NCBI RefSeq assembly: GCF_003325375.1
Contig: NZ_CP030862.1
Span: 1,863,501 to 1,927,500 of the forward strand
DNA from: Streptomyces globosus
GTDB taxonomy: Bacteria; Actinomycetota; Actinomycetes; Streptomycetales; Streptomycetaceae
DNA length: 64,000 nucleotides
Reading direction: 5' to 3'
This document shows, in pieces, positions 1 to 64,000 of this stretch. Within the stretch, counting starts at the first letter, position 1. Every line of letters starts with the position of its first letter. A program made the translations under genes and the position numbers. Under the pieces are notes generated by a model. The model made no database searches, was not told the origin of the DNA, and saw nothing but the letters and a program-made list of their open reading frames with translations.

Positions 1-143
1 CACGGGGCACAGGCTTCCGGGGGCCGCTTACGCTGCGTAAGACACGGAGCGCTTACAGGTGTCGTCGGTACGCGAGGTGTCGGTGCGTGTAGGCGGTGCG
101 GAGCGTGACGGCCAAGGCGGAGCGGCGTTGGCCGGGGGAGGTG

Positions 144-1007
144 ATGGCGGGCATGAGCGAACCCACCCGGCAGTCGGAGGACGAGGACCCCGGCGAGGCC
201 GCGCCGGACCCCGGCTCGGGGATCCTGCGCGTCTTCGGACGCCAGCTGAAACGGTTCCGGATCCGGGCCGGGGTGGAGCGGACCGAGATGGGGGCGAGGC
301 TCGGCTACTCGGCGTCGACCATCGCCGCGTACGAACAGGGACGGCGCGTGCCGCCGCCGCGCTTCATCGACCAGGCGGACGACCTGCTGGACGCGGGCGA
401 GGTCCTGAAGGAGATGAAGGAGGAGGTCGCGCGGGCGCAGTACCCGGCGTTCTTCCGCGATGCGGCCAAGTTGGAGGCCGAGGCGGTCGAACTCCACGTG
501 TATGACACGCACATCGTCAACGGGCTGCTACAGACCGAGGAGTACGCCAGAGCGGTCTTCACCATGAGGCGGCCGCTCCTGAGCGAGGAGACGATCGACG
601 AACGTGTGCAGGCCAGGCTGGCCAGGCAGAGCACCTTCACCCGGCAGCCGCTGCCGACGACCAGCTTCGTGATCGAGGAGTCTGTACTCACGCGACCGCT
701 TGGCGGCGCGAACGTGATGCGAGGCCAGTTGGAGCATCTTCTGCTCTGCGGCCAGCGGCGTAATGTGGACATCCAGGTAATGCCGAACGGGCGGGAGGAA
801 CACGCCGGACTGGCAGGACCCTTCACCTTGATCGAGACCATTGAGGGACGGAGGATTGCCTACGTGGAGGCCTACAAGCACAGCCGCCTCTACACGGAGC
901 GGCAGTCTGTCCGGGAGCTTGAAGAACAGTACGGCCTTCTCCGCGCCCAGGCCCTCACTCCGCGTGAATCGCTGGAAATCATTGAGAAGTTGCTTGGAGC
1001 GACATGA
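144..1007 (+). CDS. XRE-family HTH regulator with DUF5753 domain
   Basis: A 287-residue DNA-binding protein. A helix-turn-helix near residues 30-85 (GARLGYSASTIAAYEQGRR) is followed by a DUF5753-type ligand or effector domain, recognised by the NGLLQTEEYARA stretch and the conserved IEESVL region. ATG 144 is chosen over GTG 96 because a GGGGGAG sits just upstream; ATG 153 is also possible. Its stop overlaps the start of the DUF397 gene (ATGA), so the two are translationally coupled. Such pairs are abundant in Streptomyces and often act in development or antibiotic control. The specific target is unknown. Confidence 0.85.
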   Translation: MAGMSEPTRQSEDEDPGEAAPDPGSGILRVFGRQLKRFRIRAGVERTEMGARLGYSASTIAAYEQGRRVPPPRFIDQADDLLDAGEVLKEMKEEVARAQYPAFFRDAAKLEAEAVELHVYDTHIVNGLLQTEEYARAVFTMRRPLLSEETIDERVQARLARQSTFTRQPLPTTSFVIEESVLTRPLGGANVMRGQLEHLLLCGQRRNVDIQVMPNGREEHAGLAGPFTLIETIEGRRIAYVEAYKHSRLYTERQSVRELEEQYGLLRAQALTPRESLEIIEKLLGAT

Positions 1008-1207
1008 ACAAGGCAACACGTGATCCGATCGGGCCGGACCTCCTGTGGGTCAAGAGCAGCTACAGCAGTGGCGAGGGTGGGCAGTGTGTCGAGGTGGCTG
1101 AGCGCCTGAGCAGCGTCCACGTCCGGGACTCCAAGGACACGGCCCGCCCGGGGCTCGTGGTCGGCGGCCCGGCGTGGGCCGCCTTCGTCGGCTTCGCGAG
1201 CCGGTAG
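1004..1207 (+). CDS. DUF397 domain protein
   Basis: A 67-residue protein with the DUF397 signature: WVKSSYSSGEGGQCVEVA near the N-terminus, VRDSKD in the middle and a W-AFV element near the end. It overlaps the upstream DUF5753 regulator by four bases. In the family these small proteins act with the HTH partner as a regulator/antiregulator pair; that role here is inferred from context. A strong terminator hairpin follows. Confidence 0.85.
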   Translation: MNKATRDPIGPDLLWVKSSYSSGEGGQCVEVAERLSSVHVRDSKDTARPGLVVGGPAWAAFVGFASR

Positions 1208-1218
1208 AGCCGTGACGA

Positions 1219-1255
1219 GGGGTGCCCCGGACCCTTGGGGAGTCCGGGGCATCCC
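1219..1255 (+). terminator. Rho-independent-type hairpin after DUF397 gene
   Basis: A 14-bp stem with one G/T mismatch (GGGGTGCCCCGGAC paired with GTCCGGGGCATCCC) and a 9-base loop lies 12 bases after the stop. There is no U-tract, as is usual in Streptomyces. Confidence 0.7.
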
Positions 1256-1309
1256 GTGCGTCACGCCTCTCCCCGGCCGCCCTGCGCGCCGGGGTGGGAG
1301 CGCCAGACC

Positions 1310-1323
1310 TAGATGTCGCGGAA
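1310..1323. other. Putative left attachment core (attL-like)
   Basis: TAGATGTC-G-CGGAA matches 13 of 14 bases, in the same orientation, to TAGATGTC-C-CGGAA at the 3' end of the murA-like gene (41382-41395). Read on the minus strand, both encode a terminal F-R-D-I-stop. The site lies about 90 bp beyond the integrase stop, as expected for a site-specific element. The single internal mismatch and short length leave this uncertain. Confidence 0.4.
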
Positions 1324-1410
1324 CTCCGCATCATGCTGCCTGACCTGCGAAAACGAGGGGCCCTCAAGATCATCTTGCACAAACCCTGCACGAACGCGCT
1401 GGTCTGCACA

Positions 1411-2742
1411 TCAGGCGGCCCTCCCGTACATGCTCCGCACCGCCTGGCGGACCTTCGAACCCGCCCCCGCGACGCGGTGCACGTAGTTACGCAAAGTGAA
1501 TGCCGGATCGGCGTGCCCGAGGCGGTCCGCGAGGGTGTAAATGTCGACTCCGCCGTCCAACATCATCGACGCGTACAGGTGCCGAAGAGCGTGCATCATC
1601 TTGTCCCGGGACTTCTCCCACCGCCGGCCCGGCTTCTTGGGGTCGAGGGGCTTGATGAATCCGACGGCGGCCAGTGCAGGCTTCCACCGGTAGCTGTTGA
1701 ACCAGTTCGCCTGGATCGGCTTCTTCTCCCGTCCGTAGAAGAAGATCCTCTTCGTCATCGGCTCGCCGTCCCGCGTCCGCCAGGGGATCGTCACTTCGAT
1801 CGCTGGGTACTTCTCCATGTGCTCCAGCAGGGCCTCGGCGACGGCGTCGCCCAGCTCGACCCAGCGGTCGCGGGGATCGTCCTCGGTGCCGCCCTTGGGG
1901 TTGTCGAAGACGAGCACGGGGCCGTCGTGGGCGACCTGGTGCTGGATGTGGACCATGGGGCCGTCCTCGTGGTCCCAGTCGATGTCATCGGGCCCGAAGC
2001 CGAAGCACTCGCCCTGCCGCATCCCGAGGCCCCTGCCGCTGTCCACGAGCGCCTTGTATCGGTCCGGTAGCTCGGCCCGGATCTTCTCCGAGTCGTTCCA
2101 CGTGACCGTCAGCTCCTTCGCGGTGGTGCTGCCACGTCTGGGTCTGACGGCCTGGACTGAGCGCGACAGGAGCGGGTTCTTGCGGATCAGCTCGTCGTCC
2201 ACCGCGAGGTCGAAGGCCGACTGAAGGTTCGAGAAGACCAGCCGCAGCGTCGAGTCCTCCAACAGCTCGCGCCGCCCGGCGAGCCAGTCGCGGATCGAGG
2301 TGGCGCTGACGTCCTTCAGCTTCAGCTTGCCCAACGGGGTCCCGATCACGTGCAGCCTCATGCGCTGCTCGTACCGCTGGAGGGTTCGGGGGTTGTCGAA
2401 CTTCAAGCCCGACATCCAGATCGTCACCCATTCCCCGACGCGCACCTCGCCGCCCTCGGGGTTGATGTACGAACCGTCGTCGACCTCGGAGCGCATCTTG
2501 ATCTCGTGCGTCTTGGCGTCGGTCTCCCTCGCGAACAACTCCGTCTGCTGCCGCCCCTCGGGGTCACGCCAGCGGGCCTGCCACCGCTTGCCCTGGCCGT
2601 GGGCCTTGGACCGGAACTTGCCCTTGTGCTGACGGCACACGGGTGCCTCGGGGTGCCGCTCCTGGCACTCTTCCGGGGAGGCGTGGGGGCAGTCGAGAGC
2701 AGCCTGGGGCGGCCGGCTCCAGTGCCAGTTGTCGTACGGCAC
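1411..2742 (-). CDS. int: Tyrosine site-specific integrase
   Basis: A 443-residue phage/AICE-type tyrosine recombinase. The catalytic set is visible: R242 (GLGMRQGE), H384 and R387 (HALRH), H410 (LGHAD) and the nucleophile Y420 (NYVHR). An N-terminal SAM-like core-binding domain lies around residues 95-185. GTG 2742 is chosen because AGGAG lies seven bases upstream; longer readings would run through the excisionase gene. The gene lies directly downstream of the excisionase, with its stop about 90 bp from the putative attachment core. It should integrate and excise the island. A Cys/His-rich stretch near the N-terminus (CPHASPEEC, CRQH) is seen in many actinobacterial integrases. Confidence 0.95.
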   Translation of the reverse strand: MPYDNWHWSRPPQAALDCPHASPEECQERHPEAPVCRQHKGKFRSKAHGQGKRWQARWRDPEGRQQTELFARETDAKTHEIKMRSEVDDGSYINPEGGEVRVGEWVTIWMSGLKFDNPRTLQRYEQRMRLHVIGTPLGKLKLKDVSATSIRDWLAGRRELLEDSTLRLVFSNLQSAFDLAVDDELIRKNPLLSRSVQAVRPRRGSTTAKELTVTWNDSEKIRAELPDRYKALVDSGRGLGMRQGECFGFGPDDIDWDHEDGPMVHIQHQVAHDGPVLVFDNPKGGTEDDPRDRWVELGDAVAEALLEHMEKYPAIEVTIPWRTRDGEPMTKRIFFYGREKKPIQANWFNSYRWKPALAAVGFIKPLDPKKPGRRWEKSRDKMMHALRHLYASMMLDGGVDIYTLADRLGHADPAFTLRNYVHRVAGAGSKVRQAVRSMYGRAA

Positions 2743-2792
2743 GCAGGAACTCCTGATGATCGTGATGAAGGAAGGGAGGGTCCGGCCCTGGG

Positions 2793-3017
2793 CTACGGGT
2801 TCTGTTCGGCCTTCTGGGAGTCCCACCACGTTTCGACGTCCGTCCAGTCGAAGCGCAGGTGCCTGCCGATCTTCACCGCCGGGGGACCGGTCCGTGCGTG
2901 CCGCCACTGGTACAGCGTGGCCACGGGAATACCGAGGAAGGCGGACACCTCTTCGGCCGTGGCCTTCGGGTGCCGCGAGTCAGAACGCCGCACCGGGGAA
3001 GCGCTCACGGCTTCCAC
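2793..3017 (-). CDS. xis: Excisionase-like helix-turn-helix protein
   Basis: A 74-residue MerR/excisionase-type DNA-binding protein. It has EEVSAFLGIPVATLYQWR as the recognition helix-turn-helix and PPAVKIGRHLRFDWTDVETW, the typical wing of Xis proteins in actinobacterial integrative elements. It sits 50 bp upstream of int on the same strand, which supports a role as directionality factor. GTG 3008 is an alternative start. Confidence 0.85.
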   Translation of the reverse strand: MEAVSASPVRRSDSRHPKATAEEVSAFLGIPVATLYQWRHARTGPPAVKIGRHLRFDWTDVETWWDSQKAEQNP

Positions 3018-3098
3018 CCGCCCATCGGCGCCGGGCAGCAGCCATCACCATACAACTCATCCGCTACAGCGGGGCTTTGGTTCATCGGCGGACTCCCT

Positions 3099-3258
3099 GT
3101 CCGCTCCGGCCCGAGGTGGTCACCACTTCCACCGGCCGGCGTTCGCGGCAGTGGTACCGCGCTATCCGAGTCTCCGGGGCCTCGCACTGATCAGATCATG
3201 TGCCCAGCCGCGAAGCACGGATCCGTCCGCAGGTTCACCCGTTTCGCGGGCAGCCGAC
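3099..3258. repeat. Degenerate direct repeat, copy A
   Basis: About 160 bp with clear similarity, in the same orientation, to 4507-4658. Shared blocks include GTCCGCTCCGG, TGGTCACCAC, GGCGTTC-CGGCAG-GGTACC and AGGTTCACCCG. The two copies flank the gene at 3299-4462. By eye they are roughly three-quarters identical. They may be remnants of the insertion or duplication that brought that gene in. Confidence 0.7.
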
Positions 3259-3298
3259 GACTGCTCCCGGTTGTTGGCTGCGTCAGTAGCCTGGCGCC

Positions 3299-4462
3299 AT
3301 GAAGGCGAGCGACTTCTTTCGAACCGTCAGCACCGGTGTCGGCGGCTGGGGAGACCCCCTGACGGCCCTGAAGTTCGAGCTCGAACTCGTGGAACGCCTC
3401 CGGAGGGCGCCCCTCGAAGGAACCTCAGACCGTGATGCCGCGGAGGGCCTGTCGTCGCTGGTGCACTCCGAGCTGGAGCACTGCGGTACCGACAGCGAGC
3501 AGCGGTTGGAAGACGAGGAGATCGCAGCGGCGATCAGGTGCCTCAAGGCCATGCTCCGCCGGCTCAACATCCCTTTCAACCCGCCCTTTCGCGACTTCCG
3601 CGGGTTCCAGGGCTACTGGAGCGCCCAGGGCATGAGCGGAGGGGGCGGTTGGGCTGCCCGCCGCGGCTACCTCAATACGCTCTTCGCGCCCGTCTGGGCG
3701 GCCTTGGATGAACTCGACGCGACCGAAGACAGCAACCTCGGATTCCGAGGAGTAGACGGCGAGCCCAAGAACATCATCTTCGCGTCCACCGGCTTCAAGC
3801 CCGAGATCGTGATGAGCCAGGTGATCGACGGTGCCATCGAGATCGTCGAGCACGCGGACACCTGCCTGGTCTACGACCGCCCGCTGAGCGATGCGGGCCT
3901 CACCTGGGGGCAACTCGTCGACTGGTGGGGGGAGCGAAACGGCATGGCGGGCGCGGACGGCCGAGTGGTTGGCCGGTCGCTGTACGAGCGGCTCCAGACG
4001 TCCCTCGGGTCGAAGGCAGAGCGATACCTCTTCTTCGCCTACGCCAGCCGGTACTCCGAGGCAGGCGGCATGGATCAGCCGGCCCTGCTGCCGCAGGTCT
4101 ACCTGCACTACGACCCGCTGACCGAGCGGCAGCGGAAGGTGCTCAACAAGCCCCGCAGGCTCGGCCGCGAGCGCATGGACTTTCTGCTTCTGCTGCCCGG
4201 CGGCGTGCGGATCGTGATCGAGGTCGACGGCAAGCACCACTACGCGCGTGAGGTGCCGAAGGGTTCGGACAAGTGGGAGGTGGCCGCCGATCTCTACTCC
4301 GAGATGGCCGCGGAAGACCGGGTGCTGCGGCTCAAGGGCTACGAGGTGTTCCGCTTCGGCGGTAAGGAGATATGCGAGGCCAAGGACGACCTGTCGTTCA
4401 TCCGGCGGTTCTTTTCCGACCTCGAAGCACGTTTCTGGCCCGACCCTCTGCGTGACCCGTAG
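3299..4462 (+). CDS. AbiJ-like predicted defence nuclease
   Basis: A 387-residue cytosolic protein. The C-terminal 100 residues carry a PD-(D/E)XK-like pattern: D294 in ERMDFLLLLPGG, then E308-V-D310-G-K312 in IVIEVDGKHHY, followed by a helix and RVLRLKGYEVFRFGG, as in DUF559/Vsr-type folds. The N-terminal part resembles AbiJ-NTD3-type abortive-infection domains, a tentative family call. No ribosome site is evident and the transcript may be leaderless. The gene stands alone between two degenerate 150-160-bp repeats. A phage-defence nuclease is inferred from fold and context; a housekeeping nuclease is less likely. Confidence 0.6.
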   Translation: MKASDFFRTVSTGVGGWGDPLTALKFELELVERLRRAPLEGTSDRDAAEGLSSLVHSELEHCGTDSEQRLEDEEIAAAIRCLKAMLRRLNIPFNPPFRDFRGFQGYWSAQGMSGGGGWAARRGYLNTLFAPVWAALDELDATEDSNLGFRGVDGEPKNIIFASTGFKPEIVMSQVIDGAIEIVEHADTCLVYDRPLSDAGLTWGQLVDWWGERNGMAGADGRVVGRSLYERLQTSLGSKAERYLFFAYASRYSEAGGMDQPALLPQVYLHYDPLTERQRKVLNKPRRLGRERMDFLLLLPGGVRIVIEVDGKHHYAREVPKGSDKWEVAADLYSEMAAEDRVLRLKGYEVFRFGGKEICEAKDDLSFIRRFFSDLEARFWPDPLRDP

Positions 4463-4506
4463 TGCTCAGGCCCCGCCGCCTTCCCGAAGGTGATCAGCGT
4501 GGCTCC

Positions 4507-4658
4507 GTCCGCTCCGGTCCCAGGGTGGTCACCACGTTCACCAGGCGGCGTTCACGGCAGGGGTACCCGGCGATCCGCGTCTCAGGGCCTCGTGGCTGAT
4601 CAGCTCATCTCCCGGCCGGGGGTCGCGGAGTTGCCCGGAGGTTCACCCGGGCGGCCGA
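4507..4658. repeat. Degenerate direct repeat, copy B
   Basis: Partner of the repeat at 3099-3258, in the same orientation, immediately downstream of the predicted nuclease gene. Conserved blocks include GTCCGCTCCGG, GGTGGTCACCAC, GGCGGCGTTCACGGCAG, CTGATCAG-TCAT and GGAGGTTCACCCG. Confidence 0.7.
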
Positions 4659-4723
4659 GGAGGGGCCGGAATCACCCTTTCGTGAGCTTCAGAAGCTCAG
4701 CTTGAGAAACCGATATAAGCGTC

Positions 4724-4924
4724 ATGAAGACGATCGAGTCACGGGCCCTGGCCGCCTACTTCCGCAGCGGTGCCGATGCTCAGCCGACCGACCCCGAGGT
4801 CACCGAGCACGATGGCCGAACCTACGTGGTGCTGTCCAACGTGAACGGCACCCTCGCCGTCTACCGCGAGCGAACCGACGGGGTCCTGAAGCGGCTGAAG
4901 CGGTGGCCGGCCGAGGTTGGCTGA
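4724..4924 (+). CDS. Small conserved hypothetical protein
   Basis: A 66-residue protein with HDGRTYVVLSNVNGTLAVYR and a basic end (LKRLKRWPAEV). I recognise this type as a recurrent short Streptomyces protein of unknown function. There is no Shine-Dalgarno; GATATA lies about 10 bases before the ATG, so transcription may be leaderless. No function is assigned. Confidence 0.6.
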   Translation: MKTIESRALAAYFRSGADAQPTDPEVTEHDGRTYVVLSNVNGTLAVYRERTDGVLKRLKRWPAEVG

Positions 4925-5085
4925 GAGCTGTCCCGTAACTCGGCACAAGTGCTGACCGACTGCTACCGAGTCGACTTGCCGGGTTCTGGTTCGACTTGCG
5001 GCTCCAGCCACGAAGCGAACATTCCGGGTCGAATCGGATTTCGTGAGAGGTCTTCAGGGGTAGGAGACAACCCTTAGGTGGTCTG

Positions 5086-6087
5086 ATGGTCGGACAGTGG
5101 GAAACTCTTGCCATGCCCATGCAGCCTTTCGCAGCCGACTGGAACCGCACGTCCTGGCAACAGGCCGAACAGTGGAACTGGCTCGCGGTCGAGATAGCCG
5201 AGATCCGACGATGCGCCGAGGCTGGCGATCAGGCACACAACCGTCTTGCTCTCATACTCCTGGACCACCTGGTGGAGGTGGTCATCGGCCGTGAGGTCAA
5301 CGTCCGGCTCGCGCTCCAGGTCGCTGACAGCGTCGTCGCGGAGATGCGCGAGTTCCGGGACGACGGTGGGGAGCTCTCCGAGGAGCTGAGCCAGCTGGTC
5401 GACGAGCACGTGGAACCGGATCGACGCAAGGCCATCGATGGCGACCTGGGCGAGCAGACCAAATTCCTTATGCAAAAGGGCGTGCTGACAGCCCAGGAAC
5501 GCGAAGTGCTCACCCGGCTGCACAAGTACCGCAACGCCGCGTACCACCAGGACACGCTGGAGCCTGACCTGATCTCAGATCTGGTACTGGCCTACAGGGT
5601 TTTGGCCAATGAACTTATCGGACGGCACCGTCCGCTCGCATGGACCATGGTGTCATCGAACTCCGATCCCGTCGTAGCGCCGCAGCAGCTTCGAGGCCGG
5701 CTCGTCGAAGGCGTCGATGTCGATGTCAAGGCGATGGCCCGCCGGTTCCATGATCACGCGGCAAAGCGGGTGCAGGCCGTTGTTGCGGCCGTGGTCACCG
5801 CGCGGCAACTGTTGGACGTCGACAGCTCCGGGAAAGCGGACGCCTCCCTCCCGGATGACGACATGGCCAGAATGCTGACCGAGCTCAGCAACGTGCACAA
5901 GAACCTGCCGTCCTGGGCAAAGCGGGCAGAAGGGCTGAAATCCAAGACGTCGTCGCTCACCGGGCTGATGATTCCGTTCATCAACCTAGACCGTGACCTC
6001 AACTGCATCGAACCGGCCGTCAGGCGCCTCGAAATGATCCTGGACTACTGGGAACAAGAGCGGATCGATGAACTCCGCGGCAAGTAG
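5086..6087 (+). CDS. HEPN-motif protein of unknown function
   Basis: A 333-residue, largely helical, soluble protein. Residues 149-154 read R-N-A-A-Y-H inside LTRLHKYRNAAYHQD, the R-x4-H signature of HEPN ribonucleases. The N-terminal half looks like a HEPN helical bundle. The C-terminal half (from about 200) has no recognised domain. An AGGTGG lies four bases before ATG 5086; ATG 5113 is an alternative. HEPN proteins are common as RNase toxins or abortive-infection effectors. No MNT nucleotidyltransferase partner is adjacent, so a stand-alone effector is only inferred. Confidence 0.65.
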   Translation: MVGQWETLAMPMQPFAADWNRTSWQQAEQWNWLAVEIAEIRRCAEAGDQAHNRLALILLDHLVEVVIGREVNVRLALQVADSVVAEMREFRDDGGELSEELSQLVDEHVEPDRRKAIDGDLGEQTKFLMQKGVLTAQEREVLTRLHKYRNAAYHQDTLEPDLISDLVLAYRVLANELIGRHRPLAWTMVSSNSDPVVAPQQLRGRLVEGVDVDVKAMARRFHDHAAKRVQAVVAAVVTARQLLDVDSSGKADASLPDDDMARMLTELSNVHKNLPSWAKRAEGLKSKTSSLTGLMIPFINLDRDLNCIEPAVRRLEMILDYWEQERIDELRGK

Positions 6088-6216
6088 CAGTGATCCCGAA
6101 CGGAATCGCGTGCCGAGTTACGGGACGGATCTTAGCCCGCGAGTTCACTCCGGCGGCCGATGAACCTGCCGCCAGCGCGAGCCAATCTGATTGCACGGCA
6201 ATCAGAAAGGCGGCAC

Positions 6217-6498
6217 GTGTCTGCATCCCCCAGTGCTGAATCCTTCCGGACCGTCGCGTCCATGAAGGGCATCCCCAACACCATCGCCGTCGTCATCCTC
6301 ACCCCGCAGACGGAAGCCATCCTCGCCGACATCAAGAGGGCCGCACGCAAGGAAGGCGTCTTCGTCGCGTCAGAACGGAATGAGAGCAGCGGCGAACTCC
6401 GCTTCGCGGTCGTCACCGACAGGAAGATCCGGCTCCGGCATCTCGACTACGACGAAGCCGGACTCCAGGAGATGTTCCCGAGCCGGCGGCCGAGATAA
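6217..6498 (+). CDS. Small hypothetical protein
   Basis: About 93 residues. The core reads MKGIPNTIAVVILTPQTEA, then IKRAARKEGVFVA and a C-terminal IRLRHLDYDEAGLQEMF. GTG 6217 is preferred because AAAGGCGG precedes it. It is possibly cotranscribed with the HEPN gene 130 bp upstream. No family is recognised. Confidence 0.55.
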   Translation: MSASPSAESFRTVASMKGIPNTIAVVILTPQTEAILADIKRAARKEGVFVASERNESSGELRFAVVTDRKIRLRHLDYDEAGLQEMFPSRRPR

Positions 6499-6503
6499 GA
6501 GAA

Positions 6504-6532
6504 AGACCCCAGGGGTCGGGGCCCTGGGGTCT
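6504..6532. terminator. Hairpin terminator between convergent genes
   Basis: A perfect 11-bp stem (AGACCCCAGGG with CCCTGGGGTCT) and a 7-base loop lie six bases after the upstream plus-strand stop and about 25 bases beyond the minus-strand gene. It can serve both directions. Confidence 0.75.
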
Positions 6533-6556
6533 ACTCGTTGTTGCGCGGCGCTGCAC

Positions 6557-7204
6557 TCAGTCTAGGGCGTCCCCAAGGGAGTCGCCATCGTCCACTCCCT
6601 CGCATGGAGGACCCCACTTGTAGTCGGGGTGCCGGTACACGTCGTCGACCAACACTGAGTCGCCGAAGATGGGTTCGGGAAAGCGATACAGCATCCTTTT
6701 ATGGATTTCCGCGCTGCTTCTGACGATGCCCATGTGCGGGGACAGCGCGTAGTACGGATACGAGCGGTGCCCCTTGGACACCGGGACGATCAGGTTCATG
6801 GCCGCAAGGCACCTCTGCGCTTGGGTCAGTCGGGCCCTGCTGAGTCCAACGGCCTTCGCGATCTCGTCCTTGGTCATCTCGACGGGAGCAACGTCGTAGA
6901 CGATCTTGTCGTCCTTCTTGGGCTTCTCGTCCCTGTAGGACATCGTGGCGTACCAGTCGAGCAGGGCGCACTCGGTAAGTGTGACCGGATAGACCTTCGC
7001 CGTCCCGGTTTTTTCGTCCGTCACCTTGATGCTGACCTGCCGTTTCGGCATGTCCCACAGCTTCAGCCACAGATGCCGGTTCTTGGTCACCTTTCCCTTG
7101 GGGCCCATTTCCCACCGCGCGTACTTTTCGCACGTACCGGATACGTGGGGCAGCTTGAGGCCACACCACTTGTTGCCATGCGGACAGCTAGATTCTTCGG
7201 CCAT
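6557..7204 (-). CDS. Winged-helix DNA-binding protein, possible replication initiator
   Basis: A 215-residue protein. The N-terminus has a possible zinc knuckle (CPHGNKWC...C, residues 7-25). The centre has MTKDEIAKAVGLSRARLT, a helix-turn-helix followed by a wing (NLIVPVSKGHRSYPYYALSP). The architecture recalls plasmid RepL-like initiators or phage replication and regulatory proteins. GGGAGAGG precedes ATG 7204. Its upstream region (7205-7846) contains short repeats and a perfect 32-bp inverted repeat, which favours an initiator or a control protein acting at an origin. Function is inferred. Confidence 0.5.
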   Translation of the reverse strand: MAEESSCPHGNKWCGLKLPHVSGTCEKYARWEMGPKGKVTKNRHLWLKLWDMPKRQVSIKVTDEKTGTAKVYPVTLTECALLDWYATMSYRDEKPKKDDKIVYDVAPVEMTKDEIAKAVGLSRARLTQAQRCLAAMNLIVPVSKGHRSYPYYALSPHMGIVRSSAEIHKRMLYRFPEPIFGDSVLVDDVYRHPDYKWGPPCEGVDDGDSLGDALD

Positions 7205-7328
7205 GCAGCCTCTCCCGACTATTAGGCACCCGACTTCGGACGAAAACGTCCAGACACTGAGTCTGGCGCAGACCCCAAATATCCAAGAGCGCCACGACCT
7301 CGCTCACCTCAAGACCACCCACTGTGCG

Positions 7329-7440
7329 CACTCAGTACGCACTGTCTGATCATCACAGTGTTCACTCAGTGCGCACTGTGTTCCCCAAATCGCCCTCCCC
7401 GGGGCCTACAGTGCCCACTCGGCACACACTGTGATGATCA
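7329..7440. repeat. Iteron-like 17-bp repeats and inverted repeat
   Basis: Three related 17-mers occur at 7329-7345, 7363-7379 and 7416-7432 (CACTCAGTACGCACTGT, then GTGCG and GGCAC variants). The first two are 34 bp apart. A perfect 14-bp inverted repeat, TGATCATCACAGTG at 7347-7360 and its complement at 7427-7440, overlaps them. Such arrays are typical of initiator or repressor binding sites. They lie upstream of the minus-strand winged-helix gene. Confidence 0.65.
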
Positions 7441-7550
7441 CGGAAATGGCACTTTGCCCAGCCGAGGCAAGGGATCTGGGGTGTAGCAAGGATCCGGCGA
7501 CTAGAAGACCTTAGAGTCAGAGCGTGGAGCGTACCCACATATAGAGCCTG

Positions 7551-7664
7551 GGGAGTAAGGAGTAGCAGTCATTCCCTGTAGAGGGACTCCTTCCCAACCC
7601 CGACTTACGTCGGAGTTAGGCCCCTTCCCTCTTCTACAGGGAATGACTGCTACTCCTTACTCCC
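7551..7664. repeat. Perfect 32-bp inverted repeat with 50-bp spacer
   Basis: The arm at 7551-7582 (beginning GGGAGTAAGGAGTAGCAGTC) is exactly complementary to 7633-7664. The spacer has its own dyad (CCGACTTACGTCGG). The structure could extrude as a cruciform or act as a single-strand origin, a recombination site or a very stable RNA hairpin. It lies in a gene-free stretch beside the repeats at 7329-7440, so a replication origin is a reasonable inference. Confidence 0.75.
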
Positions 7665-7846
7665 GCAACACTTCCCCTTCGGGGGCCGCGTTGCGCACTG
7701 GAGGGGCTTCGATGATTTTCCGTGAGGCCGAAGGCGGTCGCCGGAACGTCTACTCAAGGGTTCCGCTGATTTGGATATCGCGCCGATTTGGCGATTCACC
7801 CTCCCGGCCCGTTCACCCCGCAACTCGGGTCGGGCAGCGATCCCTC

Positions 7847-8095
7847 GTGACCAACATCAGCGACGCCAGCACCGACGAGCGCAGGATCGTGGCCGCCATC
7901 CCCGGCGGCTACGTCTTCAACGAGAAGGTCGGCGACAAGACCATGCCCGTGCCGGTGCTGTGCTGGCTCGTCTACGAGGACGGGGACGTTCAGGCGGTGG
8001 ACTGCCTCGGCGACCACCCCAAGGGCCACGTCACCGGCCCCTTCAAGGACTGGCCCGCCTTCCAGGACCCGCCGGTAAGGAGGTGGAGGGATTGA
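7847..8095 (+). CDS. Small hypothetical protein
   Basis: 82 residues with AAIPGGYVFNEKVG, VLCWLVYEDGDVQAVD and a C-terminal PFKDWPAFQDPP. GTG 7847 is chosen because coding character begins there; the frame remains open upstream into the inverted-repeat region. It overlaps the next micro-gene. No known domain. Confidence 0.5.
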   Translation: MTNISDASTDERRIVAAIPGGYVFNEKVGDKTMPVPVLCWLVYEDGDVQAVDCLGDHPKGHVTGPFKDWPAFQDPPVRRWRD

Positions 8096-8199
8096 TCCCG
8101 CTCCCCGGCATCAGAGACAAAGGCGCCCCACTGATCGGCGCCCGAGGCGACGGAGAGCGCGGTCCGTTCGGCATCCGAGGCGAGCAGGACGACGACTAG
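8092..8199 (+). CDS. Micro-ORF, TTG start, acidic tail
   Basis: 35 residues, beginning LIPLPGIRDKGAPLIG and ending GEQDDD. The TTG overlaps the preceding stop and follows an AAGGAGGTGGAGGG region, suggesting coupling. Its stop is 9 bases before the next start. Unknown function; called from coupling and ribosome-site evidence only. Confidence 0.35.
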   Translation: MIPLPGIRDKGAPLIGARGDGERGPFGIRGEQDDD

Positions 8200-8208
8200 G
8201 AGGACGAC

Positions 8209-8370
8209 ATGATCGAGCGCGAGAACGAGGCCGTCCAGCGCGGCCCGATCACGGAGATACGGCCACTGCGCGGCAACCCTCCTCGTGTGGGGTGGGGGGC
8301 GTTCTTCGCAGCCGCCGAGCAGGAGCGACGCGAGTGGGACGACGACGAGGACGACTACCCCCGCGGGTAG
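8209..8370 (+). CDS. Small acidic protein
   Basis: 53 residues: it starts MIERENEAVQRGPITEIRPL and ends with an acidic run (EWDDDEDDYPRG). AGGAGG lies five bases before ATG 8209 and overlaps the preceding stop. It is convergent with, and two bases from, the zinc-ribbon gene. Unknown function. Confidence 0.55.
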   Translation: MIERENEAVQRGPITEIRPLRGNPPRVGWGAFFAAAEQERREWDDDEDDYPRG

Positions 8371-8371
8371 A

Positions 8372-8608
8372 TCAGAACAGCGCCAGCTTCTCGTCGGCTG
8401 GCTCGGGCTCGGCGTCCTCGAACATCGGCAGCAGCAGGTCCGATCCCGCGGGGATGAGCCGGCCCGAGGCGACGCAGCTGATCGGCGGGAGGCCGTGGCG
8501 GCGGTTCTGGGGTCCGGGCGGGTCGTGCCGCGCGAGGTGCCTCGTGTCGGGGCTGACGGCGACGGAGCGACGGCAGGCGGGGCAGGTGATGCGGGGCCAT
8601 GAGGGCAT
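8372..8608 (-). CDS. Small zinc-ribbon-like hypothetical protein
   Basis: 78 residues with one CPAC knuckle (ITCPACRRSVAV) followed by a His-rich turn (RHLARHDPPG). It ends in an acidic tail (MFEDAEPEPADEKLALF). GAAAGGGA precedes ATG 8608. This type is common in actinobacterial plasmids and phages. Function unknown. Confidence 0.5.
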   Translation of the reverse strand: MPSWPRITCPACRRSVAVSPDTRHLARHDPPGPQNRRHGLPPISCVASGRLIPAGSDLLLPMFEDAEPEPADEKLALF

Positions 8609-8748
8609 GACGAGTCCCTTTCTCAAGCCTGTGACGGTCGGGCAGGCCGCGTTTGGGATACGGCGGCACCCGGCAATGCACACATGAGAGCCGTCGGACC
8701 GCCGACGGAGGTAGCGGGGCGACCACATTCGGCGAGGTCCGAAGTGCA

Positions 8749-8790
8749 CCGAAGTTCGTCGTAGTTCAGTGAACTTCGGCGAAGTTCGTC
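8749..8790. promoter_or_regulatory. Operator-like GAAGTTCG repeats
   Basis: CCGAAGTTC at 8749-8757 is inverted as GAACTTCGG at 8771-8779. CGAAGTTCGTC is repeated directly at 8750-8760 and 8780-8790. The cluster lies just ahead of the HTH-adenylate kinase gene and is a plausible binding site for its own HTH domain (inference). Confidence 0.5.
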
Positions 8791-8812
8791 AGCAACTCTC
8801 TACAGTGGACCG

Positions 8813-10057
8813 ATGGGTGCAGGGGGAGCTGGCGTGTCTGCGCCGATGGGGCCGGACGAGGGTTACGAACGGGCGTTGGGTGAGTTCGCCGCCGCCTTGG
8901 TAGACCTGCGGATCAACCACGGGGCCCCGACCTACAAGCAGCTCTCCAAGGCCGCGCAGACAGCTGGCCGTACCTCACTCTCCTCGTCGGCCATCTCCGA
9001 GGCGATGAACGGTGTGCGTCTGCCATCGATGGAGTTCACGCTGGAGCTTGTGCGCCAGATCGCTGGCCATGATCCACAGGTCCGCGAGGCGTGGCGGGAG
9101 CGGTGGACCCGAGTGAGACGACTGCAACGTAGAGGTACCGCCTACCGGGCTCGGCCCGAACGAACCTCACCCAACCAAGGTGAAGGCCAGCAAGGCTTCG
9201 AATCGCCGCCGGACGGTCCGCGAAGTGCGGCCCTGCGGGAGGCCGCAGAGATCGTGGCTCAGGCTCGGGTCGAGGCGGAGGTGCTGATTGCAGAGGCGCA
9301 GGCGCAGGCGGACGAAATACTTCGTGCAGCTGAAGAGGTAAAGAAGAGTGCTGTACGAGATATCTCGCCGGCTGTTGCGCGGCTGATGACGCGAGAATCT
9401 ATGCGAATCATTCTCCTGGGTCCACCTGGGGCAGGGAAGGGTACTCAAGGGATGTACCTCAAAAGGATTCTTGGTGTTCCTAAGGTTCAGATTGGCGACT
9501 TGATGAGGGAGAACATCTCACAAGGAACGTCATCCGGTCTGCTAGCGAAACAGATCATGGATCGGGGTGATCTGATCCCTGACGGCGTGTTCATGGACAT
9601 GCTGCGGCACCGCTTAAGCCGGGAGGATGTATCGGACGGATTTCTCTTGGACGGACTTCCTCGGACCGTCGAACAGTCACAGATGCTCGACTCCCTAGTT
9701 GATGAGCGTGGTCATAAGATCGACATCGCCCTTCATCTCGACATTTCCCGGGACGAGGCAGTCAGACGAATTTCTGGGCGACGAATCTGCAAGAAGGATT
9801 CGTCTCATGTTGCGCATGTCCTCTATGCGCCTCCGCAGGGCTACGACGCGTGTCGTGTCTGTGGTGGGGGATTCGTTGCGCGCGCTGACGATTCGCGGCA
9901 CGTAGTCAAGAACCGCTGGGCTGTCTGGGAGGCCTACACCGAGCCGACGGCGGCGTTGTATGGGGCGAGAGGACAGCTCGTGAAGGTCTCCGGCTACGGG
10001 AGCGTTGACGAAGTGACGGAACGGGCCGTCGACGCGCTCGCAGCGTTCTTTGGTTGA
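8813..10057 (+). CDS. HTH / coiled-coil / adenylate kinase fusion
   Basis: A 414-residue three-part protein in one unbroken frame. Residues 20-105 form an XRE-type helix-turn-helix (KQLSKAAQ, SAISEAMNGVRLPS). Residues 140-185 are an Ala/Glu-rich coiled coil. Residues 198-414 are a complete adenylate kinase: P-loop GPPGAGKGTQ at 203-212, IGDLMREN AMP-binding region, GFLLDGLPRT, RRISGRRIC before the LID, and VKNRW plus TEPTAALY near the end. The LID carries C...C-x2-C residues. Codon 268 is TTA, rare in Streptomyces. GC content seems lower in the kinase half. Housekeeping adenylate kinases are about 215 residues without HTH, so this is probably a regulatory or sensory kinase. Confidence 0.8.
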   Translation: MGAGGAGVSAPMGPDEGYERALGEFAAALVDLRINHGAPTYKQLSKAAQTAGRTSLSSSAISEAMNGVRLPSMEFTLELVRQIAGHDPQVREAWRERWTRVRRLQRRGTAYRARPERTSPNQGEGQQGFESPPDGPRSAALREAAEIVAQARVEAEVLIAEAQAQADEILRAAEEVKKSAVRDISPAVARLMTRESMRIILLGPPGAGKGTQGMYLKRILGVPKVQIGDLMRENISQGTSSGLLAKQIMDRGDLIPDGVFMDMLRHRLSREDVSDGFLLDGLPRTVEQSQMLDSLVDERGHKIDIALHLDISRDEAVRRISGRRICKKDSSHVAHVLYAPPQGYDACRVCGGGFVARADDSRHVVKNRWAVWEAYTEPTAALYGARGQLVKVSGYGSVDEVTERAVDALAAFFG

Positions 10058-10206
10058 GCTGGTGTGAGCCGGGGCCCGTTTTCGCTGGATTGCGGAACGA
10101 TTGAGGCGGTTGGCGACCTTCAAGAGGTGATGGGATCTATGAAGCGTTTTCGACGGCGACTTTGAGATCGTGGTTGATCAGCCGGCAAAGTGAGCAGAGG
10201 AGCAAT

Positions 10207-10572
10207 GTGAATACGTCAGCGGAGCGCCAGTTCCATCGAGACATGGTGGCTGGCGCTCAGCGCCTCAAGCGCGAAATCGGATACAACCCAGTCCGTTTTA
10301 CGCAAATGCTGGCGGAGATTGGAGCAGTCGAGACGGCTAAGCACCTGCTGCGAGGGCGGGATGCCTCGGACGGGTTCACGACTCTGTGGAGCGCCCGCCG
10401 ACTGGACGTCAGTGTTGAGGCGTTTGTTCTCTTGCCGTGGTACGAGGGCCTGTTCACCGATGCGGAACGGGGCACGGCGAGGCGGCGTCTGGAGGCGCAC
10501 AAGTTTGATGTGGCTCGGTATCTCCGCGACTGCGTGAGCACCCCTCCCCCTTGGGTGCCAGAATCGCTCTAG
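10207..10572 (+). CDS. Conserved hypothetical protein
   Basis: 121 residues, FHRDMVAGAQRLKREIGYNP, then ASDGFTTLWSARRLDVSVEAF and a C-terminal RRRLEAHKFD. I recognise this as a frequent small actinobacterial protein of unknown function. GTG 10207 follows GAGGAG at four bases. It lies 150 bp downstream of the adenylate kinase fusion. Confidence 0.6.
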   Translation: MNTSAERQFHRDMVAGAQRLKREIGYNPVRFTQMLAEIGAVETAKHLLRGRDASDGFTTLWSARRLDVSVEAFVLLPWYEGLFTDAERGTARRRLEAHKFDVARYLRDCVSTPPPWVPESL

Positions 10573-10614
10573 ACGAAAGTTGGGAGCCCGGAGGGCGCGG
10601 CCCCCTGGATGGCA

Positions 10615-11271
10615 TCAATCCGGGAGCGGGTCGCGCACCTCCCGCACATCCCGGCGCAGAAATCCCTCATACAACTCCTCCATCACGCGCCTCGCGTGCT
10701 GCGGCTCCGGAATCCCCACGCCAGCCCCCGGCCAGGGAGTGGTACGCATCATCCGGATCGCGAGCACGGCCCGCCGCTGCCCCAAGGACCGGACTTCAGG
10801 GTCAGCGGCCTGCATCATGGCCTGCATGCCCGCCTGAGCTCGCCCGGCGCGGGTCCGGTGAAGCTGGGCCGGTGACAGCACCAGGCAGGTCTTCCTGGGC
10901 GCGTACGGGGGATCGGCGAAGAGGCCGACGTGGCCGGAATGCGTGATCATGAATACCTCGCTTGGGTCTGGTACCCGAGCCGCCAGGGCTGGCCACCCCT
11001 GATCCAGCAGCCAGGCCTCGTACGCCGGATACCGGTCTTCCGAGCCGAAGTGCTCTGCCGACAGCTTCCAGAAGTCCTCCTCCGCCTCCATAGCCGCCTG
11101 ATGCAGGGTGCGGTGGACATCTGCGTGCATCTCTGCGGGAATCGCGATGCAGGCGACTCCGCCTCTGCGGTCACGGCTCCGCAAGCACACCATGCCGAAG
11201 TCCATACGGATCTCCAGCACATCGGACACAATCACGTCGTATGCTGGCCGCTGCTTTTTCCTCTTTGCCAT
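10615..11271 (-). CDS. Hypothetical protein
   Basis: 218 residues, soluble, starting with a basic MAKRKKQRP. It contains LFADPPYAPRKTCLVLSPAQLHRTR and a C-terminal helix-rich region. No family recognised. Convergent with the preceding plus-strand gene. No clear ribosome site at ATG 11271. Confidence 0.5.
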   Translation of the reverse strand: MAKRKKQRPAYDVIVSDVLEIRMDFGMVCLRSRDRRGGVACIAIPAEMHADVHRTLHQAAMEAEEDFWKLSAEHFGSEDRYPAYEAWLLDQGWPALAARVPDPSEVFMITHSGHVGLFADPPYAPRKTCLVLSPAQLHRTRAGRAQAGMQAMMQAADPEVRSLGQRRAVLAIRMMRTTPWPGAGVGIPEPQHARRVMEELYEGFLRRDVREVRDPLPD

Positions 11272-11405
11272 GGCGCGTGACTATCAGCCCCTGGTGAGCG
11301 AGGGGCGTGGATCCGGCTGCGGTCACCCTCACGGGGCTGTGTTGGCGGCAACCAGCCTGTGCTCCGTTCTCCTTGAAGGGCAGGGCAGTTTTGGCTGCTG
11401 TGGGA

Positions 11406-11876
11406 TCAGATCCGCTTTTTGACGGTGCCACCGTCGTCAGGCGGGGCGCTTGATGAACCAGCCAACGGCCAGAGTGCGGCGCCGGTCTCGATGTCCACGA
11501 CCTTGACCCACTCATCCGAGCCGATGGGCCGCTCGATCACGTACCAGTGCTTGCTTCCCTGATTCCATTGGTTGACGAACTCAGGGTCTTCGGGCGTCGC
11601 CACCGGTATGCCCAACCCGATGTACGAGCGATGCGGCACGTTGCCGTCCCGACGGGCCCAGTCGAACCAGTGGTGGGCTTCTGCGGAGGGTATGCGCAGC
11701 TCGAACCGGATGGTCTTGCCGTCCCGGATAGCCCAGGGCAGGGAGTCCTGGTCGTCCGACTCGGACATGTGGACGAGCCGGGGATTCTCTTCTGGCCATC
11801 GTGGCTCAAGAACGCCGTCGTTGAATATTTGCTCCAGGGCTGAGGGCGTTGTGAAGTGGTAGAGGCTCCGCATCAT
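11406..11876 (-). CDS. Hypothetical protein, possible ADP-ribosyltransferase-fold toxin
   Basis: About 156 residues. The N-terminus reads SLYHFTTPSALEQIFNDGVL, then LVHMSES and IRFELRIPSAEAHHWFDWAR. The order H-T, helix, G-x-L, H-x-S resembles DarT/DUF4433-type ART folds, but the match is by eye and weak. It lies 30-40 bases downstream of the gene ending at 11910, a toxin-antitoxin-like layout. GTG 11882 is an alternative start. Function unproven. Confidence 0.4.
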   Translation of the reverse strand: MMRSLYHFTTPSALEQIFNDGVLEPRWPEENPRLVHMSESDDQDSLPWAIRDGKTIRFELRIPSAEAHHWFDWARRDGNVPHRSYIGLGIPVATPEDPEFVNQWNQGSKHWYVIERPIGSDEWVKVVDIETGAALWPLAGSSSAPPDDGGTVKKRI

Positions 11877-11909
11877 CCGCACACCGTACGGCGCGCCGGT
11901 GCGAGCCGG

Positions 11910-12413
11910 TCAGCTGTCATCGGAAACTCCGGCTTCCTGCGCCACCCGCCACCGGCTAGCCTTGGCGGAGGCTGCTATGAGGCGCTCCACGGCCTCCAGC
12001 AGAGAATCGCGGCCGGCCTCCTCCAGCTCATGGAAGATACCCATTTCCAGATCGTCGGCCGCCTCGTTCAGGGCCCCGCGGGCGGCCAGCAGAGACTCCT
12101 CGGGGGGAAGCAGGTCCTCGGCCGCGCGCAGCGCCTCGAAGCCCTGCCGGGCCACGAATCCGATCCTCCGCTGGTCCTGCCAGATCGCATCCGGCGTTCG
12201 GCCGGCGAGGGGAATCTGGTCGTTGCAGCGCCCAAGGGTGAACTGCAACCTCGCGCGCAGAGCCTGCACTTCGGCGAACATCCCGGTCGGGGCGTGCAGG
12301 TCGCGGAAGTCGGTGCACATCTTCACGTCAGCGGCCAGGGCCGCAGGTATCTCGTGCGTCACGGCGTACAACGTAGTAGTTGCCGGTGCGTGACTTGTCA
12401 GCCCACCGGACAT
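11910..12413 (-). CDS. Hypothetical helical protein
   Basis: 167 residues, strongly alpha-helical and acidic, with ALRARLQFTLGRCNDQIPLAG and DDLEMGIFHELEEAGRD. GTG 12362 is a possible internal start (VTHEIPAALAADVK). Probably cotranscribed with the gene downstream; could be its antitoxin or partner. No family recognised. Confidence 0.45.
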   Translation of the reverse strand: MSGGLTSHAPATTTLYAVTHEIPAALAADVKMCTDFRDLHAPTGMFAEVQALRARLQFTLGRCNDQIPLAGRTPDAIWQDQRRIGFVARQGFEALRAAEDLLPPEESLLAARGALNEAADDLEMGIFHELEEAGRDSLLEAVERLIAASAKASRWRVAQEAGVSDDS

Positions 12414-12476
12414 GAAGAAGCCCCGCCGGCCGCCACCGAGGAGGAGAACCCCAGCAGGGGACTGAAAAGTGCGGCT

Positions 12477-13463
12477 CTACGCAGCCTGCTGGGCCCGCAG
12501 GACGTCCGCCAAGCTCTCCCGCCCCTCGCTCCACCGCGCGAGCTCGTCTCGGCCGATCAGGCGCACCCGGGCGTCCTCCTTCGACCACATCTTCGCCGAG
12601 CCCGTGAACTTCCCGTTGGTGACGACGATCGGCAGAGCCACTGGGTGGATGGCGCTCGCCCCGCCGAACAGATGCTGGGCGACCGGCTGGCCGACGGACC
12701 CGTTGCCGCCGCTGAAGTGCTTAGTCTGGACCATGATGTGGCGATCGAAGTCGTCTATTGCGAGAACGTCGGCGCCCAGGTCGCCGGCGCCGCCTCCGGA
12801 GCGCACAACCCGATAGCCATCGCGGTCGAGCAGATCACCTATCAGCTTCTCGAAGCGGGAATGGTGCAGAACGTCGATCTTGTCCATTGGTAGGGCCGTC
12901 GGTTCTGTAAAGATGCCGGCCTCAAGAAGCTCGTCGAGGAGCCTGATGACCGTCGTGGCGTAGTCGACCTGTTGCTCGTATCGCTGGCGCACGACTCTGG
13001 AGTGCTCGATCTTCAGATCAAGCAGATTCGCGCTGATGGGATTGATGCCCATGCTGTCCCAGCTCGGGCAGGCCGGACGCTCTTCGAGGAGACGCTGTTC
13101 GAGCCGAGCCGCCCAGTCACGCCGGCGCCGGGAGTGAGGGGCATGGGCGAGGACCTGGCGCATACCTCGACGCACGTCCTCGACGATGCTCAGGAGCTGA
13201 CGGTCCTGTCCTTGCACCACCCGGATCAGCGAGAGATCGCGGCGGCGTGCGTGGGGGCTGAGTTCGGCAGGCAGGTACCACGCGGACATCTCGCACTCCG
13301 ATAGGCCGCTGATGACGGTTCGCGTCTTGGAGCGCAGCGTAAAGAGGGCTTCCTCCAGCCCTCGCAAGTTGTTGACCGCGGGTGCATTGCTGAACTGCAC
13401 AGGCTGCGTGGTGAACAAGAGGTCCCTCCCCAGGGCGGCTTCACGCCGAGGAGCGTAGATCAA
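12477..13463 (-). CDS. Mrr-like restriction endonuclease
   Basis: 328 residues. The C-terminal half is an Mrr_cat domain: HSRFEKLIGDLLDRDGYRV, then GDLGADVLA (D228, D232) and VQTKHF (Q246-x-K248), the D...QxK pattern of Mrr nucleases. The N-terminal 190 residues are helical and unassigned. Mrr enzymes usually cleave methylated DNA. The start is weak: TTG 13463, or TTG near 13418 with a GGGGAGG ahead. It lies 10 bases downstream of the next upstream gene and so is in an operon. A C5-methyltransferase is encoded 1.5 kb away on the other strand. Confidence 0.75.
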   Translation of the reverse strand: MIYAPRREAALGRDLLFTTQPVQFSNAPAVNNLRGLEEALFTLRSKTRTVISGLSECEMSAWYLPAELSPHARRRDLSLIRVVQGQDRQLLSIVEDVRRGMRQVLAHAPHSRRRRDWAARLEQRLLEERPACPSWDSMGINPISANLLDLKIEHSRVVRQRYEQQVDYATTVIRLLDELLEAGIFTEPTALPMDKIDVLHHSRFEKLIGDLLDRDGYRVVRSGGGAGDLGADVLAIDDFDRHIMVQTKHFSGGNGSVGQPVAQHLFGGASAIHPVALPIVVTNGKFTGSAKMWSKEDARVRLIGRDELARWSEGRESLADVLRAQQAA

Positions 13464-13473
13464 GGCACCGACA

Positions 13474-14214
13474 TCAGCTCCGAGGGAAGCGCGGGAACTG
13501 ATCGTACTCTGCGTCCCCGGGCTGCCAAACGGACTCGATCTGATCGCCCAGGACGTCAGCTTCGTAGTCGATCTGGCAGCCGACCTCCGGCAGGCCGATG
13601 TAGCTGCCGACGAAGGGATAGATCAGTTCGCGGTACGACAAGACTGCGACTTTGGGATTCGAGGCGTTGAGCAGGGCGACGACCAGTGCCGGCCGTCCCA
13701 GCTTCTTGACGCGGTCGCTTGAGGACTTGCTCCACAGTTCACTGCTGTACTGGGCCTCTCCGCCCCAGAAGCTGAACTGGTCGCCGATCCGCCGGTCGTG
13801 GAGAGGTTGCCGGTTGCCGATGACACAGATCTTGCCGACGCGGTACTTCACGTAGGGATCCGTCTTGAACACGCTGGACTCGCGCAGCGCTTCGTGCTCC
13901 CCAGCCGTGATCACGCCCGCCGCGAAGGCCTTGTCCTGGCGGTCTTGGAGGAGCTGGGGGGTCAGGCGGCGGAGCCCGTCGGCTTTGACATCGCCTACTT
14001 CGTAGTCGAGCAGACGCGTCGCATGGAACGTGCGGAGCAGTCGGCCAACTAGGAGCTCGCGCAGGCCGAGGTCGAGGTCGCCGAGCGCACCGTCCTCGCG
14101 CAGCTCGGCATACGTGGCAACGTCTCCCACAGCGTCGGCCGCGGCTTTCACGTACGCGGTCAGGTCGCCCGGCCACTCGCCGGGGCGGTCTATCTCGATG
14201 ATCTCGGCAGCCAT
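13474..14214 (-). CDS. Hypothetical protein, operon partner of Mrr-like nuclease
   Basis: 246 residues from ATG 14214 (MAAEIIEIDRPGEWPGDL). It contains FKTDPYVKYRVGKICVIGN and RPALVVALLNASNPKVAVLSYREL. No domain recognised. First gene of a minus-strand run of four that ends at 11406. Possibly a specificity or accessory part of a restriction system (inference from position). Confidence 0.5.
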   Translation of the reverse strand: MAAEIIEIDRPGEWPGDLTAYVKAAADAVGDVATYAELREDGALGDLDLGLRELLVGRLLRTFHATRLLDYEVGDVKADGLRRLTPQLLQDRQDKAFAAGVITAGEHEALRESSVFKTDPYVKYRVGKICVIGNRQPLHDRRIGDQFSFWGGEAQYSSELWSKSSSDRVKKLGRPALVVALLNASNPKVAVLSYRELIYPFVGSYIGLPEVGCQIDYEADVLGDQIESVWQPGDAEYDQFPRFPRS

Positions 14215-14531
14215 GTCCGAACCCAACCACAGTGTGGCGAGCAGGCAGGCATCCGACCGCTGCCGAGTCTTTGGTGGTAATGAAGAAGCCCCCGCCGGCC
14301 GCACTCTCCGAAGAGAGCGGGTGAACCCCGGCGGAGGCATGAGATCCGGTGTGACGCGGAGTTCTCAAGGAGGAAGTTAGCACGGAAGATGTTGCTGCAC
14401 GAGATGGTGTTCAGAATGCGGGTCGATTGCGTAGGATCCTGGGTGCCGGCCACTGCCCTCGAAGCTGATACTGCCCCTGCCCGAACAGGGCTTTCGCGTG
14501 AGTGAGGTCAGGCCCCCATTTATCAGGAAAT

Positions 14532-14568
14532 TGGCGCTAATGGTGGGGGGTGTCTCTATTTAGCGCCA
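14532..14568. promoter_or_regulatory. Inverted repeat in AT-rich intergenic region
   Basis: TGGCGCTAA (14532-14540) pairs with TTAGCGCCA (14560-14568) over 19 bases. It lies in the gene-free segment 14215-14774, whose right part is markedly AT-rich (runs of T and TTTTCATTTTCCTC near 14640-14670). This is a likely control region for the plus-strand block that begins at 14775; nothing else is visible there. Confidence 0.45.
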
Positions 14569-14774
14569 CTTAATGCATTCGTCGGGGCGTCCAGGGCATT
14601 CGCGCTCCGTCAAATAACATCTCACCTATTGGTCGCGTTTTTTAACACGTTCCTTTTTTCATTTTCCTCTGCCATAATCCCCGGCTTTTTGAGAAAATGG
14701 ACCCATGCCCAAAAGGGCCGCCCGCTGAACCCGGGCGACACGGTGTGACGACTCGCGATAGGGGTTTCTCAGGA

Positions 14775-14978
14775 ATGGCTCACGTTCAACGGGATAGCTG
14801 TGCCGTTTTCCAGGACGCTTCGTACGTCCTGCCTGCAACCATCGCGCCGCTGGTCGAGGCCGCGCGCGCCCAGGGCTGGGACGTCAAGGAGGAAATCGCT
14901 CCGCACGCTCTGGAGCGGCTGTACCTCACCCTGACTGCCGACACGGCGGCCGGTAAGGGATACGTCTACCTGGTGTGA
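14775..14978 (+). CDS. N-terminal fragment upstream of methyltransferase, stop-interrupted
   Basis: 67 residues from ATG 14775 (AGGA immediately before), ending GKGYVYLV then TGA. The same frame continues without a further stop through DQKGRRYDVSYAAVSK into the 1342-residue methyltransferase. The continuation looks protein-like from the first codon, so the TGA probably replaces a sense codon such as TGG. It could instead be a real separate small gene with reinitiation. Confidence 0.5.
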   Translation: MAHVQRDSCAVFQDASYVLPATIAPLVEAARAQGWDVKEEIAPHALERLYLTLTADTAAGKGYVYLV

Positions 14979-15002
14979 GACCAGAAAGGCCGCCGCTATG
15001 AC

Positions 15003-18000
15003 GTGAGCTACGCGGCGGTATCCAAGCTCAGTGAGGTGACGCTAGGCGGATCCGATTACCGGGGTGTGGGTCGGTCCAAGGTCGATAATGCCCGGTACAT
15101 GATCATGGCGAATCCGGCGATTCGCGGTGAGGACCCGAGCAACCAGGTCGAGCCGGAAATGGTCGAGACCGAGGACGATATTTCTGACCCGAACACTCCG
15201 GTCGGTCGGCAGGCATGGTCTGTCGTCAAGCTGTCCCGCGACGCCCAGAAGTACGCAGGGCAGGCGGAGGAGCACGCGAAGGAGGCGGAGAGGCTCGCAC
15301 TCGAAACGGCCTGCTACGCGGATATCTCCGAGGTCTCCCGGACCATGCGGGCATGTCGTGAGCAGATTTCGGAGGCGCAGCGGCACGCGGACCTTATCCG
15401 GCCGGAATTCGAGGCAGCGGAGCGTCTCTACCGTCGCGCGCGCTGGGCGCACGCTGCGGCGTACCGGATATCTAGCGTCATGTTCTTCTCTGACGGCCCC
15501 TGGGAAGCCGTGATGGATGACTGGACGGAGCGCAGCAGCGATGCCCACGCGTCTGCCATGGAATACCGGGACCGCGCCGAGGGTGCGATCGGGGATGCCG
15601 GGGAGGACGTCCGCCGTGCCGAGCGTCAGCTCGATCGTGCATGCGCCGTCTGCGGCACCTGGTACCCGTGCACTCGGTCGGGGCGTGAGCTGACCGCCGA
15701 TCTGTACGACCGTGGCGGGTACACGTGCGGCTGCGGGGGCGCCGTTGAGGTCGACGACGTGCCCGAGCCGATCGAGCCGTGCGCCGGACAGATGAGCTTC
15801 GACGACGAACCGGAGCCCGAGCCTGCCGCGCCGGAGCACGAGACCACGGTGGCCGAGCTGGACGGGCACTTCATTCCCTCGTGCTCGTGCGGCTGGGAGC
15901 AGGACAACGGGGGCTTCCGGTGCGAGGAGTTCGCGCAGATGCGCGCGGGACATCACCGGGGCCAGCCGGAAATCGACGTGGACCGCCCGAAGCCAGAAAA
16001 GGCCACTCGCGAGATCAACGGGACCGAGTTCACCGCGACGTGGGAGCGGCACCAGTACGTGATCCGTTGGCACCGCCACGCGCTCCAGGTGGGCAAGACC
16101 GCCGGTGAGGCGTTCCGGCGGCTCGAAGCGGGTCTGCGGGACAACCCCGAGCCGTACGCGGCGGAGATGACGGAGGTGGAGAACAAGAGCAAGGGGAGCA
16201 GCAGCATGGGGCGGGGCAGCATGGCGCCGAAGCGCAAGGCGGCGGCGGTCAAGGTCAGTGCCATTGCGTGGAGCGACAAGAACACCTTCCCCTGCGTCGC
16301 CGAGTTGCTCGGCCACCGGTACGTCGTGCGCAAGCTCGCCGGGAACTTCAGCGCCCAGCACGAGCACTCGGACGGCGCGCGCCTGATCTTCGACGATCAG
16401 GACCCGAAGAACCGGTGCCGCACGGGCGGGGCCATGTTCCCGAACCTGCCTGCGGTCAAGCGGGCGATCCTCGCGGACGCCATCCAGCGGGGCGAGGTCG
16501 AGGAGCACCAGGACCAGCCGGAGCGGAAGCCGGTCACGCACGCGGACCTGTTCGCGGTCGACGGCGCCGAGCTGGTCGCGCTGCTCGACTCCCTGACCGT
16601 GGAGCAGCGGGAGACGCTGGCCGCGCCGTGGCCGGTGCGGTGGCTGTACCCGGCGGAGATGCCCCGGGGGCTGAACTTCTGCGCCGGGTGCGGTGGCGGC
16701 TGCAAGGGCAAGCGGCTGGTGTCCGACACGGACATGATCTGCATCGACCTGGCGGGGGACGCGGTGGCGACCTCGGAGGCGGCCGGGTGCACGGTGCTGC
16801 TGGCGGACGTGAAGACGCTCACGCCGGAACACCCCGCGCTGCGGTTCACCAGCGAGACCATGTTCACGATGCCGTGCACGGACTGGACGATCGCGGGCAA
16901 GGGCCTCGGCCGTGACGCGAGCAACCTGGAGATCCTCACCGAGGCCATTGACCAGGTCGGTTTCGCCTTCGGCAACTACGAAAAGGACGGAACCGAGTAC
17001 TGCGACCACGAGGAGAACGGCCAGGAGTGCACCTGGGAGGAGGGTTGCTTCTCCTCGTACGGGGACCGCACCGACATGACCGTGCCGGAGATGTGGGCGC
17101 TGGTCGACGGCATGACGAGCAAGACGGCCGGGCTCATGCTGGCCCCGGTGATCTGGTGCCTGGGTCTGCGGTACATCGGTGCGCCGCTCACCCGGGTCGT
17201 CATCGAGCAGGCCGCCGCGCTGCCCGAGGAGATCAAGGATGAGATCTGTCTTGAGCTGAACGTGGCCGGGTGCGAGCAAGGCGAGTGGACGACCCTGGAC
17301 GCGGCCGACTTCGGCAGCCCCAGCAACCGCAAGCGCTCCATCATGGCGGCGCACTGGTACCGGCGGCCGGGCCTTCCGCAGGCACCGGGGATCACCACGC
17401 TTGCCTGTGACGCGATCGGCTGGGACGCCGAGGACGAGATCAACACGCGCGGCGTGAGGAAGACCAGCGGGGGCAACGCCTTCCGCATGGACGGTGTCAC
17501 CAGCCGCCACCCGGAGCCGAAGCCGATCAACGGCATCACCTCGAAGATCCGAGGCTGGTACAACGCGGCCACGGGGCGCCGGTTCACGATCGAGGAGGTG
17601 TGCCTCCTGGTCGGCCTGCCCGCCGACTACCCGGTGACCGGGTCGCGGTCCTCTCAGACGCAGCAACTGGGAGACATCTTTTCGCCGCTGGTGTCGCTGG
17701 CAGTCTGGGGGCAGCTCCTCGGAGTGCCGTGGCGGGAGCTGCTGCGCCGCTACCTGGGTGAGCTGTACCCGGCGGTGCACGGTGCCGACACCGAAGAAAA
17801 CTTGGTCGACGAGTCGCCGGCTGGAGCCGACCAGGATCCTGCGCTTGTTGACACGGAGGGAAACGACACGGACGAGTGCGACCACTCGTACGCGTGGCTG
17901 ACCGTCGACACCGCCGCCGAGGGCGGCCGGGGCGTGGCTGTCGGATGCGCCGACGGGTGCCAGCGGCTCACGCGGAAGGGTCGGAGCAGGACGTCCGCGC

Positions 18001-19031
18001 TGGCCCTCGCGGAGTGCGAGAGCTGCGAGGTGACGGGCGACTGGGAGCGCGTCAGCGACACCGTGGAGCGGGTGGCCGTCGAGTGGAAGCCGAAGCGGAC
18101 CACGCCCATGGCAGAGCTGCTGGAGAAGCACGTGGGCGCTGACTGGAAGCCCCTGGAAGCCACCGCCGACCCCGAGTTCACCGACGTCGAGGAAGAGGAG
18201 CAGCCGCGGTACCAGGGCCCGCTCACCCGGCAGCAGAAGCGTGCGGCATGGCGTCTGGCGGCCGGTGAGTCCGTCCAGGATTCCGCTCCTGCCGACACGG
18301 AGAAGAAGCCGCTGGCCCTGGAGGCCGCCCCGGTGCGGCTGATGCTGGAAGCGGCCCCCCTGGTGCTGCCCAACACGGGACGGGCGTACTGGGAGCCGGG
18401 GCAGCGGGTCACGCTGGACCACCGGGCCGGGCGTACGCGGTACAGCCACATCGGCAAGGGCGTGCGGGTGGAGTGGGACGACGCTCCCAACGTCTGCGCC
18501 TACGTCAGCCCCCGGGTGCTCTGGGCGGAGGGCACAGAGCCGCTGCTTGAGCGTGCCGACGAGCGGGACGAGCTGCTCGTGGAGCTGCTGACGGAGGAGC
18601 TGCGGGAGCGCCCGGTGGACCCGCGCCTTGAGTGGATGCGGTACGAGCGTCCGGCGCCCGTCGACCCGCGTCTTGCCTGGATGGACTACGAGCATCCCGA
18701 GCCGGAGCCGGTGGACGTCCTCGCCGAACTGCGCGCCGAGCTGGAGGAGCTGCGCCTGGACGTCGAGGAGTGGGGCGCAGAGGTCGCCGCCCTGGCGGTG
18801 GCCGAGGCCGAGCGGGTCGTGGCGGAAGTCGCGCGGGACATGCGGGCGGCGGAGGTTCTGGCCCTGCGGGAGGAAGCGCGGGAGCTGCGGGAGTCGCTCG
18901 GGTGGGGGCCCATGGTGTGGGAGCCGGTCCGGCAGCAGCGGCGGGGCGGTTGGGGGTTGGCCGCGTCGGTCGCGGGAGTCCTGGCCGGAGTCGGGGTAGC
19001 GCTGGGTCAGGTGGTGCCGCCCCGGGGGTAG
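15003..19031 (+). CDS. Very large C5-cytosine DNA methyltransferase-like protein
   Basis: 1342 residues. Central methyltransferase motifs: LNFCAGCGGG (motif I, about 559), CIDLAGDAVATSE (II), MPCTDWTIAG with catalytic Cys about 625 (IV), VIEQAAALP at about 735 in place of the usual E-N-V (VI), FGSPSNRKRS (VIII) and LGDIFSPLV (X). Flanking regions include Cys-rich knuckles (CAVCGTWYPC, CSCGW), Glu-rich linkers, a long C-terminal coiled coil and a terminal hydrophobic segment near 1315-1335. Canonical enzymes are 350-450 residues. GTG 15003 is arbitrary because the frame is open back to a TGA at 14976. Phage or plasmid host-evasion modification is likely. Confidence 0.7.
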   Translation: MSYAAVSKLSEVTLGGSDYRGVGRSKVDNARYMIMANPAIRGEDPSNQVEPEMVETEDDISDPNTPVGRQAWSVVKLSRDAQKYAGQAEEHAKEAERLALETACYADISEVSRTMRACREQISEAQRHADLIRPEFEAAERLYRRARWAHAAAYRISSVMFFSDGPWEAVMDDWTERSSDAHASAMEYRDRAEGAIGDAGEDVRRAERQLDRACAVCGTWYPCTRSGRELTADLYDRGGYTCGCGGAVEVDDVPEPIEPCAGQMSFDDEPEPEPAAPEHETTVAELDGHFIPSCSCGWEQDNGGFRCEEFAQMRAGHHRGQPEIDVDRPKPEKATREINGTEFTATWERHQYVIRWHRHALQVGKTAGEAFRRLEAGLRDNPEPYAAEMTEVENKSKGSSSMGRGSMAPKRKAAAVKVSAIAWSDKNTFPCVAELLGHRYVVRKLAGNFSAQHEHSDGARLIFDDQDPKNRCRTGGAMFPNLPAVKRAILADAIQRGEVEEHQDQPERKPVTHADLFAVDGAELVALLDSLTVEQRETLAAPWPVRWLYPAEMPRGLNFCAGCGGGCKGKRLVSDTDMICIDLAGDAVATSEAAGCTVLLADVKTLTPEHPALRFTSETMFTMPCTDWTIAGKGLGRDASNLEILTEAIDQVGFAFGNYEKDGTEYCDHEENGQECTWEEGCFSSYGDRTDMTVPEMWALVDGMTSKTAGLMLAPVIWCLGLRYIGAPLTRVVIEQAAALPEEIKDEICLELNVAGCEQGEWTTLDAADFGSPSNRKRSIMAAHWYRRPGLPQAPGITTLACDAIGWDAEDEINTRGVRKTSGGNAFRMDGVTSRHPEPKPINGITSKIRGWYNAATGRRFTIEEVCLLVGLPADYPVTGSRSSQTQQLGDIFSPLVSLAVWGQLLGVPWRELLRRYLGELYPAVHGADTEENLVDESPAGADQDPALVDTEGNDTDECDHSYAWLTVDTAAEGGRGVAVGCADGCQRLTRKGRSRTSALALAECESCEVTGDWERVSDTVERVAVEWKPKRTTPMAELLEKHVGADWKPLEATADPEFTDVEEEEQPRYQGPLTRQQKRAAWRLAAGESVQDSAPADTEKKPLALEAAPVRLMLEAAPLVLPNTGRAYWEPGQRVTLDHRAGRTRYSHIGKGVRVEWDDAPNVCAYVSPRVLWAEGTEPLLERADERDELLVELLTEELRERPVDPRLEWMRYERPAPVDPRLAWMDYEHPEPEPVDVLAELRAELEELRLDVEEWGAEVAALAVAEAERVVAEVARDMRAAEVLALREEARELRESLGWGPMVWEPVRQQRRGGWGLAASVAGVLAGVGVALGQVVPPRG

Positions 19032-19218
19032 GGCGGGGGCCGGGCTGCCTTCGGGTGGCTCGGCCTGCCCCGGTCGGATTCTGTGCAGCGGCACGCCGGC
19101 CGCGGGGGCGCCCGCAATGACACTGCGCTGGCGCCGGCGGTCCGTGGACAGCTTCTTGGCGGCCAGCGAGTAATTCCGCGGGAAAAATCGCAGTTGACCG
19201 GGCTGTAATTATCGTCCT

Positions 19219-19605
19219 ATGGAAACACTCCTTACCGAGAGATCGGTGCCCAAGTCCAGGAAGCCCCGGCCGGCCGTTCGGCCCCTGACTCGGAAGCAGA
19301 TGCACCATCAGCGCGTGGTCGAGTGGCGGCGCCCCGGAAGCGCGTCCACGGTCGGGATGCTGCGGTACAAGCCGACGTTCGACGACCCTCACGCGAAGTG
19401 GTTCGTGGTCCCGATCGGCTTCGGGGGCGTGACCGTGATGCGCGTGCCGTGGGAAGCGGTCGAGGCGGGCGAGTTCTTCCGGGTGCCCCCGCGGACTCTC
19501 TCGGTCGAGGAGGAGCGGACGTTGGCCCGGTACTTCCGTCAGCACCTGGCGGAGGAGTGCGGAAAGCGGTCCAAGATCCGGACGAGGGGTGTCGAGATCA
19601 ACTGA
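19219..19605 (+). CDS. Hypothetical protein
   Basis: 128 residues, basic N-terminus, with KWFVVPIGFGGVTVMRVPWEAVEAG and a helical C-terminus (EEERTLARYFRQHLAEEC). ATG 19219 lacks a ribosome site. It lies between the methyltransferase and a recombinase. No family recognised. Confidence 0.5.
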   Translation: METLLTERSVPKSRKPRPAVRPLTRKQMHHQRVVEWRRPGSASTVGMLRYKPTFDDPHAKWFVVPIGFGGVTVMRVPWEAVEAGEFFRVPPRTLSVEEERTLARYFRQHLAEECGKRSKIRTRGVEIN

Positions 19606-19667
19606 CGCTCACTAAGGTATGGCTCAGTCCTGGTAACCGTGCTTACCGGGATCGATAAAGGGGGCAA

Positions 19668-20789
19668 ATGAACGAGCTTGAGATTATCGACGGGGAGCTA
19701 CTTTCCGTCGCTCAGAGTGACCCCCGGGGGGAAGCTCGGAATCCGGGCCTTACGGTTCATACCGCCACAGACTATGAACTGAGCCCCGAAACGCTCGAAG
19801 CGCTCAAAGCAGCGATCCCGGCAGAGACCTACCGGAAATATGACTTCTGGCTCCGGCGGGCGGCCGACTGGTGCGCGGGGCGCCGATCCGTGGTGCCGAT
19901 GACCACCGAGACGCTCACGGAGTGGATCAGAGTCACCATCGACACCCCCAGCGAAAAGACCGGGGAGTCGTACGGGGCCTCCGCCCTCGGTCAGGCCGTC
20001 GCTGCCGTCCTCGCCGCGCACACTTGGAGCCGAATCCCGATCGAGCAGCACCCCGACCCCCGGCCAGCCCGGCTCCTGATCAAGGCCCACAAAAAGCGCC
20101 AGGCCGCTGCAGGCTGCCGCGTGAAGAAGTCCGCCACCGTCGACACCGCCGGCTTCGTCGCCATGGTCGAGCAGTGCGACACGGAGACCCTGACGGGCCT
20201 TCGGGACCGTCTGATCGTCATCTGGTCCATCTGGGCCATGACCCGCCGATCTGAGTTCTCGGACCGCGTACTGCCGGACGCGGTGGTGGTGCCGCGCAAG
20301 GGCGTGCGCCTGTTCTTCGCCACCAGCAAGACCGACCAGGGTGCCGAAGGCGAATGGGTCGTCATGCCCCGCCGGGACGACGTGCTTGACCCCGTCGCGG
20401 CCTACACCGAATACCGCGACGCCCTCGCCGCGGCAGGCATCACCACCGGCAAGATCCTGCGCCGCATCGACCGCTGGGGGAACATCGGCGACGAGCTGAG
20501 CGCCGAGTCCGTCAACGACATCATCCAGGCCCTCGCCGACGCAGCCGGCGTCCTCTACGACGACAACGGCGTCAAGCTCACCGCGCACGGCCTCCGGGCC
20601 AGCGGCGCCACCATCGCCGACGAGAACGGCGCCTCGGGCGCGGCAATCCGCAGGCAGGGGCGTTGGTCGCCGAACTCGAAGGTGGCCGACGGCTACATCC
20701 GTCCCCGTGACGAATGGGACGGTAACGCAATGGCTAGCGTCCCCAGCATGCCCGCCCAGCGAACTGATGGAGAATCCGAGAAGGTCTAA
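19668..20789 (+). CDS. Second tyrosine recombinase
   Basis: 373 residues. An N-terminal SAM-like domain (residues 38-150) precedes the catalytic domain: R193 (MTRRSE), K221 (SKTDQ), H307 and R310 (TAHGLRASG), W333 at the H/W position (GRWSPNS) and Y343 (DGYIR). It differs from the integrase at the left end and has no adjacent excisionase. AAAGGGGG precedes ATG 19668. It may act at a site in the 20790-21337 region, resolve multimers, or mark a second nested element. Confidence 0.85.
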   Translation: MNELEIIDGELLSVAQSDPRGEARNPGLTVHTATDYELSPETLEALKAAIPAETYRKYDFWLRRAADWCAGRRSVVPMTTETLTEWIRVTIDTPSEKTGESYGASALGQAVAAVLAAHTWSRIPIEQHPDPRPARLLIKAHKKRQAAAGCRVKKSATVDTAGFVAMVEQCDTETLTGLRDRLIVIWSIWAMTRRSEFSDRVLPDAVVVPRKGVRLFFATSKTDQGAEGEWVVMPRRDDVLDPVAAYTEYRDALAAAGITTGKILRRIDRWGNIGDELSAESVNDIIQALADAAGVLYDDNGVKLTAHGLRASGATIADENGASGAAIRRQGRWSPNSKVADGYIRPRDEWDGNAMASVPSMPAQRTDGESEKV

Positions 20790-20853
20790 AAATGCGGGGT
20801 GCCCAGGAATTAACGCATCGCTGCCCTGCCCGCATAGCGTCTGGTGAAAACGT

Positions 20854-20883
20854 AAGCCCCCGCCCTGTCTCCGGCGGGGGCTT
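20854..20883 (+). terminator. Terminator after recombinase gene
   Basis: A perfect 11-bp stem AAGCCCCCGCC / GGCGGGGGCTT with an 8-base loop, about 65 bases past the stop. The remaining gene-free stretch to 21337 shows only the repeats listed next. Confidence 0.75.
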
Positions 20884-21129
20884 CGTGCTGTCGCTGCTGA
20901 TTTAGCTGGAGAAAATAAACCAGCAGGTCAAGCTATTTATGGCGTGGCGAGCGCCACTGCCTGCCGGCTAGCGATTTTCCCTGCGAGCCCTGCCTAGCTC
21001 TAGCTGGGGATAGCGCGGGGACAGTGCGCGGCACGGGAAATTCCGCAGGGGCAGGGGAAGGAGCATCGGCCAGGACGGGGATGTGGTTCTGGTGTCTCTA
21101 CTACTGCTAGCCAGCGAAAGCTTATTGCA

Positions 21130-21240
21130 CCCCGCGAAAATTAGCCCGGGATCCAGCGTGGAAGGGGCCGCGGGCGTATAGGAGAAGAGGGCGGGAGTAT
21201 GTTCCCCGCAGAAAATTAGCCCTGGATTCTGCGGTGCGTG
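21130..21240. repeat. Two imperfect AAAATTAGCCC direct repeats
   Basis: CCCCGCGAAAATTAGCCC at 21130-21147 and CCCCGCAGAAAATTAGCCC at 21204-21222, each followed by (G/T)GGAT(C/T)C, about 75 bp apart in the same orientation. They sit between the recombinase and the membrane coiled-coil gene and could be recombinase or regulator binding sites. Confidence 0.5.
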
Positions 21241-21337
21241 GCCGGCTGGGGTTGCGTGAGCACCCTCGCGGTTTCGGCGACGAGGCATCTGGGTTCTCGG
21301 TAGAGTGCGGCGGACATATATGGAGGGGGATCCACTC

Positions 21338-22297
21338 GTGTCTGATATCGGCACGTTCATATCTGAGCATGCCGGGGCCCTGACGACAGCTGGGGCGGCG
21401 TACGCGGCCGTCGTCGGAACGGTGATCGCTGGTCACATCCAGGGCAAGAAGGCGTTGAGAGGTGCCGAGGCCCAGGCGAAGGCCGCGCTGGATGGGGCGC
21501 AGGCCCAGGCGAACAAGGCTCTCGAAGCCGCCCGGGAGCAGGCGCGGGCCGCCCTGGAGGTGGGCCGGCAGCAGGTGGAAGCGACGCTTGCCGGCGTCCG
21601 CGAGGCGTCGAAGGAGGCGCATGCGCAGTGGCAGCGGGACCGGTGCCAGGAGGTGTGGGCCGAGTACGTCAAGGAGCTGGATGTGCTCCTGGCGAAGGAC
21701 CAGGGTTCCGCCGAAGATCGGGAAACCGAAGGTGTTCTCAAGGCTTACGCCATGGTGGAGCTGATCAGTCCGGCCGGCGTTCTTTCCGTGGCGGGGACCG
21801 CGCGCGATGATGCGCGGCTCTACGGACTGAACCTGTTTGTCGCCCACCAGAACGACCGGAACGTAGTCGAGCTTTGGCAAGCCCAGCGTCGGCTGCGCGC
21901 GAACGTGGAGGCTGCCGCTGGCCTGGAGTTTGACGGTGACATGATCCTGGAAACGATCGACGGAGCATCAGGACCTGTGACGCGGCCACCTGGTTCCCAC
22001 GAAGCCAACGCCGAGATGCGGGAACGGCACCGCCGAGGGCTCGCCGCGCAGGCCGCTCTCGACGCCTTGGACGCCGCCGAGCGGGATCGTGAGGTTGCGG
22101 AGGCTGGCGAGCGTGCGCGGCAGTTGTTGCTCGACGCTGGATTCAGTGTGTGGGAAGCCGGTGGGCTGGCGGATACCGTGCAGCGAGACCACGCGGAGGT
22201 CCGGCGGCTGCTGGAGGTAGAGCGGGGCAGGCTACAAGCCTCCCGTGATGCCTTCGTGGCTGAGGCGCGCAGGGAGCTGGACGCGCTCGGTCGATGA
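21338..22297 (+). CDS. Membrane-anchored coiled-coil protein
   Basis: 319 residues. An N-terminal hydrophobic segment (AGALTTAGAAYAAVVGTVIAG) is followed by a long Ala/Gln/Glu coiled coil (residues 35-110) and further helices; a second coiled coil lies near the C-terminus. GTG 21338 is chosen because GGAGGGGG is eight bases upstream. No catalytic motif is visible. Probably a structural or scaffold protein on the inner membrane face; function unknown. Confidence 0.6.
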   Translation: MSDIGTFISEHAGALTTAGAAYAAVVGTVIAGHIQGKKALRGAEAQAKAALDGAQAQANKALEAAREQARAALEVGRQQVEATLAGVREASKEAHAQWQRDRCQEVWAEYVKELDVLLAKDQGSAEDRETEGVLKAYAMVELISPAGVLSVAGTARDDARLYGLNLFVAHQNDRNVVELWQAQRRLRANVEAAAGLEFDGDMILETIDGASGPVTRPPGSHEANAEMRERHRRGLAAQAALDALDAAERDREVAEAGERARQLLLDAGFSVWEAGGLADTVQRDHAEVRRLLEVERGRLQASRDAFVAEARRELDALGR

Positions 22298-22318
22298 TGT
22301 GGAGAGACGGCCCTAGGC

Positions 22319-22450
22319 TCAGCTCTCCGGACCCGGGCCCTCCCACTTGAAAAGGCTCGTGTCGCGCAGGTCCACGTCCTCCCAGCCGGGCAGCTCCACC
22401 CGCCGCAGGAACTCGCGCAGGTCCCTCTCCGAGCGCGCCAGGCCCAGGCA
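22319..22450 (-). pseudogene. C-terminal remnant of an unknown gene
   Basis: A 43-residue protein-like stretch with no start, preceded by TAG: SERDLREFLRRVELPGWEDV, then LFKWEGPGPES and a stop. The charge pattern looks like real coding sequence. It may be the tail of a broken gene left by rearrangement. Confidence 0.35.
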
Positions 22451-22580
22451 CTACGCGGGGGTCCATGGCTCCAGCATGGCCGCGGTGCTGCTGGTGTGCG
22501 TATGGGGAGTGGCAGAAGAGTGAAGCATTTTCTTCCCCGAAATTCGGGGACCTTATGAAGTATGCGGGCCCACGACCTCT

Positions 22581-22605
22581 AGCCCTCGGGGAAACCCCCG
22601 GGGGC
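22581..22605. terminator. Hairpin with T-tract
   Basis: AGCCC(T)CGGGG-AAA-CCCCCGGGGGCT followed by TTTT. It lies between the coiled-coil gene and the minus-strand gene ending at 22622. Typical phage or plasmid terminator. Confidence 0.7.
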
Positions 22606-22621
22606 TTTTGGTTTTCCCGCG

Positions 22622-23032
22622 TTAGCGCTCCTCGCGCCCCGTCTCAACACCTTCTTGGAACTCGGCGGGGACCATGGTGACAGCGAGCTTGGCCCGGCCG
22701 CTGCGGTAGTAGAGATCGGCGTCACCATCAGCACGGCGCACTGCGTGACCGTACTCGGATGCGTCGTCCACGACCATCCTTCGTGTCCACCGCCGGGATT
22801 CCTTTTCCTCGGTATTTACCGAGCTGGGGCTGTACGAGCCCGAAGGGCGCCGGCCGTCGGGGCACTGCATTTCCGGGTCAAGCGCCATATCGCTTCGGAA
22901 GCAGCCGGGGCTGTGCCCCTCGATCTCCGTCACATGCCCGTGCTCGGCCTGGACGGGGTTGACCTGCACGTCAGGATCACGATTGACCTTGCTCTGGGCT
23001 TCGGCGATTCCGTCGGCGATTCTCCAACGCAT
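22622..23032 (-). CDS. Hypothetical hydrophilic protein
   Basis: 136 residues with RWRIADGIAEAQSKVNRDPD at the start and a charged, flexible middle. TGGAGG five bases before ATG 23032 is a strong ribosome site and supports this strand over the overlapping plus-strand reading. No family recognised. Confidence 0.55.
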   Translation of the reverse strand: MRWRIADGIAEAQSKVNRDPDVQVNPVQAEHGHVTEIEGHSPGCFRSDMALDPEMQCPDGRRPSGSYSPSSVNTEEKESRRWTRRMVVDDASEYGHAVRRADGDADLYYRSGRAKLAVTMVPAEFQEGVETGREER

Positions 23033-23139
23033 AACAACCTCCAGGGGTTCATTTCTTCCTCAAGTTTCTCGCGCGATTATCACCCTGAGGTAATTGCCCG
23101 ACACCATGGGCGGTGTCCATTCGGAACAGGAGGAATGCC

Positions 23140-23502
23140 ATGAACGATTTCTGGAACCGGGCCGCAGCAGCCAGGCAGGCGCAGGCGCAGGCGCAGCAGG
23201 AGGCCTTCGAGGCGAGCCTGACGCCGGTGATGCCGGAGCACCAGGGCGGGACCGCTGCGTGGATCGCTGCGCGGGCGAAGAGGTTCGAGCGCAACAGGGA
23301 GGCCACCGCGATGGCTGCGGCCAGCGGGTACGTGAACCTCCAGGACATGCGGGCGCTGGCCCACGAGCGGGCGGTGGCGCAGTACGGCAACCACGCGCGT
23401 CTCACCAACCCGGCGGCGCACCTCGCGCAGACGATGGCCGGAGGGCAGGCCCAGGGCTACAGCTCGGGGGCGCCGCGGTCGGCGTACTCGGACACCGTCT
23501 GA
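23140..23502 (+). CDS. Hypothetical Gln/Ala-rich protein
   Basis: 120 residues. An N-terminal QAQAQAQQEAFEA helix is followed by GGTAAWIAARAKRFERNRE. AGGAGG six bases before ATG 23140. The stop overlaps the next start (TGATG). First gene of a plus-strand run to 24954; unknown function. Confidence 0.6.
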   Translation: MNDFWNRAAAARQAQAQAQQEAFEASLTPVMPEHQGGTAAWIAARAKRFERNREATAMAAASGYVNLQDMRALAHERAVAQYGNHARLTNPAAHLAQTMAGGQAQGYSSGAPRSAYSDTV

Positions 23503-23960
23503 TGGGCCGCGTTGCCCCGCCGCCGGAGTACGCGCACGTGTACGCGGCGATGGAGGACCCGTACGCCCCGCCGGCCTCGTACACCGCGCAGGCATCCCGG
23601 AGCCTTCCGGGGGTGTCGACGTATCCGGAGCCGCCGGAGGGCACGTACTGGGCCTCCGACCGGCTTCTGTGGCGCATCGTGACGTCCACGGTGATCGTGC
23701 GGGCGCGGGAGGTGGTGCGCTGCCACACCGGGCACCGGTGGATCGACGCAGCCGTGGTGGACCTGTACTTGGCCAACGGGCGGGAGCTGCACGAGGTGGC
23801 GTTGCCGTCGTCGACGCTCAGTGCGGACGTGGCGCACCTGCGGCAGTGGACGCCGGTCCGGATCGTGCGGGACGCCGATCGCAAGCCCTGGCGGGCGCTG
23901 GTGGTCCCGGATGCCGCGTGGCACGAGCGGGCGGCCGAGCTGACCGCGCGGGACGTATGA
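23502..23960 (+). CDS. Hypothetical protein
   Basis: 152 residues, Pro/Tyr-rich N-terminus, then LLWRIVTSTVIVRAREVVRC and VVDLYLANGRELHEVALPSS. Start overlaps the upstream stop, indicating coupling. No known domain. Confidence 0.55.
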   Translation: MGRVAPPPEYAHVYAAMEDPYAPPASYTAQASRSLPGVSTYPEPPEGTYWASDRLLWRIVTSTVIVRAREVVRCHTGHRWIDAAVVDLYLANGRELHEVALPSSTLSADVAHLRQWTPVRIVRDADRKPWRALVVPDAAWHERAAELTARDV

Positions 23961-24139
23961 GGGCCCCGCGGGTGGTGTGTCCGGGCACACCGTGCTCCGG
24001 GCCTGGTCAGGCTGCTTTCGAGTTGCCCCCTCGGTCCCTGCGCTGACCTGGGCGTTCGCGTACACCGCCCGCGGGATTCCCTGCTGCACCCGTACCCCAC
24101 CCACACACCATGAGTGGTGTTTCCCCCGAGGAGATGACG

Positions 24140-24421
24140 ATGCGGTTTCCCTGGCGCCGGCCCGAGGCCGAGCAGACCATCGACATGACGACCGAGCACG
24201 CGCAGCGCGAGTACGCGGAACTGCTGCGGCTGGAGGAAGCGGCCAAGCCGAAGCGGATCGTGGACTTCTCCCGGCCGCCGATCCCGCAGGAGCCGCAGGG
24301 GGCGGCGCGGTGGCGTGACCTTCCGTACGACCACCCGTCGCGGTTGGGTTTCCAGGTGGTGCGCAAGGCGCCGGCGCCCGCTCCGGCGTGGTCGCGGGCG
24401 CTGCCGGACATCGTGGACTAG
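24140..24421 (+). CDS. Small hypothetical protein
   Basis: 93 residues, MRFPWRRPEAEQTIDMTTE then helical EYAELLRLEEAAKPKRIVDF. GAGGAG six bases before ATG 24140. Same run as its neighbours; function unknown. Confidence 0.5.
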   Translation: MRFPWRRPEAEQTIDMTTEHAQREYAELLRLEEAAKPKRIVDFSRPPIPQEPQGAARWRDLPYDHPSRLGFQVVRKAPAPAPAWSRALPDIVD

Positions 24422-24423
24422 CC

Positions 24424-24954
24424 ATGGCCAGGAAGAGGAAGGCGTCCGCGTGGAAGACGGTCAGGGAGGCCGCGAAGCAGGTGGTGGAGGCGGTGAGCCC
24501 GGTGCGCATGTACGCGGATCACGTGCTGTCTCAGCCCCCTCCGGTTACGCCACGGGCGCCGTACGAGGGCCCGGTGCCGCCGGAGTGGATGCGGGCCCCC
24601 GAGATGGTGATCGGTCCAGAGGGGCAGCCGCATCACTGGATCGACACCGAGCCCATGGCCCTGTGGGAACGCAAGCGCGGCCGGGCCCTGTACGAACTGC
24701 GCAAGGAGGAGGTGCGGGACGCAGTGCGGGCGGCCGGCGGGCAGAGCCAGAAGAAGCACTGGGACGACGAACCGGACTACGATCCCCACCTTCGCGACCT
24801 GCGATACGTCAATCACCCATCCCGGCGGATGACGGTTCGGCAGCGCGAGGAACGGGACGCGACGGGGCGATGGGGGAAGCCCGCACCCAAGCCACGTCAG
24901 GAGGAACAGTTGCCCGAGGCCGAGATGTGCTGGGCGCCCTGGTGGCTTGAGTGA
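24424..24954 (+). CDS. Hypothetical protein
   Basis: 176 residues, basic N-terminus (MARKRKASAWKTVREAAKQV), Pro-rich middle with PPEWMRAPEMVIGPEGQP, charged C-terminus. ATG two bases after the preceding stop. Last gene of the run. No family recognised. Confidence 0.5.
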   Translation: MARKRKASAWKTVREAAKQVVEAVSPVRMYADHVLSQPPPVTPRAPYEGPVPPEWMRAPEMVIGPEGQPHHWIDTEPMALWERKRGRALYELRKEEVRDAVRAAGGQSQKKHWDDEPDYDPHLRDLRYVNHPSRRMTVRQREERDATGRWGKPAPKPRQEEQLPEAEMCWAPWWLE

Positions 24955-24969
24955 CGGCGACCATGGACG

Positions 24970-25005
24970 GCGCCCCTTTCCCATCCGTGCGGGAGAGGGG
25001 GGCGC
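24970..25005. terminator. Imperfect hairpin between convergent genes
   Basis: GCGCCCC(TTTCCC) pairs with (GGGAGA)GGGGGGCGC around an 8-base loop, between the plus-strand run ending at 24954 and the minus-strand gene ending at 25024. Confidence 0.5.
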
Positions 25006-25023
25006 TGCTGTGCGGGGCACCGG

Positions 25024-25437
25024 TCAGACTGCTCCGTCCGCCGCGATGCGGTTTAGGGGGATGGGGTCACCGTAGACCGCGCTGTAGACGGCGCTGGCCA
25101 GTTCGCGGGCGTCCTGTTCGGCCGTTAGATTGGCCAGGCCGAACCAGCTCCCACTGAGGTCCAGATCAGGTTCGCCTTGAAACCTCTTGGCGGCATGCAG
25201 GCGCACGACGGCATCGCGTACGGCCGTCTGCGACTCCATCGAGAGGCGGACCTCTCCGGTCGGGACCTTTTCGGCAGTGGCTGTGTCGACCTCCACCATC
25301 CACAACTTCCCGATGTGGCGGACGACGGCGTACGTGACTCCCTCGTCGCTGGCCTTATGCCATTCAGGTGGGTACAGGTTGTTGAAGGGGCTGCCCTTGA
25401 GAGCCGGCACGTGTTCGGGGGCAAGAAAGACGGTCAC
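25024..25437 (-). CDS. Hypothetical protein
   Basis: 137 residues with an N-terminal proline-rich segment (FNNLYPPEWHKASDEG), a beta-rich middle (YAVVRHIGKLWMVEVD) and a helical end (TAEQDARELASAVYSAVYG). It follows the RiPP-like gene set on the same strand, 66 bp away, but has no recognised role in it. Confidence 0.5.
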   Translation of the reverse strand: MTVFLAPEHVPALKGSPFNNLYPPEWHKASDEGVTYAVVRHIGKLWMVEVDTATAEKVPTGEVRLSMESQTAVRDAVVRLHAAKRFQGEPDLDLSGSWFGLANLTAEQDARELASAVYSAVYGDPIPLNRIAADGAV

Positions 25438-25503
25438 GAGGAGACGCTACGCCTTCCGGTGGTGCCGTGAACGCCGTTCGCCTGCGCGGGCATCTCCGGC
25501 ACA

Positions 25504-26172
25504 TCAGTTCCGGACGCCGCGGACCAGCAGGGTCCCGATGTGGCTGGGTGTGGGCGCATCGATCTCGCGGACCTCCACATCGGTGAAGCCGGCGGTCTCC
25601 ATGAACTCCTGCCACTGCTGGACGGTGTAGCTGTAGCGGTAGGTGAACATCACCGGTCCCGCGAAGCCGCCCTTGTACATGCCCTGGGGGCCGTAGGCGC
25701 CGGGGATGGCGGGGGGCTGGGAGAAGGCGAAGACACCGCCGGGGTTCAGGCTGTTGGCGACCAAGGGGAAGAGGCGGGAGGGGTCGGTGAACCAGGCGGC
25801 GCCGAAGACGGAGTACACCGCGTCGAAGGTGGTCTCGCCGCCGGCCAGGTAGGCGAGGATTTCGGCGCACACGAACTCGATGCCGAGGTGCCCGTACTTC
25901 TCGGTGCTGTGCGCGACGGCGACCGGGGACAGGTCTACGCCGGTGCCCTTGATGCCCTGCTCGGCGAGGTAGGCCAGGGCGCGGCCGGTGCCGTAGCCGA
26001 TCTCCAGGACGGTGGAGGGGTCGCCGAGGATGCCGGGGCCGGGGTCGCCGGGGTGGTCCTTGTACTGGGTCCAGCGGAACACCGGATCGCCGTTGCTGGG
26101 GTCCTTCCAGGCGCTCTCGGCGAAGGTGTCCCACAGGGCCTGTTCGTGCTCGTAGTTGTGCGGTGCGCTCAT
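25504..26172 (-). CDS. Class I SAM-dependent methyltransferase
   Basis: 222 residues with motif I VLEIGYGTGRALAYL (56-63), an acidic end of strand 2 (GVDLS) and SVFGAAWF. Its ATG overlaps the stop of the upstream gene (ATGA), so it is cotranslated with the putative RiPP operon. AAGGA lies upstream. It would methylate the peptide or a precursor small molecule; the substrate is unknown. Confidence 0.8.
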   Translation of the reverse strand: MSAPHNYEHEQALWDTFAESAWKDPSNGDPVFRWTQYKDHPGDPGPGILGDPSTVLEIGYGTGRALAYLAEQGIKGTGVDLSPVAVAHSTEKYGHLGIEFVCAEILAYLAGGETTFDAVYSVFGAAWFTDPSRLFPLVANSLNPGGVFAFSQPPAIPGAYGPQGMYKGGFAGPVMFTYRYSYTVQQWQEFMETAGFTDVEVREIDAPTPSHIGTLLVRGVRN

Positions 26173-26789
26173 GGCGGTGTCCTTCGGGAACGCGGGAGGG
26201 GCCCCGCCGGTCGTGCTGGCGAGGCCCACACCCTAGGGGCGGTTCGGTCGTGCAGGTGACGGTTTCGGCCGCCGGTCACCCGGTCAGTGGCTGTCGGGAC
26301 CTTGGAGTCGCACGGCGAGCACTGCGCGCCGTCCTTGGCCCACAGTTCCTTGTCCGGGGTGAACCCGCAGGAGCGCAGGAAGTCCGCGGTGCGGATGACC
26401 AGGCCGTCGCTGCGGCGCTTGACGAACGGGGCGTGGTGCTTGTACTTGCCGTTGTTGTACAGGTCGCAGAAGGCGAAGTAGACCGGGGTGTCGAGGATGA
26501 CCTGGTGGACGCCCTTGTCGACGATCTTCCCGACGCCGATGTGCACGTCCGGGTTCTCCATCGACGCGATCATGTACATCACGGCGTTGCCCAGGATCCG
26601 CTCGGCGGTCTCGCGGGTGTCGACCTCGTCGCGGAGCAGCAGGGCGATCTCGCGCTCCCAGATCGACATGCCGTCGTCGAGGATGTTGACGGTGAGGTGC
26701 TCGATCTTGTCCTGGACCGCGTTCAGCAGTTCCTTCGGGTCGCGGGAACGGTTGGCGACACGGTTGGGGTTGTCCAGCAGAACAGTCAT
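26169..26789 (-). CDS. Unknown protein in putative RiPP operon
   Basis: 206 residues. The first 165 are compact: PKELLNAVQDKIEHLTVNIL, DEVDTRETAERILGN, FAFCDLYNNGKYKHHAPFVK and a C-terminal CSPC. The last 35 are Arg/Pro-rich and may be a readthrough tail. GAGAGGAG precedes ATG 26789. Coupled by ATGA to the methyltransferase. I do not recognise the family. A binding or scaffold role is possible. Confidence 0.55.
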   Translation of the reverse strand: MTVLLDNPNRVANRSRDPKELLNAVQDKIEHLTVNILDDGMSIWEREIALLLRDEVDTRETAERILGNAVMYMIASMENPDVHIGVGKIVDKGVHQVILDTPVYFAFCDLYNNGKYKHHAPFVKRRSDGLVIRTADFLRSCGFTPDKELWAKDGAQCSPCDSKVPTATDRVTGGRNRHLHDRTAPRVWASPARPAGPLPRSRRTPP

Positions 26790-26983
26790 GGATGGTGCTC
26801 CTCTCGATCGCGTTCGAGTGGTGCATGGGTGGCGCCGGGGATCACGTCCCTAGACATGTCCCCGACGCCGTTCCTCTCCGTGCCGACTGCCTGGTCTGGT
26901 TCGGAGAGGAAGCCTGTGGGTGATGCGCACGCCCCGCCCCGGGCCGTAGGAGTGCGGGGCGGTGGCATCGGTGGTGCGCTTCG

Positions 26984-27571
26984 TCAGTGGGGGACCGGTG
27001 GGAAGTGAGCGACCGTACGCGCAGCCTGAGAACGCGCACGGAAGCCGAAGCTGATGAGGATGACGCTCTCTCCGGGGCCGAGCGGCGTCCGACCGTGCGG
27101 GGTGAACGCCCCGTCGAACACGACGCAGTCTCCCGGCGCGAGATCGCATGCGCGGTAGCCGTCAGCACCGATGAAGACGGTGGCGCTGATGGTGGGGGCC
27201 ACGGGGACGTGTTCGTGCTTGAGGCACAGGATCAGGTTCGCCTCCCCGAAGCCGAATTCGTCCACGTGGAAGTCGAGGAACTGCCCCTCTTCCAGGTAGG
27301 CGATGTAGACGCCGGTGTGGGGCTGCTCGACTTCCAGGCCGGAAGCCCGCGCTACGGCGGCGGCGAGGTCGACCTGGCCCGCGAAGAGGTTCGCCGCGTC
27401 ACCGACGGGTGCGTTCCACTTGCCGTTATGCAGGTACCCGTCAGCCGCGATGGCCTTCTCAGCCTCCTCCGTCATAGAGGTGAGTAGGTCGGCAGGGAAC
27501 GGCTGGTCGCGCACGTGGCTGGGCTGCACCCGCGCTTGGGCGGTGAGGCCGCGCACGGCGTGCTGGAGCAC
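26984..27571 (-). CDS. 2-oxoglutarate/Fe(II)-dependent oxygenase
   Basis: 195 residues, cupin-like. The iron triad is visible as H102-x-D104 (FHVDEF) and H159 (TPHGRTPL). A strand ILISFGFR near the end may hold the 2-oxoglutarate-binding Arg. GGAGGGG precedes GTG 27571. It lies in a run with an HExxH beta-hydroxylase, so it is probably a second hydroxylating tailoring enzyme (inference). Confidence 0.75.
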   Translation of the reverse strand: MLQHAVRGLTAQARVQPSHVRDQPFPADLLTSMTEEAEKAIAADGYLHNGKWNAPVGDAANLFAGQVDLAAAVARASGLEVEQPHTGVYIAYLEEGQFLDFHVDEFGFGEANLILCLKHEHVPVAPTISATVFIGADGYRACDLAPGDCVVFDGAFTPHGRTPLGPGESVILISFGFRARSQAARTVAHFPPVPH

Positions 27572-27646
27572 GGGAAACCCCTCCTCCCACCTTGCTGGCG
27601 CCCAGACCGTGGTGTGGGCCTGGAGCCATGTGGTCCAGCGGCTACT

Positions 27647-28204
27647 TCACGGCGCCGCTTCCGCCTGGCCGATCAGCATCTCCACGCGGTCGACGGCGGC
27701 CTGGGTGGACTCGATCAGCCCGGCGTCGCCCTTGGCGGTCCGCAGCCGCAGTGCTTCCTGAAGGTGGGCGCGGGCTGGCACGAGATCGCCCTGTTCCATG
27801 AGGTGCTTGCCGAGGTGTTGGAGAGCGAAGTCGACCAGCTCGGGATGCTGGCTCCGGGCGGCGTCCAGGGCTCCGCGGTAGAGCTTGTCTGCGGTCTCGG
27901 TTTCACCGGCGTAGCGGTACGCGTCGCCAAGGTTGAGTTCGGCGGCGATGACGGCCCTGGTGTTGCCGCTGGCGGTGGCCAGGTCGAGCGCCCGTCGCAG
28001 GAACGCGCGGGCGTCGTCGTAATCGCCGAGGACTACCAGACCGATGCCGGTCCACCTGGCCAGGACCCGCGCCCGGTCGGCCTCGCTTCCTTCGGGGAGC
28101 ACGCGCAGCTCCTCGCGGATATCCGCGAGGGCGGCGGCCAACTGGTCGCGGTCGGTCGGGACCATGCGCAGGGCATCGTCCTGGGTGATGAGGTGCTGGA
28201 GCAC
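27647..28204 (-). CDS. Tetratricopeptide-repeat protein
   Basis: 185 residues, nearly all helical TPR-like pairs: YDDARAFLRRALDLATASGN, then AELNLGDAYRYAGETETADK and HLGKHLMEQGDLVPARAHLQ. GGGGAGG precedes GTG 28204. It starts 11 bases after the hydroxylase stop. Likely protein-protein scaffold or precursor recruiter for the cluster. Confidence 0.75.
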   Translation of the reverse strand: MLQHLITQDDALRMVPTDRDQLAAALADIREELRVLPEGSEADRARVLARWTGIGLVVLGDYDDARAFLRRALDLATASGNTRAVIAAELNLGDAYRYAGETETADKLYRGALDAARSQHPELVDFALQHLGKHLMEQGDLVPARAHLQEALRLRTAKGDAGLIESTQAAVDRVEMLIGQAEAAP

Positions 28205-28214
28205 TCGCCCTCCC

Positions 28215-29141
28215 CTACAGCTCGTCGGTCTGGTGACGCAGGCCGGCCAGCAGCTCCCGGCCGTGGGCGGTGAAGTGCTCACCCAGGAGTTCGAGCTGGC
28301 CCATCAGGTAGCGGACGGCCGGCATGCCCTCGTCGTAGGCGGCCTGGAAGCACGCGCGCTCGTTGGCGGTCAGGTCGTCGCGGTCGAGTTCGGTACGGCG
28401 GAACCGCAGAAGTTGGTTGTACACGCACGTCGCGTGGAACGTCCGGTCCACCTCCCAGAACTGGTTGCGCTCCACCCCCTGCGATGCCCGCCACGCGATC
28501 TCGATTTTGGGGGAGGTCTGGGAGGAGTAGCCATCGGCGAAGACCTGGTGCGTCAGGACGTGGAAGCTGACTGACTGGTGGACGCCCTCGTGCAGGATGT
28601 TCTCCGCGAGGAAGCGGGGCGAGGGCTCGGTGCTGACGGTGTTCGGCGGGATGTGGAGCTGCGCCTTCCCGGAGAACACGATGACGTACGGGAGCGCGGG
28701 ATCGCTGGAGCTGGTCAGCGAGGAGATGCCGGCGTCGGGCTTGAGGCTCACCCACAGCAGTCCCCTGACGAACTCGCGTACGCGGGCGAAGCCGTCGGGG
28801 TGGACCGAGGCCAGGCGCTCCAGGGCGCGGGTCAGGGCTGTGCGGCGCGCGACGGTGTGCTCGGCGATGTCGTAATTACCCAGGTTGATCTCGCGGGCGA
28901 GCTGCTCGTGGAGGGTGCCGTCGAACCAGTCGAACGCGGTCCCGGCCACGTTCACCGTGTCACTGCCGAGGGAGCGGGAGTGCTCGGCGTAGGGGGTGCC
29001 GGATTTCACGAGGTGCTCCATCAGGGCGAACGGCAGGGCGCGTTCGGCGCCGTCTTCGCGGAGGCGGATCAGCGCCGGGTCCTGGCGTCCGAGATCGAAG
29101 AAGGTGCCGGCCTCTACTCGGGTAGCAATGGTGGTGTGCAC
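28215..29141 (-). CDS. HExxH-type peptide beta-hydroxylase (RiPP tailoring enzyme)
   Basis: 308 residues. HEGVH at 184-188 (AENILHEGVHQSVSFH) is the zincin-like HExxH signature of the aKG-HExxH peptide beta-hydroxylase family, linked to RiPP precursors in actinobacteria. Length and the YVIVFSGKAQLHIPPN stretch fit that family from memory. GGGAGG precedes GTG 29141. The gene lies 112 bp downstream of the repeat-containing precursor, with a hairpin between them. Predicted to hydroxylate residues in the core peptide. Which residues is unknown. Confidence 0.75.
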   Translation of the reverse strand: MHTTIATRVEAGTFFDLGRQDPALIRLREDGAERALPFALMEHLVKSGTPYAEHSRSLGSDTVNVAGTAFDWFDGTLHEQLAREINLGNYDIAEHTVARRTALTRALERLASVHPDGFARVREFVRGLLWVSLKPDAGISSLTSSSDPALPYVIVFSGKAQLHIPPNTVSTEPSPRFLAENILHEGVHQSVSFHVLTHQVFADGYSSQTSPKIEIAWRASQGVERNQFWEVDRTFHATCVYNQLLRFRRTELDRDDLTANERACFQAAYDEGMPAVRYLMGQLELLGEHFTAHGRELLAGLRHQTDEL

Positions 29142-29182
29142 GTGGGCCTCCCTGGTACGTGCGGCGGTGGAGACGAGTGCGA

Positions 29183-29211
29183 GGCGTCTCGGTATGAGCA
29201 GCCGAGACGCC
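29183..29211 (-). terminator. Attenuator-like hairpin between precursor and hydroxylase
   Basis: A perfect 10-bp stem, GGCGTCTCGG with CCGAGACGCC, and a 9-base loop. It lies in the gap between the precursor stop and the hydroxylase start. Partial termination here would give more precursor mRNA than enzyme mRNA, a common RiPP layout. Confidence 0.6.
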
Positions 29212-29253
29212 CCGCGGTGCCGTCAGTTAGAGGGCGTCAGTACTGCGCCAGGG

Positions 29254-29415
29254 TCAGACCGCAGGTGTCTCCGGCTCGAACACGCCGTCCGGGACGGAGT
29301 GGTCCAGGCGGCGGGTCAGGGACGTGACGGACGGCGGGTCCTGGGGAAAGGCGCCGTCAGGGACGGAGTGGTCCAGGCGTCGCGTCAGGTTGTTGACCTG
29401 GGTCTCGTTGGACAT
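29254..29415 (-). CDS. Putative RiPP precursor with tandem core repeat
   Basis: 53 residues. It begins MSNETQVNN and contains LTRRLDHSVPDG twice (residues 10-21 and 33-44), followed by AF or VF and acidic/Pro tails (ending EPETPAV). AAAGGGAGG lies seven bases before ATG 29415. The repeats are also near-identical as DNA (29283-29310 and 29352-29379, 27 of 28 bases). It has no Cys, so no lanthipeptide or sactipeptide ring. Position ahead of the HExxH hydroxylase marks it as the substrate. The short Asn-rich N-terminus may be the leader. Confidence 0.65.
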   Translation of the reverse strand: MSNETQVNNLTRRLDHSVPDGAFPQDPPSVTSLTRRLDHSVPDGVFEPETPAV

Positions 29416-29515
29416 GGGGGATCCTCCCTTTCACGAAGGCAGCCCGCACCAATGCGGTGCAGGGTCGTGCGCCCACCACAGACGTGGTTCTCACGGTCTC
29501 GGTGGGAGTCGTTGG

Positions 29516-29605
29516 TCACCGGCCCGGTCGACCGGCGAGTGCCAGGGCGAGGACGACAGCCGTGACGACGGCGACGTACGCAAGGACGCGAGCTGCTGGC
29601 GCCAT
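29516..29605 (-). CDS. Possible single-pass membrane micro-protein
   Basis: 29 residues, MAPAARVLAYVAVVTAVVLA followed by LALAGRPGR: one transmembrane helix with a basic end. No clear ribosome site. Called only from the hydrophobic pattern. Confidence 0.25.
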   Translation of the reverse strand: MAPAARVLAYVAVVTAVVLALALAGRPGR

Positions 29606-29639
29606 CCCCACGGGTCGCGCTCTCGTAAGCCGCTCGGGG

Positions 29640-29873
29640 TCACCGGTCGTCGGCGGGACGGGGCACGTCGGGGTCGAGAATCCATTCCTTGCCGCCGCCC
29701 TCGGGCCGCAGGAAGACCGCGTTGTGGATGAAGCGGCGGGTGGCGGGGTCCTCGAAGTCGCCAATGAACTGCACGATGGCCTCGCAGTCGCGGCCGGGGT
29801 CATAGACACGGGCCCCCTCGTGCAGCCAGGCAGGAAGACCCTGGTGGGACGTGGGGCGGGGCACGGTCATCAT
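29640..29873 (-). CDS. Small hypothetical protein
   Basis: 77 residues with LPAWLHEGARVYDPGRDCEA and a C-terminal GKEWILDPDVPRPADDR. GAGGA before ATG 29873 (ATG 29870 also possible). Its start overlaps the upstream stop, so the two are coupled. Unknown function, near regulators and the RiPP set. Confidence 0.5.
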   Translation of the reverse strand: MMTVPRPTSHQGLPAWLHEGARVYDPGRDCEAIVQFIGDFEDPATRRFIHNAVFLRPEGGGKEWILDPDVPRPADDR

Positions 29874-30043
29874 TCCTCGGCCGCCTTCTCGGCGGTGACG
29901 GAGGAGCGGCGCATGAACTTCTCCCAGCCGCCGGCCGCACGGACACGCAGGGACCGGCTCGGCGCCCCGGGGATCGGCTCCTGTATGGCGAGAGTGTGTC
30001 CGCTGGCTCCGGTCTTCCGGCGCGGCAGGGAGGGGGTGGTCAT
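29870..30043 (-). CDS. Small basic hypothetical protein
   Basis: 57 residues, MTTPSLPRRKTGASGHTLAI then SRSLRVRAAGGWEKFMRR and an acidic tail. GAGAGGAG precedes ATG 30043. ATGA overlap with the next gene. Could be a precursor-like or regulatory peptide; no evidence for either. Confidence 0.45.
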   Translation of the reverse strand: MTTPSLPRRKTGASGHTLAIQEPIPGAPSRSLRVRAAGGWEKFMRRSSVTAEKAAEE

Positions 30044-30221
30044 GGCCTTGCTCCTCTCCGACGGGGGACGCAGCGGACCACAGGACGGCATGAGGATGAG
30101 GGCCTGCGGCCCGCTGCTGGGGGAGCACTTCCCGGAGCCGGTGGGTAGCTTCGGGGTGCGTTCACCAACGTAGGGAAGTGGGTTGGACGTCCCCAACGAA
30201 GTTGCGGCTAATTGCGGAAAT

Positions 30222-31073
30222 TCATCCGAGGGCGTCGAGCGCGGCCGTGATCAGCGCGCGGGCGTTGTCGCCGTAGACGGCCATTTTCGACAGCCCTTCG
30301 AACGCCTTCGCGTAGTCGTCCAGTTCACGGGGCTGGGTGACGCCGATTCTGGCGGTGAGGGTCTCCACGGCCACCCGGCGCTCGTCGTACAGGTAGAACG
30401 CCTCCAACGGCCACACGCTGCGCTCGGCGGCGAACGGGATGATCCCGAGGGAGACGGACGCGAGCGGCATCACGGTCAGCAGGTGGCGGAGTTGGCCGGC
30501 CATCGCGTCCGCGTCGCCGATCCGGGAGCGCAGCACCCACTCCTCCATCAGCACCGCGTAACGGTGGTTGCCCTCGTAGAGGAAGCGGGAGCGGGCGACG
30601 CGGGCGGCCACGGCCTCTGTGACGTCATCTGGGGTGCCCTGGAAGCGCGTGATGCTGCTCAGGAGGGCTGTCGCGTAGGCGGGCGTCTGGAGGAACCCGG
30701 GCACGACGTTGGAGACGTAGACGCGCTGGAGGGACGCCTGGGCGTTTGAGGCGTAGGCGTTCTCCTGGGAGCGGCGCAGGCCGTTGCGGTGGAGGCGGCG
30801 CCACTCCTGGTACATGGAGTCGACGGCGCGGGAGGTGGCGATCAGGTCGTCCACCTGCTCGTCGGCGCCGCAGGCAGCGCACCAGGCTCGGATGTCCGAG
30901 TCGGACGGGGCGACCTCTCCTTTCTGGATGCGGGTGGTCTTCGCGGGGTGCCAGTCGCACCGGGCGGACAGCTCCCGTCCGGTGAGACCGGCATCCCTGC
31001 GCAGGTGGGACAGGCGCACGGCGAGGGCTTCACGGGCCGCCTGTGCGCTGGAGGAGGGGGATGCGGGCACGGG
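30222..31073 (-). CDS. XRE-family HTH regulator with DUF5753 domain
   Basis: 283 residues. HTH at about 15-70 (LSHLRRDAGLTGRELSARCD, KTTRIQKGE), then DUF5753 with VVPGFLQTPAYA and VLMEEWVLRSRIGD. GTG 31073 begins eight bases after the DUF6879 stop, so the genes are coupled. It forms a typical Streptomyces HTH-DUF6879 pair and may regulate the adjacent peptide cluster. Confidence 0.85.
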   Translation of the reverse strand, partial: PVPASPSSSAQAAREALAVRLSHLRRDAGLTGRELSARCDWHPAKTTRIQKGEVAPSDSDIRAWCAACGADEQVDDLIATSRAVDSMYQEWRRLHRNGLRRSQENAYASNAQASLQRVYVSNVVPGFLQTPAYATALLSSITRFQGTPDDVTEAVAARVARSRFLYEGNHRYAVLMEEWVLRSRIGDADAMAGQLRHLLTVMPLASVSLGIIPFAAERSVWPLEAFYLYDERRVAVETLTARIGVTQPRELDDYAKAFEGLSKMAVYGDNARALITAALDALG

Positions 31074-31080
31074 TGTGGGG

Positions 31081-31611
31081 TCAGACGGCGTACTGGTCGT
31101 GCGGGATTCCGCGCTCCCACACTGACTCGAACGCCGACGCGCACAGCTTGACCATGGCGGGGTCCTCGGTGCGCACCTTCGGTTCTTCCGGGTGCCAGTC
31201 ACCGGTACCGGTCCAGTTGTGGAGCTGGACCAGGCGGCCGTCGAACAGCCAGAAGTCCGTGCCGGGCAACGCGATGTCGAAGGCGCGGCGCCGCGGAAGC
31301 CAGCGGACCTGTTCGCCCGCGTCGATGTTCATCTGGGTGCCGGCGTGCTCGTAACGGATGTAGTCGCTCACCGGCTCGGAGATGATGCGGGCGCGACGCA
31401 TGACGACGCCGCGGGCGGTAGCGGCGGAGACCATGTTCAGCCAGTTGGAGCGCTCCGCCCGCTGGGATGCCTCGCTCCACTCCCCGCGCAGGAATGACGC
31501 GAATGAGTCGGCCTCGCTGGGCACCCCGTAGCTGTCACGCATCTCCAGGTGGACTGCTGACGTCTGCGTCTGCTCCAACAGCTCCGCGAAGCTGGGCGCG
31601 TTCTGCGGCAT
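31081..31611 (-). CDS. DUF6879 family protein
   Basis: 176 residues with the recurrent pattern SAVHLEMRDSYGVPSEADSF, a central RARIISEPVSDYIRYEH and GTDFWLFDGRLVQLHNW. Family proteins accompany DUF5753 regulators. Its start lies inside the upstream gene (77-base overlap). Confidence 0.75.
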   Translation of the reverse strand: MPQNAPSFAELLEQTQTSAVHLEMRDSYGVPSEADSFASFLRGEWSEASQRAERSNWLNMVSAATARGVVMRRARIISEPVSDYIRYEHAGTQMNIDAGEQVRWLPRRRAFDIALPGTDFWLFDGRLVQLHNWTGTGDWHPEEPKVRTEDPAMVKLCASAFESVWERGIPHDQYAV

Positions 31612-31846
31612 TGCATGCCTCCCTCAAGATCGGCACCATCCGGGCCGGAATACGGATCACTGTCTCGTGCGCGGGGATGCCTGGAGCGTGGCCGGGGACC
31701 CACTGCGTCCCATCAATCAGGGCCCTTAGGACCTCCTCGGCGGTCACCCCCTGGATGACCAGGTCGGCGGTCTCCTCCTCCACCCACACCGTGGGAGAGC
31801 CCTCCTCACCGGTGCTGGGATCTATCCCGACGAACTGTAGATCCAT
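31535..31846 (-). CDS. Small hypothetical protein upstream of DUF6879 gene
   Basis: 103 residues from ATG 31846 (GGGGAG upstream): MDLQFVGIDPSTGEEGSPTV, then VWVEEETADLVIQGVTAEEV. Commonly placed ahead of DUF6879/DUF5753 pairs. Unknown function. Confidence 0.55.
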   Translation of the reverse strand: MDLQFVGIDPSTGEEGSPTVWVEEETADLVIQGVTAEEVLRALIDGTQWVPGHAPGIPAHETVIRIPARMVPILREACNAAERAQLRGAVGADADVSSPPGDA

Positions 31847-32063
31847 GGCGATCTCCCCTGTCCAGCCAGTTGCGGGTACTTGCGCACGAGACTTCTCCTC
31901 GGGGCCCGGCAGCGTCAAGATGCCCTTCGGTCAAGCCTGTTGGATTCGCCGAAAACGACGAAGCCCCCGCTGTCCGGCCCGGTGCCAGGGCGGGGCTGCG
32001 GCTCGGATTCCGCTAAGTGGATATCCACTTTCACGCGACCTGACGGATCGTTAGGGTGCGAGC

Positions 32064-32612
32064 ATGAGCCGACTTCATCTGCCTCGGGGCTACGAGGAAC
32101 CTGACCCGAACGAGACCGCGCGGGAGATGTACGCGACGTACGGGGCGGCGGTGTACTTCGCCTCGTGTCTGGAGTACGGCCTGATCAACGTGCTCGCCGC
32201 GGCGGAGGTACTGAAGGCCAAGAAGGCCGGCAAGACCATCGCGGACGACCCGTGGAACCGCCGGATCCAGGACAAGAAGCTCACCCTGGGAGTGCTGATC
32301 ACTCAGGTCAAGAACGGCGGCCACCTGTCCGTCGCCCCTGGATTGCAGAAGGAGCTGTACGACGCCCTGGAGGGGCGGAACAACCTGGCGCACCACTTCT
32401 GGCGCGAGCGGTCGGACGACGCGATCTCGGTCAAGGGTCAGCAGGTGCTCATAGCCGAGCTGGAAGGCCACCGGAAGATGTTCGACGCGGCGAACAAGCG
32501 GGTGGAAGCGGAGGTGGCGGAGCCGATGCTGGTGCAGCTGGGGATTACGCCGGACCAGCAGTCCCAGATGTACAACCAGATGCTGCGCAAGGCGAAGGAG
32601 AAGTACAACTGA
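32064..32612 (+). CDS. HEPN-like helical protein
   Basis: 182 residues, helical. R105-N-N-L-A-H110 within LEGRNNLAHHFWRER matches the R-x4-H HEPN signature. N-terminal YFASCLEYGLINVLAAAEVL fits a DUF86-like four-helix bundle. It stands alone on the plus strand. Possible RNase or abortive-infection component; the motif alone is not proof. Confidence 0.55.
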   Translation: MSRLHLPRGYEEPDPNETAREMYATYGAAVYFASCLEYGLINVLAAAEVLKAKKAGKTIADDPWNRRIQDKKLTLGVLITQVKNGGHLSVAPGLQKELYDALEGRNNLAHHFWRERSDDAISVKGQQVLIAELEGHRKMFDAANKRVEAEVAEPMLVQLGITPDQQSQMYNQMLRKAKEKYN

Positions 32613-32634
32613 CCTGACCGCCGGGAACACGAGA

Positions 32635-32669
32635 GCCCCCGCTGGCCGGCACGGTACCGGGGCGGGGGC
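32635..32669. terminator. Bidirectional hairpin terminator
   Basis: GCCCCCGC pairs with GCGGGGGC around an imperfect GC-rich loop, between the convergent HEPN-like and ParB-like genes. Confidence 0.65.
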
Positions 32670-32686
32670 CGTCGTGACGCCGGGGC

Positions 32687-33529
32687 CTACTCGAAGATGT
32701 TCGGGATCGGGATGCGGTTGGCGGCGCTGCGGTTGTTGTTCCAGGCCCCGGCGACGAACAGGTGCGCGGCCTTGATGCGGCCCTGCGTCCCGTCGCCGCG
32801 GGTGCCGTTGGCCGTCGAGAGGCCCTGAATCTTCGCACGGACGTTCAGGGCCGCCCCCTGCCGGGCCAGGCGCGTCGCGAGGTCCTTCGGCTTGATGACG
32901 TCGCTGTGGCGGTGCATGACGACGGCGATGCCGGAGAGGATGACGTGGTCCCAGCTCTCGGCCGTACGCCCGAAGGCTTCCTCGGAGATGGCGAGGGCCT
33001 GGTCGAGCCGGTGGTCGCCGTAATCGCGGACGATCTTCAGAATGCCGTTGATGCCCCGGACACCGCTGACGCTGCGGCTGCCGACCTTCAGGCCGTGCTT
33101 GTCGAGGACCGCCTGCGTGTCCACGAAGAGCGGGTGGCCGGCCACGAGACCGATGCGGTATTCGTCGGTGGCGCCGACCTTCGAGGACTCCTTGTTCTTG
33201 ATGATGAACATGGACGCCTCGTTGGCCAGGGTGAGCCCGGTGTGAATCTCGCAGTGGATCTTCTCGACGGCCGTGACACCGGCGGCGATGGCGAGCTGGC
33301 AGCCGTAGATGCGGTGCATACCGTCCATGGGGACGAGCTTGCCGTCCTCGCGGAGGGAGAGGATCGGGGTGCCGAGAGCAGTGGGAACGATGTTGTCGGC
33401 GATCTTCTGCGCGCGGGCCTTGTTGAGATTGCGCTGCGCGCGGGTGTCGAACGTGATCTTCCGGGGGTCCACCTTCTTGTACTCGATCGGGTGGTCCGGG
33501 ATGTCGTAGCTGTAGTCCTTGACGGACAT
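32687..33529 (-). CDS. ParB/Srx-fold protein (DUF6551-like)
   Basis: 280 residues. The N-terminal domain has DTRAQRNLNKARAQKIADNI and DGMHRIYGCQLA, the G-x-H-R core of ParB/sulfiredoxin-fold domains. The rest is helical, ending AAHLFVAGAWNNNRSA. No separate ParA is nearby. A role in element maintenance, or a CTP/ATP-dependent nuclease-like activity, is inferred from fold. Start ATG 33529 follows GGGAGAGGT. Confidence 0.7.
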   Translation of the reverse strand: MSVKDYSYDIPDHPIEYKKVDPRKITFDTRAQRNLNKARAQKIADNIVPTALGTPILSLREDGKLVPMDGMHRIYGCQLAIAAGVTAVEKIHCEIHTGLTLANEASMFIIKNKESSKVGATDEYRIGLVAGHPLFVDTQAVLDKHGLKVGSRSVSGVRGINGILKIVRDYGDHRLDQALAISEEAFGRTAESWDHVILSGIAVVMHRHSDVIKPKDLATRLARQGAALNVRAKIQGLSTANGTRGDGTQGRIKAAHLFVAGAWNNNRSAANRIPIPNIFE

Positions 33530-33776
33530 ACCTCTCCCTATGTAGGAGGGTCAGCACCCCAAAGGGGGTGACGGCGACCCTGTCAGCGCCCGAGTGCGGG
33601 CGACGGCGACTTGTCCAAGGACCCTACAGGGCCGAACGGGTGACTAGTAGTCATTTTCTAACTGGTGAGACGGCGCCCCCGGTTCGCCCACACCCACCCA
33701 CGAGGAGGCCCCGCCGAGATTTCCGGAACGTGGGCCTCCTCGCGCTACGCGGGCTAATCGCCGGTCACGTCGAAGC

Positions 33777-33989
33777 TCACAGCTCGGTCCCCTCGGCCTC
33801 GCGGGGGACCAGACGGGCGGGGACGCGGCCGGCGTACAGCTCCTCGCGCTCCTCGGGGGTGATGTGCTCGCACGCGTTGCGGTCGACGCTGGCCCCCAGG
33901 AATTCCGGGCGGCTGGAGTGGATCCCGTACGTGGGGGCGTTCAGGCCTTCGTGCAACTCGGGGCACTGGTAGTGGATGGGCTCGCTCAT
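33777..33989 (-). CDS. Small hypothetical protein
   Basis: 70 residues, MSEPIHYQCPELHEGLNAPT then ITPEEREELYAGRVPARLV. GAAGGGA precedes ATG 33989. Follows two small genes on the same strand. Unknown function. Confidence 0.5.
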   Translation of the reverse strand: MSEPIHYQCPELHEGLNAPTYGIHSSRPEFLGASVDRNACEHITPEEREELYAGRVPARLVPREAEGTEL

Positions 33990-33991
33990 GA

Positions 33992-34141
33992 TCAGTTTCC
34001 CTTCGGGGTGAGGCCGGAGGGGGCGCGCTGGCGGTGCATGTCGGCGAGGCGGCCCAGCAGGGCGGGGAGCGCGGAGCGGAGGGTGGTCCCGCAGCCCGGT
34101 TCGGCGCACGTCCAGGTGCGGACGGTAGGCGTGGTGGTCAT
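33992..34141 (-). CDS. Small zinc-knuckle-like protein
   Basis: 49 residues, TVRTWTCAEPGCGTTLRSAL then a helix (LLGRLADMHRQR). One C-x4-C pair. ATG 34141 overlaps the upstream stop by one base (TGATG), so it is coupled. Confidence 0.5.
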   Translation of the reverse strand: MTTTPTVRTWTCAEPGCGTTLRSALPALLGRLADMHRQRAPSGLTPKGN

Positions 34142-34515
34142 CAGTCCTCGCTCCCGTCGAACGGCGTGCCCATCGCGAAGAGGAGGGCGCCGGCCTGGCG
34201 CAGGTGCGCGGTGACGTCGGCCAGGTCGGCCTCGGCGTCGGTCAGGTGGGTGTCGACGTCGATCACGGCGGCGGCGGGGTCGGTAGCGTTGTCCATGCGG
34301 ACGCGCTCCGCTTTCTGCTCGCGGACCAGGTGCGTGGAGATGCTGCTGAGGGCCTGCGGGAGCCGGTCCAGCAGGGTGATCAGGGCCTGCACGGTGGCGC
34401 TCAGCTCGGGCGCCGGGACGGCCTTCGCGTTGATCAAGGTGTGGTTGAGGGCGCGGATCCCGTCGGCTGCCGTGGCGGCGTAGCCGGAGGGGGTGACGGA
34501 CTCGGATTCGGGCAT
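34141..34515 (-). CDS. Hypothetical helical protein
   Basis: 124 residues from ATG 34515, long amphipathic helices: ELSATVQALITLLDRLPQAL and DTHLTDAEADLADVTAHLRQ. GAGAGGA upstream. Typical of small element-encoded proteins; no function assigned. Confidence 0.5.
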   Translation of the reverse strand: MPESESVTPSGYAATAADGIRALNHTLINAKAVPAPELSATVQALITLLDRLPQALSSISTHLVREQKAERVRMDNATDPAAAVIDVDTHLTDAEADLADVTAHLRQAGALLFAMGTPFDGSED

Positions 34516-34650
34516 GGCGAAGCGGTCCTCTCGGGTTGGGATGGGAGTGCGGCCGGGCGGCCGTCGCAGCCTCCAGGAGGGCCTGGAGACCACGATCAGG
34601 GCCGGGGTAAATCGGTAAGCAGTGAGCGGCTGACCTGCTGGTTTACGTGC

Positions 34651-35601
34651 TTACTGGGCGGCGGTGGAACCCTCGGGGGAGGGGGCACTGGGGCGCGCGG
34701 TCAGGTCCGGCACCAGGTGAACCGGGAGGCGGGGCATGTGCCCCAGCGTCTTCTCCAGCTCCGTGTACTGGACGCCGATCTGCTTGTCCCCGCCGACGCT
34801 GACGACCTTGGTGGGGATGCCGGCGTCGCGCAGCTTCGAGGGGAAGGTGGAGGAGGTTATGCCGAGGAAGTCCCCCTTCTTCTGGAGACCGTGCAGCAGC
34901 TCGACGGCGTGTACGCCGTTCTGTCCCTCGTGCTTCGCGATGGCCACCATCTGCTCGACGTAGGTCCGCAGCTCCTCCTTCCACTTCCCCGGGTCCGCCG
35001 GCAGCGCAGGCATCTCCTCTTCCGCGTCGAGCAGAAGCTGGGCAGTGTCCGCCAGCAGTTCGGCGGGGACGGGTCGCACCGACAGCTCGAAGGGCGTGTT
35101 TCCGCGCATCCAGCAGACGGTCACCGCGCCGAGCGTGGAGACCAGCAGCACCGCACCGTCCAGCAGCCACGAGCCTGCGGCGACCCCTGCGACGGGGAGG
35201 GTCAGGGCGGTGCAGCGCAGGGCGGCGATCTTCTTGCGCCGGTGTCCGACCTGCCCGGGGTCGACGGCGGTGATCTGGAAGTCCCCGAGGGCCTCCAGGG
35301 CGGCCTCGTGGCGCCGGGCTTCGTGCTCGGCGCGGTTGAGGTCGCTCTGTGCGGCGGGGACCAGTCCACCGTCTTCGGCCGCGACCCTGCGGAGCTTGGT
35401 GGCCTTCTTGTGTGCACGGCGGGCCTCGCGCTGGTGCTCGTCGACCGCTTCGGCGTGGGCGTCGGCGCGGGCCTTGATGATCCGGCGCAGAAGTTCTTCC
35501 TCTGAGACGGTGTGGCCGCTGGCCCAGTGCGCGAGGCAGACGGCGAGGTGCCCGGCTCCGGCGGTGGTGCGGGTGATCAGGGGTCCCGGTTTGGTCCTCA
35601 T
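34651..35601 (-). CDS. Membrane protein with coiled coil, conjugal-element type
   Basis: 316 residues from ATG 35601, which overlaps the preceding stop (ATGA). A charged coiled coil (residues 35-110: EAVDEHQREARRAHKKATKL) precedes two hydrophobic helices (ALTLPVAGVAAGSWLLDGAV, LVSTLGAVTVC). The C-terminal half looks like a DNA- or nucleotide-binding module: VELLHGLQKKGDFLG, STFPSKLRDAGIPTK. In related elements such proteins sit in the transfer/replication region. Exact role unknown. Confidence 0.6.
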   Translation of the reverse strand: MRTKPGPLITRTTAGAGHLAVCLAHWASGHTVSEEELLRRIIKARADAHAEAVDEHQREARRAHKKATKLRRVAAEDGGLVPAAQSDLNRAEHEARRHEAALEALGDFQITAVDPGQVGHRRKKIAALRCTALTLPVAGVAAGSWLLDGAVLLVSTLGAVTVCWMRGNTPFELSVRPVPAELLADTAQLLLDAEEEMPALPADPGKWKEELRTYVEQMVAIAKHEGQNGVHAVELLHGLQKKGDFLGITSSTFPSKLRDAGIPTKVVSVGGDKQIGVQYTELEKTLGHMPRLPVHLVPDLTARPSAPSPEGSTAAQ

Positions 35602-36119
35602 CCGATGACCTGCTCTCCGAGCCAGGAGACGAGCGGGACGCCGATCATGGCCGCCGCACCGCCCAGGGAGGTGATGCCCCAGGAAGCGCCGGAGAGGGCG
35701 CCGGAGAGGGCCAGGGCCCGCTCCCCCCAGCCCTTCGCGAACCAGAGGAACAGCAGCCAGACGACGACGGCGCACAGAGCGATCCACGATCCGGAGTAGC
35801 TGAGAACTTCGGTGACGTGGATCTCCACCGCGCCCTCGCCGGACTGCCCGATCGCGGTGTTCCCGACCTCGGCACCGAGCCGGTTGCTGCTGCTGGTGAA
35901 CCCGGCGGAGACCTTGCCGAGAAAGCCCCCGGACACGGCGGAGGCGAGCACCATCACGGCGAAGGACGACACCCAGGGGAGCCAGATCCTGCGCTTTTTC
36001 AACGCCTTGATCGTGCGGCCGTTCCCGTAGAAGACCGCGGCGGCCGTGACGACCAGGAGGAAGAATCCGAACCCGGCGCCCGCCCTCGTGACGGCGTGCG
36101 TGAACTCGATCAGATCCAT
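35598..36119 (-). CDS. Multi-pass membrane protein
   Basis: 173 residues, about four transmembrane helices (FGFFLLVVTAAAVFY, LPWVSSFAVMVLASAVSGGF, WIALCAVVVWLLFLWF, and a C-terminal one). GGAGG before ATG 36119. Overlaps both neighbours. Fits an SpdA/SpdB-type spread protein in position, but homology is not claimed. Confidence 0.6.
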   Translation of the reverse strand: MDLIEFTHAVTRAGAGFGFFLLVVTAAAVFYGNGRTIKALKKRRIWLPWVSSFAVMVLASAVSGGFLGKVSAGFTSSSNRLGAEVGNTAIGQSGEGAVEIHVTEVLSYSGSWIALCAVVVWLLFLWFAKGWGERALALSGALSGASWGITSLGGAAAMIGVPLVSWLGEQVIG

Positions 36120-36505
36120 GCTCCGGCCTCCACGATCCACGCGGTGATCAGGTGCCGGGTGGGCTCGGCGAGAAGCGTTCCGCCGACGGCCGCGAACAGC
36201 ACGACCGAGGTGACCCAGCGGCGGATCCTGCCTCCGGCCGCGAACCCGAACCCGCACAGCAGGGAGGTGATGAACGCGGCGGCGAAGCCCACGTGCACGT
36301 TCTCATCGGCGGCCAGGGGCTCCGCCACCTGGTTGCACCAGACGACCGCCGGGAACAGGCCCGCGCTCAGGACGGCGATGGCGCGCAACGGGCGCAGGCG
36401 GCGGATTGTGACTCGGACGCGGTCCCAGTCGACGGCGTGGTGCGCGTCGGGCGCCAGGGTGGGGATGTGCTCGGATCGGTCCGAGTCAGGCGATATGTAC
36501 GCCAT
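36110..36505 (-). CDS. Small membrane protein
   Basis: 131 residues with three hydrophobic helices (LRAIAVLSAGLFPAVVW, GFAAAFITSLLCGFGFAAGG, VTSVVLFAAVGGTLLA). Overlaps the downstream membrane gene by 10 bases, so they are coupled. Likely part of the same membrane unit. Confidence 0.6.
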   Translation of the reverse strand: MAYISPDSDRSEHIPTLAPDAHHAVDWDRVRVTIRRLRPLRAIAVLSAGLFPAVVWCNQVAEPLAADENVHVGFAAAFITSLLCGFGFAAGGRIRRWVTSVVLFAAVGGTLLAEPTRHLITAWIVEAGAWI

Positions 36506-36590
36506 GATGGTGATGTCCTTTCAGGGGACGAAGGAGCCCCCGGGCCGGCCGTAGGAAGCATGGGCCCGGGGGGTTCCGTCATGTCTGGGG

Positions 36591-37880
36591 TCAAGCGGGG
36601 GCGTTCTCGGCGATGGCGCGGCCGAGGGTCTTGGTGGAGATGCCGAGCGTCTCGGCGTACGCGGCGCGGGTCAGCTCCGGCTTGTCGCGCACGGCTTCGA
36701 ACCAGCCGCTCGCATAGGTGCTGCGGGCTTTCCTGTTCTCCTCGGCCCGCCGGGCGTTCGCGGCCTTCAGCGGGTCGACCGGAGGCGGAACGGCCGAAGC
36801 CGCCTGCGGGTTCTCCGGGGGGATTGTCGACTCATCGCCAGACTCACCCGTTTGGGTGTCCGGCTGTTCCGGACCGGTCCCGTGCAGCTCATCCGGCCCT
36901 TCCTCCCCCGGCCTTTCCACCTCGGGGATGCGGGCGGTGACCTCGTTGCGGACCTTCGGCTTGTCCTTGGCGAAGACCGGCTGGCGGCCAGGGAGGAGCG
37001 CCCGGAGCGAGGGCGGAAGACCGTCATCGTCCGCATCGGAAAGGCCAGACGGCGAAGGCAGGCCAGGGACATCCGCGTGCTCGGGGACCGGCTGCCCGGC
37101 GACCTCAAGGGCGGCCAGGGCGTGCTCCTCGAATGCAGGCAGTGGGGGCGCGACGGCTGCGACCGGCCGCCACTCGAACTCGATTCCGGCGGCGGCCAGG
37201 CCGGCGGGGGCGGTGTCGGTGAGGGGGACGCCGAGCTTGGCCAGGCGTAGCGGCATGACGGCTTCGACGGGCGCCTTGCGCTTCCATGCTCGGCCGTACC
37301 GGGCTTGGAGCCGGGCCTGGTAGATCAGCCGGTCCTGCTCCATCCCGACGGCCTGTTCGTAGCTGCGCAGTTCCCATAGCTTCATGCGCCGCCACAGCTT
37401 CATCGTGGGCAGCGGGGAGAGCAGCCAGCGCCAGAGGCGTACGCCTTCCATATGCCGGTCCGCGGTGATGTCGGCCAGGCGGCCCACCGCGTGTCGGACG
37501 GCTTCGACCACGACGACGAACAAGACCGGCATGGTCGCGTGCATCCCGACCGCGATCGGGTCGCCCCACGCGGCGGCGGCGTTGAAGGCGATCGTCGCGG
37601 CCGTCAGCAACCACGCGATGTGCCGGAGGACCGGGAACGGGATCCGGATCCAGGACAGCAGGAGATCGAGCGCCAGGAGGACGCCGATCCCCGCGTCGAT
37701 GCCGATGGGGAAGACCTCGGCGAAGTCCCCGAACCCCTTGTCGCGAGCCAGGCCGACCACGGCGGCGTACGAGCCGGCGAAGCCGATTGCGGCGATGATC
37801 AGGGCGCCCGTGCCGACGCCGACGGCGAGCTTCTTGCGGGCGCCGGTGAGCTGGGCGAGGCCCGTGCGGGTGTCGGGCAC
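36591..37880 (-). CDS. DUF2637 membrane protein, plasmid/AICE type
   Basis: 429 residues. Four N-terminal transmembrane helices (residues 15-130, including GALIIAAIGFAGSYAAVVGL and PIGIDAGIGVLLALDLLLSW) form the DUF2637 domain, a hallmark of actinobacterial conjugative plasmids and AICEs. A long Pro/Glu-rich cytoplasmic region and a C-terminal helix-turn-helix-like end (AYAETLGISTKTLGRAIAEN) follow. AAAGGAGG five bases before GTG 37880 fixes the start. Probable role in intramycelial spread or element control. Confidence 0.75.
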   Translation of the reverse strand: MPDTRTGLAQLTGARKKLAVGVGTGALIIAAIGFAGSYAAVVGLARDKGFGDFAEVFPIGIDAGIGVLLALDLLLSWIRIPFPVLRHIAWLLTAATIAFNAAAAWGDPIAVGMHATMPVLFVVVVEAVRHAVGRLADITADRHMEGVRLWRWLLSPLPTMKLWRRMKLWELRSYEQAVGMEQDRLIYQARLQARYGRAWKRKAPVEAVMPLRLAKLGVPLTDTAPAGLAAAGIEFEWRPVAAVAPPLPAFEEHALAALEVAGQPVPEHADVPGLPSPSGLSDADDDGLPPSLRALLPGRQPVFAKDKPKVRNEVTARIPEVERPGEEGPDELHGTGPEQPDTQTGESGDESTIPPENPQAASAVPPPVDPLKAANARRAEENRKARSTYASGWFEAVRDKPELTRAAYAETLGISTKTLGRAIAENAPA

Positions 37881-37912
37881 CCTGGCCTCCTTTCTGATGG
37901 TGCTGATGTCGT

Positions 37913-38011
37913 TCACTGGGCCCCCGCCTTCGCGGCCAGGACGACTAGGAACAGAACGGCGGCGAGGTTGAACAGGACCGTCCCGCAGCCAGCCTTCTTC
38001 TGCGGTCTCAT
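37913..38011 (-). CDS. Single-pass membrane micro-protein
   Basis: 32 residues, MRPQKKAGCGTVLFNLAAVL followed by FLVVLAAKAGAQ. One transmembrane helix. ATG 38011 overlaps the upstream stop (ATGA). Last of a chain of four overlapping micro-genes. Confidence 0.5.
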   Translation of the reverse strand: MRPQKKAGCGTVLFNLAAVLFLVVLAAKAGAQ

Positions 38012-38196
38012 CCGAGCCCCCCGAAGAACGCGGTGGCGATCTCGTGCCAGCGGCGGCCGGCGCGGCGGTGGGCCTGGCGGGCGCGGAGTTCCGCGGCGCG
38101 CAGGCGCTCGGCTGGGGTGAGGGTCCGGCGGCCGGTGGCCTGGGGCACGTCGTCGAGGGAGAGCTGTCCGAGGACGTGTACGGCGTGGCGCCTCAC
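38008..38196 (-). CDS. Small basic protein
   Basis: 62 residues with TPAERLRAAELRARQAHRRA and a C-terminal WHEIATAFFGG. GTG 38196 overlaps the preceding stop (GTGA). Unknown function. Confidence 0.5.
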   Translation of the reverse strand: MRRHAVHVLGQLSLDDVPQATGRRTLTPAERLRAAELRARQAHRRAGRRWHEIATAFFGGLG

Positions 38197-38336
38197 TCGG
38201 CACCGCCGATGATGAGCAGGATCTCGGCCTCGGGGAGGCCGTAGGCGGTGAGCGCGGCTTCGGTCTCGGTGCGGGCCAGCCGCACCATGTCCTCGCGCTC
38301 CTCCTGGCGGGCCTGCTCGTGCTGCTCGGCGGTCAC
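38193..38336 (-). CDS. Small helical protein
   Basis: 47 residues, VTAEQHEQARQEEREDMVRL then ARTETEAALTAYGLPEAEIL. GTG 38336 overlaps the preceding stop (GTGA). The frame is open further upstream, but coupling favours this start. Confidence 0.5.
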   Translation of the reverse strand: MTAEQHEQARQEEREDMVRLARTETEAALTAYGLPEAEILLIIGGAE

Positions 38337-38422
38337 TTCGACCACCCCCGCGCCAGCTTCGCGGCGGCCTTCTTGGCGGTGCCCCTGTCCACTGCCGGTA
38401 CGCGGGGCTGTACGTTCTTCAT
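38333..38422 (-). CDS. Basic micro-protein
   Basis: 29 residues, MKNVQPRVPAVDRGTAKKAA then AKLARGWSK; net strongly basic. GGGAG eight bases before ATG 38422. First of four overlapping small genes (38422 to 37913). Could bind DNA or RNA. Confidence 0.5.
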   Translation of the reverse strand: MKNVQPRVPAVDRGTAKKAAAKLARGWSK

Positions 38423-38775
38423 GGCGATCTCCCAGGTTGGTTGGGGGTTCGTTGTTCAAGGCCCCGGCCGGCGTTGTGAGCGCTGTCCGGGGTTTTTGCG
38501 TGGGCGGGGACGGTGCTGCTCCGTCGCCGGTGGTGCTGACCCCGCTGAGGCCCGCCCTCCGCGCGGTCGATTTATGGAAGGCAGCCGCGTGCTGCCAGTC
38601 CGGTTGCAAAGGAGATCCGGCGTCCTCCCTCGGTCCACCGCCGGGCTCCTGGTCGTGCTCCTCAACTCCGGCCTTCTGCTCCGGCGTTGAGGTCTAGCGG
38701 GGTAGAGCATGGCATCAAACCTTACGGATTCGCAAGGATTCTCACGGAACCCTACGGGGGCTTACGATTCCTGCC
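38423..38775. promoter_or_regulatory. Divergent control region with TTACG repeats
   Basis: No convincing gene. The right end (38718-38770) holds spaced variants CTTACGGATTC, CTCACGGAACC, CCTACGGGGGC and CTTACGATTCC just ahead of the antitoxin-like gene, a likely operator for it. Confidence 0.45.
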
Positions 38776-39114
38776 ATGGAGTCGCTCGCGCTGGAGGCCG
38801 CCCGTCGGGGCCTGGCCGGGGTCCTGGACCGGACCCAGTTGGAGAACACCCCCGTCGCGGTCACCCGCCGGGGCAAGGCCGCCGTCGTGCTGCTGCCGCC
38901 CGGCCGGTACCTCGAAGCCGCCGCCGTCTTGGGCGAGGAGACCGAGCCGGAGGACGGCCCGGACACCGTGGACGGCCTGCGGGCCGAACTCGCAGCGATC
39001 CTGCGCCGTGTCCAGTTCGAGGGCGTCCGCGTACGGTTGCACCGGCACGGAGCCCCGGCCGCCGTCGTCGTCCCGGTGGCGTGGTTCGAGAAGACGCAGC
39101 CGGTCACTGCCTGA
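38776..39114 (+). CDS. Phd/YefM-like antitoxin, apparently solo
   Basis: 112 residues. RRGLAGVLDRTQLENTPVAV and RRGKAAVVLLPPGRYLEAA fit the Phd/YefM DNA-binding N-terminal fold; a second similar unit (GVRVRLHRHGAPAAVVVPVA) follows at residues 80-105, so the fold may be duplicated. No toxin gene follows on this strand. The repeats upstream support autoregulation. May work as a plain regulator. Confidence 0.6.
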   Translation: MESLALEAARRGLAGVLDRTQLENTPVAVTRRGKAAVVLLPPGRYLEAAAVLGEETEPEDGPDTVDGLRAELAAILRRVQFEGVRVRLHRHGAPAAVVVPVAWFEKTQPVTA

Positions 39115-39283
39115 GCGCGTCATCCAGGCCCCCGTCGAGAAATTGGCGGGGGCTCTGTCATGTCCTCAGCCTGGAAGAGGCCCGGCTGGGTCTTCGCCGC
39201 GTGCCCCCAGCCGCCGCAGCGACAGACGCAGGGTGAGAGCGGGTCCGCTTCGGCGCAGGCTTCGTTGTGGCAGGGGGACGTGG

Positions 39284-40816
39284 TCACTGGGTGCCCCCGT
39301 TCTGCCAGCGGCGGTGAGTGCGCTCGCGGCGCTTGTGCTTCGGGGCGCACCTCCAGCAGCGGCCGTGTTCCGGGCGGGCGCCCTCGGTGGTGTGGCCGCA
39401 CCCGTCCTCCGCGCAGCGCCACCGGTCGGGCAGGCACAGGCCGTTCTCGAACTCGGCGGGCAGGTGGTACTCGGTGAGCGCAGCCTTGATCGCCTTGGCG
39501 GCCTGGTGGCAGTCGTCGCAGGTCTCATCGACCGGGGGTTCGCCGGTGCCGGGGGACTCGCAGCCGGAGCAGGTCCAGGTGACGTTGTAGATCGCGGTGG
39601 CCCGATCCCGGAAGATCAGCGGCGTACCGCGCCGGTCGGCGTAGCGCTCGTGGCAGGTCGGACAGTCGGCGCCGGTCGGCCAGGTGCGCCCGTCCTCGCA
39701 CTGGGGGGCTGGACAGGGGGACTTTCGAAGCCCCCGACTGATGAGCCAGCCGTACGGGTCGCCCACGTCCTGGCCGGCGAGGTGCCGGTGAACGCGGTCC
39801 GCGATCCGCTCGACGTCGCCGCCGACCCCGGCCACCGCTGTCTCGATCGCCTTCGAGGCGAGGGCGTACTGGGCCGCAGACAGCTTGAGCGGCAGGTGCC
39901 GCAGCACGCGGTACGCCGTCGCCGAGATCGTGATGGTGGGCTTCGTGGGCGGTTCCGGCGAAGCCGATTCGGGCGCGGCCACTGCCTGCTCGAACGTTCC
40001 GGCGGCCGAGTTTTCCACAGGGCCACGCGCTACTACAGGTGTCGCCCTACGGGCGGAACCACCAGCTACCTCGCGCGCTTGTTCCGAGGGGTGTGTTCCC
40101 AGAGTGGTGTTCTGTGTAGCCGGATCGGGGTGGGGAACTGTAGCCGTTTCGGGGGCGGGGGGTGTAGCCGGATCGGGGTGGGGCGCGCGGTGCACGTCGT
40201 ACCGGGCACCGTGCCGGCCGCCGCCATCCTGGGAGCGGGTCAGCCATCCCTCGGCCTCCAGCCCGCGCACGATCAGCCGGACGGTGTCCGTGCCGGTGAT
40301 CCCGCACTTCTCGCCGGCCTGCGTGTTGCGGAACTCGGTCTTCGTGTCCGCGCAGAAGGAGGCGTAGGCGTAGACCTTGAACCGGTTGCCGGTGAGGTTG
40401 TTCCGCGCGAAGTTGGAGACGCAGATGTACCGCTCGGTCGGGATGCCCCGCTGGTCGCGTCGGAGGGGGCGAAGGCGTCGGGTCCTGGTCGCGCGGCCGG
40501 TGGTCACGGTGGTCATGGCGTGGCTGTCTTCGAGGGCTTCGAGGAGCCGCATGTAGCCGTTGACGGTGACGCGGTGGATGCCGAGGTCGGCGGCCAGCGT
40601 CGCATCGGATGCGAAGCAGCCCTGGCCCTTATGGCCATAGTCGATGATCTTGGATGCGAGCCGGGCGGCGTCACCGGGAAGGTGTGCGAGCCACGCAAGG
40701 GGCATCAGCGTCTCGAAGGGATGAGCGGGGTCCGCCGGTGTGGCGAATTCCCCGTCCGCGAAGGGCGGTCTGGGTGGCCATGCCGCATCAGGGCATGCCA
40801 AAATAGGCGCGGTCAC
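39284..40816 (-). CDS. Plasmid-type replication/HTH protein
   Basis: 510 residues. N-terminal winged HTH (ASDATLAADLGIHRVTVNGY), a second HTH-like region (KCGITGTDTVRLIVRGLEAE), a Thr/Pro linker, and a Cys-rich C-terminus with several knuckles (CPTCHERYAD, CSGCESPG, CDDCHQ, CAEDGCGH, CWRC). This layout occurs in replication proteins of actinobacterial integrative elements. GTG 40816 follows GGGAG. It is the last gene before the right edge. Could instead be a transcription regulator. Confidence 0.6.
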   Translation of the reverse strand: MTAPILACPDAAWPPRPPFADGEFATPADPAHPFETLMPLAWLAHLPGDAARLASKIIDYGHKGQGCFASDATLAADLGIHRVTVNGYMRLLEALEDSHAMTTVTTGRATRTRRLRPLRRDQRGIPTERYICVSNFARNNLTGNRFKVYAYASFCADTKTEFRNTQAGEKCGITGTDTVRLIVRGLEAEGWLTRSQDGGGRHGARYDVHRAPHPDPATPPAPETATVPHPDPATQNTTLGTHPSEQAREVAGGSARRATPVVARGPVENSAAGTFEQAVAAPESASPEPPTKPTITISATAYRVLRHLPLKLSAAQYALASKAIETAVAGVGGDVERIADRVHRHLAGQDVGDPYGWLISRGLRKSPCPAPQCEDGRTWPTGADCPTCHERYADRRGTPLIFRDRATAIYNVTWTCSGCESPGTGEPPVDETCDDCHQAAKAIKAALTEYHLPAEFENGLCLPDRWRCAEDGCGHTTEGARPEHGRCWRCAPKHKRRERTHRRWQNGGTQ

Positions 40817-41160
40817 GGAGTCTCCCGTGGCAGCCTCCCGAGCCCTGCCAGGGGCGGAGGAAGCAAGGTGGAGGTCGCTCCACTGCGCGAGGCCTGAGCT
40901 TCTTGGAACGGGACGGGTGTCACCGTCCCTGGATGCTCGGGCCTTTTGCGTTGTCGCGGCCTTGGGCGTCGTGCTCGACACCGGGCCGGCTGAGGGCAGG
41001 CTCAGGCATCGCGCAGCAACTCGGGTGCCCCGTTTGGGGGACGCCCGCGCAGCTACGGACGCGAACGTAAGACACACGACGAGTGACCGTCAAACACTTC
41101 GTCAGATCGCAGACAGCGGCTCTGGCCTGGACTTTTCGGGATAAACCCGCATAAAAAACT
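40817..41160. other. Gene-free right end of island
   Basis: No credible gene on either strand. TGCAC/CTGCAC motifs further right (41247-41263) resemble those near the integrase (1375-1392) and may be integrase arm sites. Otherwise nothing recognised. Confidence 0.4.
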
Positions 41161-41198
41161 GAGGCCCCGTCACCCTCTGTGAAGAGTGACGGGGCCTC
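41161..41198. terminator. Strong hairpin at island right end
   Basis: A perfect 13-bp stem GAGGCCCCGTCAC / GTGACGGGGCCTC with a 12-base loop and AAAAAACT on its left side, consistent with terminating minus-strand transcription from murA. Confidence 0.7.
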
Positions 41199-41380
41199 GG
41201 TCGTGCCGCTGCGTACGTGTCGAACCGTCAACCGAATGGCCTTGCGCTGCACAGTTCCTGCACAAGGCGATGGAAAACGTTGGAAGACGTCGAGAGGCGT
41301 TGGAAGGTATTTCCGCAGGTCAGGGGCCTATTCTCGGAGCTCCGAGCTATGCCCCACTTGATCCCTGTTTGTCTGAGTTC

Positions 41381-42910
41381 TTAGATGTCCCGGAAGGTCT
41401 CGATCTGGGCGCCGACCGAGTTCAGGCGTTCCGCCAGCTCCTCGTAGCCGCGGTTGATGACGTACACGTTGCGGAGGACCGAGGTGCCCTCCGCGGCCAT
41501 CATCGCGAGGAGGACCACCACCGCCGGGCGCAGGGCCGGCGGGCACATCATCTCCGCCGCGCGCCAGCGCGTCGGGCCCTCGACCAGGACGCGGTGCGGG
41601 TCCAGGAGCTGGAGGCGGCCGCCGAGGCGGTTGAGGTCGGTGAGGTAGATCGCCCGGTTGTCGTACACCCAGTCGTGGATCAGGGTCTGGCCCTGGGCGA
41701 CGGCCGCGATGGCCGCGAAGAACGGGACGTTGTCGATGTTCAGCCCGGGGAACGGCATCGGGTGGATCTTGTCGATCGGCGCCTCGAGCTTCGAGGGGCG
41801 CACCGTCAGGTCGACCAGGCGGGTGCGGCCGTTGTCGGCCGTGTACTCCGCCGAGCGGTCGTGGTCGAGGCCCATCTCCTCCAGGACCGCGAGCTCGATC
41901 TCCATGAACTCGATCGGGACGCGGCGGATGGTCAGCTCGGACTCGGTCACGACCGCGGCGGCGAGCAGGCTCATCGCCTCGACCGGGTCCTCGGAGGGGG
42001 AGTAGTCCACGTCCACGTCGATGTTCGGGACGCCGTGGACGGTGAGGGTCGTGGTGCCGACGCCGTCCACGCGCACGCCCAGCGCCTCCAGGAAGAAGCA
42101 CAGGTCCTGGACCATGTAGTTGGAGGAGGCGTTGCGGATGACGGTGACACCGTCGTGGCGGGCCGCGGCCAGCAGCGCGTTCTCGGTGACGGTGTCCCCG
42201 CGCTCGGTCAGCACGATCGGGCGGTCCGGGCTGGTGTTCGGCTCCACCTTGGCGTGGTAGATGCCCTCGGTCGCGGTGATGTCCAGGCCGAAGCGGCGCA
42301 GGGCGATCATGTGCGGCTCGATGGTGCGGGTGCCCAGGTCGCAGCCGCCCGCGTAGGGGAGGCGGAACTGGTCCATGCGGTGGAGCAGGGGGCCCAGGAA
42401 CATGATGATGCTCCGGGTCCGGACCGCTGCCTCCGCGTCGATGGCGTCCATGTCGAGGTCCGCCGGCGGTACGAGCTCCAGGTCGACGCCGTCGTTGATC
42501 CAGCGGGTGCGGACGCCGATCGAGTTCAGGACCTCCAGGAGCCGGTAGACCTCCTCGATGCGGGCGACGCGGCGCAGCACCGTGCGGCCCTTGTTCAGGA
42601 GGGAGGCGCAGAGGAGCGCGACGCAGGCGTTCTTGCTCGTCTTGACGTCGATGGAGCCGGAGAGGCGGCGGCCGCCGACGACACGCAGGTGCATCGGGCC
42701 GGCGTAACCGAGGGAGACGATCTCGCTGTCCAGCGCCTCGCCGATCCGCGCGATCATTTCAAGGCTGATGTTCTGGTTGCCGCGCTCGATGCGGTTCACG
42801 GCGCTCTGGCTGGTGCCCAGGGCGTCTGCAAGCTGACTCTGCGTCCAGCCACGGTGTTGCCGGGCGTCACGGATGAGCTTGCCGATGCGTACGAGGTAGT
42901 CGTCTGCCAT
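41381..42910 (-). CDS. murA: HTH-fused UDP-GlcNAc 1-carboxyvinyltransferase (MurA type)
   Basis: 509 residues. Residues 8-62 are an XRE helix-turn-helix (LADALGTSQSAVNRIERGNQ). Residues 70-509 are an EPSP-synthase-fold MurA with K93 (SKNAC) and C190 (AGGCDLGTR), the PEP-reacting Cys position. MurA makes the first committed peptidoglycan precursor. The HTH fusion suggests an enzyme-like regulator. The upstream motif at 42922-42937 is a candidate operator. The 3' end coincides with the putative attachment core, so the last residues (ETFRDI) may be supplied by the integrated element. Confidence 0.85.
   Translation of the reverse strand: MADDYLVRIGKLIRDARQHRGWTQSQLADALGTSQSAVNRIERGNQNISLEMIARIGEALDSEIVSLGYAGPMHLRVVGGRRLSGSIDVKTSKNACVALLCASLLNKGRTVLRRVARIEEVYRLLEVLNSIGVRTRWINDGVDLELVPPADLDMDAIDAEAAVRTRSIIMFLGPLLHRMDQFRLPYAGGCDLGTRTIEPHMIALRRFGLDITATEGIYHAKVEPNTSPDRPIVLTERGDTVTENALLAAARHDGVTVIRNASSNYMVQDLCFFLEALGVRVDGVGTTTLTVHGVPNIDVDVDYSPSEDPVEAMSLLAAAVVTESELTIRRVPIEFMEIELAVLEEMGLDHDRSAEYTADNGRTRLVDLTVRPSKLEAPIDKIHPMPFPGLNIDNVPFFAAIAAVAQGQTLIHDWVYDNRAIYLTDLNRLGGRLQLLDPHRVLVEGPTRWRAAEMMCPPALRPAVVVLLAMMAAEGTSVLRNVYVINRGYEELAERLNSVGAQIETFRDI
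41382..41395. other. Putative right attachment core (attR-like)
   Basis: TAGATGTC-C-CGGAA at the murA stop, matching 13 of 14 bases at 1310-1323 in the same orientation. It is placed where a 3'-end-targeting integrase would cut and leave murA intact. Confidence 0.4.
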
Positions 42911-42921
42911 GGGTGCACCGT

Positions 42922-42937
42922 ATCTCAGATATGAGAT
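42922..42937. promoter_or_regulatory. ATCTC-N6-GAGAT operator candidate (murA)
   Basis: ATCTCAGATATGAGAT, 12 bases ahead of the murA ATG. The same 5-6-5 arrangement is found upstream of acnA (45051-45066). A likely autoregulatory site for the HTH-MurA protein (inference). Confidence 0.55.
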
Positions 42938-43098
42938 GAGGTGCGTGCTGGGGGTGGCGGACGGGTGTTACCCAGCGTCAGATCGGCGGTGGGGCAGGGG
43001 CGGTGGAGGCGGCGTTGGCGGAGCCGGGCGATTTTGTGGTGATTCGGGCAAATGGGTGATGGGGTGGGGTGCGGCCGCCTCCGTCCCGCACCCCCGCC

Positions 43099-43944
43099 TC
43101 AGTTCGCCAGGAACGCTGCCGCGGTCGAGGTGAAGACGGCCGGGTCGTCGCGCCACGGGAAGTGGCCGGCTCCCGGGTGGACGATGAGCTTCGCCTGCGC
43201 GAAGAGGCCGGCGTACTCCGTCATGGCGGGGAGCGGTCCCTGCAGGTCGAGTTCGCCGGCCAGGACGAGGACGGGGGACCCGGAGTGGCGGAGCGCTGCC
43301 CGCAGGGCGTCCGGGTCGTAGGCGCCGTCCGCGCCGAAGGCTGCCGCCGCCTCCTGGTTCTTGCGGCGCGCCGACTCGGTGGCGAACTCCCGGGCGGACT
43401 CGTCCCAGCGGCCGTGGAAGAAGGGTTCCACCGCCGTCCAGTCGTCGGAGCCGGGCTCCCCTGCGACGATGCGCTCCAGCGCCGCGAACGCGGCCGGGAA
43501 CCACGGCTCGCCGCGGCGGAGCCGCGCGGCGGCCAGCCGCTGTTCGCCGGTGACGGTGATGCCGGTGGCGGCGACGCTCGGGGTGATCAGCGCGAGCCGT
43601 CCGGTGTGCTGCGGATGGCGGGCCGCGTACAGCGCGGCCAGGTTCGCGCCGGCGCTGTGCGCGAGCAGGTCCATGCGGGGGAGGGCGAGGTGCCGGCGCA
43701 GGGCTTCGAGGTCGGCGACCTGGCGGTCGCAGCGGTACGTCGCCGGGTCCGCGGGCACGGCCGAGGCGCCGGTGCCGCGCGGGTCGAGCAGGACCAGGCG
43801 GCGGTGCGCGGCCAGGCCGCCGAGGTTGCCGAGGTACGCGGAATCCTGCATCGGTCCGCCGGGGAGGCAGACGAGGTCCGGGCCGGGCCCGTCCAGGACG
43901 CGGTAGTCGAGGAGGGTGCCGTCGTACGAGGTGAAGGTGGGCAT
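43099..43944 (-). CDS. Alpha/beta hydrolase
   Basis: 281 residues with the alpha/beta-hydrolase order: CLPGGPMQDS (oxyanion), LLDPRGTGAS, the nucleophile elbow LLAHSAGANLA (G-x-S-x-G variant A-H-S-A-G), a late LAGELD acid and GAGHFPW with the catalytic His. Close to proline iminopeptidase/peptidase S33 relatives. ATG 43944 is chosen; longer frames lack coding character. Substrate unknown. Confidence 0.8.
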   Translation of the reverse strand: MPTFTSYDGTLLDYRVLDGPGPDLVCLPGGPMQDSAYLGNLGGLAAHRRLVLLDPRGTGASAVPADPATYRCDRQVADLEALRRHLALPRMDLLAHSAGANLAALYAARHPQHTGRLALITPSVAATGITVTGEQRLAAARLRRGEPWFPAAFAALERIVAGEPGSDDWTAVEPFFHGRWDESAREFATESARRKNQEAAAAFGADGAYDPDALRAALRHSGSPVLVLAGELDLQGPLPAMTEYAGLFAQAKLIVHPGAGHFPWRDDPAVFTSTAAAFLAN

Positions 43945-44224
43945 GCGGGGACGCTCGCAGGGCGGCGGGGGGTGGGCAAGCGGATTTCGGGTGCGGGCCG
44001 GTGCCCGTGCCCGGGAGCGGACAGGACTCGGCGGCGGGCCGCGGCACTTCGGATCGCTGCGTGCTGCCGTCGGCAGGCGGCTGACGGACGCGCCGTGGGG
44101 ACTGCAGCGGGAGGCCATTTCGGGAGCAAGAACGCAACTTCGACAAGGCGGGCAGGGGTGGCTACGTTCACGGGGTATTCGGCGTGCGGTGGTCACGCGC
44201 GGCGCCAACCATCGGGGGAGACGC

Positions 44225-44749
44225 ATGCCTCAGCTTGCTCTGTACACGTTCGGTGTCCTGAAAGCGCCGCTGGCCGATCCCGGACCGCTGACGCGCGAAC
44301 TCCACGACAGGGGCGAGTCCGTCTACCCGGAGATCGCCCGGCAGCCCGGATACGTCGCCCATGCGGAGGCGGCACCCGGCGGTCGCGGCACGCACTTCGA
44401 CTTGGACTGGGGTGCGTGGGGCGAGTTCGCCGTGCCGGGGTGGTACGGCAAGGGCCGGACGCGGGAGCGTGTCGCCCTGGCCGCGACGCTCTCCGTCTGG
44501 ACCGGTCTGCGGCCTGCCCGCGACGCCATCTACTCGGGACTGCACCGCGAGGCGCTGAACAGGCGTCACGATTGGTTCGAGCGGACCGGACACCCGCCGT
44601 ACGTGCTCTGGTGGGTCGCCGACCGGGTGATACCGACGTGGCCGGAAGGCGTCGCCAGGCTCGAATACCTCCACGGCCGAGGTGCTGAGCCGTACGCCTT
44701 CACGTTCCGGCGGTCGTTCGCACCGGACGGGACCCCCGGAGCCCGGTGA
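44225..44749 (+). CDS. DUF3291 family protein
   Basis: 174 residues: LALYTFGVLKAPLADPGP, WGAWGEFAVPGWYGKGRT, then TLSVWTGLRPARDAIYSGLH and LWWVADRVIPTWPEGVARLE, matching the DUF3291 (heme-binding-like dimeric barrel) pattern. GGGGGAG four bases before ATG 44225. Function unknown. Confidence 0.7.
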   Translation: MPQLALYTFGVLKAPLADPGPLTRELHDRGESVYPEIARQPGYVAHAEAAPGGRGTHFDLDWGAWGEFAVPGWYGKGRTRERVALAATLSVWTGLRPARDAIYSGLHREALNRRHDWFERTGHPPYVLWWVADRVIPTWPEGVARLEYLHGRGAEPYAFTFRRSFAPDGTPGAR

Positions 44750-45050
44750 GGGGGTGAGGGGCGACTGCACCGGTGCCGGCGCAGCGGGCGGTGGGTGCGC
44801 CCACGAGAGGTGCATGTGCAACCGACCCGCACGCTCGACTCGACCATGACGAGGCCGCCTCCGCTCCCGGGTGGATTGCGAAGCCGACCCCGAGCAGTCC
44901 GCCGACGGCGATGCCGCCGTCCCGGCCGATCCGCGGGTCGGCGGCGGTTGTTCGGGGCGCCCTCCGGGGCTGCGCCGCTGCGCCGTTCGGACGCCGCGGC
45001 GGTGGGCGGGCATGCCGGGCATGACCTTCCGGCGGGGATGCACTAGAGTT

Positions 45051-45066
45051 ATCTCGACATCGAGAT
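45051..45066. promoter_or_regulatory. ATCTC-N6-GAGAT operator candidate (acnA)
   Basis: ATCTCGACATCGAGAT, with flanking T and A extending the arms to 8 bp, about 137 bases before the acnA start. Same half-site and spacing as ahead of murA. The rest of 44750-45202 holds no credible gene. Confidence 0.55.
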
Positions 45067-45111
45067 ATCTGCCGAAGGCGTACCGCAGCCGCCACAACGG
45101 GTAAGGGTGAC

Positions 45112-47920
<2,809 letters not shown>

Positions 47921-47953
47921 GCCGTGTGAGCGGCGCCCGGCGCCGCCGTCGAA

Positions 47954-47982
47954 GGGCCGCACCCCTGCCGGGGGTGCGGCCC
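47954..47982 (+). terminator. acnA terminator
   Basis: A perfect 12-bp stem GGGCCGCACCCC / GGGGTGCGGCCC with a 5-base loop, 33 bases after the acnA stop, followed by TTCCC. Confidence 0.85.
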
Positions 47983-48083
47983 TTCCCGTCTGTCCGGATG
48001 GCGGAGGGCCCAGGTTTCACCGAGGTCTCAACTCGGAAAAGCTGCCAGACATGGCTGCGCATGATCTTGCTCACACCAGTGGA

Positions 48084-48099
48084 AGTGGACTATACCTGT
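48084..48099. promoter_or_regulatory. DasR-box-like site ahead of ngcE
   Basis: AGTGGACTATACCTGT agrees with 13 of 16 positions of the DasR consensus A(C/G)TGGTCTAGACCA(C/G)T, about 130 bases before ngcE. DasR is the GlcNAc-6-P-responsive GntR repressor of chitin and aminosugar genes, which fits the transporter. Confidence 0.55.
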
Positions 48100-48226
48100 G
48101 CGCGTCCGGCCCGCGGCGGTCCAGCGGCGCCGGACGGGGGGATGGGCGGGGACCTGCGGCTGTGCCCGCGTGTGCCGCAACGCCCGTGCTCCCCGGCCTC
48201 CTTCACACCCGGACGAAGGCGAGGAC

Positions 48227-49660
48227 ATGAGCATGGGATCCACCGGCGAGGGCGGCCTCGGCCGCCGCGATCTGATCAAGCGCTCCGCGGCACTCGGCCT
48301 CATCACCACGCCCGCGATGGGCTTCCTGTCCGCCTGCGCCTCCGGCGGCGAGGCCGCGACCAACGGCCCCGGCAAGGCGGCCGTCACCAAGGAGAACCCG
48401 TTCGGCGTAGCCAAGGGCGGCAAGCTCGACGTCGTCGTCTTCAAGGGCGGGTTCGGCGACGACTACGCCAAGGCCTGGGAGGCCGCCTTCGACAAGAAGT
48501 GGGGCACCACCAGCTCCCACCTCGGCACCCAGGAGATCGCCGCCAAGCTCCAGCCCCGGTTCAACGGCGGCAACCCGCCGGACGTCGTCGACGACGCCGG
48601 AGCCCAGGCGATCAAGATCGACGTCCTGGCGAAGGGCGGCCAGCTCGCCGACCTCACCCCGGTCCTCGACGCCCCCTCGATCGACGACCCGGCCAGGAAG
48701 GTCCGCGACCTCCTCATCCCGGGGACCGTCGAACAGGGCACGCAGGGAGGCAAGTTCGTCGCCCTCAACTACGTCTACACCGTCTTCGGCTTCTGGTACT
48801 CCGGCAAGCTCTTCAAGGAGAAGGGCTGGACCGAGCCGAAGACCTGGGACCAGTTCCTCGACGTGTGCACCAAGGCCCGCGACGCGGGCATCGGCGGCCT
48901 CGCCCACCAGGGCAAGTACCCGTACTACATCAACGTCGTCATCATGGACCTGATCGCCAAGAAGGGCGGCCTCGACGCCGTCAAGGCCATCGACAACCTG
49001 GAGTCCAACGCCTTCGCCGACAACCCGGCCGCCCTCGCCGCCGTCGAGGCCGTCTACGAGGTCGTCGAGAAGGGCCTCCTCATGGCCGGCACCAACGGCC
49101 TCACCCACACGGAGTCCCAGACCGCCTGGAACCAGTACAAGGCCGCCTTCATCCCCTCCGGCTCCTGGCTGGAGAACGAGCAGCTCAAGCAGACCCCGGA
49201 GGACTTCGACATGAAGTTCCTGCCGGTCCCGCTGCTCCCCGACAGCAAGCTTCCCTTCGAGGCCATCCGGGCCGGCGCCGGCGAACCCTTCATCGTCCCC
49301 GAGAAGGCCGCCAACAAGCCCGCCGGCTTGGAGTTCCTGCGCTCGATGCTGTCACGCGAATGGTCCACGGTCTTCGCCCAGCAGGCCAACTCCCTCACCG
49401 TCCTCAAGGACGGCGTCGACCCGGGGGTCTCCCTGCGCCCCGGCACCCGCTCCGCCGTCGCCGCGGTGAAGGCCGCCGGCACCCACACCTTCCAGTACCT
49501 GTACCCCGACTGGTACAGCGAAATGGACACCGAGATCCAGAACGCGTCCAATGAACTGATGGCCAAGCGGATCCAGCCCAAGGAGTGGATCAAGCGGGCC
49601 CAGGCCGCGGTGGACAAGGCCGCCAAGGACCCCAACGCGAAGAACAACCGCCGCAGCTGA
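48227..49660 (+). CDS. ngcE: Chito-oligosaccharide ABC transporter, binding lipoprotein
   Basis: 477 residues. The N-terminus GRRDLIKRSAAL carries a twin-arginine motif and FLSAC a lipobox, so it is a secreted lipoprotein. The rest is an extracellular family-1-type solute-binding protein. GAAGGCGAGG precedes ATG 48227. It begins an operon with two permeases and no ATPase gene, as in NgcEFG, which import N-acetylglucosamine/chitobiose and use the shared MsiK ATPase. The gene name is assigned from synteny and operon layout; a different sugar is possible. Confidence 0.8.
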   Translation: MSMGSTGEGGLGRRDLIKRSAALGLITTPAMGFLSACASGGEAATNGPGKAAVTKENPFGVAKGGKLDVVVFKGGFGDDYAKAWEAAFDKKWGTTSSHLGTQEIAAKLQPRFNGGNPPDVVDDAGAQAIKIDVLAKGGQLADLTPVLDAPSIDDPARKVRDLLIPGTVEQGTQGGKFVALNYVYTVFGFWYSGKLFKEKGWTEPKTWDQFLDVCTKARDAGIGGLAHQGKYPYYINVVIMDLIAKKGGLDAVKAIDNLESNAFADNPAALAAVEAVYEVVEKGLLMAGTNGLTHTESQTAWNQYKAAFIPSGSWLENEQLKQTPEDFDMKFLPVPLLPDSKLPFEAIRAGAGEPFIVPEKAANKPAGLEFLRSMLSREWSTVFAQQANSLTVLKDGVDPGVSLRPGTRSAVAAVKAAGTHTFQYLYPDWYSEMDTEIQNASNELMAKRIQPKEWIKRAQAAVDKAAKDPNAKNNRRS

Positions 49661-49682
49661 CGCCCAGGGACGGACGGACACC

Positions 49683-50627
49683 ATGAGCCACGTAGCCCGG
49701 GGGCGCGGACGGGCCGGCTTCATCGCCGGCTTCCTCGTCCTGCCGCTAGCGCTGTACCTGACATTCGTCATCTGGCCGTACATCCAGACCTTCGGCTACT
49801 CCTTCACGAACTGGTCCGGCCAGTCCCCCACCTTCGACTTCGTCGGCTGGGAGAACTACGCGGCCCTCATGGAGGACGAGGTCTTCCGCGGCGCGCTCTG
49901 GCACAACCTGCTCCTCCTCGTGTTCGTCCCGGCCACCACCATCCTGCTGGCCCTCTTCTTCGCCTTCATGGTGAACGCGGGAGGGCGCAGCGGGGCCGGA
50001 GGGGTCCGCGGCGTCCGCGGCTCCTCCTTCTACAAGATCGTCTACTTCTTCCCCCAGGTCCTCTCCCTCGCCATCCTCGCCGTCCTCTTCGGCGCGGTGT
50101 ACCGCAGCGACGAGGGCGGCCTGCTGAACGGCCTGCTGATCCGGCTCGGCCTCGTCGACGCCGGGCGGCCCGTCGAGTGGCTCAACGACCCCGACCTGGT
50201 CCTGTGGTGCCTGCTGCTGGTCGTCGTCTGGCACGGGGTCGGCTTCTACCTGGTCCTGTTCTCGGCCGCCATGCAGTCCGTCCCCAAGGACGTCTACGAG
50301 GCCGCCCTCCTCGACGGGGCGGGGCGCGCGCAGACCTTCTTCCGGGTGACGCTGCCCCTGCTGTGGGACTCGGTGCAGACCTCCGCCGTCTACCTGGGCA
50401 TCGCGGCCATGGACATGTTCGTCCTGGTCTCGACGATGACGTCAGGGCAGTTCGGCGGCGGCCCCGACCACCACAGCGAGGTCATGGCGACCGTGCTGAT
50501 GCGCAACTTCCTGTACTTCGGCAAGAGCGGCTACGCGTGCGCGATGGGGGTCGTGATGCTCGTCCTGACCATGGTCCTCTCCGTCGTCGTGCTGCGCGCC
50601 ACCCGGCGCGACCGCATCGAGTTCTGA
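49683..50627 (+). CDS. ngcF: Chito-oligosaccharide ABC transporter permease
   Basis: 314 residues, MalF-type permease with six hydrophobic helices. The EAA loop reads EAALLDGAGRAQTFFRVTLP, the site that contacts the ATPase. Starts 22 bases after ngcE and 13 before ngcG, so in one operon. Confidence 0.85.
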   Translation: MSHVARGRGRAGFIAGFLVLPLALYLTFVIWPYIQTFGYSFTNWSGQSPTFDFVGWENYAALMEDEVFRGALWHNLLLLVFVPATTILLALFFAFMVNAGGRSGAGGVRGVRGSSFYKIVYFFPQVLSLAILAVLFGAVYRSDEGGLLNGLLIRLGLVDAGRPVEWLNDPDLVLWCLLLVVVWHGVGFYLVLFSAAMQSVPKDVYEAALLDGAGRAQTFFRVTLPLLWDSVQTSAVYLGIAAMDMFVLVSTMTSGQFGGGPDHHSEVMATVLMRNFLYFGKSGYACAMGVVMLVLTMVLSVVVLRATRRDRIEF

Positions 50628-50640
50628 CCGGGAGACGACG

Positions 50641-51564
50641 ATGACCACTGTGATCAAGGCGCCCGGGGAGTCCTCTGCGCAGAGGGCCGGCGGCGGCCGC
50701 CCCGCCGCGCCAAGCGCGGGCCGCTCCGACGGCGCCGTCCTGAACGTCTTCTCCCACGGCTTCCTCGCCGTCTGGGCGGTGCTGATCGTGCTGCCGCTGG
50801 TGTGGCTTGCGCTCGGCTCGTTCAAGACCGACTCCGAGATCGGCGGGTCGGCGCTGAGCCGGCCGACGAACTGGAACCTCGACGCGTTCGCGCGGGCCTG
50901 GGACAAGGGGATCGGCGACTACTTCGCACACACGCTGATCGTGATGTCCTTCTCGGTGCCGCTGACGATGCTGCTGGGGTCGATGGCCGCGTACGTGCTG
51001 GCCCGCTACCCGTTCCCGGGCAACCGGGTGGTGTACTTCTTCTTCGTCAGCGGGGCCATGTTCCCGGTGTTCCTGGCGCTCGTGCCGCTCTTCTTCATGG
51101 TCAAGCGCCTGGACATGCTGAACACCTACCAGGGCCTGATCCTGGTGTACGTCGCGTACTCGATGCCGTTCACCGTCTTCTTCATGCACTCCTTCTTCCG
51201 GACGCTGCCGACGGCCGTGCACGAGGCGGCCGTGCTCGACGGGGCCTCCGACACGCGGATCTTCTTCCAGGTGATGCTGCCGATGGCCAAGCCGGGCCTG
51301 ATCAGCGTCGGGATCTTCAACGTGCTGGGGCAGTGGAACCAGTACATCCTGCCGTCGGTGCTGATGCAGCCGCAGTCGGGCTCGGACCCGGAGCGGTACA
51401 TGCTCACGCAGGGCCTGATCCAGCTCCAGTACCAGATGGGGTACGAGACGGACCTGCCGGTGCTGTTCGCCGGCGTGACGCTCGCCATGGTGCCGATGCT
51501 GGTGGTGTACCTGTCCTTCCAGCGCCAGATCCAGGCGGGGCTGACGTCGGGCACCCTGAAGTAG
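50641..51564 (+). CDS. ngcG: Chito-oligosaccharide ABC transporter permease
   Basis: 307 residues, MalG-type permease with about six helices after a cytoplasmic N-terminus of 35 residues. EAA loop EAAVLDGASDTRIFFQVMLP. GGGAGACGACG leads to ATG 50641. Partner of NgcF; no ATPase follows. C-rich, gene-free DNA follows to 51872. Confidence 0.85.
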   Translation: MTTVIKAPGESSAQRAGGGRPAAPSAGRSDGAVLNVFSHGFLAVWAVLIVLPLVWLALGSFKTDSEIGGSALSRPTNWNLDAFARAWDKGIGDYFAHTLIVMSFSVPLTMLLGSMAAYVLARYPFPGNRVVYFFFVSGAMFPVFLALVPLFFMVKRLDMLNTYQGLILVYVAYSMPFTVFFMHSFFRTLPTAVHEAAVLDGASDTRIFFQVMLPMAKPGLISVGIFNVLGQWNQYILPSVLMQPQSGSDPERYMLTQGLIQLQYQMGYETDLPVLFAGVTLAMVPMLVVYLSFQRQIQAGLTSGTLK

Positions 51565-51699
51565 CCCGCCTCCGCGCCCGGCCGCCCCCCCGCCCTGCCC
51601 CCGCCCCGCCCCCGGCCCCCTGCCCTCCGCAGCCGCCCGACCCGCCTCCGGTCGCCGGCCCGCGCCGCCCGTGGCACGATCTGCTCGACATCTCTCATA

Positions 51700-51714
51700 C
51701 TTATGAACCATAAG
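51700..51714. promoter_or_regulatory. Short palindrome upstream of rok7B7
   Basis: CTTATG-AAC-CATAAG (6-bp arms), about 160 bases before the gene. TTGACG follows near 51746. It could be an autoregulatory ROK site; no published consensus is claimed. Confidence 0.4.
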
Positions 51715-51872
51715 GGCCGTTTTGCTCCGTGTCCGCCTCTTGACGTGTGGATGTCCGAGGGTTCGACTAAGGGTTCACAAGTTGGAGACGCCGGGGTCTC
51801 GGAGCCGTCAGCCGCGGCCACCGGCCGGAGGGCGGCGGCCGGCCGCCGCCCATGGGCAGGAGTGGATGAGTC

Positions 51873-53075
51873 GTGCAGACTCCCGGATCGCAGTCCTCGC
51901 TGCACCGAGCGAACCTCGAACGGGTCGTGCGGGCCGTACGGCTCGCGGGTTCGCTGACCCAGGCGGAGATCGCCCGGTCCACCGGGCTGTCGGCGGCCAC
52001 GGTGTCCAACATCGTCCGGGAGCTCAAGGAGGGCGGGACGGTCGAGGTCACCGACACCTCCTCGGGGGGCCGCAGGGCGCGCAGCGTCTCCCTCAGCGGG
52101 GACGCGGGCATCGTCATCGGCGTCGACTTCGGCCACACCCACCTGCGGGTCGCGGTCGGCAACCTGGCCCACCGCGTGCTGGCCGAGGAGGCCGCCCCGC
52201 TGGACGTGGACGCCTCCTGGGCCGACGGCTTCGACCGGGCCGAAGCCCTGGTGGGCGAGCTGATCGCGGGCATAGGCGTGGACCTGGGGAAGGTCATCGG
52301 GGTGGGGCTCGGCGTCCCCGGCCCGATCGACGTGGAGTCCGGGACGCTGGGCTCGACGGCCATCCTGCCGGGGTGGGCCGGGATCAACCCGCGCGAGGAG
52401 CTCTCGCGGCGCCTGGGCGTCCCCGTCCACGTCGACAACGACGCCAACCTGGGCGCGCTCGGCGAGCTGGTGTGGGGGAGCGGGCGCGGGGTCAAGGACC
52501 TCGCGTACATCAAGGTGGCGAGCGGTGTCGGCGCCGGCCTGGTCATCAACGGGCAGATCTACCGCGGGCCCGGCGGCACGGCCGGCGAGATCGGGCACAT
52601 CACCCTCGACGAGTCCGGCCCGGTCTGCCGCTGCGGAAACCGCGGCTGCCTGGAGACCTTCGCCGCGGCCCGGTACGTCCTGCCGCTGCTCCAGGGCACC
52701 CACGGGCCCGGACTGACCATGGAGCGGGTGGTCGAGCTGGCCCGCGACGGCGACCCCGGGTGCCGCCGCGTCATCGCCGACGTGGGCCGCCACGTGGGCA
52801 GCGGTGTCGCCAACCTCTGCAATCTGCTGAACCCGACGCGGGTCGTGCTCGGCGGGTCGCTGGCCGAGGCGGGCGAGCTCGTCCTGGCCCCCATACGCGA
52901 GTCCGTGGGGCGGTACGCCATCCCCAGCGCGGCCCGCCAACTGTCCGTCCTGACCGGCTCGTTGGGCAGCCGGGCCGAAGTGCTCGGCGCCCTCGCGCTG
53001 GTCCTGAGCGAAATGGGCGATTCCACCCTCCTGGCCGATTCCGCGTCGCCGAAGCTCTTGTCTTCAGTTAGATAA
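51873..53075 (+). CDS. rok7B7: ROK-family transcription regulator (Rok7B7 type)
   Basis: 400 residues. Winged HTH at about 18-65 (LTQAEIARSTGLSAATVSNI) followed by a ROK sugar-kinase-fold domain with GVDFGHTHLRVA, the zinc motif CRCGNRGCLETF, and NDANLGALGE. Located between ngcEFG and xylFGH as in S. coelicolor, where the equivalent regulator controls xylose uptake and affects carbon repression and antibiotic production. AGGAG about ten bases before GTG 51873. Confidence 0.88.
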   Translation: MQTPGSQSSLHRANLERVVRAVRLAGSLTQAEIARSTGLSAATVSNIVRELKEGGTVEVTDTSSGGRRARSVSLSGDAGIVIGVDFGHTHLRVAVGNLAHRVLAEEAAPLDVDASWADGFDRAEALVGELIAGIGVDLGKVIGVGLGVPGPIDVESGTLGSTAILPGWAGINPREELSRRLGVPVHVDNDANLGALGELVWGSGRGVKDLAYIKVASGVGAGLVINGQIYRGPGGTAGEIGHITLDESGPVCRCGNRGCLETFAAARYVLPLLQGTHGPGLTMERVVELARDGDPGCRRVIADVGRHVGSGVANLCNLLNPTRVVLGGSLAEAGELVLAPIRESVGRYAIPSAARQLSVLTGSLGSRAEVLGALALVLSEMGDSTLLADSASPKLLSSVR

Positions 53076-53192
53076 CGGATGGCACCGTTGTCATCTCGTT
53101 AAGGATTCACTCCTTGACGGCAAAGTGGCGGCCGGGTTGACTCGCACCCACCTCGGCCGCAGTGTTGCGGCCTCGTCAGGGAGGTTCAAGAA

Positions 53193-54311
53193 ATGAACAC
53201 GCGTATGCGTAGAGCCGCCGTTGTCGTCGCCGCCGGCGCCGCAGCCGTTTCCCTCGCCGCCTGTGGCAGCGCCAAGGAGGCCGGCACCACGTCGAACGGC
53301 ACCGGCACGGCCGCGGCCGCGGACGGTGCGATCAAGGTCGGGCTGCTCCTGCCCGAGAACCAGACCGCGCGCTACGAGAAGTTCGACAAGCCGCTCATCG
53401 AGAAGAAGGTCGCGCAGCTCACCAACGGCAAGGGCGAGGTCGTCTACGCCAACGCCAAGCAGGATGCGACCACCCAGAACTCCCAGGTCGACACCATGAT
53501 CACCAACAAGGTGAACGTGCTGATCGTCGACGCGGTGGACTCCAAGGCCATCGCGGGCGCGGTCAAGCGGGCCAAGGACGCCGGCATCCCGGTGGTGGCC
53601 TACGACCGCCTGGCGGAGGGCCCGATCGACGCCTACACCTCCTTCGACAACGAAGAGGTCGGCCGCGTCCAGGGCAAGGCCCTGCTGGAGGCCCTCGGCG
53701 ACAAGGCCCAGTCCGGCCAGATCGTGATGATGAACGGCTCGGTCACCGACCCGAACGCCGCACTCTTCAAGAAGGGCGCCCACTCCGTCCTCGACGGCAA
53801 GGTGACCATCGGCAAGGAGTACGACACCAAGGAGTGGAAGCCGGAGAACGCCAACACCAACATGGCCGGCGCCATCTCCGCCCTCGGCAAGAACAACATC
53901 GTCGGCGTCTACTCCGCCAACGACGGCATGGCCGGCGGCATCATCACCGCCCTCAAGGCCGCCGGCATGAGCCCGCTGCCCCCGGTCACCGGACAGGACG
54001 CCGAGCTCGCGGGCGTGCAGCGCATCGTCGCAGGCGAGCAGTTCATGAGCGTCTACAAGCCGTACGCCCCCGAGGCCGAGGCCGCCGCCGAGATGGCCGT
54101 CGCCCTCGCCAAGGGCGAGAAGATCGACGGGATCATCAACAACAAGGTCGACAGCCCCACCACCCAGGGCGTCCCGTCGGTCCTCATCCCCGTCATCTCG
54201 CTCACCAAGAACAACATCAAGGACACTGTCATCAAGGACGGCGTCTACACCGCGGACGAGATCTGCACCGACAAGTACGCGGCCGCCTGCGCCTCCCTCG
54301 GCCTGAAGTAG
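53193..54311 (+). CDS. xylF: Xylose ABC transporter, binding lipoprotein
   Basis: 372 residues. Signal peptide and lipobox (VSLAACGS) precede a periplasmic-binding type-1 domain: IKVGLLLPENQTARYEKFDK, VVAYDRLAEGPIDAY, NDGMAGGIITALKAAG. GGGAGG before ATG 53193. First gene of xylFGH, directly after its likely ROK regulator. Confidence 0.88.
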   Translation: MNTRMRRAAVVVAAGAAAVSLAACGSAKEAGTTSNGTGTAAAADGAIKVGLLLPENQTARYEKFDKPLIEKKVAQLTNGKGEVVYANAKQDATTQNSQVDTMITNKVNVLIVDAVDSKAIAGAVKRAKDAGIPVVAYDRLAEGPIDAYTSFDNEEVGRVQGKALLEALGDKAQSGQIVMMNGSVTDPNAALFKKGAHSVLDGKVTIGKEYDTKEWKPENANTNMAGAISALGKNNIVGVYSANDGMAGGIITALKAAGMSPLPPVTGQDAELAGVQRIVAGEQFMSVYKPYAPEAEAAAEMAVALAKGEKIDGIINNKVDSPTTQGVPSVLIPVISLTKNNIKDTVIKDGVYTADEICTDKYAAACASLGLK

Positions 54312-54506
54312 GCCCCAGCGTCCTCCCGGCCGGAGGCCCCGCCCCCGCGACCTCCGGTCCGGCCCAGGAACCCCCGCGCCTGCCCGGCGCCCCGCCCCAC
54401 CATCCCCGCCAGAGGCGGGGCCGCCGGGCAGAAACGATTCCCCCACCCCGCTCCTGCACTTTCTGCACGACATCCCCGCCCGTCGGCGGCGAAGGAGATG
54501 GTTCAT

Positions 54507-55286
54507 GTGTCCGCTGCGCCCGTGCTGGCGTTGCGAGGGGTCTCGAAGCGGTTCGGCGCCGTCCAGGCGCTGACCGACGTAGAGCTCGAGATCCATTCCG
54601 GCGAGGTGGTCGCCCTGGTCGGCGACAACGGCGCCGGCAAGTCCACGCTCGTCAAGACGATCGCTGGCGTCCACCCCATCGATGACGGCGTCATCGAGTG
54701 GGAGGGCAGGCCGGTGGCGATCAGCAAGCCCCACGACGCCCAGAACCTGGGCATCGCGACGGTCTACCAGGACCTCGCGCTGTGCGACAACATCGACGTC
54801 GTCGGCAATCTCTTCCTCGGACGCGAGCTCAAGCGCCGCGGCGTCCTGGACGAGGTCGAGATGGAGCGCCGCGCCCGCGAGCTCCTGACCACCCTGTCCA
54901 TCCGGATCCCCAGTGTCCGGATCCCCATCGCCTCGCTCTCCGGCGGCCAGCGCCAGACCGTGGCCATCGCCCGCTCCATGCTGGGCGAGCCGAAGCTGGT
55001 CATCCTCGACGAGCCCACCGCCGCCCTCGGCGTCGAGCAGACCGCACAGGTGCTCGACCTGGTGGAGCGGCTCCGCGAGCGCGGCCACGCCGTCATCCTC
55101 ATCAGCCACAACATGGCCGATGTGAAGGCCGTCGCCGACCGCGTGGCGGTCCTGCGGCTGGGCCGCAACAACGGTGTCTTCAAGGTCGCCGACACCTCGC
55201 AGGAAGAGATCATCTCGGCCATCACGGGGGCCACGGACAACGCCGTGACCCGCCGCGCGGCCCGCACCGGGGAGGCCCGCAAGTGA
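54507..55286 (+). CDS. xylG: Sugar (xylose) ABC transporter ATPase
   Basis: 259 residues, a single ATP-binding cassette. Walker A GDNGAGKST, signature LSGGQRQ, Walker B LVILDEPTAAL, switch His ISHN. GTG 54507 is preferred over ATG 54498 because GAAGGAG abuts the latter. Single-cassette length (not the double RbsA/XylG of E. coli). Stop overlaps xylH start (GTGA). Confidence 0.88.
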   Translation: MSAAPVLALRGVSKRFGAVQALTDVELEIHSGEVVALVGDNGAGKSTLVKTIAGVHPIDDGVIEWEGRPVAISKPHDAQNLGIATVYQDLALCDNIDVVGNLFLGRELKRRGVLDEVEMERRARELLTTLSIRIPSVRIPIASLSGGQRQTVAIARSMLGEPKLVILDEPTAALGVEQTAQVLDLVERLRERGHAVILISHNMADVKAVADRVAVLRLGRNNGVFKVADTSQEEIISAITGATDNAVTRRAARTGEARK

Positions 55287-56572
55287 GCACCCACCACCAC
55301 CACGCGGAGGACGTGGCGAAGCTCGCCAACCCCGCGGCCCCGGCCGACGCCATCCCCGCGGTGGACCCGCGCCTGCTCGTCCGCGAGCAGGGCCTCTCGG
55401 GCTACCTGAGCGAGTTCGGCCGCAAGATGAAGGCCGGCGACCTCGGGTCCCTCCCGGTCGTCATCGGCCTGATCGTGATCTGGGGCATCTTCCAGGGCCT
55501 GAACGCGAACTTCCTCTCCCCGGAGAACCTCACCAACATCGCGATCACGATGGTCGCCACCGGCATGATGGCCGTCGGCATCATCTTCGTGCTGCTGCTC
55601 GGCGAGATCGACCTCTCCGTCGGCTCCGTCAGCGGTGTCTCGGGCGCCCTCTTCGCCGTCCTGGCGGTCACCAACGGGGTCAACGAGTGGGTGGCGGTCC
55701 TGGCGGCGATCGGCGGCGGCGCCCTGATCGGCGCAATCCACGGCTTCTTCTTCGCCAAGATCGGGGCGCCGGCCTTCGCCGTCACCCTGTCGGGCCTGCT
55801 GTTCTGGTCCGGCGCGATGCTCCAGATCCTGGGCAGCAGCGGCACGATCAACATCGACTCCGACGGTGTCGTCGGCCGGCTGACCACGTACTACTTCACG
55901 GACGTGGCCGCCGCCTACGGCCTCGCCGCGGTCGCCACGGCCGGGTACTTCCTGGCCGCCTTCAGCGACAACAAGCGCCGCGCGGCCGCGGGCGTCCCGT
56001 CCCGCCCGATGAGCGAGCTGCTGCTGCGCACCGGCCTGCTCGCCGTGTTCACCTTCGGCCCCGCCGCGGTGTTCAACCAGTACAAGGGCCTCCCGCTCGC
56101 GGTGGTGCTCTTCGTGCTCGTCCTGGTCGGAACGGACTTCCTGCTGCGCCGCACCGCCTTCGGCAGGAACGTCTTCGCCCTCGGCGGCAGCGTCGAGGCC
56201 TCCCGCCGCGCCGGCATCAACGTCACCGGGATCCGCATCGCGGTCTTCTCCATCGCGGGCACCTTCGCCGCCGTCGGCGGGCTCTTCTGGGCCTCCAAGA
56301 TCGCGGCGGCGAACCAGAGCGCCGGCGCCGGCGACCTGCTGATGAACGTGATCGCGGCGGCCGTCATCGGCGGCACCAGCCTCTTCGGCGGCCGCGGCCG
56401 CACCTGGAACGCCCTCCTCGGTGTCCTGGTCATCACCTCGATCCAGTACGGTCTGGCTCTCGAGGGAATCGCCACGCCCGTCCAGTACATGATCACCGGT
56501 GCGGTGCTGCTGGCCACCGTGGTGATCGACTCGGTCACCCGCAAGACCCAGAAGACGGCCGGACGCGCCTGA
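55283..56572 (+). CDS. xylH: Sugar (xylose) ABC transporter permease
   Basis: 429 residues. His-rich start, then a ten-helix RbsC/XylH-type permease with GLNANFLSPENLTNIAITMV and LSVGSVSGVSGALFA, and late GGTSLFGGRGRTWNALLGVL. GTG 55283 is coupled to xylG. Forms the membrane channel for XylF/XylG. Confidence 0.9.
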   Translation: MSTHHHHAEDVAKLANPAAPADAIPAVDPRLLVREQGLSGYLSEFGRKMKAGDLGSLPVVIGLIVIWGIFQGLNANFLSPENLTNIAITMVATGMMAVGIIFVLLLGEIDLSVGSVSGVSGALFAVLAVTNGVNEWVAVLAAIGGGALIGAIHGFFFAKIGAPAFAVTLSGLLFWSGAMLQILGSSGTINIDSDGVVGRLTTYYFTDVAAAYGLAAVATAGYFLAAFSDNKRRAAAGVPSRPMSELLLRTGLLAVFTFGPAAVFNQYKGLPLAVVLFVLVLVGTDFLLRRTAFGRNVFALGGSVEASRRAGINVTGIRIAVFSIAGTFAAVGGLFWASKIAAANQSAGAGDLLMNVIAAAVIGGTSLFGGRGRTWNALLGVLVITSIQYGLALEGIATPVQYMITGAVLLATVVIDSVTRKTQKTAGRA

Positions 56573-56825
56573 CGACGCGCCCCGGCGCGGTAAGACCGGT
56601 CACAGTGCCCGGCGCCACCCGTGTGGCGCCGGGCACCCGTGCGTACGTCCCCTCGTGCGCCCGTGCGGGCAATTGTGCGGATAAGCACCCGGATGTGATG
56701 TGTGGCGCCGGGGCGATCCGTGCAGGAATGACAAAGCTGTGACCCGCCTGCGGCAGCCCGATGACCGGCGCCGCCGACGGAACATTAGACTCGACAGACC
56801 AGCCAGCAACTGCAAGGAGGCACGG

Positions 56826-58742
56826 GTGCTGCTGACCCGCATCAAGGGACCGCGCGATCTGGACCGGCTCAGCCAGGAGGAGCTCACCGAGCTCGCCGCC
56901 GAGATCAGGTCCTTCCTCGTCGACGCCGTCTCCAAGACCGGCGGGCACCTCGGCCCCAACCTCGGTGTGGTCGAGCTGACGATCGCCCTGCACCGGGTCT
57001 TCGAATCGCCCAAGGACAAGGTCCTCTTCGACACCGGGCACCAGGCGTACGTCCACAAGCTGCTCACGGGCCGCCAGGACTTCGCCGGCCTGCGCACCAA
57101 GGGCGGCCTGTCCGGCTACCCCTCGCGCGCCGAGTCCGAGCACGACGTCATCGAGAACTCCCACGCCTCCACCGTGCTGGGCTGGGCCGACGGACTGGCC
57201 AAGGCCAACGAGGTGCTGGGCCGGACCGACCACCACGTCGCCGCCGTCATCGGCGACGGCGCGCTCACGGGCGGCATGGCCTGGGAGGCCCTCAACAACA
57301 TCGCCGCCGCCAAGGACCGCCCGCTCGTCATCGTCGTCAACGACAACGAGCGCTCCTACGGCCCGACCATCGGCGGCCTCGCCAACCACCTGGCCACCCT
57401 GCGCACCACGGACGGCTACGAGCGCTTCCTGGCCCGCGGCAAGGAGATCCTGGAGCGCACCCCGGTCGTCGGGAAGCCGCTCTTCGAGACCCTGCACGGC
57501 GCCAAGAAGGGCCTGAAGGACTTCATCGCCCCGCAGGGCATGTTCGAGGACCTGGGCCTGAAGTACATCGGCCCCATCGACGGCCACGACATCGAGGCCC
57601 TGGAGTCCGCGCTCCTGCGCGCCAAGCGCTTCAGCGGGCCGGTCATCGTCCACTGCCTCACCCAGAAGGGCCGCGGCTACACGCCCGCCCTGGAGCACGA
57701 GGCGGACCGCTTCCACGCGGTGGGCGTCATCCACCCCGACACCGGCCTGCCGGTGAAGACGGCCGCCGCCAGCTGGACCTCCGTCTTCGCCGACGAGATG
57801 GTCAGGATCGGCCGCGAGCGCCCGGACATCGTCGGCATCACCGCCGCCATGCTCCACCCCGTCGGCCTGAACAAGTTCGCCGAGGAGTTCCCGGACCGCA
57901 TCTACGACGTCGGCATCGCCGAGCAGCACGGCGCCACCTCGGCGGCGGGCCTGGCCACCGGCGGCGTGCACCCGGTCTTCGCCGTCTACGCCACCTTCCT
58001 CAACCGCGCCTTCGACCAGGTCCTGATGGACGTCGCGCTGCACAAGTGCGGTGTCACCTTCGTCCTGGACCGCGCCGGCGTCACCGGCGACGACGGCGCC
58101 AGCCACAACGGCATGTGGGACATGTCGATCCTCCAGGTGGTGCCCGGTCTGCGGCTCGCCGCCCCGCGCGACGCCGAGCAGCTGCGCGCCCAGCTCCGCG
58201 AGGCCGTCGAGGTCAAGGACGCCCCGACCGTCGTCCGCTTCTCCAAGGGCGTCGTCGGACCCGCCGTGCCGGCGGTCGGCCGCATCGGCGGCATGGACGT
58301 CCTGCGCCGCCCCGCGGCCGACGTCACCCGGCCGGACGTCCTGCTCGTCTCGGTGGGCGCCCTCGCCCCGATGTGCCTGGAGGTCGCCGACCTCCTCGAC
58401 AAGCAGGGCATCTCCAGCACCGTCGTCGACCCGCGCTGGGTCAAGCCGGTGGACGAGGCCCTCGCCCCGCTCGCCGAGCAGCACCGCGTCGTCGTCACCG
58501 TCGAGGACAACGGCCGCGTGGGCGGTGTGGGCGCCGCCGTGTCGCAGGCCCTGCGCGACGCCGGTGTGGACGTCCCGCTGCGCGACTTCGGCATCCCGCA
58601 GCGGTTCCTCGACCACGCGCTGCGCAAGGAGATCCTGGCCGAGATCGGCCTGACCGCGCCGGACATCGCCCGGCAGGTCACCGGCCTGGTCGCCAAGCTG
58701 GACGGCCGCCTCGACAGCGAGCCGGCCGCCGCGGTCGACTAG
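56826..58742 (+). CDS. dxs: 1-deoxy-D-xylulose-5-phosphate synthase
   Basis: 638 residues, full length for DXS. It condenses pyruvate and glyceraldehyde-3-phosphate with TPP, the first step of the MEP isoprenoid pathway. Visible: [16 protein letters not shown]/Mg motif [17 protein letters not shown], and the C-terminal transketolase region with [22 protein letters not shown] five bases before GTG 56826. Streptomycetes commonly have a second dxs elsewhere. Confidence 0.96.
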
Positions 58743-58802
58743 CCGCGACCAGCCGGACGCGGGCGGCGCGCCGCCGCGGAGGGCGTGCGCGGTTGCAGCA
58801 CA

Positions 58803-58845
58803 CGGGCCGGGAGATCACCCTGGAGTGGGTGGGCCTCCCGGCCCG
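58803..58845 (+). terminator. dxs terminator
   Basis: A perfect 11-bp stem CGGGCCGGGAG / CTCCCGGCCCG with a 21-base loop, in the gap to the permease gene. Confidence 0.65.
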
Positions 58846-58879
58846 TTCCGTTGCGTCGTCGCCTTTCGGAGGTGCGTCG

Positions 58880-60376
58880 GTGAGTCCGGATCTCAACAGC
58901 CCCTTCCGCACGAAGACGGTGGAACAGTCCATCCGCGACACGGAGGAGCCGGAACACGCGCTCCGCAAGTCGCTGTCGGCCTGGGACCTGACCGTCTTCG
59001 GCGTGGGTGTCATCATCGGCACCGGCATCTTCGTCCTGACGGGCATCGCAGCGCGCAACAATGCCGGGCCGGCCACCGCCCTGTCGTTCGTCGCCGCAGG
59101 CATCGTCTGTGCGCTGGCCGCCCTGTGCTACGCCGAGTTCGCGTCCACCGTGCCGGTGGCGGGCTCGGCGTACACGTTCTCCTACGCGTCGATCGGCGAG
59201 CTGCCCGCCTGGATCATCGGCTGGGACCTCGTGCTCGAATTCGCGCTCGGCACCGCGGTCGTCGCGGTCGGCTGGTCCGGCTACATCCGCAACCTGATGC
59301 AGACGAACCTCGGCTGGGACATGCCGGCCGCGCTGTCCGGTCCGGATGCGGGCGGCACCTTCGACCTGTTCGCGTTCCTGCTGGTCCTCGCCCTGACGGC
59401 GATCCTGGTCGTCGGGACGAAGCTGTCGGCGCGGATCACCGCGATCGTCGTCGCCATCAAGGTGACCGTCGTGCTGCTGGTCATCGTCGCCGGCGTGTTC
59501 TTCATCAAGGCCGACAACTACTCGCCGTTCATCCCGCCGGCCGAGCCGCAGCCCGCCGGGGGCGGCCTCCACGCCCCCCTGGTGCAGGTGCTGTTCGGGT
59601 ACGCGCCCACCAACTTCGGCGTCATGGGCATCTTCACCGCGGCCTCGCTCGTCTTCTTCGCCTTCATCGGCTTCGACGTGGTGGCGACGGCGGCGGAGGA
59701 GACGAAGAACCCGCAGCGGGACATGCCCCGCGGCATCCTGGGCTCGCTGCTCATCTGCACCGTGCTGTACGTCGCCGTGACGCTCGTGGTCACCGGCATG
59801 CAGAACTACGCGGAGATGTCGCCGAGCGCCCCGCTCGCCGAGGCGTTCAAATCGGTGAACCAGCCGTTCTTCGCGGGCGCCATCAGCCTCGGCGCCTCCG
59901 TCGGCCTGATCACCGTGTGCATGATCCTGCTGCTGGGCCAGACCCGCGTGTTCTTCGCGATGAGCCGCGACGGACTGCTGCCGCGCGTCTTCTCCGTCAC
60001 CCACCCCAAGTACCGCACCCCGTACCGGGCGACGATCCTGCTCGGCGTGATCATCGCGGTCGTCGCCGGCTTCACCAGCCTGGAGAAGCTCGCCGAGCTG
60101 GTCAACATCGGCACGCTGTTCGCGTTCGTCGTGGTCGCCCTCGGCGTGATCATCCTGCGCCGGACCCGGCCCGACCTGCACCGATCCTTCCGCACGCCGC
60201 TCGTGCCGTTCATCCCGATCCTGTCGATGGCGGCCTCGCTGTGGCTGATGCTCAACCTGCCGGTCGACACGTGGATCCGCTTCGGCATCTGGATGGGCGT
60301 GGGCGTCGTCGTCTACTTCGTCTACGGGCGCCGCAACAGCCGCCTGGCCAAGGCGGGCCAGGACGCCAAGTACTGA
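58880..60376 (+). CDS. APC-family amino acid permease
   Basis: 498 residues, about 12-14 transmembrane helices. N-terminal KSLSAWDLTVFGVGVIIGTG and IAARNNAGPATALSF, then YAEFASTVPVAGSAYTFSYA, match cationic amino acid transporters. GGAGG seven bases before GTG 58880. Substrate not determinable; arginine/lysine-type CAT is likely. Confidence 0.88.
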   Translation: MSPDLNSPFRTKTVEQSIRDTEEPEHALRKSLSAWDLTVFGVGVIIGTGIFVLTGIAARNNAGPATALSFVAAGIVCALAALCYAEFASTVPVAGSAYTFSYASIGELPAWIIGWDLVLEFALGTAVVAVGWSGYIRNLMQTNLGWDMPAALSGPDAGGTFDLFAFLLVLALTAILVVGTKLSARITAIVVAIKVTVVLLVIVAGVFFIKADNYSPFIPPAEPQPAGGGLHAPLVQVLFGYAPTNFGVMGIFTAASLVFFAFIGFDVVATAAEETKNPQRDMPRGILGSLLICTVLYVAVTLVVTGMQNYAEMSPSAPLAEAFKSVNQPFFAGAISLGASVGLITVCMILLLGQTRVFFAMSRDGLLPRVFSVTHPKYRTPYRATILLGVIIAVVAGFTSLEKLAELVNIGTLFAFVVVALGVIILRRTRPDLHRSFRTPLVPFIPILSMAASLWLMLNLPVDTWIRFGIWMGVGVVVYFVYGRRNSRLAKAGQDAKY

Positions 60377-60389
60377 CCCCTGCAGGCAC

Positions 60390-60421
60390 CGGGTGCGGCG
60401 GGTCCCGACCGGCCGCACCCG
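60390..60421. terminator. Bidirectional terminator
   Basis: A perfect 9-bp stem CGGGTGCGG / CCGCACCCG between the convergent permease and LCP genes. Confidence 0.7.
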
Positions 60422-60432
60422 CCGTCTGCGCG

Positions 60433-61506
60433 TCAGCCCTTGGAGCCGCTCGCGGGGGACTTCTTCGCCTCCGCCGGGATCTTCTGGTCGGTGCGCAGCG
60501 CCTCCCACAGCATTCCGGCCTGCGGCTGGGCGACGACGACGCGGTTGGGGTCGACCTTGTCGTAGGCGACCGGGAGCATGATGGTCTCCATCGTCTCCGG
60601 GTTCACGCCCTTCATGCTCTGCGCGAAGTCGGCGAGCGCCGTCAGAGAGGCGAGTTCGGAGTCGGTGGTGAGCGACTTGGTGCCGGCGTCGGCGAGCTTG
60701 TACAGCCGGGCCGGGTTGCCGAGGGCGTCCTGCTTCTTCATCTCCGACAGCATGGCGATCATGAACTGCTGCTGGAGGCCTATGCGCCCGAGGTCGCTGC
60801 CGTCGCCGTAGCCGTAGCGGGTGCGGACGAACTTCAGGGACTGCTCGCCGTCGAGGCGGTGGGTGCCCGGGTCGAGCTTCAGGCCGCCCTTGGCGCCGCT
60901 CATCGGCTGGTCCAGGGTGACGGTGACGCCGCCGAGGGCGTCGACCAGGCCCTTGAAGCCGGCGAAGTCGACCTCGACGAAGTGGTCGACGCGGATCCCG
61001 GACAGCTGCTCGACGGTCTTGACCACGCAGGCCGGCCCGGCCAGCGTGTAGACCGAGTTGAACATGACCCGCTCGGCGGCCGCGACGGTCTTGCCGTCTG
61101 CCTTCCTGCATTCGGGCCGGGATATGAGGGTGTCCCGGGGGATGCTCACCGCCGTGGCCTTCGCCCGGCCCTCCGGGACGTGGATGAGCATCGCGGTGTC
61201 GGAGCGGGCGCCTGCCACGTCGCCGTGGTCGAGGTCGCCGTTGGCGCCCGCGCGCGAGTCGGAGCCGAGGACGAGGATGTTCTGGGCGCCCGGCACGACC
61301 TTCTTCGGGCGGTCGTCGCCGATCGCCTGGTCGAGGTCGACGCTGTCGATGTTGCCGTTGAGGTGGCTGTACGCCCACCAGCCGGCCCCGCCGGCCGCGA
61401 GGATGAGCACCGCCAGCGCCAGCAGTACGATCCGCAGGACGCGCTTGCCACCGCGCCGCGGCTTGCGCCGGGAGGGAGCGGGGGTGGCCGAGGGGCCGTC
61501 GGTCAT
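60433..61506 (-). CDS. LytR-CpsA-Psr (LCP) family ligase
   Basis: 357 residues. Short basic cytoplasmic N-terminus, one transmembrane helix (LRIVLLALAVLILAAGG), then the extracellular LCP domain with RSDTAMLIHV, SIPRDT and VRTRYGYGDGSDLGRIGLQQ (catalytic Arg/Asp). LCP enzymes attach teichoic acid or other glycopolymers to peptidoglycan. A glycosyltransferase lies downstream, in keeping with cell-wall polymer work. Confidence 0.9.
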   Translation of the reverse strand: MTDGPSATPAPSRRKPRRGGKRVLRIVLLALAVLILAAGGAGWWAYSHLNGNIDSVDLDQAIGDDRPKKVVPGAQNILVLGSDSRAGANGDLDHGDVAGARSDTAMLIHVPEGRAKATAVSIPRDTLISRPECRKADGKTVAAAERVMFNSVYTLAGPACVVKTVEQLSGIRVDHFVEVDFAGFKGLVDALGGVTVTLDQPMSGAKGGLKLDPGTHRLDGEQSLKFVRTRYGYGDGSDLGRIGLQQQFMIAMLSEMKKQDALGNPARLYKLADAGTKSLTTDSELASLTALADFAQSMKGVNPETMETIMLPVAYDKVDPNRVVVAQPQAGMLWEALRTDQKIPAEAKKSPASGSKG

Positions 61507-61631
61507 GGAGGCAGTGCCCTTCTATCATCGAATGGGGTGCATCATAAGACACGCTTTCGAGTGGCTGGTTCTCTCGGGTGAACACCCCCGGCCCCAAAAC
61601 GGACATATTCGTCAGAAGGGTGGACAGCTGC

Positions 61632-62780
61632 GTGATCCGAGGCAAAGGCAGTGACCGGACTGCCTCTTCGGCTCGCGGTGCGCAGGGCGCGCCCACGGGC
61701 GGGCCGGGTCCCCACAGCTCCTCCCCGCCCGTCGGGAACTGGCTGTTCGCCGGCGGCGACGGCCGGCTGACCGCCTACGCCTGCACCCCGCGCGGCCTGC
61801 TCCGCTGGACCGAGGCCGCCGCCCCCCGGACCGGCTGGACCGGGCCGGAGCCCTTCGAGGTCGAGGGCTGGATCGGTCCGGCCGCCATGGCCCGCAGCCG
61901 CGAGGGGTACGTGCACTTCGCCGCCCTGCGCTCCGCCGCCGGCGACTCCGGCAGCCCCGAGGTGATCGTCTCCACGCAGTTCCAGACAGGCCGCGGGATG
62001 ATGGACTGGCGGGGCCTCGGCACGCCCGGGCTGCGCGGCGGCCCGGAGGACGACAGCCTGTCCGGACCGCCCCGCATCGCCGTGAACCAGCGCTCCGGCT
62101 CCACGCACGTCATCGTCTCGCTCCGCCACTCGGGCATCCTGCGGCGCAGCCGCAACCCGGAGGGTGCCTGGGGCGGTTGGAAGCCGGTGTCGGGACAGCC
62201 CTACCGCGGCGACGTGACCCCGCTCATGCCGGCCGGCGGCACCCTGGAGGTCCTCGCCCCCGGCCAGGGGCACGCCGACCACTGGACCGGCATGGGACAG
62301 GGCCGGTTCGGGCTCGCCGAACGGATCCCGACGCCGGTCGTGCCCGGCACCGCCGCCGCCTGCGAGACGGGCCCGCGCCGGGCCACGTACTTCTGGCGCT
62401 ACCCCGGCGACGGCTCGCTCGTCGCCTGGCGGTCCCCCAGCCAGGGCGTCCAGGGCGGGCTGATGGGCCTCGGCGGCGCCGGCGGCCGCGGCGCACCCGG
62501 CGTCGCCCGCGCGATGCTCGGCGGCTACGACTGCACGGTCCTGGCCCAGATCGGCGCCGACGGGGACGTCGAGGTCACCGCCTACGTCACCGAGAACGAG
62601 GGCTACGGCACCTGGTGGGCCTCCCTCGGCGGGCACGGCGCCCGCGCCCCGCAGGTCGCGGTCGACGCGGCCGGCCGCGTCGTCGTCGCCGCCTTCGACG
62701 AGGAGGGCGCACCCATGTGCACGCGGCAGGACACCGCCGCCGGGGGACTGGCCTTCGGCCCGTGGGAGTACCTGGCCTGA
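61632..62780 (+). CDS. Hypothetical protein, beta-propeller-like
   Basis: 382 residues. Repeated short strands around W-x-G and G-W motifs (NWLFAGGDGRLTAYACTPRG, WRSPSQGVQGGLMG) suggest a beta-propeller. No signal peptide is evident in the chosen frame; GTG 61578 would add 18 residues. Divergent from the LCP gene. Unknown function. Confidence 0.6.
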   Translation: MIRGKGSDRTASSARGAQGAPTGGPGPHSSSPPVGNWLFAGGDGRLTAYACTPRGLLRWTEAAAPRTGWTGPEPFEVEGWIGPAAMARSREGYVHFAALRSAAGDSGSPEVIVSTQFQTGRGMMDWRGLGTPGLRGGPEDDSLSGPPRIAVNQRSGSTHVIVSLRHSGILRRSRNPEGAWGGWKPVSGQPYRGDVTPLMPAGGTLEVLAPGQGHADHWTGMGQGRFGLAERIPTPVVPGTAAACETGPRRATYFWRYPGDGSLVAWRSPSQGVQGGLMGLGGAGGRGAPGVARAMLGGYDCTVLAQIGADGDVEVTAYVTENEGYGTWWASLGGHGARAPQVAVDAAGRVVVAAFDEEGAPMCTRQDTAAGGLAFGPWEYLA

Positions 62781-62800
62781 GCCGCCGCCGGGAAGACGGC

Positions 62801-62827
62801 GGCCCGGCCGCGTCGGGCGGCCGGGCC
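62801..62827. terminator. Hairpin between convergent genes
   Basis: A perfect 11-bp stem GGCCCGGCCGC / GCGGCCGGGCC with a 5-base loop. Confidence 0.7.
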
Positions 62828-62835
62828 CGTACGCG

Positions 62836-64000
62836 TCAGCCCCGCCCCGGCAGCGGCATCCGCTGGGCGACCTCCACGGTGAGGCCCCCGTCCTCCGCGT
62901 AGTACGGCGTGGCGGCCAGCTCCATCGCCTGCGCGCCCGGAGCGTCGGCGATGCGCACCGGCATCCGCGCGGTGGAGTCCAGGTCGGCCGCCCGGCGCGT
63001 GCCGAGCCGCACCTCCTGGGTCACGCCCTCGAAGCTCACCGACAGGTACAGGTCCCAGGTGCCCGGCGGGAGCGGCCAGCCGCTGGAGGTCTGCGCCAGG
63101 TTGACCCGCGCCGAGAAGCGGCCCATGGCGCGCGTCTTGCCCTTGGCGTTGGCCAGCGTGTCGTCCCGGCGGGCCGTCACCGCGTGGCTCTCCTGCGCAC
63201 CGGTGAACCGCTCGCGCAGCACGACGCGCGTCGCGCGGTCCTTCGTCGACAGCTGCTCGAAGAAGGCGTAGCCGTCCAGGAGCAGCATCGCCCCGTCCCA
63301 GCGGGCCTTCTGCAGCTGATGGCTGACGGTCATGTCGGCGGTGATGTCGAACAGCTCGTCCGGCAGCCCGACCTGCGGGTCGCGGAAGAACGGCAGGGTG
63401 GTGAAGACCCGCCCGCCCTCCACGGTCTTGCGGACCGCGGGCCGGTCCTTGTCCGCCTCGAACGCCGCCATCTTCTGCGCCTCGGCGAGCCGGCCCTGCG
63501 CGAGCAGGGCGAAGCGGACCGCCACCATCCGCGGCAGCAGCGCCAGGGCGCCCGGGGTGGCCTGCGTGCGCAGCACCTCGGCGGCCTCCCACAGCGTCCG
63601 GTCCCGCTCCGCCGGGTCGGCGGCCGACAGCAGCGCCGTCGCGGTGGCCTTTCCGAGCTCCACCTCCAGGTGCCGCGACTGGAGCCGGTCGCGGCGCGGC
63701 CCCTCGGGCACCTGCGAGGCGACCAGCGCCAGCATCCGGGAGGCCAGCGCGACCCGGTCCGACAGCGTCGCCCGGTGCGCCGGGTCCGGGCCCTTGACCA
63801 CGCAGGTCGCGTCGCCGACGACGGAGACGTTGTCCGCCGCGATGAACGCCCCGGCCGTGAAGACCTGTTCGTCGCCCATCGGCATGTCGGTGGGGAAGGA
63901 CAGCCCGCGCCGGTGCAGCAGGCTGGTCCGGAACAGCTTGTCGGGGCTCAGCGACCAGTACGCGCGCGAGGACCAGGCGTCGGTGTACGCCTGGTTCTTG
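62836..64000 (-). CDS. Glycosyltransferase, C-terminal part (cut by window end)
   Basis: The frame is open from 62836 to the window edge (388 codons seen). SPDKLFRTSLLHRRGLSFP and MPMGDEQVF resemble the acceptor side of GT-A (family 2) glycosyltransferases, as in teichoic-acid polymer enzymes. The C-terminal 250 residues form a helical plus beta-sandwich region (WPLPPGTWDLYLSV). The N-terminal catalytic core lies beyond the window. Probably cell-wall glycopolymer synthesis. Confidence 0.7.
   Translation of the reverse strand, partial: KNQAYTDAWSSRAYWSLSPDKLFRTSLLHRRGLSFPTDMPMGDEQVFTAGAFIAADNVSVVGDATCVVKGPDPAHRATLSDRVALASRMLALVASQVPEGPRRDRLQSRHLEVELGKATATALLSAADPAERDRTLWEAAEVLRTQATPGALALLPRMVAVRFALLAQGRLAEAQKMAAFEADKDRPAVRKTVEGGRVFTTLPFFRDPQVGLPDELFDITADMTVSHQLQKARWDGAMLLLDGYAFFEQLSTKDRATRVVLRERFTGAQESHAVTARRDDTLANAKGKTRAMGRFSARVNLAQTSSGWPLPPGTWDLYLSVSFEGVTQEVRLGTRRAADLDSTARMPVRIADAPGAQAMELAATPYYAEDGGLTVEVAQRMPLPGRG

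Follow-up and report, generated by a model that had tools for sequence, protein, structure and literature searches.

The question raised by this locus was what is made from a small peptide with a repeated word, and which of its neighboring genes take part. We analyzed a 64,000-nucleotide stretch of Streptomyces globosus DNA (the window), for which an initial annotation had proposed a RiPP pathway of six open reading frames; all six were found on the minus strand where it had placed them. We consider it fairly probable that the locus forms a predicted RiPP cassette, whose repeated core would be oxidized by a pair of mechanistically unrelated Fe/αKG oxygenases. The most likely site is the Asp that is invariant in the motif copies. 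This reading was built on the precursor family and how well it is conserved, on its close linkage to the hydroxylase gene, and on the fold of the hydroxylase model, the usual TPR-oxygenase fusion and a conserved hairpin.

Features of the predicted cassette (positions in the window)
Feature	Position	Strand	Remarks
Precursor peptide gene	29254..29415	-	53 aa, two LTRRLDHSVPD copies
Motif copy 1	29356..29388	-	precursor residues 10-20
Motif copy 2	29287..29319	-	precursor residues 33-43
15-bp RNA hairpin, attenuator- or stabilizer-like	29178..29216	-	between precursor and hydroxylase gene
Putative stand-alone αKG-HExxH-type peptide hydroxylase	28215..29141	-	308 aa, HEGVH
TPR domain ORF	27647..28204	-	Pfam TPR_12 E 1.6e-13; alignment with fused relatives
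In-frame TGA splitting the TPR-oxygenase gene	27647..27649	-	alignment with fused relatives
2OG-Fe(II) oxygenase domain, HVD...HGR	26984..27571	-	preceded by GGAGGAGGGG and GTG

The precursor gene encoded MSNETQVNNLTRRLDHSVPDGAFPQDPPSVTSLTRRLDHSVPDGVFEPETPAV, and the ribosome-binding-site-like AAAGGGAGG preceded its ATG. The peptide and its repeated word were thus present as initially annotated. At E ≤ 1 the peptide matched only its own sequence in the S. globosus genome, and it belonged to a family of 80 precursors (window member counted), 79 with two copies of the motif and one with three. In the window precursor, copy 2 differed from copy 1 by three synonymous bases, and the leader before the first motif was nine residues long. 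Over 18 motif-bearing loci, copy 1 had a pN/pS of 0.0048/0.278 and copy 2 one of 0.0896/0.288, with the copies gathered by a motif pattern that missed no precursor of the compared loci. Copy 1 is under very strong purifying selection, and the repeat is not due to chance. The precursor was conserved at the protein level.

The linkage to enzyme genes was then compared across genomes. Genes of predicted modifying enzymes adjoined the precursor in 17 of 18 compared loci. In Kitasatospora, the precursor lay directly upstream in 13 of the 14 genomes with a full-length or nearly full-length hydroxylase gene, and the 53 genomes that lacked a hydroxylase match had no motif-bearing precursor. Motif precursors adjoined hydroxylases in many genomes, the opposite of a lack of repeat peptides near related hydroxylases elsewhere. 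Since the same word adjoined relatives of both enzymes in other actinobacteria, the cassette is likely to make a chemically modified peptide of ribosomal origin and of an undescribed kind. The initial annotation had seen no Cys in the precursor and no common RiPP enzyme beside it. We confirmed the lack of Cys, and radical SAM, YcaO and lanthionine-enzyme families gave no match in the ten window proteins scanned. No protease, exporter, macrocyclase or ATP-grasp family recurred in the compared Streptomycetaceae cassettes.

In three distant clusters, the motif was retained as a single copy. The precursor of one of them (G870) was a 23-residue ORF with the motif at its end, while those of G793 and G844 had a single motif followed by longer tails; these one-copy ORFs were predictions from sequence. 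All three clusters contained MFS-like genes, and one contained an M13 peptidase gene. The motif His was replaced by Met in one distant precursor. Asp6 of the motif (LTRRLD) was kept in all four lineages compared. A weak precursor match in G456 (E 0.004) was dropped because the motif was absent, and weak hydroxylase matches in G953 and G896 (E ~1e-6; loci L086 and L087) were dropped because there was no clear cluster.

The assignment of the 308-residue protein as an HExxH-type hydroxylase held in its motif and its fold. Its match to TIGR04267 (E 5.6e-6) reached 26.5 bits, below the 40-bit cut-off. This family was matched by 12/12 sampled relatives at E ≤ 0.01, and HExxH was present in all 87 homologues of at least 295 residues, the window protein counted. 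A fold comparison was needed because there was no PDB sequence match at E ≤ 1. The predicted model showed the αKG-HExxH fold of ChlB and SjiH across the whole domain. This suggested an αKG-HExxH-type enzyme by fold, with predicted Fe(II)/αKG dependence.

The TPR protein and the 2-oxoglutarate oxygenase had been annotated as two proteins. Both domains were present, but they are normally one protein. The two ORFs were in one frame with a single TGA between them, and TPR and oxygenase were fused as one gene in 18 of 23 loci. The TPR ORF, whose start was placed by alignment at GTG 28204, was the N-terminal half of the fused gene in most relatives. In the relatives, H321, H378 and R380 of the oxygenase were invariant and D323 was nearly invariant, giving HxD...H with a 2OG-binding Arg; the TPR-oxygenase alignment (A4) was built without the lone TPR piece and without four proteins that were fragmentary or chimeric. 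The best Pfam 2OG match was PF13640, seen in 5/12 family members with a best E of 0.0075, short of the Pfam cut-off, and the window ORF had no Pfam 2OG match at E 0.1. The predicted TPR-oxygenase model was of moderate quality (pLDDT 82.2, pTM 0.59). The oxygenase half was compared with the double-stranded β-helix fold of AspH and prolyl hydroxylases. The first Foldseek matches of the model were AspH (5jqy), P. putida P4H (4j25) and PHD2 (5la9), and the best P4H match had a target TM of 0.70. The AspH match had an E of 2e-8, but the TM-scores were 0.26-0.27 and the rmsd was 21.8, so it is in domain order and local fold that the model resembles AspH. In the 50 VIA-align rows for this model, coverage was essentially of the TPR half only. 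The gene was frameshifted in S. nojiriensis (L008), and several cassette loci were decayed (L011, L044-L047). Given these losses and the TGA here, the cassette may do without the second oxidation or may have lost it.

Based on the above results, we propose how the cassette might work. The TPR domain, a peptide-binding fold, would hold the precursor. The HExxH enzyme would β-hydroxylate Asp6, since Asp6 was kept in all four lineages and the next His was Met in one. Of the two residues named in the initial annotation, hydroxylation of Asp was plausible and that of His less so, given this Met. The 2OG oxygenase, with AspH and prolyl hydroxylases as its first Foldseek matches, might oxidize a second site, for which Pro10 and Asp11 (VPD) are the likeliest candidates. 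There would be little or no separate variable core, and the motif would be both recognition word and substrate. The G870 precursor, which ends on the motif, pointed to the motif itself as substrate. Cleavage and export would be carried out by unlinked genes here, whereas the distant clusters have MFS-like genes of their own and, in one case, an M13 peptidase gene.

Other readings of the motif were weighed against this one. The motif may serve only for docking, with the modified core being the short segment after each copy (GDFAP...), so that a recognition-core cassette occurs twice. Other RiPPs are known to have repeated recognition-core cassettes, a motif so conserved could be a mere recognition sequence, and here it was nearly invariant while the following segments varied more; the longer tails of G793 and G844 were also consistent with this. 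However, just VTR separated the motifs of the three-copy precursor (P0145), and the G870 peptide stopped at the motif, with no core left to modify. We regarded docking alone as unlikely. It was quite improbable that oxidative or hydrolytic cutting by the HExxH enzyme frees the two copies from the peptide without a separate protease. The tandem motif and the lack of a recurring protease nearby would agree with cutting, as would PflC and PosC, αKG-HExxH enzymes that break the backbone of their peptides at a C-terminal motif that is conserved; PflC can hydrolyze as well (PMC12636437). However, the motif is unlike ARMD, the cut site is not predictable, PflC hydroxylates too, and the G870 peptide has nothing beyond the motif to remove.

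A role outside secreted products was considered as well. The peptide might act inside the cell as a regulator or signal that the TPR protein senses, with the oxygenases modifying it as a sensor of oxygen or 2-oxoglutarate. Its sequence was conserved and not diversified, no exporter family recurred in Streptomycetaceae cassettes, and the TPR part resembled Rap/PlcR-type peptide receptors, with RapI, RapF and PlcR among the VIA-align rows. However, the domain fused to the TPR part was usually an oxygenase and neither a DNA-binding domain nor a phosphatase, the distant clusters had MFS-like genes and in one case a peptidase, and a DUF6879-HTH pair stood near the precursor in just 6 of 23 loci, window counted. 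These results made a regulator improbable.

The initial annotation had also counted a 206-residue protein and a methyltransferase as members and had suggested methylation of the repeat. Both genes were close by on the same strand. They overlapped by ATGA, but a gap of 194 bases separated them from the oxygenase gene. Neither had a homologue in the compared stretches of the other 22 loci. The 206-residue family was present in 186 of 391 genomes. Its member was followed by a methyltransferase homologue in 11/11 other loci compared, where the precursor was absent. The two are an independent, widespread pair. Both were therefore rejected as pathway parts, and the methylation idea was left without basis; that they also act on the peptide was barely credible. 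The corrected gene list, without this pair and with the TPR-oxygenase as one normal protein, avoids a false start at the bench. As a side observation, the DUF6879-HTH pair was near the precursor or cassette in those six loci, and DUF6879 homologues also adjoined the 206-residue/methyltransferase pair.

The preferred reading, oxidation of the repeated motif by two enzymes, was compared with known systems. Multi-core RiPP precursors of the cyanobactin or microviridin kind repeat their substrate unit within a single short peptide. The window peptide likewise held several copies of one unit, but here the copies were almost identical with hardly any leader, and macrocyclase, protease and ATP-grasp did not recur. 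The fusion of TPR and 2OG oxygenase was common to AspH-type enzymes and this family. AspH is not known to have the carboxylate ligand. Unlike AspH, the enzyme here is bacterial, has the HxD...H triad, superimposed poorly overall and is encoded beside a small repeat peptide gene. If the reading is true, a fusion of AspH-like layout is placed in a RiPP cassette, and two unrelated hydroxylase folds share one peptide.

The hydroxylase model shared its fold with the HExxH domain of ChlB (PDB 8s5f), one of the fused radical SAM-αKG-HExxH enzymes, and with SjiH (PDB 22ob), which was compared by fold; the single paper matching SjiH or ChlB does not name SjiH. Unlike ChlB, the window enzyme was stand-alone, with low identity, a different precursor and no radical SAM or cyclophane-forming partner among the window proteins scanned. 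PflC/PosC (Pseudomonas) and PesO (nitrilobacillin) are stand-alone αKG-HExxH enzymes on RiPP precursors, as predicted here; the reactions are hydroxylation of Gln together with backbone cleavage, and β-hydroxylation of Pro (PMC12636437, PMC13060819). Their clusters differ in their precursors and in the use of MNIO enzymes, a nitroreductase domain or an AS-like protein, and in the passages considered there is no pairing of HExxH and TPR-2OG oxygenase on a tandem motif. RRLDHS, LTRRLDH and LDHSVPDG did not occur in the full-text papers searched (mostly non-subscription). No such system was described in the titles and abstract openings of the matches listed for HExxH RiPP hydroxylases or for RiPP with tetratricopeptide and 2-oxoglutarate, or in those on SjiH/ChlB, TIGR04267/IPR026337 and β-hydroxyaspartate RiPPs; for Kitasatospora RiPP hydroxylation, no literature was found.

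We tentatively suggest, as a rather doubtful extension, a RiPP class whose precursor consists of little besides an 11-residue docking-and-substrate word, present once, twice or three times. Two convergently evolved αKG hydroxylases, a zincin-fold HExxH enzyme and a TPR-guided prolyl/aspartyl type, would both act on it. The linear product would be rich in β-hydroxy-Asp and also hydroxy-Pro, and its tandem copies could jointly chelate a metal as a ribosomal counterpart of β-hydroxyaspartate siderophores. The αKG-HExxH enzymes are a newly recognized oxygenase fold whose substrates are not yet predictable (PMC13060819). The present family offers about 80 precursor sequences that share a conserved 11-residue word and occur naturally in one-, two- and three-copy forms, and therefore recognition and site choice are directly testable.

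Finally, the hairpin between the precursor and hydroxylase genes would let the precursor be made in excess over the enzyme. Known RNA families gave no match at gathering score in 25000-31700, and elsewhere there was one sub-threshold match (RF02833, E 0.5). The window stretch alone had a z of -2.90. The hairpin was kept in 17/17 aligned loci with changes on both sides in five pairs, a count matched by 6 of 500 shuffles and taken on the same sequences from which the hairpin was derived. One locus (L038) was kept out of the alignment because its hydroxylase match started at residue 13 and its sequence had a run of N; the hairpin was visible there too.

The sequence evidence pointed to a genuine, conserved cassette of RiPP type, in which both the oxygenase pair and the precursor would be unusual. 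The layout was obtained by ORF reading, and every cassette start in the window was preceded by a ribosome-binding-site-like stretch. Pfam searches of the window cassette and the genes further on matched only TPR repeats and one generic methyltransferase. The 308-aa protein matched the NCBIfam model TIGR04267 (aKG-HExxH peptide beta-hydroxylase) with E 5.6e-6, a match below the curated cut-off.

Features of the cassette and its neighbours in the window
Feature	Position	Strand	Basis
Precursor ORF, 53 codons, LTRRLDHSVPD twice	29254-29415; first in 29415 -> 26984	minus	ORF reading
15-bp stem	29178-29216	minus	kept in 17/17 aligned loci
Hydroxylase ORF, 308 codons	28215-29141; after the precursor, 112-base gap between	minus	ORF reading
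TPR ORF	third in 29415 -> 26984	minus	ORF reading
ORF with 2OG-Fe(II) oxygenase signature	last in 29415 -> 26984	minus	ORF reading
206-aa protein and methyltransferase	25504-26789	minus	ATGA-coupled pair

The initial annotation had described a repeat peptide followed by an HExxH-type hydroxylase, and this pairing was borne out when 23 loci were compared (the window, L008-L011 and L030-L047). The hydroxylase was full-length or nearly so in 18 loci, including L038 and L040, whose matches began at residues 13 and 5; the precursor was found in 17 of these 18. L011 retained the precursor with a truncated hydroxylase, and the cassette was decayed or partial in L044-L047. The hydroxylase was present in 5 of 391 genomes of the order (own genome included, one of the five partial). 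Hydroxylase matches were obtained in 17 of 70 Kitasatospora genomes and were full length or nearly so in 14. When these 70 genomes were searched for the precursor with a threshold of E 0.01, 14 gave matches, and 13 were motif-bearing and directly upstream of a full-length or nearly full-length hydroxylase. The fourteenth match, in genome G456, had no motif and was rejected. Genome G394 was the only Kitasatospora genome with a full-length hydroxylase and no precursor, and its upstream sequence was unlike that of other loci as far as the ribosome-binding site. The hydroxylase gene was also found in 4 of 72,556 plasmid records (full length in 2), so plasmids can carry the cassette. A one-copy precursor adjoined an uninterrupted hydroxylase and a fused TPR-oxygenase on a plasmid of Streptomyces sp. 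NBC_01006. A gene annotated as encoding a Shedu SduA-domain protein followed this plasmid cassette (L089:8389-8988). A small membrane-protein-like ORF (DPWGWRQQLA...) lay upstream of the precursor there, and its window counterpart (29516-29640, minus strand) was broken over two frames. DUF6879 and HTH/DUF5753 genes were located upstream of the window precursor (30222-31611). The precursor in L035, L036, L040 and L042 and the decayed cassette in L044 had a similar pair nearby.

Among 5.8 billion proteins searched, the precursor family had 80 members including the window's own, 78 of them 50-60 aa long; where a host was named, it was Streptomyces, Kitasatospora or Peterkaempfera. The motif occurred twice in 79 members and three times in one, where only VTR served as spacer. 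L-T-R-R-L-D-H-x-V-P-D was almost unvarying in either copy, with Asp6 present in 160 of 161 copies and His7 and Pro10 each in 159. The GDFAP after the motif was well conserved, and the remaining sequence was variable. Among 18 motif-bearing loci, pN was 0.0048 against a pS of 0.278 for copy 1, and 0.0896 against 0.288 for copy 2. The two copies within one peptide gave pN 0.063 and pS 0.210 and were identical in three loci. The repeat is therefore mostly maintained by protein-level selection, not by recent duplication. The window genome carried the precursor once.

The TPR protein and the 2-oxoglutarate/Fe oxygenase had been described as two proteins. Both domains were recovered, but they normally form one protein: a single ORF of 410-446 codons covered them in 18 of the 23 loci. 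The two window ORFs shared a frame, and residues past the TGA could still be aligned to the linker in fused relatives. A GGAGGAGGGG stretch preceded GTG 27571 and might permit the oxygenase to be translated on its own. The S. nojiriensis gene (L008) had an internal frameshift, and oxygenases without the TPR part also existed (P0192, P0194). The split of this gene in the window counts against the reading as a RiPP cassette. So does the ready loss of the cassette that the decayed copies reveal.

A hairpin lay between the precursor and hydroxylase. In 17 aligned loci, 96.9% of cells were paired in the 15-bp stem and a smaller preceding stem. Both stems together had changes on both sides in five pairs, and 6 of 500 shuffles had as many. 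The covariation score for both stems was 0.245; shuffles gave 0.115 and slid controls no more than 0.077. The structure was derived from the sequences on which it was scored, which biased these statistics in its favour. The window stretch alone folded 2.9 standard deviations below its own shuffles. No U-run followed the hairpin in the window; it may act by partial termination or mRNA stabilisation.

The 206-aa protein and the methyltransferase had also been counted as pathway members. Their genes overlapped by ATGA and therefore likely form an operon. However, no homologue of either was found in the stretches of the other 22 cassette loci. Of 391 genomes of the order, 186 had the 206-aa family, and a methyltransferase homologue directly followed it in 11 of 11 other loci read. 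The two genes adjoin the cassette and do not belong to it. DUF6879 homologues also adjoined this unrelated pair.

Strong hydroxylase relatives were found in 3 of 327 genomes from another order of the same class. The G793 cluster contained a precursor (MSKDISNVSVERLTRRLDHMVPEPRMLATITSAEEVDAPETPGDDA), an oxygenase, the hydroxylase, a second 2OG-like protein recognised by tblastn without a Pfam match, and an M13 peptidase, followed by a weak TPR protein, an aldo-keto reductase and two MFS proteins. G844 had a precursor (...VNRLTRRLDHSVPEPMLLEEPKKSS), an oxygenase, the hydroxylase and an MFS-like gene. G870 had a 23-aa peptide ending on the motif (MDIEQIAERIERLTSRLDMVIPD), a similar hairpin, the hydroxylase and an MFS-like gene; its 17.6 kb gave no oxygenase homologue except one 29-residue match (E 0.12) inside the hydroxylase gene. 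All lineages shared L-T-x-R-L-D-x-x-[VI]-P-[DE].

Residues reported as hydroxylated by αKG-HExxH enzymes are Asp, His, Phe, Gln and Pro (PMC13060819; PMC12636437), and PflC/PosC reportedly cleave the backbone as well (PMC12636437). The motif itself would be the likeliest substrate, because the G870 precursor ends on it and another precursor has almost nothing between copies. Asp6 was retained in all four lineages, unlike His7, and G870 yielded only the HExxH enzyme; Asp6 would thus be its first-choice target, followed by Pro10. An additional site would be modified by the TPR-oxygenase, which was not found in G870.

A 147-160 aa protein adjoined the hydroxylase in G793 (L077:8292-8738) and G844 (L085, reverse complement, 10312-10794), with 58% identity. 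It contained an imperfect version of the motif (QLRRRLDELVPDE) and may serve as another substrate or mimic the precursor. Farther off in G793, about 8 kb from the hydroxylase with the two MFS genes among those intervening, lay an ATP-grasp protein (L077:17683-19017) in which PreAtp-grasp and PGM1_C domains were recognised. It is of the pheganomycin-ligase type and might extend the cluster peptide.
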